A stretch of DNA of 64,000 nt from Lampris incognitus (Eukaryota > Chordata > Actinopteri > Lampriformes > Lampridae). The stretch covers positions 55,284,172 to 55,348,171 of the forward strand of contig NC_079219.1 of NCBI RefSeq assembly GCF_029633865.1. Direction: 5' to 3'. The notes below the pieces were generated by a model, which worked only from the letters and a program-made list of their open reading frames with translations, was not told the DNA's origin and made no database searches. Within the stretch, counting starts at the first letter, position 1. Each line of letters begins with the position of its first letter. Shown piece by piece: positions 1-64,000 of the stretch. The translations under genes and the position numbers were made by a program.

Positions 1-72
1 CTCACTCTCCCCCCAGACTATCTGTCTATATCGGCTCAGTGTTTTGTCTGGATTTTATTGTCCCTGCTGTCT

Positions 73-511
73 TTTTTTTTGGGGGGGGGGGGTTGTCTCC
101 CCTTTTCTCCTCAATTGTATCCGGCTAATTATCCCACTCTTCCGAGCTACTACACCCCCTCTGCTGATGCGGGGGGGGGGGGGGGCGCTGCAGCCTACCA
201 CGTGCCTCCTCCGATACATGCGGAGTCGCCAGCCGCTTCTTTTTACCTGACAGTGAGGAGTTTCACCAGGGGGGGCGTAGCGCATGGGAGGGTCACGCTA
301 TTCCCCCCAGTTCCCCCTCCCCCTCCAACAGGCACCCCCGACCGACAGAGGCGGTGCTAGTGCAGCGACCAGGACACATACCCACATCCGGCTTCCCAAC
401 TGCAGACACGGCCAATTGTGTCTGTAGGGACGCCAGACCAAGCCGGAGGTAACACGGGGATTTGAACCAGCGATCCCCGTGTTAGATAGACCGCTACACT
501 ACCCGGATGCC
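73..511 (-). repeat. SINE family 1, full length
   Basis: This is a tRNA-derived SINE read on the minus strand. It has a tRNA-like head with an A-box-like segment near 490-510 and a B box near 455-470, a conserved body and a G-rich tail. It is flanked by an 11-bp direct repeat CCCTGCTGTCT at 62-72 and 511-521, the target-site duplication (the boundary shares one C). Several apparent ORFs here are only SINE sequence. Confidence 0.9.
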
Positions 512-1253
512 CCTGCTGTCTACATTCTGCATCTGTTCCATGTTTATGGAATGCCATGATCCAACAGGGAATCCCAGGACTGCAGAATTCACATAAAAAC
601 TCAGGTTTAGAACAAGGTTTTTGATTTGGCTCTCCCTTCAGCAGAGTTTTTCTGCAGATCTGCCCTGTTCCTCCTAAAAATGAGAGACCGGCAACTCTTA
701 ACGGGTTCTCATGCAAACCTGTTGTTCACATCTGATGACACTTTGTACTGCTGTGACTTGGCTAGACAGCTCATTAAACGCCTGTCTGCGTTCCCTCCAT
801 TTTCTTTACAGCTTGCGCCGCCTCCACAAGCTGCAGACCACTTTCACAACAGCAGTACGACGTGCATCCATTGTGATCCGCTGTGATGAATTGCGTTTGA
901 CTCTCAATGCCTCACAAAATCAAGGGCATCGCGGAAAATATGAGCGAACGAACGAACTACAGAAGTTGGAGAGAACATAAAATAGTCCCTTAATCTAATA
1001 TCATCATGTTAGATGTTGGAGAATGGGTCAATATGTTGTCTGTGCCCAAACTTGGATATTTTCATTGGATTATATATCCAATTGGATATTGGATATACTA
1101 TAAACGATGAATCAGGAATAACATAATTGGGCATTTTGGGGGAAAAAAACTGTTTAAAGGCAGTTAACCCTCTTGACTTTCCATCCTTCAAGTCACACAT
1201 TTAACTTGATATGAATAATACTTCTGAAATTCTCTTAGTAATATTTGTTATTG

Positions 1254-1696
1254 GGGTGTTCGGGTAGCGTAGCGGTTTATTCCGTTGCCTATCAACACGG
1301 GGCTCGCCAGATCGAATCCCCGTGTGACCTCCAGCTTGGTCGGGAGTCCCTACAGACACAATTGGCTGTGTCTGCGGGTGGGAAGCCGGATGTGGATATG
1401 CATCCTGGTCGGGGCACCTGTTCAGTGGGGGTGGGGGGGGCAGGAACTGGAGGGTAATAGCGTGATCCTCCCATGCGCTACGTCCCCCTGGCGAAACTCC
1501 TCGCTGCTAGGTGAAAAGAAGCAGCTGGTGACTCCACATGTATCGGAGGAGGCATGTGGTAGGCTGCAGCCCTCCCCGGATCGGCAGAGGGGGTGGAGCA
1601 GCGACCGGGGCAGGCTTGGAAGAGTGGGGTAATTGGCCGGATACAATTCGGGAGAAAAGGGGGGGGTGGGGGGGTACAGAAAAAAAAAGAAGAAAG
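1254..1696 (+). repeat. SINE family 1, full length
   Basis: Plus-strand copy with tRNA-like head, ending in a G-rich then A-rich tail. It is bounded by the perfect 12-bp duplication TATTTGTTATTG at 1242-1253 and 1697-1708. It sits about 90 bp upstream of galnt1 exon a. Confidence 0.92.
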
Positions 1697-1789
1697 TATT
1701 TGTTATTGTCTGATATAGTATTTTTAATCATTGTTACATTATCAACCCGGCACTAATTCTATTCTATTCTATTCCTTTCCTCCCCCCAG

Positions 1790-1956
1790 ATGTAAGAACA
1801 AGTTATATCCAGATAATCTTCCTCGCACCAGTGTGGTCATTGTGTTTCACAATGAGGCGTGGAGCACACTGCTGCGTACAGTCCTTTCAGTCATCGACCG
1901 CTCGCCCCACACACTGCTGGAGGAGATAGTCCTGGTGGACGATGACAGCGAAAGAG
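1790..1956 (+). CDS. galnt1: galnt1 exon a (residues 106-160, start of GT-A fold)
   Basis: The exon follows a pyrimidine-rich acceptor (CCCCCCAG) and ends at GT in a (CA)n tract. It encodes the [20 protein letters not shown] stretch and ends in VDDDSER plus one base of the next Asp. This is the UDP-binding start of the catalytic fold. The first base completes a codon from an exon lying left of the window. VDDDSER differs by one residue from the usual VDDASER. Confidence 0.95.
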
Positions 1957-4900
1957 GTACACACACACACACACACACACAAACACAGAGAGCATGTAAT
2001 TCTTTAAGTCCTAGTCCTTCTCCCACTTGTACAGAGCTTACCCTACTTTTTACTACCAGGTATTTGCCAGCACTTGTGGCTTTGGGTGTATGTGTTCAGT
2101 ATGTGTGGCGGTGTGCACAGCACGGTGTGCACCAGTGCCCAGCCGTCAGCGTATATTATGGGCTGTGTGTGCCACTCAGCCCTGTGCTATGCTGTTAATC
2201 CCTGTTTGGGGGAGATTTGGTCTTCAATTCGCCAGCCACAGGGATTACACTCTGTTGTAACACTCAATTCCTCCACCACCACCACCCCCCACCAAACCCG
2301 TGCTCATTTCACCCCTGCTAACCCCAGAGATGTCAGTGGGATGGCAGGCGGGGCTGAGTCATATGAGGGTGAGGGGAAAGGGGAGAGGAAACTCATATCT
2401 CTGTGAATGTCTGCTTGTCGTGGGTTATGTGCGCTCACAACAGGTCATGAGGGGCAAACACACATTGGCACAAAAGCAGGGATGGCTTGTAATTTGATGT
2501 GCTTTGGCTCCGTGGTTGTGTCTGTGTGTGTGTGCCTATGATTCTGTATGCACTTGTGGTGATAAATGTTATAATTCTGCCTCTAAGTATGTGTGTGTAT
2601 ATGTATGTATATACTTGTATGTATATGTATATGCAAAGGAGCTCAAGGCATGAGGGAACACCGGCACACACTGGCTGCCGCTCCTCGTCCATGAACTTTG
2701 CTTGTTGTTTGTTTCTTGGACATTTTTCGGACAGTTTTAAATAGTGTTAATAGCGTTTACATCATATATTCCTTATAGATTTGAACTGGTCTGTCCATTT
2801 TCCTGATTCGCTGGTTGATTTGGATCACCTGCCTACCTGTTGCAGTATGGGCCTGATCCCTGGAAAACAACGCTTATTCCCCCTTCCACATCTTGGATCT
2901 GGTTTCCAGCGTACATATCATCCCCCTTTTTTCTTTTCCGGTGCGTTTTCAAATACCTTTCGAACTGTTGCTTCTCCACAGCCAACGTTAGCTAGCCTGC
3001 TAGCCAGCAGTGCTAGCTCGGATTTCGCGTTTTTACCTTTTCATTAGTTTTCGTAACAATGGAGTATACACTCGCACAGCTTCTTTGCCCTCAGAACCGT
3101 TACCTTTGGCCTACAAAACAAGCCCTAACCCTAACCTAACCGAACTTGGCATCTTGGGCTACAGTCGGCGTTACAGGTTTTGACCTGAATGCCGGAACCA
3201 CAACAACGCTACACATCATCATCAGTAACACCATGAGACCATGCAGTTTGCAAGACTGAAAATGTGGAGTGGATTTTACAGCACTACGACCTATACAGAG
3301 ACTTGCTGAAGACCCGACTCCCATCAAAAGCTCCGCTGCTTATCAGCATGGAACTCCTAAACACAGTCTCTTTCTAACAAATCCCTCCTGCTTCATGACC
3401 ACATTTTAGACAGAATTTTGACATTATTTGCCTAACCAAAACCTGGCACCAGCCTGGGGTTCACTCAAGCCTAAATGAGGCATGTCCACCTGGCTACAGG
3501 TACATAGAAATAGTCCGCCCAAATGGACGTGATGGTGGCTTAGCAATTATTCACCATGCTGAGCTAAAAATATCCCTCCTACCACTTCCCAGTCTGTCCT
3601 ATCTTGAATGTCTTGCCGAAAAATGCATGCCCCCCCCAACTCCATGACCATTCTTCTTGCCCCCCCCCCCAAAAGCCTAATCCATCCTTCATTCCTGAAA
3701 TAGCTGATATTCTCACCTCACTCTGCTCAATTTCAGCCAACATTGTTATTCTCTGGGACTTTAATCTCCACATCGACTCCCCCTCGGGTTATTCCGTTGC
3801 TGAATTCCTGAGTCTGCTCGAGTGTCTGGACCTACAATAACATGTTGATGTCCCCACACACCCACCAAGGGTACATGTAGGATGTGGTCATCACCGACTC
3901 TGCCCCCATCAGCAACCTTCAGGTCAAGGACCTTGGTGTCTCTGACCACAAGGAGGTCTCAATTGATCTGACTTTTTGCCCCCCCCCCCCCCCCCGACTA
4001 AATTCAAGCGCATTATGCATTTCTGTAACTGGAAAAAACATCAGCCTAGCCAGCTTGTCCACAGATTTCTCTAGCCTTCCTCACCCGGCCTTTTCTTCAG
4101 CTGATGATGCTATATCCTTCTATAACAACTCCCTGAGCAACATCTTCTATTCTACTCCAACATCATAAACAAAAATCCCAGAAACCCCAAACACCTGTTT
4201 TCCACAATAAACCACCTACTCAAGCCTTAGTCTCACTCAACCGTTGACTCCACAGAGAAGCAGTGCAATAACTTCATGGACTGTTTCACAACAAAAATCA
4301 GCAACATTAAGTCCTTCATCTATAGCAGCACTAACCTGTCACCTCCCATCCACGACCCTCTGCCCCCCCCTCCCCACCCACTCCTCTGTTTCTCTGAAGT
4401 CACCCCAGGAGAAATAGAGGCCATGGTCTCACAAATGAAACCATCTACATCCACCTTTGACCTTATTCCTACTGCCCTGCTCAAACTGTGCACTCCTGCT
4501 CCCAGCCCTCTCATCACCCAGGTCATTAACAGTCACTTCAATCTGGTCATGTCCCCTTAACTATTGAAACCACTGTAATCACCCCCATTCTCAAAAACCC
4601 CACCCTGGACCCGAAAAGTTTCGGCCAACTACAGGCTTATCTCCAACCTCCCCTTCCAATCCAAGGTCCTGGGGAAAAAAACATTGCAGCTCAACTACAG
4701 GATCACCTCAACCACAACAGCCTCTTCAAACACTTCCAGTCTGGTTTCAGGCCTGCTCACAGCACTGAGACGGCCCTCCTCAGGGTAACCAATGACCTTC
4801 TGCTGGCAGCTGATATTGGTTGTCCCTCCATCCTGATCCTCTTTGACATCAGCTCGGCGTTTCACACCATAGACCATTCTATTCTCCTCAAGCGCCTTCA

Positions 4901-7900
4901 GGACTACATTGGGTTCACCAAACTAGCCTTCATCTGGTTCAACTCATATCTAACCAACAGGACTGAGCTCCTCTCCCTAGGGGCATCAAAGTCCTGGAAC
5001 CACTCTGTTTCCTGTGGTGCCCCACAAGGATCCATCCTTCGCCCATCATGTTCATCCTTTACATGCTTCCTCTTGGTCATGTCATCAGTGTAGTATGGAA
5101 TACCATTCCATTGCTATGCTGATAACACACAACTGTACATCAAAAATGCCCCACATTCATCTGCTGCCTTCACGTGGCTCAACATCTGCCTTAAGGAGAT
5201 AAGGGCATGGATGAAGCACAACTTCCTTCAGCTAAACTGCAACAAAACCTTGGCCCTTCTTATTGGCACCCCTCACCAGGTTAAACTTTCTCCCACAACA
5301 CCCCTCACCATTGCTGGCTGAACCATCTCCTCTCCTCCTCAGTCATCAACCTCCGTATAAAGTTTGACCCCTCCCTAACCATTGACACCTACATTAAACA
5401 TCTCTGTAAGACCTCATTCTACCACCTTAAAAACATCGCCAAACTCCGTCCCACCCTTGCTGTTGCCGAGAGGCTTGTCCACGCCTTTGTTTCCTTGAGG
5501 CTGGACTACTCCATCATACTCTTCATTGGGATTCTTTGCAGGAGCCTCCAGAAGCTCCAGTACATCCAGAACAGTGCTGTCAGTATCCTGATGAGAGTGT
5601 GGAAACACCCCCACCATCACCCCCATCCTGGCTTCCCTGCACTGGCAACCCATCTCCCACAAAATCAACTTCAAAACCATCTTATTAACCTTCAAATGCA
5701 TCCATGGCAACGCACCACCTTACTTCAAAGAAGGGCTCACCCCCCACAATCCCTCCCACTGTCTCCGGTCTGGCAACAGCTTGCTCCTCCACACACCCGG
5801 GATGAAGCTTTGCTCAGTGAGAGACCAGGCATTTTTCTCTACCACCCCCCGTCTCTGGAACGCCCTCAGAATCGCCTAAGGCAGGGGTCAGCAACCTTTA
5901 CTATCGAAGGAGCCATTTTTGGCCAAAAAAAAATCTGTCTGAAGCCGCAAAACATATTTTAGCCTTATAATGAAGATAACACAGCCTATTAAGTATAAAT
6001 TAGCCATTCATCATGACTAATAGATCTGAGCACACATTATGTTTTACCACATGTGGCTACTCTGCAGTGAGCTATTTATGATTATTTGGTACTTTAACTT
6101 TGAATTTCCATTACATTAATACCATGTTTTGTTGCATTTATGAAATTATAGAACTACAATAAAGAAAACCGTTGACACTTTTTGTTATTTTTATTGGGGG
6201 ATGCTATTACCAACAAAACACAAAACTGAACAAAAGTCCACTTCAGTGCGAGGTAATCCTCTTCTTTTTTCCTCAGCCAAGTAATAACCCTCAGGCCTGA
6301 GCATGAAATAACAGCCCGGGGTCATTCAGTTCACTGACAGAATCACAACTTGCTAAAACAGTTACTTTGTTGCAAAATCATAGCTTATTAAAGGAAAGTG
6401 TTCTTAGTCGTTTAATGAGATTTCTGTTTGTGAACGTTAACTGCAGATCTTCTTGATATCAGGGCCGTACTGCAGGCTCTCATATGTGAGGCGGAAGCGG
6501 TATTTGGATTATGTAGTTCATGCTTGGGGTAGGGAGACTCATGACTAGCCAGTGCTGTTGAGGTTCGGCAAAATTTAGAGGGAAAGGTGTCGGCCATAGA
6601 CATAGCCTATGATGCACATTTTAGTTGACGAAATGTTAACAAAACACCCCCCCCCTTTTTTTTTCTCCCCAATTGTATCTGGCCAATTACCCCACTGTGC
6701 CGAGCCGTCCCGGTCTCTCTGCTCCACCCCATCTGCCGATCCGGGGAGGACTGCAGCCTCCTATACATGTGGAGTCGCCAGTCACTTCTTTTCACCTGAC
6801 AGTGAGGAGTTTCACCAGGGGGACGTAGCACGTGGGGGGATCATGCTATTCCTCCCCCCTCCCCCCTGAACAGGCGCCCCGACCGACCGGAGGAGGTGCT
6901 AGTGCAGCAACCAGGACACATACCCACATCCGGCTTCCCACCCGCAGACACCGCCAATTGTGTCTGTAGGGACGCCCGACCAAGCCGGAGGTAACACAGG
7001 GATTCAAACTGGCGATCCCTTTGTTGGTAGACAACAGAATAGACCGCTATGCTACCTGGACGCCCCTATGTTAAACATTTTTTATTCGGTGTGGAGAACA
7101 TAAGAATCACTTTAGGCCTACAACAATGATAAATGAAGATAAAAATGTTTAAAAAGTAACCGTTATTCATTTCCATATAATTTTGATCAAAGCCACAGGG
7201 AGCAACTGGAGAGGGGCAAAAGGGCCTCATGTGGCGCCGGTCGCCGACCCCTGACCTGACCTGAGGGCTTCTCAGACTCTGGCCTCCCTTAAACAGGCCT
7301 CAAATGACACTTTTATTCAGACAAGCTTTTAGTTTAACTGAGAAGTATTGTTGTTTGTCTGTTTTTATTGTTTAATGCACCGTCAAGCACGTTGATATTG
7401 TCAATGAAAGGTGTTGTGCAATTAAAATGTATTATTATTATCATCGTCATTATTTTTCGTGATCAATTATTTATTGGTATTTAAACATGGTTATAAAGGG
7501 GTGGGGTTAAAAGTTGATTGATCAAAAATAAAGTAGATGGATATAGTCATACTGTCCATGCATTAATTAATCTGCACAAAATTGACAAACAACCAAAAAC
7601 AAAATAGAAGAAATTAAGAGCATTTGTTTTGCCCCCCCCCCCCCAAAAAAAGAAAAAAATCCTCCCTTTGGCTCCCTCCCACCCCACCCACCCTGAACCT
7701 CATGGACACAGAGAACAATTATATTAAAGATTTTATTGTAGTAATTCCTTGTTCCCATTGTGACATATTTTCTGTTTTTGCCTGGTGCCTGTTGGCAGCT
7801 CTGTGTTCCATACTTGCTGTGTCTATGAAATCAATCATCCATCCATCCATCCATTATCCGAACCGCTTATCCTGCTCTCAGGGATGCTGGGGCCTATCCC

Positions 7901-10900
7901 AGCAGTCATAGGGCAGCAGGCGGGGAGACACCCTGGACAGGCCGCCAGGCCATCACACAGGGCTCACACTCACACACACACACACACACACACACACTCG
8001 TCACAGTTATACCTAGGGACAATGTAGTACGGCCAAGTCACCTGACCTACATGTCTTTGGACTGTGGGAGGAAACCCACGCAGACACGGGGAGAACATGC
8101 AAACTCCAAACAGAGGACGAACCGGGACGACCCCCAAGGTTGGACTACCCCGGGGCTCGAACCCATGACCTTTTTGCTGTGAGGCGACCGCGCTAACCAC
8201 TGCACCATCGTGCCGCCCAATAAGCCATCTTTATATATCGACAGAATGACGAGCTGTCCATCTACAAGCTATTCGTACTTGGCAGCTGTAACGCCAGCTA
8301 GCCAGAACCGTCTCTGCTCATCACAGAGGTGCACGCTGGAGCTGTCATTACATAACAGGGTTTCTGACAAGTAAAGAGTTGTTTTGGACAATATGCTCGA
8401 TAGTAACTCTGAAACTCTCTTCCAGAACTCCACAACCCTTGTGCACTCCCACACCATGTAAAAAAAAAAAGGGCCCAATGCATTTTGGGTGTAAAGGGGG
8501 CAGTTTGGCGATGGTAAAGCTTTCATTTTATGCAGCATGCGGGGAGTGAAGGATGTTCTGTGTGTGAAATTAAAATGAGTAATTTGATGGTTGGGCTTCA
8601 TGGAAGATAGCTGCATGTTCTGCTAGATTAGTTTTCAATTTGGGTTGGAGCTATTTGAAGAGAGGTCCGCCTTCCACAGCCTGTCATTTGATAGAGGCTC
8701 ACAAGAGGCCTTGTGTGAGATGGGGTATAATGTGGAGACCGGTCCGCTGGGGCCGGTCAGAGCTCTGTGAAATGGGAGTGTGGCGAGAGGCGTGTTCCAC
8801 GGCACACCACAAGTCCGCGTCGCTGTGCAGAGTTGGAGACAGAAAGATGTGCCAGGTAGAGTGAAATGTTTCTGGATGTCTTGAAGAGCTCGGAGGCCGA
8901 CGGGACCATAGATGTCATAGAGCGCATGCACCCCTTTACTGATCCAAACTGGTTGGTTTCCAAGCTGTAGGGTAATGTTGTGAAAAATACGAGCGTGAAG
9001 ATAACAGTTAGACGACATTTTGCAGTGCTTTTCGGCAAGACGCCAGGCAGCAGTCACTTCAGTAATAATGGAGCCAAATTTCTTTCTCAATTGTTTTGAG
9101 TGAAATGTTGGACTAGATCAGATCTTGTTGTAACCTGGGAGGGTGCACCATATTCTCTTCTGTTGGTCTCCAAGACGCACGAGAAGCAGGATTTAACCAG
9201 TCGGAGATAGGGTGCAATTATTATTATCCATCCATCCATTATCCAAACCGCTTATCCTGCTCTCAGGCGCGTGGGGATGCTGGAGCCTATCCCAGCAGTC
9301 ATTGGGCGGCAGGCAGGGAGACACCCTGGACAGGCCACCAGGCCATCACGGGGCCCACACACATTCACATCTAGGGACAATTTAGTACGGCCAGTTCACC
9401 TGACCTACATGTCTTTGGACTGTTATTATTATTACTATTATGTTAACATGGATACCTGTGTATTTCTCTATGTGTGTTAGATTTCCTGAAACGTCCATTG
9501 GAGCAGTATGTCAAAAGGTTGGAGGTTCCAGTCAGGGTAGTTAGGATGGAGCAGAGGTCCGGACTCATCCGCGCTCGCCTCAAAGGAGCGTCCATCTCCA
9601 CTGGGCAGGTGTGTGTGTGTGTGTGTGAGAGAGTGAGAGTGAGAGAGAGAGTGAGAGAGAGAGACCCCTAACACCTTTGCTTCATTGGATTTGTCTAACT
9701 GTGCGTGTCTGTCCCCAGGTCATCACCTTCCTGGACGCTCACTGCGAGTGCACAACAGGCTGGCTAGAGCCTCTGCTTGCCCGCATCAAGTTAGACAAGT
9801 AAGAAACACACACACCGTACTCAACGTTACACTACGCTGCTTGTGTAGCTGCAGTGAACGCCAACCTGTCAGCAGATTGAGTGGGAGGACCGGAGGCTTG
9901 CACACCTACGTACACACTGGCAAAAAAAAATCAATACAACTATTGTCGACCCTGCAGGGGGCTTGCCCATGTGTGTTTACGTGATGCTTAGTTACTGATA
10001 CTCTGTTTACAGCAGCCCGTGGACAGGAACACATGCACGTGTGCACACACGCCGATGCAAAAATAAACATGCACACACACACACACACAGATACACGCAC
10101 ATGTATGTGCACGTGGTCGGAGCAAGGAGCAGATGGGGCAAGGAAGCATGGGAGGGCGCAGCGTGGGCTGTCACGTTAAGTACATTTGGTTTTAGAGAGC
10201 AGTTGTCAGACCCCGGGAGAGGACTCTGGATTGATGGCCACCTGAGGTTATGACCAGCCGACTTGTGCAGGCGTGTGTGCACGCCTGTTTGTTTTCCTGT
10301 CTGCCTGTCTGTCTGTCTGCCTGTCTGCCTGTATGTGTCTGTGTGCCTGACCTTATGTGAGTCTGTCTATGTGAGCTCCTTTTTTTTTACATGTATGAGC
10401 TCACACCTGTGTGTCTCTCTCTCTCTCCCTCTTGATGTGTGCTGTGTGTGTGTGTGTGACCCTCTCCCCGTTCATGACCGCCTGTGCACCACACAGGAAG
10501 ACGGTGGTGTGCCCCATCATCGACGTGATCAGCGACGACACGTTTGAGTACATGGCCGGCTCCGACATGACTTACGGGGGCTTCAACTGGAAGCTGAACT
10601 TCCGCTGGTACCCTGTGCCCCAGAGAGAGATGGACCGCCGCAAGGGGGACCGCACTCTGCCAGTCAGGTCAGTACCAGGTACTAGGTGCTCTGTCAACAC
10701 CGCGGTGGCCTGTGTCAAAAATAATAACGCCCCAAATATTTATTTAAAAAGAAGAATAACAAAGACAAATGTCCACATATCTCCTGAAGTATCGTAATGT
10801 GTTTAAGTTCCAACTGAGATGCTACATTACGGAGCGATTGCACACGAAAATTGCATCTTAAAAGTAGTTGGGGGGCTGGGTGGCGTGGTGGTCTATTCTG

Positions 10901-13900
10901 TTGCCTACCAACACGGGGCTTGCCGGATCGAATCCCCGCGTTACCTCCAGCTTGATCGGGCGTCCCTACAGACACAATTGGCCATGTCTGCAGGTGGGAA
11001 GCCGGATGTGGGTACGTGTCCTGGTCGCTGCGCTAGCGCCTCCTCTGGTCAGTCAGGGCGCCACCCCTGTTCAGGGGGGAGGGGGAACTGGGGGGGTAGC
11101 GTGATCCTCCCACGCGCTACGTCCCCCTGGTGAAACTCCTCACCGTCAGGTGAAAAGAAGCGGCTGGCGACTCCACATGTATCGAAGGAGGCGTGTGGTG
11201 GTCTGCAGCCCTCCCCGGATCGGCAGAGGGGGTGGAGCAGCGACCGGGACGGCTCAGAAGAGTGGGGTAATTAATTGGCTAAGTACTATTGAGGAGAAAA
11301 AGGGGGAAAATCCAAAAACAAAAAACCAAGTAGTTTGGGGGAAAACCTCAAATATATCACTTGGTTTCAATGAGAAACATAAACCCTGGATAACATCTCA
11401 GCGTTTCTCTGCAAATATGAAAATATCTGCATTTCCTATGGTAAATTTGTCATCATTGTGCCGTTACTTGTTGAACTCTGCCATCGTCGTGCAGTCCAGA
11501 ATGCTTACATATCCAAGTACTTCCGTCTCAAGACCCCATAGCACCCCCCCCCACACACACACACACACAAACAAGAGTAAATTAATGTTATTCCTCACAT
11601 CTCCAAAACACATTAACTGTAGGTCATAATCACCATCACAACACTGAGCCAAGCAGTCAGCACCAGCCCGGTCACTGCCGGGACGTGTTGTTGCTGCGAA
11701 GCGAGAAAACAAGAGTCTTTTTCAGCAGACTTCCCAGCCTCGGGAAGAAACACAGGGTTTATTTCTGCTTGTCCATCATCCCCGCTTCCTGCTCGTGTTT
11801 CCAGGCAGAACTGCTGCCCTACCCAAGGTCATGCTCGTAAAACACTCGGTGTGATGTATTGTGCCTCTGTCCATTTTGGGCGGTTGTTTTTCGGAATTCC
11901 GAGAGGCGGATTTTTCCCTGGCGTACTTTTTAAGCAGCCTGCAAACAAACATGACGAAGCAAACAGTAGTGCAATGTGTCGCAACGGGCAGGCCAGTTTA
12001 CAAATATTTCCCGTTATTAAGTCGTGCCCTCCTCCCAGCGATGACATCACATGTCATGGAAAAAAATAAAGCTTTGAAAATGAAGTAGGGGAAGAATTCC
12101 CATGTTCACATCAGCTGCAGCAGGGCAGATATCAGAGACGGGATTCTTGAGTTCACCCATAAAACCTCCCGGTAGTTTGTCGATACCTGCTGTGTAGCCC
12201 GGGTGGCGTAGAAATCATCCAGCCGGGGACAACTGTCAATCATTCCCGTCCTTTCCCCATCTTGTGTTTTTAATTTTCCTGTCTATTAAAAATGAATATA
12301 AACGGTACTAAACACGAGGCCGTTCATATGTAATGTTTGTTTATCTGGAATAACTCGTTTGTGTTTTGCTGCACATTAGCTGTGGTGTTATCGTACGCTG
12401 CACGTGTCGTGGTTGGTCACTTGTATGCGGGTTTTCAGTCCAACCCATCGCTCCTCCAGCTGATTTCGCTAATTAATCCTTTCCTGTGTGGTTGAAGATG
12501 CGGTAATACATCTCTAATAGCTGTGTTAGTGTGTTGTTATGGCTACAAGGCCGTGGCAAACGGTTGCGTACCACTTCTACAGGCTGTTAGCCGGCGACCA
12601 GCAGCCTAGCTACCTACGTTCACAAGCAGCTCATAGTCACATCCGCCTTGTACAACATTGAGTTTTGTTCTGTTACGTGATGTATTTGTTTGTTTTTTTT
12701 AAAATGTTGATTTTCGGGTGTTCGGGTGGCGTGGCGGTCTGTTCTGTTGCCTACCAACACGGGGATCCCGGTTCGAAGCCCCGTGTTACCTCTGGCTTGG
12801 TCGGGCATCCCTACATACACAATTGGCTGTGTCTGCGGGTAGGGAGCCGGATGTGGGTATGTGTCCTGGTCGCTGCACTAGCGCCTCCTCTGGTTGGTCG
12901 GGGTGTCTGTTCCAGGGGGGAATAGCGTGATGCTCCCACGCGCTACGTCCCACTGGCGAAACTCCTCACTGTCAGGTGAAAAGAAGCGGCTGGTGACTCC
13001 ACATGTGGTAGTCTGCAGCCCTCCCCGGATCTGCAGAGGGGGTGGAACAGCGACCGGGACAGCTCAGAAGAGTGGGGTAATTGGCCAAGTACAATTGGGG
13101 AGAAAAAGAGTAAAAAAAAATTTATTTGATTTTCGTGATATCGGAAAATCTTCAGGGACTTTAAAAGGGGGCTTGCAGTGTGTCATGGTTGCTTCCGGTT
13201 CCGGCCACTCCAGCCCTGGTTTTTACATCTCATGTCTTGTCTGACAACAACATTCCAGTCCGCATTCCTGCTCTGTTTTCCTTTGTTACCCATTTGCCCC
13301 AAAGCTGTTGTTGATGATTTAATCACGTTTCTGGGTATTTGAGTTAATATGGAGCTGCCAGGAAAGAGGAAAAGAGGAAGTCCAAAGAGGAGGTTTATGG
13401 ATGTGGTGAGGGAGGACATGCAGGTGGCTGGTGTGACAGAGGAAGATGCAAAAGACAGGAAGAAATGGGAACGGATGATCCGCTGTGGCGCCCCCTAACG
13501 GGAGCAGCCAAAAATAGTAGTAGTAGTCTGTGTATTTGAGTTTGGCTGTTTAGTTCGTTTGATGTCAGAGCATACCATGTCACCACCGTGTCACCACCGT
13601 GTTCCCATGTCTGCACCATGTTCCAGTGTCACCACTGTGTTCCCATGTTACCACCGGGTTACCATGTCCCCCCCGTGTTACCATGTCTGCACCATGTTCC
13701 TATGTCTTCACCGTGTTCCCATGTCACTCCCGTGTTACCATGTCTGCACCATGTTCCTATGTCACCACTGTGTTCCCATGTCTACCGTGTTCCCATGTCA
13801 CCACCATGTCACCACTGTGTTCCCATGTCACCACCGTGTTACCATGTCACCCCTGTGTTACCTTGTCTGTACCATGTTCCCATGTCTGCACCATGTTCTC

Positions 13901-16900
13901 ATGTCACCATCATGTCACCACCGTGTTACCATGTCACTGCCGTGTTCCCATGTCACCACCATGTCACTACCGTGTTACCATGTCACCACCGTGTTACCAT
14001 GTCTGCACCATGTTACCATGTCACCACCGTGTTCCCTTTGTCACCACCTTGTTACCATGTCACTACCGTGTTCCCATGTCTGCACCGTGTTCCCATGTCA
14101 CTACCGTGTTCCCATCATGTGTGCTCCTGATACCCCCATGTTTCCTACCAGTCAACCTTTTGTTTAACCTGTCACTGCTTCTGCGTTTGAGTCCTCAAAC
14201 CCTGCTCCTGCTGTGACAGGCAGGGTTGTTATTTTCCACTCTTCGGCAAACAAACTTGCTTTCAGAATATATTTTTGGCCCATTGACGTGTGCCCGTTCA
14301 CGAGTTACTCCATGTCTGCAGGGTAATTCAGAAGTTAAGTGCAAGTAGAAACAGGTTGTCAGGGCAAAACAGACCTGATGTATACAGGAGGGGAAGCCGT
14401 TCTGTAGAAAAAAATACGCCCAATAAGGGGAGGGAGAGAGAGAGAGACTCTGGTCATTAAACGGTGAGAAACTTCAAAACAACAGCAGGGAGAGCAGAAA
14501 AATATAAAAACAGGAAACAACCGAGAGCGAGAGAGGCACCGAGGTGGCGAGGCGTCCTACCGTTTTGAAATACATGTTTACGTCCGTCATGTGGAAACTG
14601 TCACTGGCCAGTCTTTCTCTTGTGATTCACTCTTTTCTCCCTGTACCCCCCCCCCTTTCCATCCTGCAGGACCCCAACCATGGCAGGCGGCCTGTTCTCC
14701 ATAGACAGAGATTACTTCCAGGAGATTGGCACGTACGACGCTGGCATGGACATCTGGGGGGGCGAGAACTTGGAGATCTCTTTTCGGGTGAGAGCACACA
14801 TCTCCATGCTTGTCCAGGAGTGCTACGAGGAATTCTGGTCTGCCCTGAGATTTAAGCCAGCATAGAACAAAATTGAGTCATGTGTTCTTCGGTTCATTTT
14901 CAGTTTCAGTCTAATCAATTTGAATTATTAAAACTGAATTGTATTTCCGTCTTTGAAATTTGGTTTTTCATCATTCAGTTTCAACATAATTGGAAGAACA
15001 GTTTTAAAATTGACATTGTATGGAATTCCAGTTAGCGACCTGAACTCAACCCTTCAAATTCATTCTCAAAAAGCTTTCAAATAGGGGGTCTCCGGGTAGC
15101 GTACCGGTCTGTTCCGTCACCTACCAACACGGGGATCCTGGTTCGAATCCCCATGTTACCTCCGGCTTGGTCAGGCGTCCCTACAGACACAATTAGCCCT
15201 GTCTGCAGATGGGAAGCTGGATGTGGGTGGTCAGTCGGGGTGCCTGTTCAGGGGGGAGGGTGAACTGGGGGGAATAGCGTGATCCTCCCCTGGGGAAACT
15301 CCTCACTGTCAGGTGAAAAGAAGTGGCTGGCGACTCCACATGTATCGGAGGAGGCATGTGGTAGTCTGCAGCCCTCCCCGGATTGGCAGAAGGGGTAAAG
15401 CAGCAAACGGGGAGGCTTGGGAGAGTGGGGTAATTAGCTGGATACAGCTGGGGAGAAAAGGGGGGGGGGGATCCACAAAAAAAACAACTTTCAAATATTG
15501 CCGACATCCAGGGACTTTGGAAAAGCAGCAACAAGCAGATTATTATCAAACTACATTCCAACCAATCTGGGGACGGCAGTAAGGTCGGCGACACGGTGGC
15601 GCAGTGGTTAGCGCTGTCGCCTCACAGCAAGAAGGTCCTGGGTTTGAACCCCGGGGTTGTCCAACCTCGGGGGTCATCCCAGGTCGTCCTCTGTGTGGAG
15701 TTTGCATGTTCTCCCTGTGTCTACGGTGGGTTTTTTCCGGGTGCTCCGGTTTCCCCCCACCATCAAAAAGACATGCACGTGAGGGTTGATACTCCTGTCT
15801 GTGCCCTTGACCGAGGCGTGGCAGGACGAACTGGAGTTGGTCCCCGGGTGCTGCACAGCGGCTGCCCACTGCTCCTAGCTGCACAGCTAGGATGGGTTAA
15901 ATGCAGAGAAAGACTTTCCCCATGGGGCTCAAGGTCAAATCCAAGGAAGTAATCAGTTTGCCAGTGTTCCATCAAAATTGGTTTCCTAACATATTTGGTG
16001 AGCTTTTGCCATAGACAGGATGCTTGCTTGTGTGGTGAAACAAATGGATGCTATACCTTTAGTTCCCATCTATTTCTGTGAAACAACTAGTGTCTCTTGT
16101 TTCACAGCATCTTGCTTTTTGGTGCATCAGCGCTTAAATAATAATAATAATAAAAATAATAATCATCATCATTACATTTATATGGCACTTTTTTAGACAC
16201 CTAAAGCACTTCACATTGAAGGGGGTAACTCACCTCAACCACCACCAATGTGTAGCACCCACCTGGGTGATGCACGGCAGCCATTTTGCACCGGAACGCT
16301 CACCACACATCAGCTTGAGGTGGAGAGGGAGCACTCATTGAGCCAGTTACATGGGGGGATGATGAGGTGGCCAGATGGACAGAGCCAGGTTGGGGATTTT
16401 GCCAGGACACCGGAGACCCCCTACTCTTTTAGATAAGTGCCATGGGATATTTAATGACCACAGTGAGTCAGGACCTCGGTTTAATGTCTCATCTGGAGGA
16501 CGGCATCTCCTACAGCACAGTGTCCCCATCACTACACTGGGGTATGGGGATTTTGCCCACCAACTCCGCTTCCGACGGCAAGACAGTTTTCCCACGAGAT
16601 CTCCCATCCAAGTACTAGCCAAGCCCATACCTGCTTAGCTTCCGTCATTCAGCAGAGCCAGGGTGGATGTTGGAATGACTGCCAGCAGTATATGAAATCA
16701 GTGAGGTATTATACCTAGTGGAGAAGCCTTACACAGAACCTAGGTGTTCCCAACATTTTCCCTTGTCCAGGGACACTAACAAGGAAAGGCTTTACCTCAG
16801 GAATTCTCATTTTTGACTCTAAATGTCTGTTCCAAATCCAAGTCAAATGTAAACCGCTCCCCATGTAAACCAGTCCAGTCACTCCCTGTAGGTGGACCGA

Positions 16901-18835
16901 ACCTGGAGACTGTTGTGGTCAACTTTCCCTCTATTTGAAATGAATGTTGAGCGGGAATCGATGTAGTTTATCTGTTTCTGGTGGGACTCGTGGGGAAACA
17001 CTCTAATGACTGGTTTTCTTGAGCTTTCACATCTTCACGTCGTAGTGCATTTGTATAAAGTTGAACTTGTTTCAACGTTTGCTCGTCGCCCACTCGTTGC
17101 TGTCACTGACGTCTGCTCTTATCACAAGCAGCCACTGGAAACAAACTGAATTCCTGTGGCTACAGATTTTTTGGAGCCATAGATGTGAATGTCTGGTAGG
17201 ATTTGTAGGGAATGCTCAGTTTCTGGCTCGGCACCGCTGTTTTTCCAAAGTATTCCCTGATTCCCATCTTTCATTCCATGAGAAATACTTCTAATGGGTA
17301 AACAGCAATGAGAATTATTTTGACTTGTTTGCATATTTCATCAAAATGAACGAATTCTTTGGTAAACTGATACAACTGTTATTCGCACAATAGATTAATG
17401 CTGAGGAATTTTTCCACATTTCACGCCGAGCTAGAAACCATGTCACCATTTCCGGCAGGATAATTCCCATCAGAATATGTGACCTGACTATAACGTCAAT
17501 AGGCAACGTCAACTGCAAGGCGGATCTTGTCGGGTGACTTGCCACCCTTTCACCGTTGTACACACTAATGGATTCACCTGTCTGGGCTTCACCCTCATGC
17601 GGTTCTGTACAGCCCAGTATTTTGAATGACTGCCTTCGGAAAACGTGACCCGACTGCGATTTGAATAAACAATGGTGACGTTTCCGGCAGCACGGTGGCA
17701 CAGTGGTTAGTGAGGTCGCCGCACGGCAAGAAGGTCCTGGGTTCGAGCCCCGGGGTAGTCCAAGCTTGGGGGTCGTCCTCTGTGTGGACTTTGCATGTTC
17801 TCCCTGTGTCTGCGTGGGTTTCCTCAGGGTGCTCCCATTTCCTCCCACAGTCAAAAGACATGTAGGTCAGGTGAATCAGCCGTACTAAATTGTCCCTAGG
17901 TGTGTGTGTGTGCCCTGTGATGGCCTGGCGGCCCGTCCAGGGTGTCTCCCCACCTGCTGCCCAGTGACTGCTGAGATAGGCTCCAGCATCCCCGCGACCC
18001 TGAGTAACGATAAGTGGTTTGGATAATGGATGGATGGTGACGTTTCATACTGTCCATGCATTCACTCCAGACTTCTCTTTCTTTTTTTTGGGGGGGGGGG
18101 GGGATTTTTTCCCCGTTTTCTCCCCAATTGTACTTGGCCAATTACCCCACTCTTCCAAGCTGTCCTGGTCGCTGCTCCACCCCCTCTGCCTGTCCAGAGA
18201 GGGCTGCAGACTACTGCGTCTCCTCCGATACATGTGGAGTCGCCAGCCGCTTTTCACCTGGCAGTGAGGAGTTTCACAAGGGGGACATAGTGCATGGGAG
18301 GATCACGCTATTCCCCCTCGAACAGGCGCCCCGACTGACCAGAGGAGGTGCTACTGCAGTGATCCGGATACATACCCGCATTCGGCTTCCCACCCGCAGA
18401 CACGGCCAATTGTGTCTGTCGGGATGCCCAACCAAGCCAGAAGTAGCACGGGGATTTGAACCAGCGATCCCCGTGTTGATAGGCAATGGAGTAGACAGCT
18501 ACGCTACCCGGACGCCCACTCCAGACTTTTCTAGTTGTGCACAAAGGGGAGAGGAGAGCAAGTCACCTGAAAAGTTTCGGTCAGGGCGTATGAGGTTGTT
18601 CCCTGAAGTTAACAGTGAATTTGTGTTTTTTGGTTTGTACTTTTGTGTAGATCTGGCAGTGCGGCGGGACCCTGGAGATTGTAACATGCTCTCATGTGGG
18701 TCACGTGTTCAGAAAGGCCACACCCTACACGTTTCCTGGGGGTACAGGGCAGATCATCAACAAAAACAACCGTCGCCTCGCCGAAGTCTGGATGGATGAG
18801 TTCAAGAATTTCTTCTACATCATTTCTCCTGGTGA

Positions 18836-18891
<56 letters not shown>

Positions 18892-21800
18892 TGGGAAACG
18901 GGGCATGTGAATGGAGGTTGCGTCTCAGTAGCAGTTGTGATCCATCCATTAACCGGGTGACAGTGCGATGTTGCCGTGGTGACCTGACAGTGGGGAATGC
19001 GGCGATGGTGGGTGGTAATTTCACGCTAAGAAGCACCTATTAACCTTGCCAGTTCGGTGTGGACACACAAACACACAGGCTGGCAGAGGACAGCCATGAG
19101 TAAGGGTGGACTTCAACTCCTGTATGACTCACATGAAGCAATGATGTTCTGGATAATGATGGTCTTCATTCACTCCCTCGTAATTGATGCCTCGATGGAA
19201 ACGAAAACACACTGAACAACCAGTCAACAAATGGTGAACTCTTTAAATGTCTTTCTGTTCTTACTGAGGTGTGATATATGTCAAACTTTATGTTGACCTG
19301 TGTGTGTGTGTGTTTGTTCTAGGCGTGACCAAAGTGGATTATGGTGACATCACGTCTCGCTCCTCCCTGAGACAGAAGCTCCAATGTAAACCCTTCAGCT
19401 GGTACCTCGAGAACGTCTACCCTGACTCTCAGATCCCTCGGCATTATTATTCTCTAGGAGAGGTACACACACACACACAAACCTACAGCCTCCTACAAGT
19501 TTCTAACTGTTTTCAGATATACATCCATTATCCAAACCGCTTATCCTGCTCTCAGGGTCGCGGGGATGCTGGAGCCTATCCCAGCAGTCATTGGGCGGCA
19601 GGTGGGGAGACACCCTGGACAGGCCGCCAGTCCATTACCATAACGGAAAATTAAAAGAAGAAAACAACATTAAACTGCAATAGCAGACAACTTCAATTCA
19701 GCACAAAATCCATTACAATGCTCCCAACCCCACCAACTTTCCCAGTTTAAACCAGGATAAACTAATCAAGACGAAGACAATGGGTGATCAAATTTTCAAG
19801 AAGAAAAAGCAACATCCAAAGTGCAAACAGCAGATGGCAGTAGGACTTAGAAACAAACAGAAGAAACTAGTGTTCAGATATCCAGCCAGAGTTAAATCAC
19901 TTATTCACTGCCTTTAGGCTACAGCATGGTCATCCACGAGATGTGAACAAGTCTCCTGGGCTGGTTTAGGCTACCACATGGTCATCCACTAGATGTGAAC
20001 GAGTCTCCTGGGCTGGTTTAGGCTACAACATGGTCATCCACTAGATGTGAACGAGTCTGCTTGGCTGGTTTAGGCTACAACATGGTCATCCACTAGATGT
20101 GAATGAGTCTGCATGGCTGGTTTAGGCTACAACATGGTCATCCACTAGATGTGAACGAGTCTCCTGGGCTGGTTTAGGCTACAACATGGTCATCCACTAG
20201 ATGTGAACAAGTCTCCTGGGCTGGTTTAGGCTACAACATGGTCATCCACTAGATGTGAACAAGTCTCCTGGGCTGGTTTAGGCTACCACATGGTCATCCA
20301 CTGATGTGAACGAGTCTGCTGGGCTGGTTTAGGCTACAACATGGTCATCCACTAGATGTGAACGGGTCTCCTGGGCTGGTTTAGGCTACAACATGGTCAT
20401 CCACTAGATGTGAACGAGTCTCCTGGGCTGGTTTAGGCTACAACATGGTCGTCCACTAGATGTGGACGGGTCTCCTGGGCTGGTTTAGGCTACATCATGG
20501 TCATCCACTAGATGTGAACGGGTCTCCTGGGCTGGTTTAGGCTACAACATGGTCATCCACTAGATGTGAACGAGTCTCCTGGGCTGGTTTAGGCTACAAC
20601 ATGGTCATCCACTAGATGTGAACGAGTCTCCTGGGCTGGTTTAGGCTACAACATGGTCATCCACTAGACGTGAATGAGTCTCCTGGGCTGGTTTCGTGGT
20701 TTAGGCTACAACATGGTCATCCACTAGATGTGAACGGGTCTCCTGGGCTGGTTTAGGCTACAACATGGTCATCCACTAGATGTGAACGAGTCTCCTGGGC
20801 TAGTTTAGGCTACAACATGGTCATCCACTAGATGTGAACGGGTCTCCTGGGCTGGTTTAGGCTACAACATGGTCATCCACTAGATGTGAACGGGTCTCCT
20901 GGGCTAGTTTAGGCTACAACATGGTCATCCACTAGATGTGAACGGGTCTCCTGGGCTGGTTTAGGCTACATCATGGTCATCCACTAGATGTGAACGGGTC
21001 TCCTGGACTGGTTTCATGGTTTAGGCTACATCATGGTCATCCACTAGATGTGAACGGGTCTCCTGGGCTGGTTTCATGCTTCGCCAGCAGGTGACTGTGC
21101 TGTCTTCATTGTCTTCTCCAGATTCGAAACGTGGAGACTAACCAGTGCTTGGACAACATGGCCCGCAAAGAGAACGAGAAGGTCGGCATCTTCAACTGCC
21201 ATGGCATGGGAGGCAACCAGGTAATGGAGGACCATCAGAGAAGAAGAAACGGGAGGTATTGGGAAAAGGTAGATGTTGAATGAAAGGGACAGAGGACAGA
21301 AGTAGGGTGGAATTGATGTGTAAATGGGGGGGGTAAAGAGGACACATACGCTGTCTTTAGGGTCAACCGTTCATTAGACGAGGTCAAACAAATGCCCGTT
21401 TGATTCACAAACACTGTTTGTTTATTTGCTTGGTAGGTTTTTGTCTGTTGAGCATGTGACTTAGTGGGCTGCTGACTTGACAAATTTTAATTTTAACACA
21501 GATTTACAAATGGCAGAGTGACGTCATACACAGAGAAATATGTAAAGCCAACGCAAACTTCATGTTCATATTATTCATGGAAGTGGTAGTATAAAGAGTT
21601 AAAATAACAAAAATATTTTGCTCCTCGTCGAATGTCTTCAACCTCATGTCTTTTTACCGACTTGTTTACGTCTGTACCTCAGCCAGTCAGCTGGCACTCT
21701 TATGCCGAGGGTTTCAAACTGAAGGAAACAGGAGAATAACATGTCGTTCCTAAATCAACAACACTGGAAGCGGCCATGAACACTGAGCCGCATTGCCCTG

Positions 21801-23856
21801 CACCTCTGAAGCCAACAAGGGGGGGGGGGGGGGGCATGACAGCTGAAGGATGAGGAAAAGATTTTATTTTTTTAAATCATGACATGTTTTGTGTGCGCAC
21901 AGGTGTTTTCCTACACGGCCAACAAGGAGATCAGGACAGACGACCTGTGCCTGGATGTGTCCAAGCTGAACGGACCCGTCATGATGCTCAAGTGTCACCA
22001 CCTGAAAGGCAACCAGCTGTGGGATTACGACCCTGTGGTGAGTGGCGGCCACTGTGAACGGAAGAGATGTACCAGGGTGACGTATGTGCGAATGTTTGCG
22101 TTTGCCTTTAGGCGTGCTCAGTAACGCCGGTAAGGAAACCACAGACAGGTGAGTCAGTTCATCTGGACACGACGGTTACTGAGAGAAACGTCTCATCACT
22201 CGTCTAGGTGACCCCGCCCTTATAAACAATACAGCGGCATAATGACCGAAACCAACAACCAGTTTTATATGCACATCCTTTTCTTTGGGTTTTTCCCCTC
22301 CTTTTCTCCCCAATTGTATCCGGCCAGTTACCCCACTCTTCCGAGCCGTCCCAGTTGCTGCTCCACCCCCTCTGCCGATCCGGGGAGGGCTGCAGACTAC
22401 CACATGCCTCCTCCGATACATGTGGAGTCGCCAGCCGCTTCTTTTCACCTGACAGTGAGGAGTTTTGCCAGGAGGACGTAGCGCGTGGGAGGATCACGCT
22501 ATCACCCCAGTTCCCCCTCCCCCCTGAACAGGCGCCCCGACCGACCAGAGGAGGCGCTAGTGCAGCGACTGGGACACATACCCACATCCGGCTTCCCACC
22601 CGCAGACACGGCCAGTTGTGTCTGTAGGGATGCCCGACCAAGCCGGAGGTAACACGGGGATTCGAACCAGTGGTCCCCGTGTTGGTAGGCAACGGAACAG
22701 ACCGCTACGCTACCCGGATGCCCCATATGCACATCCTTGATAGGGAGGAACGCTGGTTTGAACGGGGAGTCAAAGAGGCCATCCCTGAACTGGGGGGGGG
22801 GGGGGGGGCTAAGAGTACATCTGTCACCATTTTACAGTGCTGTGAGTGCAACTATTCCCCAGTCCTCTGTGAATAGTACACATGGCCATGGAAACTCTAG
22901 TTAATGGTCATGGTAATTTGCATATGAAACCGATCGTTGGTTTGGGTCGTTATGCCACTGTATTGTTATAAGGGCGGGGGTACCCGCAGTCAGCTGAGAC
23001 TGAAGACGTCACTTAGACGAGTGATGACACGTTTCTCTCAGTAACCGTCGTGTCCTGATGAACTGATTCACCTTTCTGTGGTTTGAATGACCATTTAAAC
23101 CCCATCAGAGCATCCATCACACACCGGCTACACAGGCGTGGCAAGTCTTGAGAAGTGATTAAAAAAATGTAAAACTTAAGAAGAATGTTAGTTGGCATGT
23201 TAACTTGGCCAAACCCTCTGAGATCAGAAGATGGGCAAGTGAAGGACCGCTGTGTTTTTGTGAGTCCTAAACTTTCTCTCGATGCATGCTCAATACTCAA
23301 GGCTCGGCGTTTTCGGTTTTTATTTTTCAAAGCCATCCAGCATGCCGAAATTCACCACAAAAGGGCACTGTTACATAACCTCACACGAACAGGGACAACT
23401 TTTGGCTCGGTGGAAACATAAAATCCGGGTTAAAAATCTGGATATTTTTCGGTGAAAATGGGTAAAAACTGAAAACGCTGAGCCTCGTCGATGCTCCAGC
23501 TGCAGATTCAACTTTTCTGGCTTCCTAAACTTGGATTCGCTGTGATGCATTTCTACTCTTTCCTCCCGATTTTGTGAATTCCAATGAGCCATGCAAACAG
23601 ATGGGGGTCAACACTTTGTCCCCATCTGCACACACCTGTTTATGTCGTTTGTGTCGTTTGTGTGTGTGCGCACTTGTTTACATGTGCCTCCCTTTGCTTC
23701 ACTGTGCAGAAGCTGACTCTGGTCCACGTCAACAGTAACCAGTGTCTGGACAAGGCCAACGAGGAGGACAGCCAGGTGCCCAGCGTCAGAGACTGCACAC
23801 ACTCGCGCTCCCAGCAGTGGCTGCTCCGCAACGTCACACTACCGGAGATATTCTGA
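1790..23856 (+). CDS. galnt1: galnt1, polypeptide N-acetylgalactosaminyltransferase 1 (3' ten exons, 5' partial)
   Basis: Ten exons join in phase into 454 residues plus a stop. Counting back from the TLPEIF C-terminus puts the first visible residue at Cys106 of the 559-residue human protein. The DxH metal site then falls exactly at Asp209/His211 and the lectin CLD aspartate at Asp444, which supports complete recovery of this part. The family transfers GalNAc from UDP-GalNAc to Ser/Thr of Golgi cargo, starting mucin-type O-glycans. Visible domains are the GT-A catalytic half (exons a-d), the Gal/GalNAc-T motif with WGGEN and VWMDE (exons e-f), and a C-terminal ricin-type lectin domain with three repeats (exons h-j). 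The C-terminus favours GALNT1 over the close paralogue GALNT13. Exons for the cytoplasmic tail, signal anchor and stem are outside the window. No frameshift or stop was seen. Introns carry many SINEs, LINEs, a Penelope-like element and two minisatellites. Confidence 0.96.
1957..1982 (+). repeat. (CA)n microsatellite at exon a donor
   Basis: A pure CA run begins within the splice donor of exon a. Confidence 0.8.
2640..3199 (+). other. possible 5' part of the adjoining LINE
   Basis: Non-coding stretch directly upstream of the endonuclease-like LINE body, same strand, with no galnt1 homology. It may be the LINE 5' UTR/ORF1 region. The boundary is not determinable by eye. A short CCCTAACCCTAACC stretch occurs near 3122. 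Confidence 0.3.
3200..5882 (+). mobile_element. L2/CR1-like LINE, degenerate, first segment
   Basis: Broken reading frames encode an AP-endonuclease-like piece ([13 protein letters not shown] near 3420; [20 protein letters not shown] region is out of frame) and reverse-transcriptase pieces: [18 protein letters not shown] near 4740, [16 protein letters not shown] near 4845, CGAPQGSIL near 5015 and a YAD-like catalytic box near 5115. Motifs fall in family order but in different frames with stops, so the copy is dead. It is interrupted at 5883 by a hAT element and resumes at 7254. Confidence 0.8.
5883..7253. mobile_element. hAT-type non-autonomous element inserted in the LINE
   Basis: The ends are inverted repeats: CAGGGGTCAGCAACC at 5883 and GGTCGCCGACCCCTG ending at 7253. 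Flanking CCTAAGG and CCTGAGG resemble an 8-bp hAT target duplication within the LINE. The interior has no transposase that I can recognise. A family 1 SINE is nested at 6643-7067. Confidence 0.7.
6643..7067 (-). repeat. SINE family 1, nested in the hAT element
   Basis: Minus-strand copy with head near 7065 and a poly(C)/poly(T) tail near 6645. ATGTTAACA on the left and ATGTTAAACA on the right look like an imperfect target-site duplication. It is the innermost layer of a three-level nest. Confidence 0.85.
7254..7440 (+). mobile_element. L2/CR1-like LINE, 3' segment after the hAT insertion
   Basis: Sequence continues the LINE broken at 5883 (GAGGGCTTCTCAGACTCTGG) and ends with a 3' UTR-like run and ATT repeats near 7430. 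Confidence 0.65.
7837..8219 (-). repeat. SINE family 2 (ATCC-tail type), full length
   Basis: The tRNA-like head is at the right end (B box complement near 8150-8165), then a body with the ACATGCAAACTCC segment, a (CA)n run at about 7967-7997, and a terminal (ATCC)n tail at 7837. This is the ATCC-tail type of SINE family 2. Confidence 0.85.
8221..9215 (-). mobile_element. L1-like LINE fragment (RT C-terminal part), minus strand
   Basis: Minus-strand frames at 9090-8635 and 8616-8269 resemble the C-terminal region of Tx1/L1-type ORF2 proteins, where a [14 protein letters not shown]-like segment is followed by a Cys/His/Trp-rich stretch ([15 protein letters not shown]). The pieces are in different frames, so the copy is inactive. 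The clade assignment rests on motif memory only. Confidence 0.6.
9227..9425 (-). repeat. SINE family 2, truncated
   Basis: ATCC tail and body match the copy at 7837-8219, but the tRNA-like head and adjoining body are missing after TGTCTTTGGACTG. It ends about 55 bp before galnt1 exon b. Confidence 0.8.
9481..9608 (+). CDS. galnt1: galnt1 exon b (residues 161-203)
   Basis: 128 bp, acceptor TGTGTTAG and donor GTGTGTGT, with the donor merging into a GT/GA microsatellite. It begins with the last two bases of Asp161 and encodes 42 residues including [15 protein letters not shown], a segment strongly conserved in GALNT1/13. It ends in phase 0 after GQ. Confidence 0.95.
9609..9663 (+). repeat. (GT)n/(GA)n microsatellite at exon b donor
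   Basis: A GT run followed by GAGA-rich sequence starts at the donor of galnt1 exon b. Confidence 0.8.
9719..9798 (+). CDS. galnt1: galnt1 exon c (DxH motif)
   Basis: 80 bp after acceptor GTCCCCAG, donor GTAAGA. It encodes [11 protein letters not shown] and then the conserved [10 protein letters not shown]. Asp209 and His211 are the Mn2+/UDP-binding DxH pair of the family and both are intact. The exon ends with two bases of a Lys codon completed by exon d. Confidence 0.95.
10497..10667 (+). CDS. galnt1: galnt1 exon d
   Basis: 171 bp after acceptor ACCACACAG, donor GTCAGT. It encodes [20 protein letters not shown] and a tract through [11 protein letters not shown] that is almost invariant in GALNT1 and GALNT13. 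It ends two bases into Arg, which is completed by exon e. Confidence 0.95.
10870..11327 (+). repeat. SINE family 1, full length
   Basis: Plus-strand copy bounded by the 8-bp repeat AAGTAGTT at 10862-10869 and 11328-11335, with an A-rich tail. Confidence 0.9.
11340..12706. other. galnt1: galnt1 intron sequence without recognised feature
   Basis: No exon, conserved coding frame or repeat family could be recognised beyond short CA runs near 11555-11570. Confidence 0.5.
12717..13125 (+). repeat. SINE family 1
   Basis: Plus-strand copy bounded by the perfect 10-bp duplication TTGATTTTCG at 12707-12716 and 13126-13135. It has a small internal deletion after the CCACATGTG segment. Confidence 0.92.
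13340..13530 (+). mobile_element. RTE-like LINE, extreme 3' fragment
   Basis: Encodes the [20 protein letters not shown]-like C-terminal tract also seen at 42780 and, in complement, at 51800. It then reads CGCCCCCTAACGGGAGCAGCC and ends in a short (TAG)n tail. The 5' truncation is typical of target-primed insertion. Confidence 0.75.
13570..14115 (+). repeat. minisatellite of 17-25 bp units
   Basis: Degenerate tandem array built on CCATGTCACCACCGTGTT and CCATGTCTGCACCATGTT units in a galnt1 intron. Long ORFs in all three forward frames come from the repeat lacking stop triplets. Confidence 0.9.
14670..14787 (+). CDS. galnt1: galnt1 exon e (Gal/GalNAc-T motif, WGGEN)
   Basis: 118 bp after acceptor CATCCTGCAG, donor GTGAGA. 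It encodes [20 protein letters not shown] followed by [15 protein letters not shown] in the close form [14 protein letters not shown]. This is the Gal/GalNAc-T motif that shapes the acceptor and donor site. It ends in phase 0. Confidence 0.95.
15084..15487 (+). repeat. SINE family 1
   Basis: Plus-strand copy bounded by the perfect 10-bp duplication CTTTCAAATA at 15074-15083 and 15488-15497. Confidence 0.92.
15590..15950 (+). repeat. SINE family 2, alternative tail type
   Basis: The tRNA-like head (CACGGTGGCGCAGTGGTTAG with B box GGGTTTGAACC) matches the head of the ATCC-tailed copies. The 3' half is different: it contains GGAGTTGGTCCCCGG and AGCTAGGATGGGTTAAATGC. It is one of two tail types in this family. 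Confidence 0.85.
16140..16680 (-). repeat. 5S-rRNA-derived repeat (SINE3-like)
   Basis: On the minus strand, the segment near 16590-16640 contains GAAGCTAAGCAGG, a short interval, then GTACTTGGATGGGAGA, in the order and spacing of the 5S rRNA internal promoter region. A body of about 430 bp and an AAT-rich end near 16140 follow. This fits a 5S-derived SINE, not a functional 5S gene, since the rest of 5S rRNA is absent. Confidence 0.65.
16690..17670. other. galnt1: galnt1 intron sequence without recognised feature
   Basis: No coding or repeat match was recognised. Confidence 0.5.
17685..18033 (+). repeat. SINE family 2 (ATCC-tail type), full length
   Basis: Plus-strand copy from GCACGGTGGCACAGTGG to the GGATGGATGG tail. 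It is bounded by the duplication ATGGTGACGTTTC at 17672-17684 and 18034-18046. Confidence 0.9.
18075..18516 (-). repeat. SINE family 1, full length
   Basis: Minus-strand copy bounded by the 12-bp duplication CACTCCAGACTT at 18063-18074 and 18517-18528. Its head lies about 135 bp before galnt1 exon f. Confidence 0.92.
18651..18831 (+). CDS. galnt1: galnt1 exon f
   Basis: 181 bp after acceptor TTTTGTGTAG, donor GTGAGT running into a (GT)n microsatellite of about 50 bp. It encodes [20 protein letters not shown], the TFPGGTG loop region and [11 protein letters not shown], the end of the catalytic domain. It ends one base into Gly. Confidence 0.95.
18838..18890 (+). repeat. (GT)n microsatellite
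   Basis: A nearly pure GT run of about 50 bp immediately after the donor of galnt1 exon f. Confidence 0.9.
19323..19462 (+). CDS. galnt1: galnt1 exon g (catalytic-lectin linker)
   Basis: 140 bp, acceptor TTGTTCTAG and donor GTACAC. It encodes [12 protein letters not shown] and [18 protein letters not shown], ending in YYSLGE at residue 433. The intron that follows carries the 52-bp minisatellite. Confidence 0.95.
19524..19641 (-). repeat. SINE family 2, ATCC-end fragment
   Basis: Matches the tail-proximal part of the 7837-8219 copy (CATTATCCAAACCGCTTATCC onward) and breaks off at CAGGCCGCCAGTCC. Confidence 0.8.
19913..21078 (+). repeat. 52-bp minisatellite, about 22 copies
   Basis: Tandem array of a 52-bp unit (TTTAGGCTACAACATGGTCA start, then TCCACTAGATGTGAACGAGT and CTCCTGGGCTGG). 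I counted 22 occurrences of the CATGGTC(A/G)TCCA core. Three junctions carry an extra GTTTC(A/G)TGG-type insertion. The array ends about 45 bp upstream of galnt1 exon h. Confidence 0.95.
21122..21220 (+). CDS. galnt1: galnt1 exon h (lectin alpha repeat)
   Basis: 99 bp, acceptor CTTCTCCAG and donor GTAATG. It encodes residues 434-466, [13 protein letters not shown] through GMGGNQ. Asp444 of the CLD motif, the GalNAc-binding aspartate of the alpha repeat, is present. The acceptor lies only about 45 bp downstream of the minisatellite. Confidence 0.95.
21903..22037 (+). CDS. galnt1: galnt1 exon i (lectin beta repeat)
   Basis: 135 bp, acceptor GTGCGCACAG and donor GTGAGT. It encodes residues 467-511 with [11 protein letters not shown] and the GNQLW box of the beta repeat, ending YDPV in phase 0. 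A Penelope-like fragment begins about 100 bp downstream. Confidence 0.95.
22134..23086 (+). mobile_element. Penelope-like element fragment with inverted ends
   Basis: The + strand at 22735 encodes [16 protein letters not shown], the C-terminal signature of the GIY-YIG endonuclease of Penelope-like retroelements. It is followed by the 3' region ending near 23086. The left 22134-22266 is an inverted copy of that 3' end (ACGGTTACTGAGAGAAACGT shared in complement). The two arms enclose a nested SINE at 22281-22724. The reverse transcriptase part is absent. Confidence 0.75.
22281..22724 (-). repeat. SINE family 1, nested in the Penelope-like element
   Basis: Minus-strand copy bounded by the perfect 14-bp duplication ATATGCACATCCTT at 22267-22280 and 22725-22738. 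Confidence 0.93.
23710..23856 (+). CDS. galnt1: galnt1 terminal coding exon j (lectin gamma repeat and stop)
   Basis: After acceptor CACTGTGCAG the exon encodes [20 protein letters not shown] through [15 protein letters not shown] and a TGA stop. The QCLD and QQW boxes mark the gamma repeat. The C-terminus is that of GALNT1 rather than GALNT13. Confidence 0.95.
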
Positions 23857-25753
23857 CCGACAACCCCAGCATCAACACATACACACACACATCCACACAC
23901 ACACTCACACATTCAGCAGCCGAGAGAACGGGGCTCGTTGGATAAAACTGGGCACCAGGAAAGTGCAGACTTTCCCTGAAAAAGACGTGGGGACCCTGGG
24001 AAACGAGGAGGCTGGGATGGGACGGTACTACCTCTGGAAGTCTGTGCGCTGTCCCGTCAGCTGGGCAGAGCGGAGAGGTTGCGGAGGGACGGACGTGTTT
24101 GGCCCCTACCACAGGACGAGAGGCTAGAGACTCGGCTGTGTTTCTAAATGAGATTTTAACCGCAGAGAGAGACTCGAACTCCCGTGTCGGCGCGAGGTTG
24201 CGAGAGACACCGGAGGAGGCGAGGTTCTGTCAGTCGCAGCTTCCCCAGACAAAGCGGTCCACCCTTCGACTCATCACTTACACTAACGGACTGCCTCCCG
24301 AGAGAGCGAGAGCGTTTACATGTCTCCTGGAATGTATGTCGTGTGTCCGAGTATGAGGAGGGGGCGACTCCTCGATACTTTTCTTCTTTATTTAATTTTG
24401 TAACGGATTTTGGAAACGAACTCTGGTGAGCTCACATGAAGAAAGGAGCGTTTGAGCGCGAGTATGTGTGCGCGTGTGTATGTATGTGCGCGCGCGCCAG
24501 ATAAAGCGAGCGAGTGTCGCGTACGGCTGCGAGAGCCCCTGCCGCAGCCTTGCAGCAGTGTATGTCTCCCTCTAGTGTTTCTCCTCAACATTACAACCTA
24601 CAGACTGTAGCCTCCCCCCCCCCCCTTATTAGAGGAATATCAAAATACTCCATAGAGGGCGCTGACAGGATTCCTGTGCCCTCAGCAGAGAGACAGACAT
24701 AGAGCTTATTGATGTTTGTGATATCATGAAATTTCTACGTCCCGTTTCTTTTTCTTTTTTTTTTACATGGTTTTGTCTGGTTTTACAGTGCTGTTAGAGT
24801 GCCACGCAGCATTAACCCTTGTCCATTATGTCTGATTCAGTTGTCTTTAAAGATGTGTAAAATACAGCTCGCACACACACACACACACACACAGGACTGC
24901 ATATCTAACTGATGCTTACTGCCTAACAGTGTTGAACACAAGGAACTCTTCCATAAGGCGCTACAATGCTACACACAGACACAATGTATACATTTAGCAA
25001 CACACAAACACTCAGACAAAATGTATACATTTTTCAACACACAAACACTCACACAGACAAAATGTATACATTAGCAACACACACAGACACAATGTATACA
25101 TTTAGCAACACATAAACACTCACACAGACACAATGTATACATTTAGCAACACACACAGACACAATGTATACATTTAGCAACACACAAACACTCACACAGA
25201 CAAAATGTATACATTTTTCAACACACAAACACTCTCACAGACAAAATGTATACATTTAGGAAAATGGTGTTCCAGACTGTTGATCCACTTTGTCATATCT
25301 TCACTGAATGACCTCTTGACAAAACACTCCCAGGGCTTCTTCCTCCAATGGAGTGTGCATGTGCACATGCGTACATTTATATTTTGTGTGTGTGTGTGTG
25401 CGTGTATGTTTAAAAAAAATGCACTTCTGAGTGTCTGTATGTCTGGAAGCGAGCGTGCATCTCCGGTGAATACCTTCAGGCTAACCCCAGCCCAGCAGCT
25501 CTCCGTCTACCAGAGCCGGACGGGTCTCGGATCCTTCCATTTCTTCCGTGCACACCAGAGCCCCAAGAGCAAAACGTGAGCAGCCTCCCTGCTTCTGCTG
25601 CACAGACAAAGAAACAGCACTGTGTCTCCGCTACTCGCCAGGCCTCGAGGGGTTTGTGAGGCGGCAGCCCCATGTGCGCCCCCCTCTCTTTGTATCGTTG
25701 TTACTCTGAGACGGGGTCACATAGGCTCACCATGGGCAGATACGAGGAATAAA
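23857..25753 (+). other. galnt1: candidate galnt1 3' UTR
   Basis: No coding sequence is recognisable after the stop. The stretch begins with CA repeats and GC-rich sequence, contains the 24975-25257 minisatellite, and has an AATAAA hexamer at 25748-25753 that could direct polyadenylation. The extent is inferred; no transcript data were available. Confidence 0.35.
24975..25257 (+). repeat. minisatellite in galnt1 3' flank/UTR
   Basis: Tandem units containing ACAATGTATACATTTAGCAA and CACACAAACACTCACACAGA, with shorter units interspersed. Confidence 0.85.
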
Positions 25754-25844
25754 TTGAGACGCAGCGTCTCGTTGTCGTACACACTCTCCGCTGATACAAT
25801 GTATCACTCCACTATGCCGGTTGCCCGCACTTGTTTCCTTCTGC

Positions 25845-26165
25845 TAATTACTGACTCCCTTATAAGTCGCTTTGAGTTAAAAGCGTCTGCCGAATAGGGG
25901 ACATCCAGGTAGCGTAGCGGTCTATTCCATTGCCTACCAACATGGGGATCGCCGGTTCGAATCCCCATGTTACCTCCGGCTTGGTCGGGCGTCCCTACAG
26001 ACACAATTGGCCGTGTCTGTGGGTGGGAAGCTGGATGTGGGTGGGTGGGTGTCCCGGTCACTGCACTAGCGCCTAACTGGAGTTGGTCCCCGGGGGGTCC
26101 ACGGCGGCTGCTCGCTGCTCCTAGCTACACAGCTAGGATGGGTTAAACGCAGAGCTTAATTTCTC
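25845..26165 (+). repeat. chimeric SINE: family 1 head joined to family 2b tail
   Basis: From about 25900 the sequence follows family 1 (head, B box GGTTCGAATCC, body) to CACTGCACTAGCGCCT at about 26073. It then switches to AACTGGAGTTGGTCCCC and the AGCTAGGATGGGTTAAACGC tail that otherwise belongs to family 2 copies at 15590 and 48597. Directly upstream, 25863-25895 (TCGCTTTGAGTTAAAAGCGT) resembles another fish repeat tail. Confidence 0.75.
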
Positions 26166-26169
26166 CCAC

Positions 26170-27255
26170 GGGGATCAATGAAGTATCTCAAAATGAAAAA
26201 AGCTGGGTCACCGGCTGGGGAAAAGTGGGCGACTGTTGCGAGGGCCCCAGACCGTCAGTTGCCCCCGAGGCGACAGGTTAGTCTGATGGTTGGGGACAGT
26301 TTGATTAAATTGGTTTGCAGCATTTAAACACAGGATCAGCTGAGAGTATAGGAGCCTTAAAACGGGCCCATACCCATGTATGCACAATGTACCGAGAGTG
26401 GACAATCACCGTTTTTGGACTTGTTGTCCTGGCGCCCCCCCCTGGCAGGTTAATCCAGCCACGAGCCGACGGCGCCATCTTGGAACTCGTCAGCGTGCGT
26501 TCAGAGATGCAGCAGCTGATTGAAAGCCGGAACGTGACTTAGTCCTCATGTCTGTGGTGAGCTCACGTGACCCCCGTCTCACAGTAACGGTAAGGGGCAG
26601 CACACCCCGTGGGGGGGGGGCGTGTCATCAGTACAACCCACTGTTCAGCTCAGCCCGGGGGTGGGGTGGGGGGGGATGTCCGGGAATTTCATGCGGGGAC
26701 CAGGTGATGCGAGTCCGGGGCAGCAGGCATATCTCCCTCACCCCTCCGCTCCGCTCCGCTCGATCCAGTTCTGTTTTCACCGACGTCTCAGAGAAGCAGG
26801 ACGGACGAACAGAGGAAACACGTTCTCTCCACATATCACTCTCACACTCACTTCTACCGTTGTGCTTCTTTTCTTTTTTAATTCTTTACCTTATTTCATC
26901 GCTCCTCTCTTTGGTCTCTGTCGGAGAGAGGGTTTCAATGAGGTTTAACCATTTCGGCTTCCTCCAGTGGAGGAGGGGTTCACACGTAGTTCTGACATTT
27001 CATTGGTTCATCTTTGTTGCGGACATGATGGCGGGAGAGCCGGTCAAGTCACGTGAGAATGAATGGCTGTATGGTGACGTTGTGTACGTTCTGACTAAGT
27101 AAGAGGGATCATATTGATTGATACGTGGGTTTGGGGGTTTTTTTGGGGGGGGGGTGATTGGACATGTCCCACCGAGCTGATCCAAATGTTGTAGAAAATA
27201 AAAGTGAAAAAGTTTACAAGACAACCGGACTCTTATTTCCACCTCTCAGCTAAAC
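26170..27255. other. intergenic sequence without recognised gene
   Basis: The longest open frame (26548-27102, 184 codons) resembles no family I know, runs through G-rich tracts and overlaps frames of similar length. I do not call it a gene. Confidence 0.4.
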
Positions 27256-27260
27256 ATCGG

Positions 27261-27510
27261 TGTGGGGAAGCCTGGCCGGGGGGGGGGGGGGGACTCAAAA
27301 CAACGATTGAGCTTCTCGTGCACACGTCTACACCCTGGCGTCCTGCAGCCCACTAACAAGTCCAGAGCAACTGAGTCAGCAGCACCTGAGTTTAGGTTGC
27401 ACCACTGTGGCGAGGGAAGCCAACACCTGGTAACAGCTGAGATGATGGCACAAATGGTGTATTCTCGCCCACTTTGTCAACCCCCACAAGACCATTACTC
27501 CTCAGAGTCA
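27261..27510 (+). repeat. direct repeat, left copy (possible LTR)
   Basis: Begins TGTGGGGAAGCCTGGCC and matches the copy at 28021 over about 250 bp with small indels: ATTGAGCTTCTCGTGCACAC, then GTCAGCAGCACCTGA, then AAATGGTGTATT. Start with TG and spacing of 760 bp suggest a miniature LTR element. No coding is seen between the copies. Confidence 0.5.
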
Positions 27511-28020
27511 CGGGACAGGAAGTCAGCAACGTCCTGAATCCTTGGACCTCTCCAGTCAAGGAACCTCACCCGACTGAAATGTTCCCCGCTGGACGCCCCC
27601 AGTGGTTGGGGCATCAGGCCTCTCCCAAACAGCCTGGTTTGTCGGAGTATTCTGCCTTGAGCTCGGCGGAGGGGTTACAGACGATTGCTGCACCTTCCAA
27701 CAGCCGCGGACGCCCCTGATGGTCCTGCCGCACCCCCTGCTAAAGCTGGGCACACCGCTGCGGGACCCGATTCCACCTCTGCCCCGGCTGCTTGCCTTCC
27801 TGCTCCATCCTGGCACCCCTGTCGGACCGCTTCCGCACCAGATGTCACCAAAGACTAGACAGTTCAGCACAACCTAGTCGATCCGGCAGCTGACTGTTGC
27901 CCCGTGCTGGGTCAGGGACACCATGAACTCCAGGCACATCAGCCGCCTGAACTCTCCTCTCTCAGGTAGGCACTTCCTTCACTGCCTCCTACTGGCCTGG
28001 ACCCCACCACTGCCACCAGA

Positions 28021-28281
28021 TGTGGGGAAGCCTGGCCAGAGTGGCTAAAATGTAGGAGGCAAACTCAAAACTGTTCAACAATTGAGCTTCTCGTGCACAC
28101 ATCTACACCCTCGTCCTGCAGCCCACTAACAACTGCAGCACAGCTGCTTAGATGCTCCCTCGGAGCCAGTCAGCAGCACCTGAATTTAGGCTGCACCACT
28201 GTGCCAAGGAAAGGTGGGAGGAAATGGTGTATTGTCAGCCACTTTGTCACAGTCAGAAATAGCCATTGCTCTTCTCTCCCA
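28021..28281 (+). repeat. direct repeat, right copy (possible LTR)
   Basis: Second copy of the 27261 repeat, with extra sequence after CACTAACAACTGCAGC. A TG start and no clear CA end are visible. Confidence 0.5.
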
Positions 28282-28339
28282 GTTTGTGTGACGGCGGAAG
28301 TTGGACAGGGAACATTTCATGATCTGTGTCAGACGTCAG

Positions 28340-29100
28340 GGGCCTTGGTCACAACGCAGCATGACCGAGTTAGCCAGACAACTGCACTGAGTAAAACCTG
28401 GAGCGGCTCCTCGTTACTTCAGTCCATGTTCCAGATCTTGGGGGGGGATACCGTGTTTTATCCCGTTATCTTAAGTAACCCTGCCTTTTGATACGGGCCC
28501 CTGATCCAAACTTGTAATACTGGCTCGCACTCAACCCTTCAATTAACCAGCTGCAACAGTGACTTGCAATTGCGTATCGCTTACATCATGAAAGGCTTTT
28601 ATATCGAGAGGTAAATGAGAAGGAAAATCACTGGGCAGTAAAGTTACGCAGGGCAATGTCATGAGCTATGCAAAGCGGCGGTGAGTCATGACGCGTTTCA
28701 GAACAAGTTCACCTTGACCGTCGTTGCACTGAATCCCTCTGCAACATGGACTCGGCGTCCACACCGTGGCCACGTCCGAGCCGGCGTTGCATAACCACCT
28801 CTAACAACAGTGTCTGGAATATTCTCCACTAATGTTGGCCTCGTCCAGCGAATAGCAGGGACAGCTACGGCGCATAAGCTGTCTCAGTCTGTGGCAGAAT
28901 TTTCCTCTGAATGCAGATATTTAACTAGTCTCTAGTGGACCTCAACAATAAACTGATTAATAGCACGGTGACATTTTTAGGTTCCGTCTAATATGTGACA
29001 GGTGACGTTCTTTGGACCTGATCTTTTAACATTTATACCTCCAGTTTGCTGAGCGTGCACAGTGCCTGAAGTGGAAAAAACAAGTGCCCTTATTCATGTT
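28340..29100. other. intergenic sequence without recognised feature
   Basis: I see no coding frame or known repeat here. Confidence 0.4.
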
Positions 29101-29119
29101 GTTGTCTCTTTACCTTTTT

Positions 29120-29462
29120 ATTAGACACCGGGAGTGGAGAGGTAGCGGAAAGGCTTTCTTGTCTGCAGTGGTGATGGACAGGTTGACGGGCGAGATCAGG
29201 CAGGAGTCTCCGTGGACTATGATGTCTGCGGATGACATTGTGATCTGTAGCGAGAGTAGGGTGCAGGTGGAGGAGAGCCTGGAGAGGTGGAGGTATGCAC
29301 TGGAGAGAAGAGGAGTGAAAGTCAGTAGGAGCAAGACGTAATACCTATGCGTGAATGAGAGGGAGGACAGCGGAATGATGAGGATGCAAGGAGCAGAGGT
29401 GATGAAGGCGTGTGAGTTTAAATATTTGGGGTCAACTGTCCAAAGTAACGGGGGTTGCAGAA
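29120..29462 (+). mobile_element. RTE-like LINE fragment (reverse transcriptase, catalytic box region)
   Basis: Encodes MDRLTGEIRQESPWTMMSAD and then SADDIVICSE, where the usual FADD catalytic box reads SADD. VEESLERWRYALERRGVKVS follows. Sequence matches the 52438-51627 copy in the same order. It stops at 29462, where a hAT-like end begins, and appears to resume at 42417. Confidence 0.8.
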
Positions 29463-30249
29463 CAGGCGTGCCGGAATCATTTCAGAAGTGGGGGGGGGGG
29501 CAACAATGATCTATATGCGTGTGCAGGGGTGTACTGTGTCGTGCTATAAGAGCGCAGCTGCGCATGCCTGTATTTGGGGTTTTAATACAACAAAGCACGT
29601 TATTGAAGACACGTGTCCGCCTCATCTTGTTACTTTGTTGCAGTTTGGCATCTCAGTGTAGCGTTCTGTGTTGAGCTTGAGCGCTGCTTAAGCGATACAT
29701 TGTATTCAGTTTTGAAACCCCGCTCTTTCTGCTGCCTGCCCACGGGGTGGCGCTATAATTCAAGCATAAACCAGCTAGTGCGCGTGGGATTAGATACAAA
29801 TAGTCCATGGGCCAGACCATTTTTTTGGTGCATCTCAAGGTGGCAAAACTTGTGATTTTTGAAAAGGTACATGTATGTAGATGACATTTTGGTATGATAG
29901 CCCTTCCTAAGTGGTAGCCGAGTCACAGTTATCAGCTCATGAAGTTGATAACCCCTAATCATAAATTCAGTTTTTCAACACTAGTGTATGTCTGGTTAAC
30001 GCTCATGTAAGGACATTTGCCAATGTTTAATAATACAGTGTTCGGTATAATTTTAAAGGGGACCTTTTAGGCTTTCATTTAAGACCAATGCCATATTTGT
30101 CTGACAAACACAGAGGTCACGTGACCTCTTTAAACCATAGATGACAAACATTTTCCCACAATTTTCGCCTAAACGATAACAAAATGCCTTTTTCTTATTA
30201 TTTGATGTTGGAAGAGCTATATGGAGTCTAATATGAAACCTGCTGGTAA

Positions 30250-31083
30250 ATTAGAGTAAAAGGTTCACCAACAGCCAAGTTCCATGACACAATCAAAAAA
30301 CAGAACCTGAAGACATTTGCAAGCATCACTAAAAGTAGAGGAAAACCGGCAAAAAACAGGGAGGTGGTCTTGAAAGCAGATAGAAATCTCTTTGGACATA
30401 TGATCATTGTTTCACAAAGTAGAGATCTTCACATTGAAGATGTCCTGGCTCATCCTCTTGGTCCACTACCTTGGGCACTTTCAAATCCAGATGGCTCACT
30501 GTGGAAAACTAATAAGGCTGCTCTTGCAAGAGAGTTGGAGAAATCAGGATCCGCAGTAGAAGAAATTGGAGAACATTCTGCATGCATCATTGATGGAATG
30601 AGCCTTGTTCAGAAAATGAAAGGGGATGGCAAAACCTTTGGAGAGATTGCTGGATCTGTGCTGAACCTAGTGCTGCATGAAGGAGGGCACAGTAAGCGGA
30701 TAGATGTGGTGTTTGATGTATACAGGAAAACATCGATCAAGAATGCTGAGAGATGCAATCGTGGTTCAGCAAGTAGCACTCAATGGAAAAAGATTGCCCC
30801 GGGACACAAAGTTGTGCAGTGGAGAAAACTTTTAAGTAATCCAGACAGCAAAACAGCACTGATAACATTCATCGTGGACCAGTGGAAGCAACCAGAGAAC
30901 CTTCAAAGGCTTAAGGAGGACAAGCAGCCATTTACAATCTGTGGAGAGACATGCTATTGTCTTGGCAAAACAGACTGGAATGTTGTTGAAGACCTGAAAT
31001 CTTCCCACGAGGAGGCGGATACCCGCATGCTCTTACATGCAAATCATGCCAGTAAGAATGGCTATCAAACCATTCTTACTGGC
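30250..31083 (+). pseudogene. FEN/XPG-like nuclease, N-terminal part
   Basis: The frame is open from a TAA at 30247; an AG at 30253-30254 could be a splice acceptor. Visible in order: FHDTIKKQNLKTFAS, CIIDGMSLVQ (first acidic site), RIDVVFDVYRKTSIK (second acidic site) and EEADTRMLLHANHA (acidic pair). The order and spacing follow the FEN1/XPG/PIN-like nuclease fold: D, D, E/D, D, then the helix-two-turn-helix. The frame ends at ATG-TGA (31084-31089), where a 1-nt shift is needed to continue. A 17-bp perfect hairpin covers the break. Confidence 0.7.
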
Positions 31084-31085
31084 AT

Positions 31086-31647
31086 GTGAGCGAGGATACA
31101 GATGTCATGATCCTTTGTCTTGGATACTGTAAGAAGATAAACTGCCCTCTGTATCTGAAGTGTGGCACTCAGAATCGGACAAGGTACATCAACATCAGCA
31201 ACCTTGCTCAGCTCCTTGGGGATGACCTATGTGATGCTCTTGTAGGTGTACATGCCTTCACAGGTTGTAATAGTGCAAGTGCATTTGCAGGACGTGGTAA
31301 ACTTTGTGCTTTCAAACTGATCAAAGGAAACAGGACATTGCAAGAGTCCTTCAAAACCCTGGGAACATCCTGGGATGTATCAGACGAATTGTACAGCAAT
31401 ATGGAATCATTTGTCTGCAGGTTGTATGCGCCATCATCTAGCATATGTGACGTCAATGATCTGCGTTACTTGCTGTTCTGCAGCAAAAGGGGTGAAGTGG
31501 AGTCCAGTGTACTTCCTCCTTGCAAGGACTGTTTACAGATGCATATCCAGCGTGCCAATTACCAGGCACCAGTGTGGAGGCGCTGCCTGGAAGGACAACT
31601 AGACATACCAGTGCCAAAAGGACATGGATGGACAACTGATGACCAAG
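31086..31647 (+). pseudogene. FEN/XPG-like nuclease, central part (shifted frame)
   Basis: Continues with SEDTDVMIL, the DxD pair equivalent to the SEDMD box of FEN1, and FTGCNSASAFAGRGK. The latter resembles the GSDYC-GIGPKRA helix-two-turn-helix, though the second acidic residue expected after GC is Asn here. The rest includes VCRLYAP, RANYQAPVWRR and KGHGWTTDDQ, conserved in this repeat-borne family. The exon ends at CAAG followed by GTATAC, a plausible donor. Confidence 0.7.
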
Positions 31648-31772
31648 GTATACTTATAATAAAATTCACTACATACATGTTCATCATGCTATAATAATAT
31701 GTATAGGTAATTTCTAAACATTCAACTTCCTCGCTGAAATGAAGCTGAAATATGTTCCACTTATTCTTACAG

Positions 31773-32017
31773 GTATGCTGATGTTAGAATGGATGCGAGG
31801 ACCCCCAGCACCACTGGCTGTCCTGGAACTTATGGCCTGCAAGTATGTACGGACCTGCAAGCTTCCTGACTGCTCCTGCCTTGCCCACAGACTGAAGTGC
31901 ACAGAAATGTGCAAGCTACAAACCTGCACCAATCAAAGAGAAGAGGACGTAGAGGTTGATGTGAAACTGGTCGACTATGATGATGATGATGATGATGATG
32001 AAGATGAGGTGTATTAA
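31773..32017 (+). CDS. FEN/XPG-like nuclease, C-terminal exon (Cys cluster and acidic tail)
   Basis: After acceptor ATTCTTACAG the frame joins in phase with 31647 to give GMLMLEWMR. Then comes a Cys-rich stretch, ACKYVRTCKLPDCSC and KCTEMCKLQTCTN, probably metal-binding. An acidic tail encoded by (GAT)n precedes the TAA stop. The same Cys-cluster ending is typical of this family in other animal genomes, from memory. Confidence 0.65.
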
Positions 32018-32719
32018 ATGTATAGTTCTTATTTTTTTTTCTTATTTCCTTCTTTGAATCACGAATGGTGTCATTGAAAGGTGATAGCTATGACTAAGTT
32101 ACTCCTTGGGGAGAATTATCCTATTGAAATATGTTGGTCCAAATAATGGAGGTGAATGGGCCTGAGCTGATGACTTCTCATTTAAGGTTCAAAATCACCT
32201 CTCACAAAGAAAAAGTATGGGTATATTATACATTTTCTGAATCCTTGGAATCTCTTCTGTACTGCAGTTGTTGAGTTTTGTGCCCCTGAGGTCTCTTGAT
32301 GCCACAGGGCTAAATAAAGAATATAGTTTAGGCGAAGATTGTGGGAAAATGTGTGTCATTTATGGTTTAAAGAGGTCACATGACCTCTGTGTTTGTCATA
32401 CAAATACAACGTTGGGCTTAAATGAAAGCCTAAAACGTCCCCTTTAAAATTATACCAAACACTATATTATTAAACATTGGCAAATGTCCTTACATGAGCT
32501 TTAACCAGATATACACTAGTGTCAAAAAACTGAATTTATGATTAGTGGTTATTGACTTCATGAGCGGATAACTGTGACTCAGCTACCACTTAGGAAGGGC
32601 TATCATACCAAAATATCATCTACAGACATGTATCTTTTCAAAAATCACAATAAAGTTTTGCCACCCTGAGATGGACGAAATAGTGAAATTTTGGCCTCTG
32701 GCCCATGCATGGACTATCT

Positions 32720-33543
32720 CCTGTCACCTCTGACGCAAGGATAAGACCCAGCACTGTTGTTCCTGCACTAAACCTGTCCAGCAACCCGTTTGCGTTGGTT
32801 GCTGTATCTGCTGTACCCGAGGCCATCTGCTCTAGACTCTCCAGCACCGAAGGATATTGGTCAATGACTGAGGTAATGGCCTTATGCCTTACTGTCCACC
32901 TGGTTGGACATAACGGCTTGAGTGTTCTGTATGGTGCTGATGCTGATTTAGCTATGTTTTTGAACACGGTCTTGAACTTTCCCACCAGATTGAAAAGATT
33001 CCCTAGTTCATGAACCCACTGCAAGGAGTCTCAAATCAGAGGCGATGATTTGCATGCAGCCTCGGTTGCCAGGTTGGCACAATGTATGTACAAGGCCAGT
33101 GGTTGCTGTTTCTTGATCAGTGCCTGTACACCCATGTTCTTCTCAGCCATGTTCGCAGCCCCATCGTATGCCTGTCCTCTTAAGGAGGATAATGGCAAAT
33201 TCAGCCGTTTCAGTACACCGATAGCTATGTCACTGATAGCTTGTCCAGTTGTTGATGCAGTTTGGTAAAGGCCAACAAATTCCTCGTGCAGAATTAAATC
33301 ATGGTCTACATATCTGACACAGATAGACTCCTGCTCTTTTCCAGATACATCCTGTGTGCCATCACTGATCAATGAGAACTGTACAACCTGTGGACCTTTG
33401 ACAGCTGCAACAATGTCCCTGACCACTGTATTTCCTAGGAGCTGAAGCATTTCGTTCTGCCTTTGTGGGCTAATGTAATCTTGGCTGCGCTTCTCAAGCC
33501 AGTTAGAAATAATGGGGTCACTTTCTGCTTTAGACTTTAACAT
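32720..33543 (-). pseudogene. hAT-type transposase fragment (DUF4371/ZMYM1-like)
   Basis: Two minus-strand frames (33543-33031 and 33024 downward) encode SLISDGTQDVSGKEQESICV, GLYQTASTTGQAISDIAIGV, LSSLRGQAYDGAANMAEKN and CPTRWTVRHKAI, the DDE-bearing core of ZMYM1/DUF4371 hAT transposases. A 1-nt shift and a short deletion separate the two frames. The protein is cut at 32720 by the inverted repeat of the neighbouring element, so the C-terminal dimerisation region is missing. Confidence 0.8.
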
Positions 33544-33899
33544 CTGATAGAGATTGCCTAGCTAGCTAGCTAGTTCGTGAGGGGGGTCTGAACTGATAAC
33601 CCCAAACACAAGTTATAAACTAGACAAGGCAATAATTCATCCGGAAATACCTAAGAAAATCTAACTCAGAAACCCCAAAGGTAAGAAAGGGTGGTGTACT
33701 GGGCTAGACAAGCAAGCTGGCTAGCTACATTACTTACACAATCATTCATGCTCCGGTCTCCTGGTTGTCAGGAGCAACTGCAAGACAGTAACGAGGTCGG
33801 CAATCCCAGTGGCAAGGTTAAAATGGTATGGTCCAAGCATAGGGGTGTATGAAATCGTTGGAAAACAAGTATGAATGACATTTTAAGTAGTTCGACTGT

Positions 33900-34037
33900 C
33901 TTGTTATTTTACCTTTTTTGGCGAGGGAGTTAACATCATCATTCATGACATATTTTTTTTAGGGGGGACAAATTCACCTCTTCTAAATATTGAGGGGGAC
34001 ATGTCCCCCCTGACCCCCCCCATAAGTTACACCTGTA
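33900..34037 (-). mobile_element. hAT-like terminal region of the transposase fragment
   Basis: Read on the minus strand, CAGGTGTAACTTATGGGGGG starts at about 34036 and is followed by a GGGGGGACATGTCCCCCC palindrome and a leader to the transposase start at 33543. It interrupts BEL/Pao gag coding that continues above 34038. Confidence 0.6.
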
Positions 34038-36341
34038 GGTGGAGGCTGATGCTCCAACTGCTGATTCCTCCATATTAGTCTTGTTAATGTGAAGCACAGT
34101 GGGATGTTGCCGTTCAAAGACAGCACAGACCAAGCGTTTACTGCAGTCGTGGCTTATATGTCCAGTGCCTAAGCATCCAAAGCAAATGCCCCTCTCCTTT
34201 AAAAGGCTGATTTTATCTTTGTGCCTTTTACCTTTAAATTGCTGGCATTGCTCAATAGGATGAGCGCGTGAACAGCAGTGGCAAGATTGCGTGTCTTGCT
34301 TCATTGAGCTATTGGTTAGTGGCTCATCTTCACCAGAATCCTTCTGTGTCACAGTAGTAGCAAAGCTACTGCCTTTGTACTTTGACTGTGTTGGCTGTAC
34401 AATAAACTTGTTGGAAACGGCACTCGATGATGATACACCGTCAATATCACCAAAGATGGGGTCAGACAGCATTTTCACATGCTTCTCCAGGAACCTGACC
34501 AGGTGCTCAAAATTAGCTCTTTCTTGAGAACTTTCCATTATGTCATAAGCTTTATTTCTCCACCTCTCTCTGAGCTTATATGGAAGTTTTGAAATGACCA
34601 TCCTCATGTTAGTTGGCAAATCCAACTCCTGCATGTACTCAAGTTCTCCCATCACATTGCAACATCCCCGTAAGAACAAAGCATAAGCCTGCAAGTTTTG
34701 GCATCCTCAGATTTTATTTTTGGCCAAGCTAGTGCCTTTGCTATACAAGCAGTGGCAATCCTGTACTTGTTTCCAAAGTGTTCCTCAAGAAGGCACTTTG
34801 CCTGGCTGTAGCCCTGCTCAGGAGCCATGTGCTGACAGCTTTGAACCAATTCCTTTGGCTGTCCTCTGGTAAACTGCTCCAGATAATACAAACAATCAGC
34901 TTCACTAGCTTTGTCCTCCACAAGTTGCTCAAATGAAGGCTTGATACTGTAATGGGTCTCCTTCAAATACAGGAATGTCTCATGTGGGCAGCGACAACAT
35001 CCTCTGCTGGTAGACAAGAGAGGCTGCGATTTCATTTTGTTTATGCATAATGGTGATGATATTGTCAGGTGGTAGGCCTACTGGTGCATTTTGGGTTTGT
35101 TGATCTACATACTGACTGTTGCTTTGATTTGGCCACGCAGTCATACTAGGAGGAGCATACGTGCATGCTCCTGTTGCTTGTTTCATTGGGAACGAGATGT
35201 TTTTCTCTGGCCTACAATCCGTTGCTGGTGGTTGGCGTGCCAGTGACCAATCCTGTGGCTGCGAGGTCTGCGCAACAGGCCTATATGGCTTGACCGTAGG
35301 GTCAAGGGTGTAAGCAGGTTTCATTTTCCTCTTTTCCCTTTCACAATAAGCGTTCATGTCGTTAGAGGAGACTCGAGAACCACCTGCTTCCAAGACACTC
35401 AGTTGAGCAGTAGTTACTGCAAGCACCGCTTCCAAATCCATCTGTTGCTTTTTCCTCTTTAATTGTTGCTCCTGTTCCTCCAGTTTGTGCAGCTCCTTTA
35501 AGGCTGTCATGCGCGCTGTTGCTTTCGTTACTGATGAAGCATTTGACCTGTTGGTGTCAGTTTTGTTTGAGTGACGAATATTGGACGCACTGTCCTCTGG
35601 ATTAATTTCACTTTCATCACCATGAAATTCACCTTTGTCACAGTTAAGTTCACCTTGCTTTTCAACTTTGTGATCATTTTTATCAGAACCATATTGTATC
35701 TTGTTTTTCAACCACAATTCTATTTTACTGAAAAATTCATCATTGAACAACATTTTGGCTCGAAAGCACACTTCATGTTTCTCATGTTCTGCTGGCGGCA
35801 ATAAAGAATCACGTGTACACCTTATGTCGTCACAACATTCAATAAATTCATCAAAAGCTTGTTGCGCCTGTGAAACGTTGCCATTTGACAGTAAACCTTG
35901 TATCGTGTGTCAAAGATTACAAGCGTTAGTTAGATTTGATTTTCTACCTTTTTGCAATCTGTCCAATTTATTACACAAGGCTTTGGGGGTAGGTGCAATC
36001 GCCCGTTTGGGCCTGATAACGTCATCGGTACTGTTTGTTGTACCGGACGCAACCGGCTCATTCGCGTCCGCGAGCAGTGGCTTCTCCGTGTCACCAGTCG
36101 CGCGCATAGTGACGATCAACAGTTCGCAACAAACATCGCGAAAGTTTGTTCCTATGCATCGCGACCGACGCATAAGAATTACGCAATATTGTGTGCACAC
36201 ATACTGCAGATGGCCAAACCTTGGTAACGCGCTACACGTACCTCCCCAATGATGAAGATGATCCTGATGATGACGATGACCCGGCCACCGGCTCCTTCTC
36301 GTCCACTGCCCGTTCTGTTGTATCCGAAACCGCAGACCCAA
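34038..36341 (-). pseudogene. BEL/Pao-type LTR retrotransposon gag remnant
   Basis: Minus-strand frames carry, in order: an N-terminal gag segment (RPKRAIAPTPKALCNKLD, one in-frame TGA near 35908), a long charged segment with a LEEQEQQLKRKKQQMDL coiled coil near 35480, a DUF1759-like segment (YLEQFTRGQPKELVQSC near 34885), VISKLPYKLRERW near 34590 and a CCHC knuckle CFGCLGTGHISHDC near 34170. Frame changes near 35010 and 34670 show decay. Pol is absent: the copy is cut at 34038 by the hAT end. Confidence 0.75.
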
Positions 36342-36940
36342 GTGCCGTCAGCCGATGAGCAGAGGAGAAGCAGCCGGGAGGTAGTAGGATATTCCGCCGT
36401 GGGTTTGTCTTCAAACCAGCTTCTTTGGCAAAGTTTCCGACTTGCTGTGGAGGCTAAGCCCAGTGCTTTAAGCCACCGAGGCGCTACTGCTCGGGTTGAC
36501 CTAATCGACGCACATTTCACACTACCACGTTTGTAAACAACGTAGAATGGAACGATGCAAAGTGCTGCGCGAACACTTGGTCCATTTCTTGCTCTTCGGC
36601 AGTAATCCATTGAACATGTAAACGCTGCACAAGTGTGTGAGTAGTGGTCGAAAACTGTTTGCCCTCCGTGCAGCGACACCTAACAAACAACAGGGGAGGT
36701 CCTACCTATGTGTTCCCCATAAAGTGGGAGGAGCAAACACCTTGACCCAATTAACCAATTGGAGGAGCAAAACATAGACCCAAAGCAGCGCCCTAGAAAG
36801 AGAGAGTTACGTCAACTCCGTAGACGTCAATGGGCCAACAGCAACGGCGGATCATGGGAGCCCCGGATAGTTCCAAAACAGTGCGCATAGAATATGTGTC
36901 ACGTTGGAATATATCTATTATATCTATATCTATGTAAACT
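36342..36940. other. unresolved segment upstream of BEL-like gag
   Basis: A minus-strand frame (36679-36179) is open but resembles no family I can name. It may be 5' leader or LTR of the BEL-like remnant. Confidence 0.3.
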
Positions 36941-37262
36941 AAAAATAAGACACATTAGTCCCTAGTTAACGTGTCTAACCCTTTAGCCGAGCGGTTAGTG
37001 GCGTCGCCTTGTGGTGCAGCACACTCCGTATCGAATCCCGCATCGGACAAGAAAATAACCGGTTACATTATTATTATTATTTACAGGGTCGGACCCGTTA
37101 GCCAAGGTCTAGCGGGTCTATTTGTCCGTGCACGATGCATTAACACGTAATATTTTTGTAATATTTTTAACACGTAGAGTTTGGTACACCACAAGGCGAC
37201 ATCACTAACCACTTGGCTAAAGGGTCAGACCCGTTAGTTAGTGATTAATGTGTCTTATTACT
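36940..37262. repeat. inverted repeat with tRNA-like arms
   Basis: Left arm 36945-37020 (AAGACACATTAGTC, then CCCTTTAGCCGAGCGGTTAG and GTCGCCTTGTGGTG) recurs as its complement at about 37180-37262. The left arm is followed by a B-box-like TATCGAATCCCGC near 37030. The pair forms a large palindrome of a tRNA-derived sequence. Confidence 0.7.
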
Positions 37263-37379
37263 AGTTTACAATAATAATAAATCTTATATAGCGCTTTTCT
37301 AATACTCCAAGTCGCTTCACAATAAACGGGGTGAAACAAGACGACAGATAAACATAACAGAAATACAGGGGTAGGTGGG

Positions 37380-37470
37380 AAAGGGGGGGCTTCAGTCGAC
37401 TGGTTAACGTGGTGCAGGACATCCGGGTTCGCGTCCCGGCTGTGGCGGTTCCCGGGCGCCCCCCCCCCCC
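37380..37470 (+). repeat. tRNA-like SINE head fragment
   Basis: CAGTCGACTGGTTAACGTGG and GGGTTCGCGTCCCGGC have A- and B-box spacing of a tRNA-like promoter. No full tRNA cloverleaf is apparent. A stretch of ACGTGTTA-rich sequence follows to 37570. Confidence 0.45.
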
Positions 37471-37873
37471 GAATTCGCTACATTAACACGACCCACGTGT
37501 AAATTAACACGTAACACATATTACGTGTTAATACGACCAAACTCTACGTTACGTGTTAACGCGTAATAGTTAAAATATTACGAAAAGAATTACAGCGTCC
37601 TGGAGCGGCTGCTTCGGGGTTCTGGCTGCGCTGGCTCTCGATTTGGGGGGCCAGGCTCCAGTGGAGTTGTGGGCGGCGGGCGAGGGAGGGCGGGGTAACA
37701 TTACTGTTAAAGTTGAGTTTTGTTTGGCTTTTTGCAGAAGCACGTGTTCGCATTACTGAAAGCTAGCAGAGCTGACGTTAGCTAAGCTAACGGCTCAAAC
37801 ACACAAACGACGCAAACACGCGTCATTTTATGGGTTGCTATGCTGGCTACAATGCTTTTGATGTGTTGCAATT

Positions 37874-38577
37874 GTAACCAGGTTAAAATTAATGTTTTTA
37901 TTTTATTTTGTTTGAGTATGAAATATCACCAAATCCTGTCTGTGTGCTGTTATTGTGTTTACTTTTTTATTTACTTTTATGTATGTTTTACAACGACCGT
38001 CATATACGTGTACTGTCGCTTTAAGAGAGAGGTCTTGTGGGTACACGGAAGAGGGAACGCGGGAGAGGCCATTTTTGTTTTGTGGGAGGAGTCTCAAGCA
38101 GCGATCGAGCCGAGCCACGCGTGTTTCTTACGGTAGGACAGTTTTGGTGGTTGAGGAGAACGTAACCTTGAGTATCCCTGTAAGAAGATACTGCAAGCTG
38201 TGGGATAAAATACTTGTTTATCCTTTCTTACATCGGAGTCCCGTGGACGGTTTCTCCTTCTAATGCACACGAGTGAAGTCCGGGCAGTGGTTGAACTTCG
38301 ACCCCCACGTCCGTAAGAAACACCGCTCCCGCTGGAGGACTGGACGTTTGTCGAAGGATTTGAAACCAAAATAAATGGCAAGGTGGGCCAAATAGAGTCC
38401 TGTGTGTCCCCCCTCCTTCCTTGATCATGATGATGATGATGATGATGAGAGACTGAGGGCCCCCCACAACACCTGGGACCCCACCGAAAATAGAACACAA
38501 CGCAGAGCTAATGATGAGAGTGACGGGCGTGCAGCAGGCTGACCAGCAAAGAACAGCATAGGACTGCCCCCGTTACA
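37874..38577 (+). repeat. Ty3/Gypsy LTR, plus orientation
   Basis: Begins TGTAACCAGG and ends CCCCCGTTACA, with an AATAAA signal near 38373. A primer-binding-site-like TTGGTGCCGTGACCCGGAT follows directly at 38579. The last 155 bp recur at 42043-42198 in the same orientation. CAAT precedes this LTR and follows the right copy, consistent with a 4-bp target duplication. Confidence 0.7.
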
Positions 38578-38599
38578 TTGGTGCCGTGACCCGGATAAT

Positions 38600-39724
38600 C
38601 CCTTTCTCCTCCATATCAGTGAGAACCTGTCTCAACTTCTGATAGTGGGCTGGGGGAACCCTCCTGTAGGGCAGGCGAAAGGGGCGCTCATCCACCAGAT
38701 GGATGCGATGTGTGTATCCTGTGACCTCGCCACAGTCCAGAGAGTCCCTGGAGAAGATGTCATGGTACTCGGTGAGCAGCTGAGTGAGCTGGGACTTGCA
38801 TGCCTCACTAACCTGACAGGAGCTGAGGTCAATGTCACTGAGTCCGAGCTCTGACAAACTCCTAGCCGGCTGGACAGGGGGACAGGCACTACCTGTGGCG
38901 TTGGACTCATGCCTCCCCGCAACTGATTGCAGTCCCTGGAAAACATTAAAGTCCTCAATCGCCAAGCATGGAAACACATCAGCCAACTTGCAGTTCCTTT
39001 TCAGCGTGATGGCTTTGTCAGATGGATTGACAACAGTCATGAGTACCCACCTATCACCCCAGAGCGGTGTGACAAGTCGACCTACGAGGACACCGCGTGG
39101 CATGGCCTTGGAGTCTGTCGGCTCCACAACAACAGTGCTTCCAGCTGACATAGGCACCTTAGCAGGAAGTCTGCCCCAGACTAAGTGCTCGTGCCTCGGT
39201 AAGAGTGTCACGGCCTGGGTGAGCTTAACAGTACCTATCTTCTCAGGAACTGCACCACCCCTCCAGCGCTCTACATTCGTGAACATGGACAAGAACTGTT
39301 CAACGTCAGGACTAGACGGATGTTCCTGTCTGGACGCGATGTCCCAGTACTCAGTACCACTCTTGAGTACATGGGCCACATGTTTAATGACGTTTGTGCC
39401 GACTATCAGATCATCATGCTGACCGGGCACGACCAGAGTGGGTATGACAAAGGAAACACCATAAAGCTGCATGTTGAGGTCATAAAAACCATCAGGCCTA
39501 GTCTCCAGACCACCGCAGCCAATCAAGACAATGTTCTCTTCAGGCTGCTGCTTCTCAGGTAAAACACCCCCAGAGCGGAGCTTCTCTACTGCATTTTCAC
39601 TGATACTGCATGACATAGAGCCAGTATCCAACATGCCATTAAGCTGCACACTCTGGTTGACAAGAACAGGAGCATAGAACAAGTCACTGAAAGCCTGAAT
39701 CCTCTGTGTCGCCTGAATGACCAT
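38600..39724 (-). pseudogene. Ty3/Gypsy pol fragment: protease and start of reverse transcriptase
   Basis: A minus-strand frame encodes an aspartic protease site (NGMLDTGSMSCSIS near 39640), a linker, and the RT entry PFRLPYRRVPPAHYQKLRQV near 38670 up to EEKGIIR. There it runs into primer-binding-site and LTR sequence read in complement and stops. RT catalytic motifs, RNase H and integrase are absent. Confidence 0.8.
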
Positions 39725-39837
39725 ACGCGAACCCTGAGGTGCTTTGGCACACTTGTCTTCTTACAAGTGAGCCAGGTCGGAGACATCAGTGAGGGATACA
39801 TCTACTTTACCCACACCTTCCCTCTCTAGGTGTGGGT

Positions 39838-41349
39838 TTAGTAGTTTAACGGACGAGACTGATGACCAGCTCTTCCACCAGGCTGAGAACGGAGCTGGTT
39901 GGGCGGCTGAGGGTGAGGACAGTCCCTCTTCCAATGACCAGGAGACAAACAGTTTATACATCGGTTCGCCCGGCTGCAGTGGGAAAATGTGGAGTGATCC
40001 GGAGACTTACAAACCCTGCACAACCGCTGCGGTGCGTCTGGCACCTGCCCTGCGGCGCTAGCTGGCGGTTGAGTCAGCGTCGGTGTCCGGACTGCAGCGC
40101 TAACTGGAACCTGAGTCTGCATTTTGACCAAACGGTCTAGCAAGCTCACCAAACTCCTCATATAATCATCACCGCCAGAGACAGGTGCAGGAGACGGTGT
40201 AGGAGACCTTGCACAAAATGGTATAGGAGATGGCACCACCGGCACGGTCGTGTTCAAGTCGGGAGCCACGTCGACTACAGGGACATGAACCTGTGAATGG
40301 AACCTATGCTCTACCGCGCCTGCTTCACGTTGTCCACCTGCAGCAACACGGGACTTCCTCTCCAGCATGTGCTCATCAAGCCTCTCCTGGATCTCGCTAG
40401 CAGACCATTTCCCTGCGGACTTGAACTTAAAAACATTGGCAAGAGACTGATCTGGACAGTGTTTGATAAACATCATGCTTACCTCGTGGCTTGGCTCTTC
40501 AATACTACGGCCCTGCCACTTCAAGTATTCGTCAGCCACCTCCACTGTCTTATTAAGCCTAATCCAATACTCCATAGCGTCCTCACCTGGCTTGGGCAGC
40601 GTACTGTAAAAGTCCGCCAGGGGCATGCTCGAGTATGTGAAGTCACTAAAGTGTTGCTTCAGTACATCAAAAATAATGTGGGGGTTCGCTATGTGGTCGA
40701 CAGATGTGTTGCGCAGCTTTATCCTCACCACGTCCCTTGCTTTCCCCATAAGCTTAGCTAGAATCTCATGTGACTGCTCACTAACTGGAATGGCTCGCTT
40801 CCTCAAATACAAAGTCATAAGGCTCTCCCACTCATGAACTGTAAACTTATCAGAGCTATCGCCCCTGAAAATAGGAGGCTCCCTAGCGTCTGTCTGCATT
40901 ACTACTCTAACACTAGGCACTGTCTCCGAACACTGTTCAGCAGACCTAGCACTGTCTGTGTGTGTGTTTCTAAGCATTTGTGTTTCCTGCAGCTTAGCAG
41001 TGATTGACTCTCCTATCTTCTCTGCTAACCGAGTAATGAGCATTGCTAACTCACCCACTGGCTGCTCGCTGTTACCTAGCACAGCCCCTTCGCTGATACC
41101 TGGCCTGGCCCATTCTACGTAGCGTGTGGAGGTGAACTGAGGAGTGCCAAATGTGGTCAGGTCTCTAGGTCCTGGTGCTCTGGTGTCTGGTTCCCCGCCC
41201 TCTAAGAGCTTCCCGGAACTCCTACCTACACCTAGCCGTAAATCCCCACCCACATCTAACTGGTACCCCCTCTCCATAGCACACTGGCGATCCAAAAGAT
41301 CCTGATCAGCAATGTTACCCCCACCTACGTACGAACCACCCTCTGCCAT
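39838..41349 (-). CDS. Ty3/Gypsy gag, open frame
   Basis: A 503-residue open frame from ATG at 41349. It includes a capsid-like segment (TVHEWESLMTLYLRKR, LPKPGEDAMEYWIRLNK) and two C-terminal zinc knuckles, CRVCKSPDHSTFSHC and CINCLSPGHWKRDC. The downstream pol frame is offset, as is common when pol needs a frameshift. The frame being intact suggests a fairly recent copy. Confidence 0.85.
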   Translation of the reverse strand: MAEGGSYVGGGNIADQDLLDRQCAMERGYQLDVGGDLRLGVGRSSGKLLEGGEPDTRAPGPRDLTTFGTPQFTSTRYVEWARPGISEGAVLGNSEQPVGELAMLITRLAEKIGESITAKLQETQMLRNTHTDSARSAEQCSETVPSVRVVMQTDAREPPIFRGDSSDKFTVHEWESLMTLYLRKRAIPVSEQSHEILAKLMGKARDVVRIKLRNTSVDHIANPHIIFDVLKQHFSDFTYSSMPLADFYSTLPKPGEDAMEYWIRLNKTVEVADEYLKWQGRSIEEPSHEVSMMFIKHCPDQSLANVFKFKSAGKWSASEIQERLDEHMLERKSRVAAGGQREAGAVEHRFHSQVHVPVVDVAPDLNTTVPVVPSPIPFCARSPTPSPAPVSGGDDYMRSLVSLLDRLVKMQTQVPVSAAVRTPTLTQPPASAAGQVPDAPQRLCRVCKSPDHSTFSHCSRANRCINCLSPGHWKRDCPHPQPPNQLRSQPGGRAGHQSRPLNY

Positions 41350-41805
41350 GTTCCTACCTCTAACACTCAGATAAAATAAAATAAAAAAGTGAAAAGCTCA
41401 ATTCATTTAAATAATTGAATCTAGAAATAACTAAGAGATTGAAACAATCACACACAACCAACAAATTCACCAATAGATTAATCACATATGCACATATCCA
41501 GTAGTTTACATCAATAGATTATTCACACGAGTCCTTCAATCACATCAACATTAACCTTTTTTCCTTTTTTTTTTTTCGTGTGTTTTTCTTCCTTCAGTAT
41601 ATACAAATGTCCTGTTCACAAGCCCAGTCCATGGTAACCACAGCTATGACTGTCCAGTGTCCACACAGCTCAACTCCAGTCCACTGTAACATGAGCGTAC
41701 AGTCTATAGAAATACCTGAGGACGTCTGGGGCTTGATGACGACAGCAGCCTCCCGCGGCGAGCAACTGATGTCACTCTCAGGATCCAGGAGGGTCACGGC
41801 ACCAA
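41350..41805 (-). other. Gypsy 5' leader and second primer-binding-site copy (minus)
   Basis: Read on the minus strand, TTGGTGCCGTGACCC (41791-41805) is followed by the leader to the gag start at 41349. It is the mirror of the primer-binding-site-like sequence at 38579. Confidence 0.65.
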
Positions 41806-42042
41806 TGTAACGGGGGCAGTCCTATGCTGTTTATCTCTCCTAGAAAATGTCTCACTTCTACTTCCTCTTGCGGTGTAGCTACTTCATTGACCACACGGGT
41901 GAGACATACTGCAGCATAATGGCCTATCTTTCTGCAGTTCCTACATTCTACATTTCTGGCAGGACAAAAGTCTGCTTTTCCATGAGGTCTGCCACATCTG
42001 TTACACTTGTATCCATTTGTGTTACCCCTTGTTCATTGTTCA
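41806..42042 (-). pseudogene. LTR end stub and zinc-knuckle fragment from another Gypsy element
   Basis: 41806-41831 is a 26-bp LTR terminus in minus orientation. Beyond it the minus strand encodes CNRCGRPHGKADFC and CRNCRKIGHYAAVC, a pair of CCHC knuckles unlike those of the neighbouring gag. The open stretch ends at a (GAT)n run. Confidence 0.6.
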
Positions 42043-42198
42043 TGATGATGATGATGATGATGATGATGAGAGACTGAGGGCCCCCCACAACACCTGGGAC
42101 CCCACCGAAAATAGAACACAACGCAGAGCTAATGATGAGAGTGACGGGCGTGCAGCAGGCTGACCAGCAAAGAACAGCATAGGACTGCCCCCGTTACA
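42043..42198 (+). repeat. Ty3/Gypsy LTR 3' part, second copy
   Basis: Nearly identical to 38424-38577, starting in a (GAT)n tract and ending CCCCCGTTACA, followed by CAAT. Only the terminal 155 bp of the LTR are present. Confidence 0.8.
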
Positions 42199-42416
42199 CA
42201 ATGTAGCCTTTGATTGGATTAAAATGTGAATATTCTTCCTGATTTATGTCCGCGTGCTTTATTTGACCTAATTTCTTAGAGTGGACGGGAATGATTGAAA
42301 CGTCTTTTTACCGTCAGTGTTACAATATAGGGGCATTAATGGGGGGGGGGGGTACGGGGATTCCCGACTATAAAAAAGGTGGAAAAAGGGTACCCTCCCC
42401 CATTACGGCGCCCCTG

Positions 42417-42960
42417 GTGCAGAAGAGAGGTGCAGAAGAGAGTGCAGGCAGGGTGGAGAAGAGTGTCCGGAGTGATTTGTGACAGAAGGGTACCAGCAAG
42501 AGTTAAAGGGAAGGTTTACGCGATGGTTGTCAGACCAGCTATGCTCCATGGTTTAGAGACAGTGGCACTGACGAAGACAGGAGGTGGAGCTGGAGGTGGC
42601 AGAGTTGAAGATGCTAAGATTTTCACTGGGAGTAACGAAGAAGGACAGGATTAGGAACGAGTATATTAGAGGGACCGCTCAGGTTGGACGGTTTGGAGAC
42701 AAAGCAAGAGAGGCAAGATTGAGAGGGCTTGGACATGTGTGGAGGAGAGATGCTGGGTATATTGGGGGAAGGATGCTGAACATGGAGCTGCCAGGGAAGA
42801 GGAGAAGAGGAAGGCCAAAGAGGAGGTTTATGGATGTGGTGAGGGAGGACATGCAGGTGGCTGGTGTGACAGAGGAAGACGCAGAAGACAGGAAGAGATG
42901 GAAACGGATAATCCGCATGGGACCCTTAACGGGAGCAGCCGAAAGGAGTGGAGAGGTAGA
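42417..42960 (+). mobile_element. RTE-like LINE, 3' segment
   Basis: Encodes the post-RT region VPARVKGKVYAMVVRPAMLH, LRFSLGVTKKDRIRNEYIRG and [20 protein letters not shown], with frame changes near 42580. It appears to be the continuation of 29120-29462. Confidence 0.8.
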
Positions 42961-43314
42961 CATGAAATGAGGGAGAGGAGGGTATGACATGCATGGGACC
43001 GTGTGGTCATGTGGTATGTGCTGTAACCATTCAGCCATTGCGCCCCCCACCCCCCCATCATCATCATCATCATCATTAACATGTTGGCGTGTGTATCGGT
43101 CGGTATCAGCAAATTCTTACATTCTGAATTTCTACAGTGAATAAAAGATACTACGGGATCTCGCGCATGTCCACGACATAAAATATAGAAGAGGAACATC
43201 GGCCATTAAGACAGAAAGGTATAACTCGATTTTTGTGCCACACCGTGTCTGTCTGTCGTCCAAGTCCAGTCCAGCTGTCGACGGAAATCAGGCCCACCAC
43301 CTCGGAACGTATCC

Positions 43315-43430
43315 TGCAGATACCTGCAGCCAGCTGAGGCTGAAGAGGTCCCTCAGCTCAGTGACGACACGTTTCTCTCAGTAAACGTTGTGTCCAGACG
43401 AACTGATTGGCCTTTCTTTGATTTTCTTAC
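43315..43430 (+). mobile_element. Penelope-like 3'-end fragment
   Basis: TGAGGCTGAAGAGGTC and ACACGTTTCTCTCAGTAAAC match the terminal region of the Penelope-like copies at 23000 and 50120. No coding is retained. Confidence 0.6.
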
Positions 43431-43899
43431 CTGGATGACTGAGCATGCGTACACGCTATCAAATAACTATAAGTAGGCCATTGATCCATTTTTGCGGTAA
43501 GGACCCGAGCGTCAACGTAATGTACATACATACACCAACTCTCCGGTAGGAAATTAGAACGGTAGCCCTGGTAACAAAAAGGTCATTGAGAGGTAATTAC
43601 AGAAAGATCCAAAAAATACGGTGAAAATTAATGAGCGTTAAGTTTAACCACAACTATTTTACCTTTTCTTTAACAGGCCTTCGGGTCGCCGTTGGTAAAT
43701 TAACGTCAACCAATTCCGCTCTTGGCCATTTTCTAACAGCCAGCCCATGACAACGCGACAGGACAACGAGCGGCTCGCTTATGGGCATCTGATGGCTTAT
43801 TAATTACGGTAAACAAGTAAATAAAAAGCAGAAACAGACCCGGTACGTCTCATCCTTAGGCGAGGAATTCTTTTTTCATTCTAAATCTAAATTGGCGGG

Positions 43900-44103
43900 T
43901 CGGTAACCATGGTAACACCACGCCTTCCGGTTTCCGCCTCACGCCCCCTCCCTCGGTTTGTTTTTTCCCTCTCCGTGTCTTCGCACGCGCGTCTCGTGTT
44001 GCGGGTGCCCAGCGCGCGATTTAAAACAAACTCCCATTTTTTTTTGCTTGTAGGGGAAAAACGAGACGAACGAAGCCGCTTAGTGGTTTTATTAAACAGG
44101 GCG
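43900..44103 (+). promoter_or_regulatory. candidate rbm12b-like promoter and 5' UTR exon
   Basis: CpG-rich stretch (ACGCGCGTCTCG and similar) immediately upstream of the gene, ending at a GTGAGT donor at 44104. An acceptor TTTTCAG at 44280-44286 fits a short intron in the 5' UTR. No transcript data support it. Confidence 0.4.
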
Positions 44104-44311
44104 GTGAGTAGCGAAGTGTTTCTACCGACGGTTCTACTTCCCCCTTCTTAACTTCTGGCTGTAGTTTCTCTTTCCTCCTCCGGCACTCCGCGTGAAGAGC
44201 GCGCGCGGGCCACCATTTTCGTCTTTAACAAGCGTTTCAGTGATGAGACTATTCACGTCTTCTCTTTGTATTCCGTCTGTTTTCAGGTCTGTCGATGTCT
44301 GCGGTGAAACA

Positions 44312-46441
44312 ATGACCATAGTTCTTCGTTTGCAAGGTCTGCACGTGAAAGCCGGGGCTGAAGACATCCGGAAGTTCTTCGACGGCCTCCACGTTCCAGA
44401 AGGGGGCGTGTGTATAGTCGGCGGGAGCCTCAGAGAAGCGTTCATTGCCTTCACCACTGAACGGGATGGCCAGCTCGCCATGCGTTTCTCCGGAAGTCTT
44501 CTCAAAGGGACTCGGGTTACTCTTCACATTAGCAGCATGGCGGAGGTGGAGCACAAAATAAAGTCGAAGCTAAAGCACAAGAAACTCGCCAAACTGCGCC
44601 GTCCTGTCAAGAAGCCTCAGCCTCGGCCGCCCGCAGATTCACCACCAGCGGATCCACGGACGGTTGCGGCTGAGGCCGCTGTGCTGTTTGATCTGATCCT
44701 CCAAGGACTGCAGCAGAGCCAGCACACACAGAACACCGAAGAGGTGCAGAGTCCACATTGTATGAAGTCTGACGAAACATCTTTGGCCCTTGCTGATGAT
44801 TTCCCATCGCCCGAGGAAGCTGCCATGGTAAAGCCAGGCTATGTCAGGTTGTTTGGCCTGCCCACACTGGTCACAAAAGGGGACATTTGCCACTTCTTCG
44901 AGGGGCTGCTAGTTGAGGAAGTAATCGTGAATATCAAGTTGGGGCTAAAGAGTGGCTGCCTGGTGAAGTTTGCCAACTTCCAGGATGGATGTGATGCTCT
45001 TCTCTTAAATGGTCAGCAACTGGGCTCGGCTTGTGTGGAAGTGCGTGGGGCAACTGAGAAAATGTGGAACAGTGCAGTGCAGGAATGTGAAGACCTGTCC
45101 ACTGGGTTTGATGAAATGAATGGGACTGTATTACCCTCTGTGACACAAAACATGGAAAAATCAAGGCCCGCTCATGAACTAATGAACCCCAAAGGCAGCC
45201 CAGTGAGAAAACACAGAGAAAAATCTCCACCAGCTGTGCAAGCTGCCAAGGTAAAGCCAGGCTATGTCAGATTATTTGGCCTGCCCACACTGGTCACAAA
45301 AGGGGACATTTGCCTGTTCTTCAAGGGGCTGCTAGTTGAGAACGTAATCATGAATATCAAGGTGGGGCTAAAGAGTGTCTGTCTGGTGAAGTTTGCCAAC
45401 TTCCAGGATGGATGTGATGCTCTTCTCTTAAATGGTCAGCAACTGGGCTCCACTTGTGTGGAAGTCCGTGGGGCAACTGAGAAAATGTGGAACAGTGCAG
45501 TGCAGGAAAGTGAAGACCTTTCCACTGAGTTTGATGAAATGAATGGGACTGTATTACCCTCTGTGACACAAAACACAGAAAAATCAAGGCCCACTCATGA
45601 ACTGATGAACGCCAAAGGCAGCCCATTGAGAAAACACAGAGAAAAATCTCCACCAGCTGTGCAAGCCAAGTGGAGATCTAGGAACAGCTGTTTGAAATTA
45701 CAAGAAAAGCCTAGATATGGTAATACTTCCACAAGTGGTTTATCACCAGATGCAAAGTATTACGTCATGGTAACTAATCTGCCAAAATATTTTACAAAAA
45801 CAGAAATTAAAGAAGTGGTTGGATGCCAGAAGAGACCATGCAAGGTTATACATCTGCTTGATAAGAAAAGCCAAAGAACACAGACAGCGTTTGTCATTTT
45901 TGACCAAATGGAGGATTATGACTATGCTATGAATCTGAATGGCTGCTTTATTTCCTCCCAAGCTATTTGTGTCACATCAGTCAACAAGGAAAAGATGAAT
46001 GAAATGTTGGCTGTTTCCCGTACCAACTATCTCGAATGTTTGAATTCAAGGCAAATTAAAAGGAAGAAACCAAACACAAGATACTCGAGCATGGCTGTGG
46101 ATTTGGCGGCTAAAACATGCGTATTTGTAAGAAATCTGCCAGCCAATGTGCAAAAAACTCAAATTAGAGATGTTTTCCACAGATATAAACTGAGAGAAGA
46201 TAATATCTTCTTATTGCAGGACAATGGCGGCAATGGGATTGGCGAGGTTGTGGTTCAGTTTAAATCGGCAAAACAAGCAGCACGGGCACAAGGACTCCAT
46301 GGTCAGATGTACCAGGGGGCAGAGTTGCTCCTCAGCTGCATAAGTCTGAAACAGATGGAAGACATCTTGAACAGAAACCCATGGAAAAAAGGAACCAGGG
46401 GGCACCCCGGTGGCTCACCTAGTAGAGCACGTACCACATAA
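44312..46441 (+). CDS. rbm12b: RBM12B-like RNA-binding protein with five RRMs
   Basis: A 709-residue frame from ATG at 44312. This start is preferred to the upstream in-frame ATG at 44192 because MTIVLRLQGL aligns with the start of RBM12B, and an acceptor at 44286 would remove the upstream part. RRM1 (2-75, VPEGGVCIVGG), RRM2 (about 173-250) and RRM3 (about 314-390) both start KPGYVRLFGLP, RRM4 (about 482-560, YYVMVTNLP) and RRM5 (about 600-680, CVFVRNLP). RRM2 and RRM3 are products of a 423-bp in-frame duplication. The gene presumably binds RNA in the nucleus, as its relatives do. The last 14 residues, from RGHPGG to the TAA, are encoded by a SINE. Zebrafish has two rbm12b copies and I cannot say which this is. 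Confidence 0.88.
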   Translation: MTIVLRLQGLHVKAGAEDIRKFFDGLHVPEGGVCIVGGSLREAFIAFTTERDGQLAMRFSGSLLKGTRVTLHISSMAEVEHKIKSKLKHKKLAKLRRPVKKPQPRPPADSPPADPRTVAAEAAVLFDLILQGLQQSQHTQNTEEVQSPHCMKSDETSLALADDFPSPEEAAMVKPGYVRLFGLPTLVTKGDICHFFEGLLVEEVIVNIKLGLKSGCLVKFANFQDGCDALLLNGQQLGSACVEVRGATEKMWNSAVQECEDLSTGFDEMNGTVLPSVTQNMEKSRPAHELMNPKGSPVRKHREKSPPAVQAAKVKPGYVRLFGLPTLVTKGDICLFFKGLLVENVIMNIKVGLKSVCLVKFANFQDGCDALLLNGQQLGSTCVEVRGATEKMWNSAVQESEDLSTEFDEMNGTVLPSVTQNTEKSRPTHELMNAKGSPLRKHREKSPPAVQAKWRSRNSCLKLQEKPRYGNTSTSGLSPDAKYYVMVTNLPKYFTKTEIKEVVGCQKRPCKVIHLLDKKSQRTQTAFVIFDQMEDYDYAMNLNGCFISSQAICVTSVNKEKMNEMLAVSRTNYLECLNSRQIKRKKPNTRYSSMAVDLAAKTCVFVRNLPANVQKTQIRDVFHRYKLREDNIFLLQDNGGNGIGEVVVQFKSAKQAARAQGLHGQMYQGAELLLSCISLKQMEDILNRNPWKKGTRGHPGGSPSRARTT
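44816..45665 (+). repeat. 423-bp in-frame tandem duplication inside the rbm12b-like gene
   Basis: Units 44828-45250 and 45251 onward begin GTAAAGCCAGGCTATGTCAG and end CCACCAGCTGTGCAAG, offset exactly 423 bp (141 codons). By eye about 23 nucleotide differences separate them: 7 synonymous and 13 codons changed. Confidence 0.9.
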
Positions 46442-46592
46442 CATAAGGCGGCTGAGTCCGTACCGCTGCGGCCTGGGTTCGAATCTGGCCCAGGCCCTTT
46501 GCTGTATGTCATCCCCTCTCTCCCATGCCTTTCCTGTCTTTCTCTACTTATCGCTATCAAATAAAGGTGGAAAATGCACAAAAAAAAACTTT
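46394..46592 (+). repeat. SINE family 3, tRNA-derived, at the 3' end of the rbm12b-like CDS
   Basis: tRNA-like head with A-box-like GGTGGCTCACCTAGTAG and B box GGGTTCGAATC at 46475-46485, a short body, AATAAA at 46560-46565 and an A-rich tail. It is bounded by AAAAAGGAAC at 46384-46393 and 46593-46602. It supplies the stop codon and perhaps the poly(A) signal of the gene. Confidence 0.85.
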
Positions 46593-46602
46593 AAAAAGGA
46601 AC

Positions 46603-47760
46603 TGTACATTTCATGGTAGTGCAAACGACAGTTGTTCAATGTAGAAACCCTCAGCAAAACCTGATATTGTTGCAAATTTTGCATTATCTAAAGTAAATAT
46701 TGTCTTAAGAGAAATTTATTTCAGTAACATTGCCTAATTTTTGTTCTTGGCTCTTGTTACAAAAGTTTGCTCTGAAGTTTGTCATAGTCTTTTTTTTCCA
46801 ACTCGATTTGAAATAAATATGACCAAAACATCTGGTTTTGCAAGCCAATCTGTAACTCAATTCAACTGACTGGCAGAGCCACAGATGGGAACTTGTTTAT
46901 TGTACCAAATGTCAGGGATACTTTTTAAAAGAGAGGGAAAAAATGCATATGGCTGTAGTCACTATCTTTGCCTGGTTCTCAGAATTAATTTTGAAGCGTT
47001 TTGAGTTTCGCTAACTCATTTCCCCCACGTTAATGACGGTCACAACCCAACTTGAGAGGAATTCCCCCCCAGAACAACTCGGGCAGGGGAGACACTAAAG
47101 AGTACATTTCATAGTTTCATCATTATGCATTTTGTCTGAAGCCCTGAAAGGAGTTTCTCAACTGCTAGCAAGTGCCGCAAGCGCGTCACACCTTGACATT
47201 TTAGAGCCCACAAAATCTCTATCCTACAAATAAGTTGACTTGTTTAGTTGTATTTAAAGATTGATGATTGTTGCCTTCAGGATTACCAATTTATAAAATC
47301 TAGCATGGACATCACTCCACCTCAATTTGGGTGCTGTAGAATTATTCCCATACAAATTATACCAACACTATTTTTCAAGGGAATATGGATTTCACTTTGT
47401 CATGAAAGTCATTTTCTGTAATTATTTTAATAGATATAAAAAGTACATTGAGGCCAGTTGAGTTTACGCAGGTAAGGCATGCAGCAACCACACCTTGTAA
47501 CAGTTGCCTTAAACAGGCTGAGAAACAAATTTCAGTTTTAGCACGTGTCTTAAAATAAATCCTAAACAAAGAAATAACACCTACACTTGGTCCAAATGAG
47601 ATTATTCATAGCAAGGCTTCCATTTATAGACTGTGAGCTACACAATGGGGATACAAAGGTTTTTACACAATCCCTCTGAAGTGAAACATCTGCGGCGTCT
47701 GGTGCCAACATGGACAGGTAGAAGTGTGAAACAAGAATCGAAACAAGGTTTTGCGGAGTG
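46603..47760. other. convergent intergenic region
   Basis: AT-rich sequence between the two convergent genes with an AATAAA near 46812. It probably holds 3' UTRs. No coding is recognised. Confidence 0.45.
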
Positions 47761-47762
47761 TG

Positions 47763-47806
47763 TCAGTTGTAGAACCTCTGGGGACCATCAGAAAATCTGG
47801 ACGAAC
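47763..47806 (-). CDS. zinc-finger gene terminal exon 9
   Basis: 44 bp after acceptor CTTCTTCTGCAG. Completes Gly and encodes SSRFSDGPQRFYN and TGA. The exon was chosen because it joins in phase and keeps the composition of exon 8. Reading on past the exon 8 donor instead gives a 31-residue tail, which is less convincing. Confidence 0.6.
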
Positions 47807-50800
47807 CTGCAGAAGAAGAGACATTTTGAGTACATTGAATAAAATGGAAGGGGGTAAGACTTTCCACCCTTGTAAGGGTTCCAGCTGATACAAACTTGTG
47901 TCAGATTTGACATGAACGTTTCATTGCAAGGGTAGTGTGTTCTCATGACACGTTTCTTGCAACATGTATGCTTCTGAAGTGTGAAAAGAGGTACATGGAG
48001 GCCCCTGGAAAATGCATGTACGTACCCATGAGGCTGCCTGCATAGCGATCTCCAGTGCCGGACATTCTGGGAGGAGAGTACCCGCCCATGGAAGCCTTCG
48101 AGTTGTTCAAACTGCTGTTCATACTAGGACCCTGGATGACAGGAAACAATACAGAGGGGGATTAATTCTTCAGTCTACGCTTGTTATGAAAGGTGACGTT
48201 TCCATCACTTCAACTTGTGACAGTTTGTTAAGTGACATCAGGGTCTGAGCTCAGAGCTGATGACTCCATGTGTCTGTTGTGAGGTAAAGAGGAACTCCAC
48301 CATAAAATAGAATTCAGTATAACCCATCAAATAAGAAGGGCCAGTTTTAATTTGTGAACACAAGCAAATCAATGTCTTGATGCATGCTCAATAATCCAGG
48401 TAAGAACATCAAAGGAAGTTGAATCAATTAACTTAATTTACAGATAAATTTCATCACTCAACTAAATTACCATTTCGGTCTAAACTGACTGCAGGTAGAA
48501 AGAACGGAAAAGCCACTTTATTTTGTCATTGTACCTTACAAAAAGTTGTATTCTTACAATGAAATGTGTTCTCTGTATTTAATCATCCTATTGTATAGGA
48601 GCAGTGGGCAGCTGCAGCGCCCGGGGACCAACTCCAGTTCTTCTTTCCATCGCCTTGCTCAGGAGCACAGGCAGGAGTATTAACTCTAACATGCATGTCT
48701 TTGTGATGGTGGGAAGAAAACGGAGCACCCTGAGAAAACCCATGCAGACACAGGGAGAACATGCAAACTCCACACAAAAAGGACCTGGGACGGCCTGGGG
48801 TTCGAACCCAGGACCTTTTTTTCCCCAAAGTGCATTATCTTCTTGTGTTATCCACTAAACAAAGCAATATATCATTCTACAGTATGACCAACACAACAGT
48901 CAACGTTTGAACTGCTCTTTCCTGTAGGCCAGGCCTACGTGTTATGATGAAATGAGATGAATTGATGCATGGATTGATATGACTCTTCATTTATGTCTTT
49001 ATGCATGGTCAATAATCCATGTAAGAAAATCAAAGAAAGTTGAATCAGTTCATCTGGATACGTTTATTGACAGATACGTTTCATCACTCATCTAAGTGAC
49101 CTCTTCAGTCTCAACTGACTGCAGGTATCCCACCCTTATAAACGATACATTTGCATAACGACCGAAACCAACGGTGTTTCATATGCAAATTGGCGTGACC
49201 ATTAACTAGAGTTACAATGGCCATGTGTACTATTCACAGAGGATTGGGGAATAGTTGCAATCACAGCATTGTAAGATGGAGACATATGTACGCTTAAACC
49301 CGCCCTCGGTTCAGGGATGGTGATTCCCTCTTCACATAGATGACCTCTGACTCCCCGTTCAAATCAGCATTCCTCCCTATCAAGGATGTGCACATCCTCA
49401 TCCTTGAAAGAGTGGCCACTGGCCTGTAGATGGTGTAGACTGTGGAGTCCTGGGCTGATGTGTTAGATCTTCTGTGTTGTGCCATCCTCTTGGCCAGTGT
49501 CTATTTAGTTTCCCCAATGTACAAGTCATGGCAATCCTCCTGGCACTTAACAGCATACATAATGCTCCGTTTGTGCCAGGGGACCTGACCCTTAGGGTGG
49601 ACCAACTTCTGGCACAGTGTGTTTTGGGGTTTGAAAGCAACTGAGACACGGTTTTGGAAAATACATGTCTCAACTGTTCCTACACCCCCACCACATATGG
49701 AATCACCACTGGTTTACAATTCGACAGCGGTTATCCTTCTCCTCTCTTCAATCGGCTGGTGCACCGTTTGGGCGTTTTCCTGGCTTTGACAAATGCTCAG
49801 CTAGGATAACCACACTAAGCAGGCTGCTAAAAGTGGGATTTCTCGCCTTCCCTGGCCACTGTGTTGGTGGGGATGTCAGCTCGGTGGCACAGCGTCCTGA
49901 TGACTCCTAGTTTGAGCTCCAGTGGATGATGAGAGTCAAACCTTACGTACTGATCAGTATGTGTTGGTTTATGGTAAACATCAAGTCAAATGTCCCTCAT
50001 CACCAATTGCAATCTCACAGTCTAATCTGTAATTTTTCACATCCTCCCTGGTGAACTTGATGTGGTTGTCCAGAGTTCATGTGGTCAGTTAATAAGGGTG
50101 GGGATACCTGCCGTCAGTTGAGACTGAAGAGGTCACTGAGATGAGTGATGAAACATTTCTCTCTCAATAAACGTGATTCAACTTTCTGTGACCTCGCTGA
50201 TATAATCACGAGATAAATCCTGGATCTTCAATGAACACAATTAGGACACAGATGCAAACTAAGTGTGATCTTATGGGTCCTTTTAAAAAAAAGGTTATAA
50301 TCCTGAGGATCACGGTTTAATTTACCATATTTTCCTGACTTTAAGTCACCGATTTGTTTTTTACCCGTCTGGCTTGGTCTTGTGACTTATATTCCAAAAT
50401 GACTTTCATCTATCCATTATCCAACAAACAAGGATAATTTTGTCGGATGAATAAACCGCATTTCAACTAAGGCCACTAGCTAACACGGTTTAATCTTGTG
50501 ACTCAGTTGACACGTAAGTGCCTGCTACTTTTGTTAAATTTGATCTACTTTGAGTTTTTTTTTTAATCACCAGCTTTCCCCCTTTACTCTGCATTTTTAT
50601 TTATAGGCCCCCTAATTCAGTTAGTTTTATTTCTGAATTTTCTGACCTATTGTCATGCCAAAACATGACAGGGTGCTTACTCGTGACGATTTTAATATTC
50701 ACGTGTTGGGACTAGAACTGAACCCTCTGGTCGCCCTGTTTGGCACCACTGGCGAGGATGACGTACACCCGACCCCATCCAAACGCCACATATTATCCTT

Positions 50801-53800
50801 CGCTTCTCTGTTGGCCAGATGTGCAATATTGCTGAGATGCAAGGATGCTGCCCCGCCCACCCACGCTCAGTGGCTGAACGATATTGTGCCCTGTCTAAAC
50901 CTCGAAAAGATCCTCTACGCAGTCTGTAACTCCGAGGACAAGTTCCAAAAGGTGTGGGGACCTTTCCTGGCATAATTTCAAGAATCTCCTGCCAAACTGA
51001 AGATTTATTGCCCCATTCTCTTCTGCTTTTTGCCAATTTATGTCAGTAATACAACCCGTGAAGGTCTACCAGTTTCTAAACCCCCTGTCTTCTATTTACC
51101 AACTTACCTATTATTCTTTCTTTTCTAAATCCTAAACCCGACTTCCAGCACCTTTTCTGTTTCACTCCAAGGACAAAATGCCCTCTTACATAGCCCATCC
51201 CAGCTTGTAGACGGGGCTAGTGGGGTGGGGGTGGATGGTTGATTGGGGATAAGATTATATGTCATGTTCCTCTGTCATTTTCATATCATGTAAATCTGAC
51301 ACATCTCATGCACTTGTTTTAAAATCTTTGTGTAAGTATTGCTTTTTGTTTAAAATCCAATAAAAAATATCGAGGAGAAAAAAAATATTCATGTGTGTTT
51401 TCCTTCCCATTCCTTGACTTCACACTCTTTTTAACCTCATTCAATCTGTTGAAGGGGCCACACATTCCAAAAGCCACATTTTAGACCTTGAACTCTCATC
51501 TGGTTTCGCTCCCGAGTGTCTTAATCTGGTGGATATGCTTATAAACAATGACGTGCGATCAGGGTAGATAAATTAATCAAAATAACCCTACAACAGACTC
51601 ATAACATCTCACTCTAGTTAGAAGTACTACTACTACTACTTTCGGCTGCTCCCGTTAGGGGTCCCCACAGCGGATCATCCATTTCCATCTCTTCCTGTTC
51701 TCGGTATCTTCCTCTGTCACACCAGCCACCTGCATGTCCCCCCTCACCACATCCATAAACCTCCTCTTTGGCCTTCCTCTTCTCCTCTTCCTTGGCAGCT
51801 CCATATTCAGCATCCTTCTCCCCCAGTATACCCAGCATCTCTCCTCCACACGTCCAAACCATCTCAATCTTGCCTCTCTTGCTTCGTCTCCAAACCGTCC
51901 AACCTGAGCTGTCCCTCTAATATACTCGTTCCTAATCCTGTCCTTCTTCGTCACTCCCAATGAAAATCTTATCATCTTCAACTCTGCCACCTCCAGCTCC
52001 GCCTCCTGTCTTTTCATCAGTGCCACTGTCTCCAAACCATATAACATAGCTGGTCTCACAACCATCTTGTAAACTTTCCCTTTAACTCTTGCTGGTACCC
52101 TTCTGTCACACATCACTCCTGACACTCTTCTCCACCCACTCCACCCTGCCTGCACTCTCTTCTTCACCTCTCTTCTATACTCCCCATTACTTTGGACAGT
52201 TGACCCCAAGTATTAAAACTTATATGCCTTCATCACCTCTACTCCTTGCATCCTCATCATTCCACTGTTCTCCCTCTCATTCACACACATGTATTCCGTC
52301 TTGCTCCTACTGACTTTCATCCCTTTTCTCTCCAGTGCATACCTCCACATCTCCAGGCTCTCCTCAACCTGCACCCCACTCTCGCAACAGATCGCAATGT
52401 CATCCGCAAACATCATCGTCCACAGAGACTCCTGCCTTAAAAGTATTAGTATTAAGTATTATTAAGTATTAGTTACAAGTGTGCTGTGTTATAATGTATT
52501 TAATGATATTCTATGTCCTTGTCCATTTTAAGTCCTTAAACGTAACATACTTGTCTGAACTGATATCAAGAAATTACCACAATCCAAAAGTTCTCTTTAG
52601 GGTAAATTGTTATTAATGGTCCCTCCATTTCTTTGAACCTGATGTTAAGTTGTCCGAAAAATGTCTCATCTTGTAAATAAGGTGGAGAATATCAGATCCC
52701 AAATCCAACCTGGCCCTTGCATTCATTCCATTCCCCATGTTCATTCTGCCACTTTTATCTAGTTCCATCCAATTACAATTTCAGTGTTTGAGAGTACAGT
52801 CTCCAAATATGAACTCCTTCTGCAACTTAGACATCATTCCCACTAAGCTGCTCAAGGACGTAGTTTCAACTGTTAGCCCAGCTATTCTGCAAATTCTTAT
52901 GTTGGTTCGGTCATGTTTTCTCCAGCTCAAGGTAATCTCAAATTAGGTCATTTTTATCAAAAAGTTGTACATGCTTTTATCTATTCTTGGCTTGACTATT
53001 GCAACACACTTTACTTGGGTATCAGCAAGGGCTCCCTCCACCATCTGCAGTTGGTACAAAACACTGCTGCTTGGCTTATATCTGGAACAAAGAAGCATGA
53101 CCATATCACTCCTGTGCTTGCCTCCCTACACTGGCTCCCTGTTAAGGCCTTCAACGGTCTCGCTCCTACATGCATTTCTGATTTATTGACCCGGTACACA
53201 CCCTCGCGACCATTAAGATCCTCAGATGTGAGCCCTGCTGGTTATTCCCAGGCCTCAGTTTGTCACAATGAGTGATCTGGCTTTTGCCGTTAGAACCCCA
53301 ACACTATGGAATGCTTCCTATTGAACTAAGACAAATCAAGTCTCTAGCTTCTTTTAAAGCTCATCTTAAGAAATTTATTTTTGTGAAAGCTTTTACAAAT
53401 GTTTGATATTTATTTTCATTTATTCATACGGTCTTTATTTTTGCTCTTACTTATTTGGTCTTATTCTTGTTTTCGCCTTGTCTGGTTTTATTTCTTTGTA
53501 AAGAACTTTGTAATATTGTTTTAGAAAAGTGTTATATAAAAAGTTATTCTCATTAAACGTGTACCATCCATAGAAATTGAATGACAGTAGAACGGACATT
53601 GAACTGTTTGTGGTGTCATTTGAGTAGGTAAAAAGAAAATAGTTACTGTTGCTAGTTGTTATGGTGCCAACACGTCAGTGGGGCCGTGAACGTTCGTACT
53701 TCGCCACTGCTCATTTGGTCATTACTGCAGAACCTAACTTCAGTGAGTCCTCGAGAAGTTAGCCCGCTACAACGGTCCAGTCAAGTTAATTTTATTTGTA

Positions 53801-56800
53801 TAGCCCAATATCACAAATTTGCTTCAGTGAGCTTTTACAGCAATACAACATGCTGTCCTTAGACCATCGTATTGGATACGGAACAAATCCCTAAAAAAAA
53901 AAAAAAAACCTTTACCAGGGAGAAAAAATAGGAAGAAACCTCAGGGAGAGCAACAAAGGAGGGATCCCCGCCCCCCAAGACAGACAGATATGCAATGGAT
54001 GTTGCGTGTGTACCAATGATGTGCGGTCAGGGTAGACAGTACCTACCCTGTGATAATTTAATCAAAATAACCAAACAAAAAATTCATAACATATCAAAAT
54101 CTCACTCTAGTGTCAAGTATGCTGAGTTATAATGTATTTTTAAATCCTTATCCTTTTTAAGTCCTTAAACTTGTAAGAGCGAAACACTGTATAGCACACA
54201 AGCTTGCCTACTTTTTCAATGGCAAGGGTAGGCTCTGCTTTTTTCAGGATTGCCCTTAATGTTGTGAATTTCAGAGTTTGTGCATGCGTATTGTGTAGCT
54301 TAAAGCGAAATCAATGGACGAGGAAAGGCACTGCTTATGGCGGGAGTGCAAGCCAATCAAAGCCATCAAGGTGCTAAATTGCTACAATGTCAATAGATAT
54401 TTGTGCTATCAATAAAGCAAGCTAGCTCAGTTGAATTTGAGCAGCTTAGCTACACTTCAGAGCGAAATCAGTAATGTCGACCATCGTATGTCTTCCAAGT
54501 TTTAATAAACGGGATTACCAGCAAAAATTACTTGTCATCAAGCAAGGCAAGCCTACACCAGCTCTCCCTGACCTCCACCAGCGTAAAGGGCAGAAAATCA
54601 TCTGATCATCCCAGCCGGAGTGGAACATAAGGAAAGAGTGGCTATGCGACTTCGATGCTACCACCAGCAGGCTGTACTGCTTCCCTTGTTTGCTGTGCTC
54701 CAGAGAGCGGGACAGTGTATGGGTAGGTGCCGGCTACTGTGACCTGACCAACCTGCCTGCAGCGCTAGTCAAGCACGAGCAGTCCAGTTCACACATTCAA
54801 CATCAAATAGCATTGAAAGCCTTTGGAAACTGCACTCATATCAACCTAGCTTTAAATGAGGCTAACAAACAGCAAGTCTCCGCACACAACATGAAGGTGA
54901 GGGAAAATCGTGAGATTCTGAAGGACTTGATACGTGCTACTTCCTACTTAGGGAAACCAGAATTAGCCTTCAGGGGAAACAAGGAACGCACCGGCTCATC
55001 AAACCAGGGAAACTATGTGGAGCTCTTAAACCTCATCGCAGAGAAAGACCAGCGGTTGGTGACGCATCTTGAAGTTTCCTCAGTGTTTTCCGGAACATCA
55101 AACCATATTCAAAACAACCGTATCTTGGCAACGACACTCTTCAACAGAACACATTCAAGAGGAGGTAAATGCAGCCCCCCCTCGCGTCCGTACAAGTCGA
55201 TGAGACCACTGATGCAACCAAAGCCCAGCTATCTGTTGTACTGCGGAATGTCTGCCAAAATGGAATTAAAGCAACATTTTTGGGATTTAGTGATGTAATG
55301 CTGTGTAATGTAATGATGTTACTTAGTCATTTCACAGCTACCAAAAGCCATATAAAACAAAAAAAAAGTACTTCATATATACTTGGACAATATTTTTGTT
55401 TAGGTTTTCATTTGGAATGCAGTTCAGCCAGGGGGGCACAATATTCTAGAATTCTGTGGCAGTTGGAAGCATGAAGAAGGATCAGATTGTTCTAAAACAT
55501 TAGAGAGCACAAAAGGATGTAATCTGGATATATGAATGCCCACTGCCTACCCAGCCACTGACCTCACCGCACGTCACTGGTGTGTACACAATTTACAGAA
55601 TACAACACTTAAAGAGGATAACAGAATTATAAGACACATGAAGAATATGATGATGAGGAAGATGCCAAGCAGTGTCCTGATGCCACCGGAACAGCCTAGG
55701 ACCTAAGCCACACGACCACCATCACACCATGTATATAGAACTGGCAGCACAACAGACAACACATGCACACAGGGGAGACTCACATCACACCATTCACATA
55801 TGCAGGAGAAGAAACAAGAAAAAACAGTCACACGTTGGAGTGAGAGAAAGATGTAACACTGAAACATGATTTATGAGGTAGACAAAAAAAAAATGCGATG
55901 AAGAGGATACCAAGCAGTGTCCAGGTGGTGACCACCATCACCATGGAGACCTGTCATTCAATTTCTATGGTACCACCATTGGTACCATTTTTTTCCCCTC
56001 ACAACAACGCATTTTTTTACTGAGTACGACTAATACTCCGGTGCAACTTGTAGTCCGGGAAATATGGTACCGACCGTGATCTTGTAATTGCAGTGGCATA
56101 TAAGCACCAAAAATCCCAAGGATTAATTTATGAAGAATTGCTAGTACCGTTACATCAGCACTGTCCCCACCCACAAAGTAAAACACGGTCGAACCCGATT
56201 TCTACTTAAATACAACATCAATAGCTAAAGGTCTTCTACGCGTTTGCTCAGACATATGTGGTTTTTAGCCAAAGGTTCCACTTCATCCTCTCCTCGTCAC
56301 CATCTTCTATATTTGGCTGCTACGATTGAGATGTGAAACACAATATGGTGAAACACTATATGGTGTATCATTTTACCCCAAAAAGTCCTACATGACCATA
56401 ACCAATAAATTGAATTTAAAAAAAAAATCATGATTTGGATACTAATAGATTGTCTTAAACACACCAGTGCGAGAAAGTATCAAAAATGACACTTTTGTGC
56501 CCGTTAGTCTTTAAGAATTGAGGTTCCAGTCCTGGTCGCTACACTAGCACCTCCTCTGGTCAGTTGGGGCACCTGTTCAGGGGGGAGGGGGAAATGGGGG
56601 GGGAACAGCGTGATCCTCCCATGTGCTACGTCCCCCTGGTGAAACTTCTCACTGTCAGGTGAAAAGAAGCAGCTGGCGACTCCACATGTATCGGAGGAAG
56701 CATGTGGTAGTCTGCAGCCCTCCCCGGATCGGCAGAGAGGGTACGGCAGCAACCGGGATGGCTCAGAAAATAGGGTAATTGGCCAAGTACAATTGGGGAG

Positions 56801-59800
56801 AAAAAAAGGGGGGGGGAGAATTGAAGTTCCTACTCAAAGAACCAGAGCCCATTTGGCTGCCAGACCTTAAAGCATTTGGTGAAGTCCAGAAAGCAAGTCT
56901 CCTATTTACGTCAGCAGGCATGAATGGACGCTTGGCAGCCAGACTTTTGACTATCAGCATAAAGTCTGGGCCGCACTGTTCTTTAACAAGTCGAGTTTCA
57001 CTTTGACCGGAAAAGGCCCTGTGACTCGATACCCAAAACGACCAACTACAGACTGATTTGACGTTTAGGAGCTGAAACGGTGCTACCAGAAAAACAGATC
57101 CACATGAAACTAGTCTTCACATACGGTGGCTCAGCGGTCTCAGTGAGAAAGTGCCGTGAACTTCGCAAACTTTCTCAAACCCAGCGATAAACTCTTGTTC
57201 TTACTGTTGCAAGAGATTCTTCATTTTGGTTGCTGCTCTGGGTTTTGTTGAAGGGAGTGTTTCCCAGAAGACTGAAAATGACTGCACCCATGTCATCCAG
57301 AAGTGGTAGTAGTAGAAGACACTCTTGTGATTGACACAGCAGATAGCCAATGAGAGTGCTTTCAGAATCTAGAGGCTCTGCACAGCTAGAGACAAGACTA
57401 ACAGAGCACCTACCACTGAAAGGTTGGTAGTCTTTTTGTGCGTTTGCTATCAAATTTGTTGCCTCTGAATTTGTTCAAATTGACAATAATATTGAGCAAA
57501 CATTTTGGTCACAAGAAAATATCAATTATTTTCTTAAATAGTATAATGACTGTTGTAACCGATGTCAGTGGCTCAGTTGAGCTTTGACATTCTGCTTATC
57601 GTTCAAAGTGTTATTTGGGACATGATTTGTTAGTATGTGTGTTTGAAATTTCATACCGATGATACACTCCTGAGCCTGTACTCCATCAGTACGTCCGTTA
57701 ACTTCTGTGTCACCTTTAGCACAATCTGGGCATCGTTCTCACTCTCAATCCGGAAAGTGTCCTTAACACACAATGGGAAAAGTTACGGCAAATTCTGTTG
57801 AATGCAAACTCATCACGAGTAAACTCAGATATCACTTAAAAATCATTTTCTACCAACTGAGACACCCACCAGGTAACCAAGCAGTGTAGCAGGGAGGCTG
57901 TTGGTCTCTGAAACTGCTCCCATTAAGCTTGGCCTTTCCAGTGGTCTATCCATTGATTGGTCCAGCGATCTACCCATTGGCCGGTCCATTGGCCTATCCA
58001 TTATGCTCCGCCCCATTTGGTTGCCTCTGAATTCATCTTGGTAACACTGGTTCTTTCCCAATGGTCCACCATTCCCACAGCTATCTCTTCTATCACTCAG
58101 CCCGAAATCACCTCCACCTCCCCCTTGATGACCGCTCATATCATCAGAAAAACGTCTGAGATCCATATCACCCCCTGGAAAACCTGAGTAGCCCCCCATG
58201 CCTGATTCCCCATATGCTAAGTCAGAGAAAGAACCTCCCTGAGAGGGATACTCCCCCGAGAACATTGAGTTGGAAAACCTGCCGCCTGAAGAGAAAAAAA
58301 AAGTTCATATCAGAGGGAGGACCAAGTCATAGGTACGTAAGTCTCAAGTCTTGACACTGGGACTTGACTTGGATGTCAAGTCCCAAGTAAAGATGGAGAA
58401 AGATGTTTACAACTCATTATATCACATTAAATAGAACATTCCTCAGTTAGCAGATGCCTTACCAAATGGTGCCCCTTTGGGTCCCACCCCTGGCCCAGCT
58501 GGAGGCAAAAGTTTAGGAAAAGCAGTCCCTATAATAGAGGGACATATTAAAAGATGGAGACATAGAATTTAGATTCACAAGATTACTAGAAAAACTTTTA
58601 AACCCAGTTTGTTTGAAAAAGAGAGCATCTTACGGAGTCCTTTGAAGGCATGGACATCATAGGGCTCCTTCAGGATTACCTGAAACCCCAATCCAGAATT
58701 AAAACATAAGAATCTGGTTTTATCTGCCTAATATGTTTTCACAGACCAAAAGCTAGGCCTGATGCATTGCTGACTGTGAAACAGAAAACATTTCACAAAA
58801 TATGAAAACAGTTGTAAGAAATTATACGCAATTAGAAGCCACTCTTTTAAAAAAAAATAAAAAGCCTTAACACATACACCCCCACCCCTTATTCTTACAT
58901 TGATTTCTATAAAACTTAACACAAGAAGAAACTTTTAGTTTTGTAAAATGAATTTCAGAGGTTGTGAAAGGGCATTTTGAATTCAGAATATTTTTAAACA
59001 GATCAATATTTCCGGCGGTGATGGAAAAAGAAACTCAGTAATAAATTCATCTGTAGATGAAACTTGAGATATACTCGTATAATGATCACACTGACAGTAC
59101 AAAGATGCTGCTCTGATCCAATTGACACCGACCTTCAGTTGGCCCCGCCCTTCCGTCTCCTCCACCTCTGCAGCAATCTCTTTTATTTTCTTCCTTATAG
59201 AGGGGTCTTTAACACCTTCCTCCTCCTCACAAGTAACCTTATCAGGATGGGCTCGACTCTGAGAAAAAAAAAATCCACCACCACACCAGTTAGGAATCAG
59301 TTATCAGTTTAAGTGCTTCATAACACACATTCACACTAGCATTATTCATGTCACAATACCATTTCCCCACTGACTACACTGGTACCAGCATGTCACTATG
59401 CCAGCTTTAAAATTTCATTAAAAGTAAAGAAACAGGATCAAATGAAAGTAAAAGAGAATGCGATAATTGTAGAGTCAACCCCCCCCCCCCACCACCACCA
59501 TCAAAAAGCCATTGAATGTAAATTTGAAGGTGGCAATATTTTTCTTCTGCACAATTTCCCTGCTCTTGCAACAAACTGCATTGCATGAGGTCAATTTCAT
59601 TACAAAGAACTGCAAGAAATAGACAACACAACAGTTTATGAATATGTGAGTTATTAAGATAGGCTTATAATCAAATTAATCATATACCCAGAAGAAGTTA
59701 AAAAAATTACAAATATTATCATCTATGTAAAAGGGCATGACAAATCCACAACACTAAATCTCAAACAGTGGTGCTCTACTATAGTGTATTCGCGATACAC

Positions 59801-61171
59801 ATTTACGCACCTTGCTACAAGGTGTGAATGTAGAGATGATGGCGAACAGGGTTTTTTGTTTTTAACTAAGGATGTATGCGTCAAGTCAAGACAATTTTAT
59901 TTGTATAGCCCATCCATCCATCCATTATCTGAACCACTTATCCTGCTCTACGGGTCGTGGGGATGCTGGGGCCTATCCCAGCAGTCACTGGGTGGCAGGC
60001 GGGGAGACACCCTGGACAGGCCGCCAGGCCATCACGCACACACACACAGCCCCTAGGGACTATTTAGTACGGCCGATTCACCTGACCTACATGTCTTTGG
60101 ACTGTGGGAAGAAACCGGAGCACCCGGAGGAAACCCACGCAGACACGGGGAGAACATGCAAACTCCACACAGAGGGACAACCCGGGACGACCCCCAAGGT
60201 TGGACTACCCCGGGGCTCGAACCCAGGACCTTCTTGCTGTGAGGTGACTGCGCTAACCACTGCACCACCGTGCATATTGTTTGCTGAAAAAAAATAACCA
60301 GTAAAATAAATAAATGGTAATAATAATAATATTATTAAGCCCTATAATCCAGTACATTCCACATTCCATTTGTCATCCCAAAGGAGCCATCCACTCACAA
60401 CGTATCTATAGCTGTGTTTCCATCCTTTGACATGGGCCAGCATGTCGTGCTGTAAGCGGGATACGGCGCAGAGTTTACACTGGTAGTGTGGTGGGACAGA
60501 TTTACTGGGGCTGCGGTACTCCCACACATACTGAAGACCTGTGGACACACAGCAATTATGAGTCAAAGCTACAATCCTGAAGACTGTCTGTTGTTTAACT
60601 TACTGACCCGTGTGGTGATACTGTTAACTGCGCTGGCGTTTGATCACTCTTAAAGCAGAGATGCCTTCGGAAACAAACCCGAGTCACCTATTCTGTTGTC
60701 GGCACCTTCCCCACCACCAAGCAAAAACCACGACTGAACCCGAGTTTTAGCTTCTGATGTTATAATATCTGTTGGTGAAGGCCTTTTATGAGCTTAATTC
60801 ACCATTTCTTCTTGTTAGCCACAACACCTTTGTGTCTTCTTTGACATGACCGCCACCATCCTTCTTTCACGTTTGGCTGCTTCGGTGAAGACACACTGCT
60901 ATTCGTCATATCTTAAAGTTAAATCAGCAACTATAAAGTGTTTATGATTTAGGTCATTTCTTAAAGTATCAAAAAAGACTTTTTTTGCACACCAATCTTC
61001 AGAACTGTGGCTACAAGTGGCTTAATAACAACAGTAATAACATTGTGATTAATAAATCTTTAAACTGGAATAATTGAGGTATTGTCTACTTACCAACAAT
61101 GGGCTCAGTGACCTCCTTTAAAAGTTTGGAGAGCGAGGCGATGGTCTGGATGGAGGCCCCCTTTGTGAAGA
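47763..61171 (-). CDS. matrin/U1-type zinc-finger protein, nine 3' exons, unnamed
   Basis: Nine minus-strand exons with GT-AG junctions join in phase to about 375 codons ending in SSRFSDGPQRFYN and TGA. In order: FTKGASIQTIASLSKLLKEV; a zinc finger of CX2CX11HX5H type (CKLC, then HVKGWKH), the matrin/U1 spacing typical of RNA-binding proteins; a charged helix (RKKIKEIAAEVEETEGRGQ); a Pro/Gly linker; a Gly-rich region with DRPM repeats; a helical IVLKVTQKLTDVLMEYRLRS; and a Ser/Gly tail. N-terminal exons were not found, and the region above 61171 is not clearly coding. I recognise no orthologue with confidence. A nuclear RNA-binding role is inferred from the finger type only. Confidence 0.75.
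48026..48131 (-). CDS. zinc-finger gene exon 8 (Ser/Gly/Met-rich)
   Basis: 106 bp, acceptor TGTCATCCAG and donor GTACGT. Encodes GPSMNSSLNNSKASMGGYSP and RMSGTGDRYAGSLM plus one base of Gly. It is separated from exon 7 by a 9.5-kb intron packed with repeats. Confidence 0.75.
48370..48500 (-). mobile_element. Penelope-like 3'-end fragment in intron 8
   Basis: ATGCATGCTCAATAATCCAG and CATCAAAGGAAGTTGAATCA match the terminus of the copy at 49010. Degenerate and non-coding. Confidence 0.55.
48597..48825 (-). repeat. SINE family 2, alternative tail, diverged
   Basis: Complement of the 15590 type: GCCCGGGGACCAACTCCAGT tail at the left and a B-box-like GGGTTCGAACCCAGGACC near 48800 at the right, partially deleted. 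Confidence 0.75.
49005..50190 (-). mobile_element. Penelope-like element with GIY-YIG endonuclease remnant
   Basis: On the minus strand, 49910-49290 encodes HRADIPTNTVAREGE, RVSVAFKPQNTL, KLVHPKGQVPWHKRSIMYAV and CQEDCHDLYIGE, the linker, conserved basic segment and GIY-YIG start of Penelope-like proteins, with shifts and stops. The left end (49005-49270) and the right end (50090-50190) are inverted versions of the same terminal sequence. RT is absent. Confidence 0.75.
50650..51385 (+). mobile_element. L1-like LINE 3' fragment
   Basis: Encodes LLARCAILLRCKDAAPPTHA and WLNDIVPCLNLEKILYAV, the C-terminal end of L1/Tx1-type ORF2, followed by a 3' UTR and an A-rich end. It lies in the zinc-finger gene's large intron. 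Confidence 0.6.
51546..51623. mobile_element. hAT end, left part, second member of the 54014 family
   Basis: Starts CAATGACGTGCGATCAGGGT and matches the first part of 54014-55579. The match resumes at 52445-52555 after an intervening LINE fragment. The right terminus was not found. Confidence 0.65.
51627..52438 (-). mobile_element. RTE-like LINE fragment inserted in the hAT end
   Basis: On the minus strand: MMFADDIAICCE (catalytic FADD box), VQVEESLEMWRYALERKGMK, a post-RT region ending in [20 protein letters not shown], and a (TAG)n 3' tail at 51627. One frame change near 52210. It lacks the upstream RT and endonuclease. Confidence 0.85.
52690..53560 (+). mobile_element. L2/CR1-like LINE 3' fragment
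   Basis: Encodes VVHAFIYSWLDYCNTLYLGI, then HITPVLASLHWLPV and NGLAPTCISDLLTRYTPSRP, the C-terminal RT region of this clade. Part between LHWLPV and NGLAP is deleted. An AT-rich 3' UTR ends near 53560. Confidence 0.75.
53780..54013 (+). repeat. unclassified interspersed repeat with an A tract
   Basis: AATTTTATTTGTATAGCCCA here also occurs at 59892. It is followed by a long A run near 53894. Its continuation appears beyond 55580, so a hAT element is inserted in it. Confidence 0.55.
54014..55579 (+). mobile_element. hAT transposon with intact ends and truncated transposase
   Basis: Inverted termini CAATGATGTGCGGTCAGG and, in complement, CAGTGACGTGCGGTGAGG are flanked by the perfect 8-bp duplication GTGTGTAC at 54006-54013 and 55580-55587. 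The interior encodes only an N-terminal TTF-type zinc-finger and DUF4371 segment. Confidence 0.88.
54540..55300 (+). pseudogene. hAT transposase N-terminal remnant (TTF/DUF4371)
   Basis: Encodes YCFPCLLCSRERD, LPAALVKHEQSSSHIQHQIA and VELLNLIAEKDQRLVTHLEV, the zinc-finger and start of DUF4371 of ZMYM1-like hAT transposases. A stop near 54603 and loss of frame after 55160 show it is inactive. The catalytic DDE part is deleted. Confidence 0.75.
55588..56510. other. zinc-finger gene intron, no feature recognised
   Basis: Includes the probable continuation of the 53780 repeat. No coding was seen. Confidence 0.4.
56528..56816 (+). repeat. SINE family 1, 5'-truncated
   Basis: Starts within the body (CCTGGTCGCTACACTAGCAC), lacking the tRNA-like head. 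It still has a duplication: AGAATTGAGGTTCC at 56514-56527 and AGAATTGAAGTTCC at 56817-56830. This implies truncation during insertion. Confidence 0.88.
57657..57761 (-). CDS. zinc-finger gene exon 7 (helical segment)
   Basis: 105 bp, acceptor TGTGTTAAG and donor GTATGA. Encodes DTFRIESENDAQIVLKVTQK and LTDVLMEYRLRSVSS, phase 0 on both sides, predicted helical from its pattern. Confidence 0.78.
57870..58285 (-). CDS. zinc-finger gene exon 6 (Gly-rich and DRP repeats)
   Basis: 416 bp, acceptor TTCTCTTCAG and donor GTGGGT. Encodes a low-complexity region: GSFSDLAYGESGMGGYSGF, a GGGGG run, and IMDRPMDRPMGRSLDQSMDR, a tandem (M/S)DRP motif. It ends LLGYL in phase 0. Confidence 0.8.
58463..58528 (-). 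CDS. zinc-finger gene exon 5 (Pro/Gly linker)
   Basis: 66 bp, acceptor ATTATAG and donor GTAAGG. Encodes TAFPKLLPPAGPGVGPKGAP and F, beginning two bases into Arg and ending one base into Gly. Confidence 0.75.
58634..58679 (-). CDS. zinc-finger gene exon 4 (46 bp)
   Basis: Acceptor GGTTTCAG and donor GTAAGA. Encodes VILKEPYDVHAFKGL and one base of Arg. It is short but phase-compatible on both sides. Confidence 0.75.
59133..59258 (-). CDS. zinc-finger gene exon 3 (charged helix)
   Basis: 126 bp, acceptor TTTTTTCTCAG. The donor GTCGGT is weak. Encodes AHPDKVTCEEEEGV and SIRKKIKEIAAEVEETEGRG, a highly charged helical segment, in phase 0 at both ends. Confidence 0.75.
59908..60273 (-). repeat. 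SINE family 2 (ATCC-tail type), full length
   Basis: The (ATCC)n tail at 59908 runs to a tRNA-like head near 60270. It lies between exons 2 and 3 of the zinc-finger gene, preceded by a short AATTTTATTTGTATAGCCC fragment. Confidence 0.85.
60399..60538 (-). CDS. zinc-finger gene exon 2 (the zinc finger)
   Basis: 140 bp, acceptor TGTCCACAG and donor GTGAGT. Encodes YVWEYRSPSK, then YQCKLCAVSRLQHDMLAHVK and GWKHSYRYV. The two Cys and two His have the CX2CX11HX5H spacing of matrin/U1 fingers. Confidence 0.8.
61094..61171 (-). CDS. zinc-finger gene exon 1 of those visible
   Basis: 78 bp, acceptor TTTCCCAG and donor GTAAGT. Encodes FTKGASIQTIASLSKLLKEV and TEPIV, starting with two bases of a preceding codon and ending one base into Gly. 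Confidence 0.75.
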
Positions 61172-63300
61172 CTGGGAAATAACAGCAGCAGTCAGTGTCA
61201 AGCATACACTTGGTTTTTTTTTTTCTTTCAAATATTCAAGTCTCAAAACGGTCGACGACTGACGAACAAAACGGAACAAGGCTCACATTCACTCACCTAA
61301 CATTCCAGCAGCCTAAAGCCGACACATATGAGAACTTTGCAAAAAAAAAAAAAAGTAAAAGTGTTTCTAAGCAAAGTAGAGTGCCAGTGCAAGTACACGG
61401 CCCGTTAAATCAGACAGCGATTTCGTAAGTGCTTTATTCACTGAACAATCCTTAGAAACCCAAATGTACTGCATGTGCTTTGGAAGCCTAGAGGGGAGAC
61501 TGAGAACACGAGTTCTTTGACAACCCTCACATAGGCCACCGCTGGTCTGCAGGAGTACAGCTCCCATGATGCATTGCTTCTCACTGGTCAGAGCTACAGA
61601 GGTGAAACCTCTGTGCAAACCGTTGAGGCAGTCCAACTGTGAATGAGCGACAAAAGGCCTGCATCAACCCGAAATTAAGAGCAATGTGTGCCGTCTCATA
61701 ATCACTCAAAAGAAACCAGTATGACAGGCCTCAGAGCAGAGTGAATATAAGGGGGGACACGACATTCGATGGTGTTTAAAAAACACATTTACATAAAGAA
61801 AAAAAGACTTGTTCACAGAATCACCACCCAGCACAAAAAGTGCGTGGCAGTTTAAGGATTTTTGGTGACCAACACCACAGGTGCATAGATGACGGCAGTT
61901 ATGCTGCACTCCATCTACTACCGTTAACTGCCAGGATCGAACAAGGCAACGAATGCCAGTCTTTGCTGAAGCAATGTCCTACAAGAGCGGGTTGGTGTTT
62001 CTAAAGTTGTTCAGTGTTTCATTTCTAAAAATGTTTTTAAAAAGCTGAACTGCTGTCTTTAGCCAGTTACCCGATATCAGAGAGGCCATTGGAAGGTATC
62101 GTGCAAGTCAATTTTGGTAGAAGAAAACACTGTGAGCCCAAACTTTTCGGGCCACAGACGGCACCACATACACCACCATCCCCGAGAGCGTTTCTCTCCA
62201 AGGGTGGTGAACATGCCACCAACCCAATCAGCATTGCAACTGAACTGGAGAGATCAAGGTCTCAACCTTGAGGTCTCATCAGTGGCAGGGGTACCATACT
62301 GTAGCCAGGACTTACCTATGTCAGCAGAATGCTGTGGCTGTTTTCTCTGTCAGTGGAGGGAATAAACCCAAAATGGGGGAGAGAGACACATAAAGGCATT
62401 AGTGACAGGATGAGGAGGCTTTTAGCAGACGAGAGAGCTCCAAATCCCTGTCGTCCACACTTCTGTTATGGAGGAATATAAGCTCATCCCTCATGTTCCC
62501 TGCTTGAAGCAGGAACATGTCACTGAGATGTGCCGAAACCTAAATTCTCATCAAATGAGAATTAAGACAGCACCAGTAGAAATGTACATTAGACAGTATT
62601 TCCCCACACATAGACTTTACTTGGGCGGGCCGCCCAGGTGTATTAACTGCTGCCAAAGTATATTTGGCAACACATTTTAGTTTTTAATTTTCTTTTTAAT
62701 CTGCGATCGACTAACTCATGGAAAATCTCTCCTCAAACTACCCCTTCCGTACTACCTGTTCCTTCTGCTATCGCGAGGAGTCTACTGACAATCTCGCACA
62801 CGCTCTGCAGAGAGAGACGTTCTCTGGTATTACATTAACATAGAGCCCCTGGTTCTAGCTCTGGGCTAGTGCTGGTGTCAGTTCGCAGTTGGTTCAACTT
62901 GCGAACCTTCTAAGAGCTGGCTAGAGCACAATGTCCTTACGTCACTATACGGTTGTATGCGTCTCCACTTTCCCAGCAAGGTTATCTGAGAAATCAACCG
63001 TGTAGGTTTCGAATTTATTACAATTTTCCATATGCTATTTCCTCATTGAATTCACACCCGAGAATTTCTGAGGTGAGAAATTCCCTGTATAGGTTTTGAA
63101 TATTGGCAGTTTTACAAAAATTGGTGGCAAATCAAAATTTGCTCCAGGGTTTTCGGACTTGAGAAGCTGGAGACCAGCCAGCCAGTCATGCTCACAGGCC
63201 TCACTGTGAGCTGGCTGGAGCTCTCTCAAGAAATCAGTCTCGTAGACAAGAGGCTTTTGTTTCCCTGTTGACAGATGGTTTGTTTAAATATCATAACAGG
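61172..63300. other. region upstream of the visible zinc-finger exons
   Basis: A good GTAAGT donor on the minus strand near 62318 follows a stretch with stops in all frames, so it could be a non-coding exon at most. No coding exon is recognised. Confidence 0.35.
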
Positions 63301-63725
63301 CCATCCGGGTGGCATGGCGGTCTATTCCGTTGCCTACCAACACGGGACTTGCCGGTTCGAATCCCTGTGTTACCTCCGGCTTGGTCAGGCATCAGACACA
63401 GACACAATTGGCCGTGTCTGCGGATGGGAAGCCGCATTTGGGTATGTGCTCTGGTCACTGCACTGGTGCCTCCCCTAGTCGGTCGGAGGCGCCTGCTGCG
63501 GGGGGTGGGAGACAGCGTGATCCTCCCACACGCTACTCCCCCCCTGCGAAACTCCTCACTGTCAGGTGAAAAGAAGCAGCTAGCGACTCCACGTGTATAG
63601 AGGAGGCATGTAGTAGTCTGCAACCCTCCCCAGATCGGCAGAGGGGGTGGAGCAGAGATCGGGGCGGCTCGGAAGAGTGGGGTAATTGGCCAGATACAAT
63701 TGGGGAGAAAAGGGGGTCGGAGGAA
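63301..63725 (+). repeat. SINE family 1
   Basis: Plus-strand copy with head (GGTGGCATGGCGGTCTATTC), B box GGTTCGAATCC and G/A-rich tail. No clear target duplication. A small deletion removes part of the body after CAGGCATC. Confidence 0.85.
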
Positions 63726-64000
63726 TCAAAAAAACAAAAGGAAGCTTTAAGAGTACCGTTAAAAGTCCGGCTCAATAAGCAGTATCGGTAATAGTAGTAG
63801 TACCATTAAAATCTTAACGATACACACCCCTAAATATGTGGCATGATATCTTATAAATGATGCGGGGGGCTTTACAAGTTCTTCCGCTCCTCCGCTAGCC
63901 ATGACCGTCTGTCACTGCGATTTTTGCAACGTGAGCATCCCTGATTGGTTCACTGGGATACAACATTCACTCACTTCATGTGAACACACAATGGCTTTTT

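Follow-up and report, generated by a model that had tools for sequence, protein, structure and literature searches.

Academ DNA transposons join a transposase and a nuclease in one protein, which has a cysteine-rich N-terminus. The AcademX lineage produces target duplications of 3-4 bp and the helicase-encoding AcademH lineage duplications of 9-10 bp, a difference that has been linked to the encoded nuclease or helicase (PMC10045372). The window, which is the whole stretch of 64,000 nucleotides from Lampris incognitus analyzed here, contains an element that is very probably a deleted and dead copy from an AcademX-type family of cut-and-paste DNA transposons, with AcademX being compared by its description only. 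The relatives of this element in the same genome resemble AcademX in having 3-bp target duplications, terminal inverted repeats, DDE-like and nuclease-like regions in one protein, and a cysteine-rich N-terminus. The window copy shares the terminal inverted repeats, but in contrast to AcademX it lacks the transposase region, a start, an intact frame, and matching target repeats. AcademH would have the superfamily in common with the element, if the assignment holds, but its duplications of 9 or 10 bp differ from the 3 bp found around the relatives.

The longer elements of the family, at 6-7 kb, encode a cysteine-rich N-terminus, a DDE-like transposase region, an XPG/FEN-like nuclease region, and a cysteine-rich acidic tail. 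The transposase would presumably cut at the TAGTCCATGGGCCAGA ends and insert into a 3-bp target, and the nuclease region would presumably trim DNA during excision. In itself the window copy is of little weight, being a decayed transposon whose kind has been described before.

Termini and relatives of the window element

The left terminal inverted repeat (5' type, 29801-30178, + strand) has the terminus TAGTCCATGGGCCAGA, and the right one (3' type, 32322-32716, - strand) has the same terminus with an extra CATG, with both limits taken from the repeat finder, blastn, and the ends of the relatives. The repeat finder paired 329 nt of the arms with 92% complementarity, together with an outer 28-nt pair at 89%, and blastn aligned them with 90.8% identity over 359 columns (E 1e-142), far beyond chance, which bears out the inverted arms of about 380 bp reported in the initial annotation. 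The outermost bases are TAGTCC, from 29801, and GGACTA, up to 32716. The triplets flanking the element differ, being AAA at its left end and TCT at its right end, and the window copy is thus without a target duplication.

Searching the left arm against the 1.48-Gb assembly that contains the window gave at least 49 matches at E <= 0.001, a lower bound from 40 scored candidates of 188, and many of these are facing pairs 2.2-11 kb apart. The 20 stretches fetched represent 19 further elements bearing terminal inverted repeats; L015 and L016 each hold part of one 11-kb element. The fuller relatives that the initial annotation had hoped to find in this way do exist: L022, L027, L013, and L023 have the same ends and contain upstream coding sequence, with frames broken in places, and the order of regions is a cysteine-rich N-terminus, a DDE-like middle, the nuclease-like region, and the tail. 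The middle region of these copies, and of the intact 1560-aa frame of a second family described below, contains the conserved stretches WDNID... and VVFDQALYAKA..., which we take by eye to be a DDE transposase; Pfam gave no transposase match for this region. Exact 3-bp target duplications, within the 3 or 4 bp of AcademX, flank 13 of the 15 other elements of the window's family read at both ends (the 11-kb element being counted once), and the exceptions are L028, with ATT/TTT, and L022, the ends of which are damaged. The Academ derivation proposed in the initial annotation gains support from these fuller relatives with the same ends and 3-bp duplications.

Several internal deletions are common to more than one copy. 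L009, L014, L020, and L026 share a 5' deletion (approximately 947-2971) and retain the nuclease region, L016 and L025 share a second deletion, and L018 and L021 a third; therefore, some deletion forms have multiplied. L012 and L019 contain a common inverted internal block (L027 element coordinates approximately 1829-3761), and this internally inverted form also appears to have multiplied.

Junction and flanks of the window copy

Next to the left arm, on its inner side, the window copy keeps a short remnant of the longer copies' 5' leader (30179-30258, + strand), which corresponds approximately to L027 element coordinates 1104-1189, and coordinates 385-1104 of L027 are missing ahead of it. The remnant ends at a deletion junction with a 2-nt overlap (GAGTAA|AAGG, 30258-30259), where about 3.3 kb is absent relative to L027, corresponding to the cysteine-rich N-terminus and the DDE-like region. 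The natural start was removed by the upstream deletion, and the earliest in-frame ATG of the window copy is at 30400. In a search of the genome for the junction, with all 30 candidates scored, it is spanned by the window alone (1/30), with eight of the matches covering the left part only and 21 the right part only.

The right flank (32717-33118) is a repeat that holds the right-half insertion and has five further copies in the genome. Three empty copies of this repeat read ...CCAGC-TCT-CCTGTC... and contain TCT at the site, and TCT is therefore a fitting target. The sequence upstream of these three empty copies matches nothing in the 1 kb to the left of the window element, and, judged by sequence, the two flanks of the element are not from one site. 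The window copy is probably chimaeric, and most likely it is the product of one deletion joining two copies, which we infer to have been a single event. This deletion would have begun within one copy and ended within another, with loss of the intervening DNA, such that the first copy gave the left flank and left part, and the second gave the right half and right flank. Its effect would be to strip out the transposase region and to leave 3-bp target repeats that do not match each other, and a single inter-copy deletion would therefore account for both the private junction and the mismatched repeats. By itself it is insufficient, since the second gap (L027 coordinates 385-1104) also parts the window copy from the longer copies, and this gap would need an event of its own or an unseen source copy.

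The right flank also contains an open reading frame (33031-33543, - strand) that is part of the five-copy repeat and that, by eye, we presume to be ZMYM/hAT-like.

The nuclease-like region and its decay

The first half of the nuclease-like region (30259-31072, + strand, with the frame stop at 31087-31089) contains the motifs IIDG (30586-30597), VVFD (30706-30717), and EEADTRM (31009-31029), and the second half (31086-31647, + strand) contains SEDTD (31089-31103), TGCN (31260-31271), and AGRGK (31287-31301). A GT...AG intron of 125 nt (31648-31772) is followed on the same strand by a C-terminal exon (31773-32017, stop at 32015-32017) that encodes a cysteine-rich cluster and an acidic tail. All of the motifs are therefore present in the order given in the initial annotation, though not in the single gene that it described: the frame is broken at 31073-31085, leaving two overlapping open reading frames, one with IIDG, VVFD, and EEADTRM (30364-31089) and one with SEDTD and TGC...GRGK (31086-31694), and the tail can be reached only across the intron. 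The C-terminal tail was matched in all 16 copies scanned. In the second family, the coding sequence reads straight on, without an insert at the position of the intron.

The break consists of 13 nt (31073-31085), identical to the reverse complement of 31046-31058, which replace the 8 nt found in the other copies as CAGTTATT or close variants (15/15 copies compared); the net change is +5 nt, between EEADTRM and SEDTD. Short template switching is a described type of mutation. By its sequence the +5 change is the signature of such an event, which would have broken the frame in addition to the losses caused by deletion. As an observation in its own right, 31046-31085 is a clean example of a short template switch, with the source lying 14 nt upstream of the inverted 13-nt copy. 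At the fifth motif, TGCN in the window copy replaces the last candidate catalytic aspartate with asparagine; in 12 other copies caught by a sequence pattern this motif is TGCD in nine, TGCN in two (L048 and L050), and TGCV in one (L017). Because L048 and L050 also read TGCN, the asparagine may have been inherited from a source copy, and the three perhaps represent a subfamily. The seven conserved acidic residues found in order in FEN/XPG enzymes are not all present in the window copy, where the last aspartate is asparagine and the frame is broken; the later acidic motifs are kept in L054, L020, and L028.

The region resembles FEN-1/XPG 5'-nucleases in the order and approximate spacing of its acidic motifs and in a G-x-G-x3-A step, but differs from them in that no sequence or profile similarity was detected, and in the N that the window copy has for the last D. 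Sequence searches of Pfam, NCBIfam, PHROGs, and the PDB returned neither an XPG nor a transposase match. An hhalign comparison with four archaeal FEN-1 sequences gave a score of 17.2, within the range of 30 shuffles (12.2-24.4), and two AlphaFold2 models had a mean pLDDT below 40, too poor for fold comparison. The FEN/XPG assignment is therefore one of motif order and spacing. The spacing pattern, E-x-D/E followed after about 20 residues by D-x-D, after about 60 by D, and then by G-x-G-x3-A, is present in 4/4 FEN-1 sequences and in three of the nine rows of the element alignment (L054, L020, and L028), the remaining six being mutated or cut; it occurs in none of 292 background open reading frames, and when sequences were shuffled 20000 times it appeared in 16 shuffles for the 1560-aa protein and in 3 for the 419-aa region. 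This pattern was chosen after both the FEN-1 and the element sequences had been seen, and its support for the assignment is suggestive only.

Were the C-terminal region something other than a FEN/XPG nuclease, the element could belong to another or unnamed DNA-transposon superfamily, a reading favored by the negative profile searches for XPG and by an assignment made on motif order. We consider this unlikely, since the FEN-1-like spacing is rare in shuffles, even for a pattern selected with both groups in view, and the 3-bp target duplications fit the published AcademX values (PMC10045372). The arms might also have been an unrelated repeat chancing to flank a nuclease gene, and this is almost certainly wrong: nothing was found in its favor, and it is refuted by the many copies in which these arms enclose that coding region, with 3-bp duplications outside the arms.

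Another reading is that the window element is a non-autonomous mobile unit that keeps a nuclease gene under selection. The nuclease region is at least partly kept in 19 of the 20 elements with terminal inverted repeats (the window copy and 19 others), and matches to it are found in three (L048-L050) of five further one-ended stretches; the four copies with the common 5' deletion have multiplied without a full transposase. Against this, L011 keeps the 5' part instead, without the nuclease region, and L046 and L047 have no nuclease match. The private substitutions of 16 other copies, pooled and summed by hand with L009 dropped, are flat over the codon positions (151:138:150), as expected of decay without codon bias. 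The 28 private coding changes of the window copy do favor third positions (5:7:16; p 0.008 if taken as a single test, with 18 rows looked at), which could reflect past constraint. This bias counts against pure decay, yet it rescues no working gene, because the frame is broken and a candidate catalytic residue is changed. With a unique junction, no target duplication, and flanks from different sites in addition, the maintained nuclease-only mobile unit envisaged in the initial annotation is very unlikely; the loss of the transposase part that it proposed stands, as the longer copies and L054 have the DDE-like region, and the maintenance of the nuclease does not. A further idea is that deletion copies with a preserved 3' half supply a free nuclease domain, which acts in trans to help or restrain transposition of the full elements, and that nuclease-bearing derivatives therefore spread more often than others; we regard this too as very unlikely. 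The window element is better described as a dead deletion copy of the AcademX-type family.

A second family with open frames, and other frames of the window

A protein search of the same genome, in which 87 of 2878 candidates were scored, gave 14 matches to the window's family (90-100%) and 73 to a second family (55-56%). Among the 87 scored matches, at least 15 of the second family list an open 1560-aa frame without a stop in the match, and 30 have the same bit score of 594.9, which indicates near-identical copies. In L054, the one copy read, an intact 1560-aa frame (1852-6531) contains all of the regions, and the terminal inverted repeats (539 bp, 96%) have the terminus TAGTCCATGGGCCAGA, as in the window's family, and are flanked by a 3-bp target duplication, CCA. 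The second family looks recently active, and it could be able to recognize the ends of the window's family. How the transposase of an Academ element and the nuclease fused to it cut DNA has, to our knowledge, yet to be worked out biochemically, and the second family is natural material for the study of this question.

Elsewhere in the window, open reading frames at 33939-41349 (- strand) look by eye like fragments of retroelement gag and protease, which we presume them to be. A 749-aa open reading frame (44192-46441) has repeated RNA-recognition-like motifs, as read by eye, and is presumably RBM12B-like.
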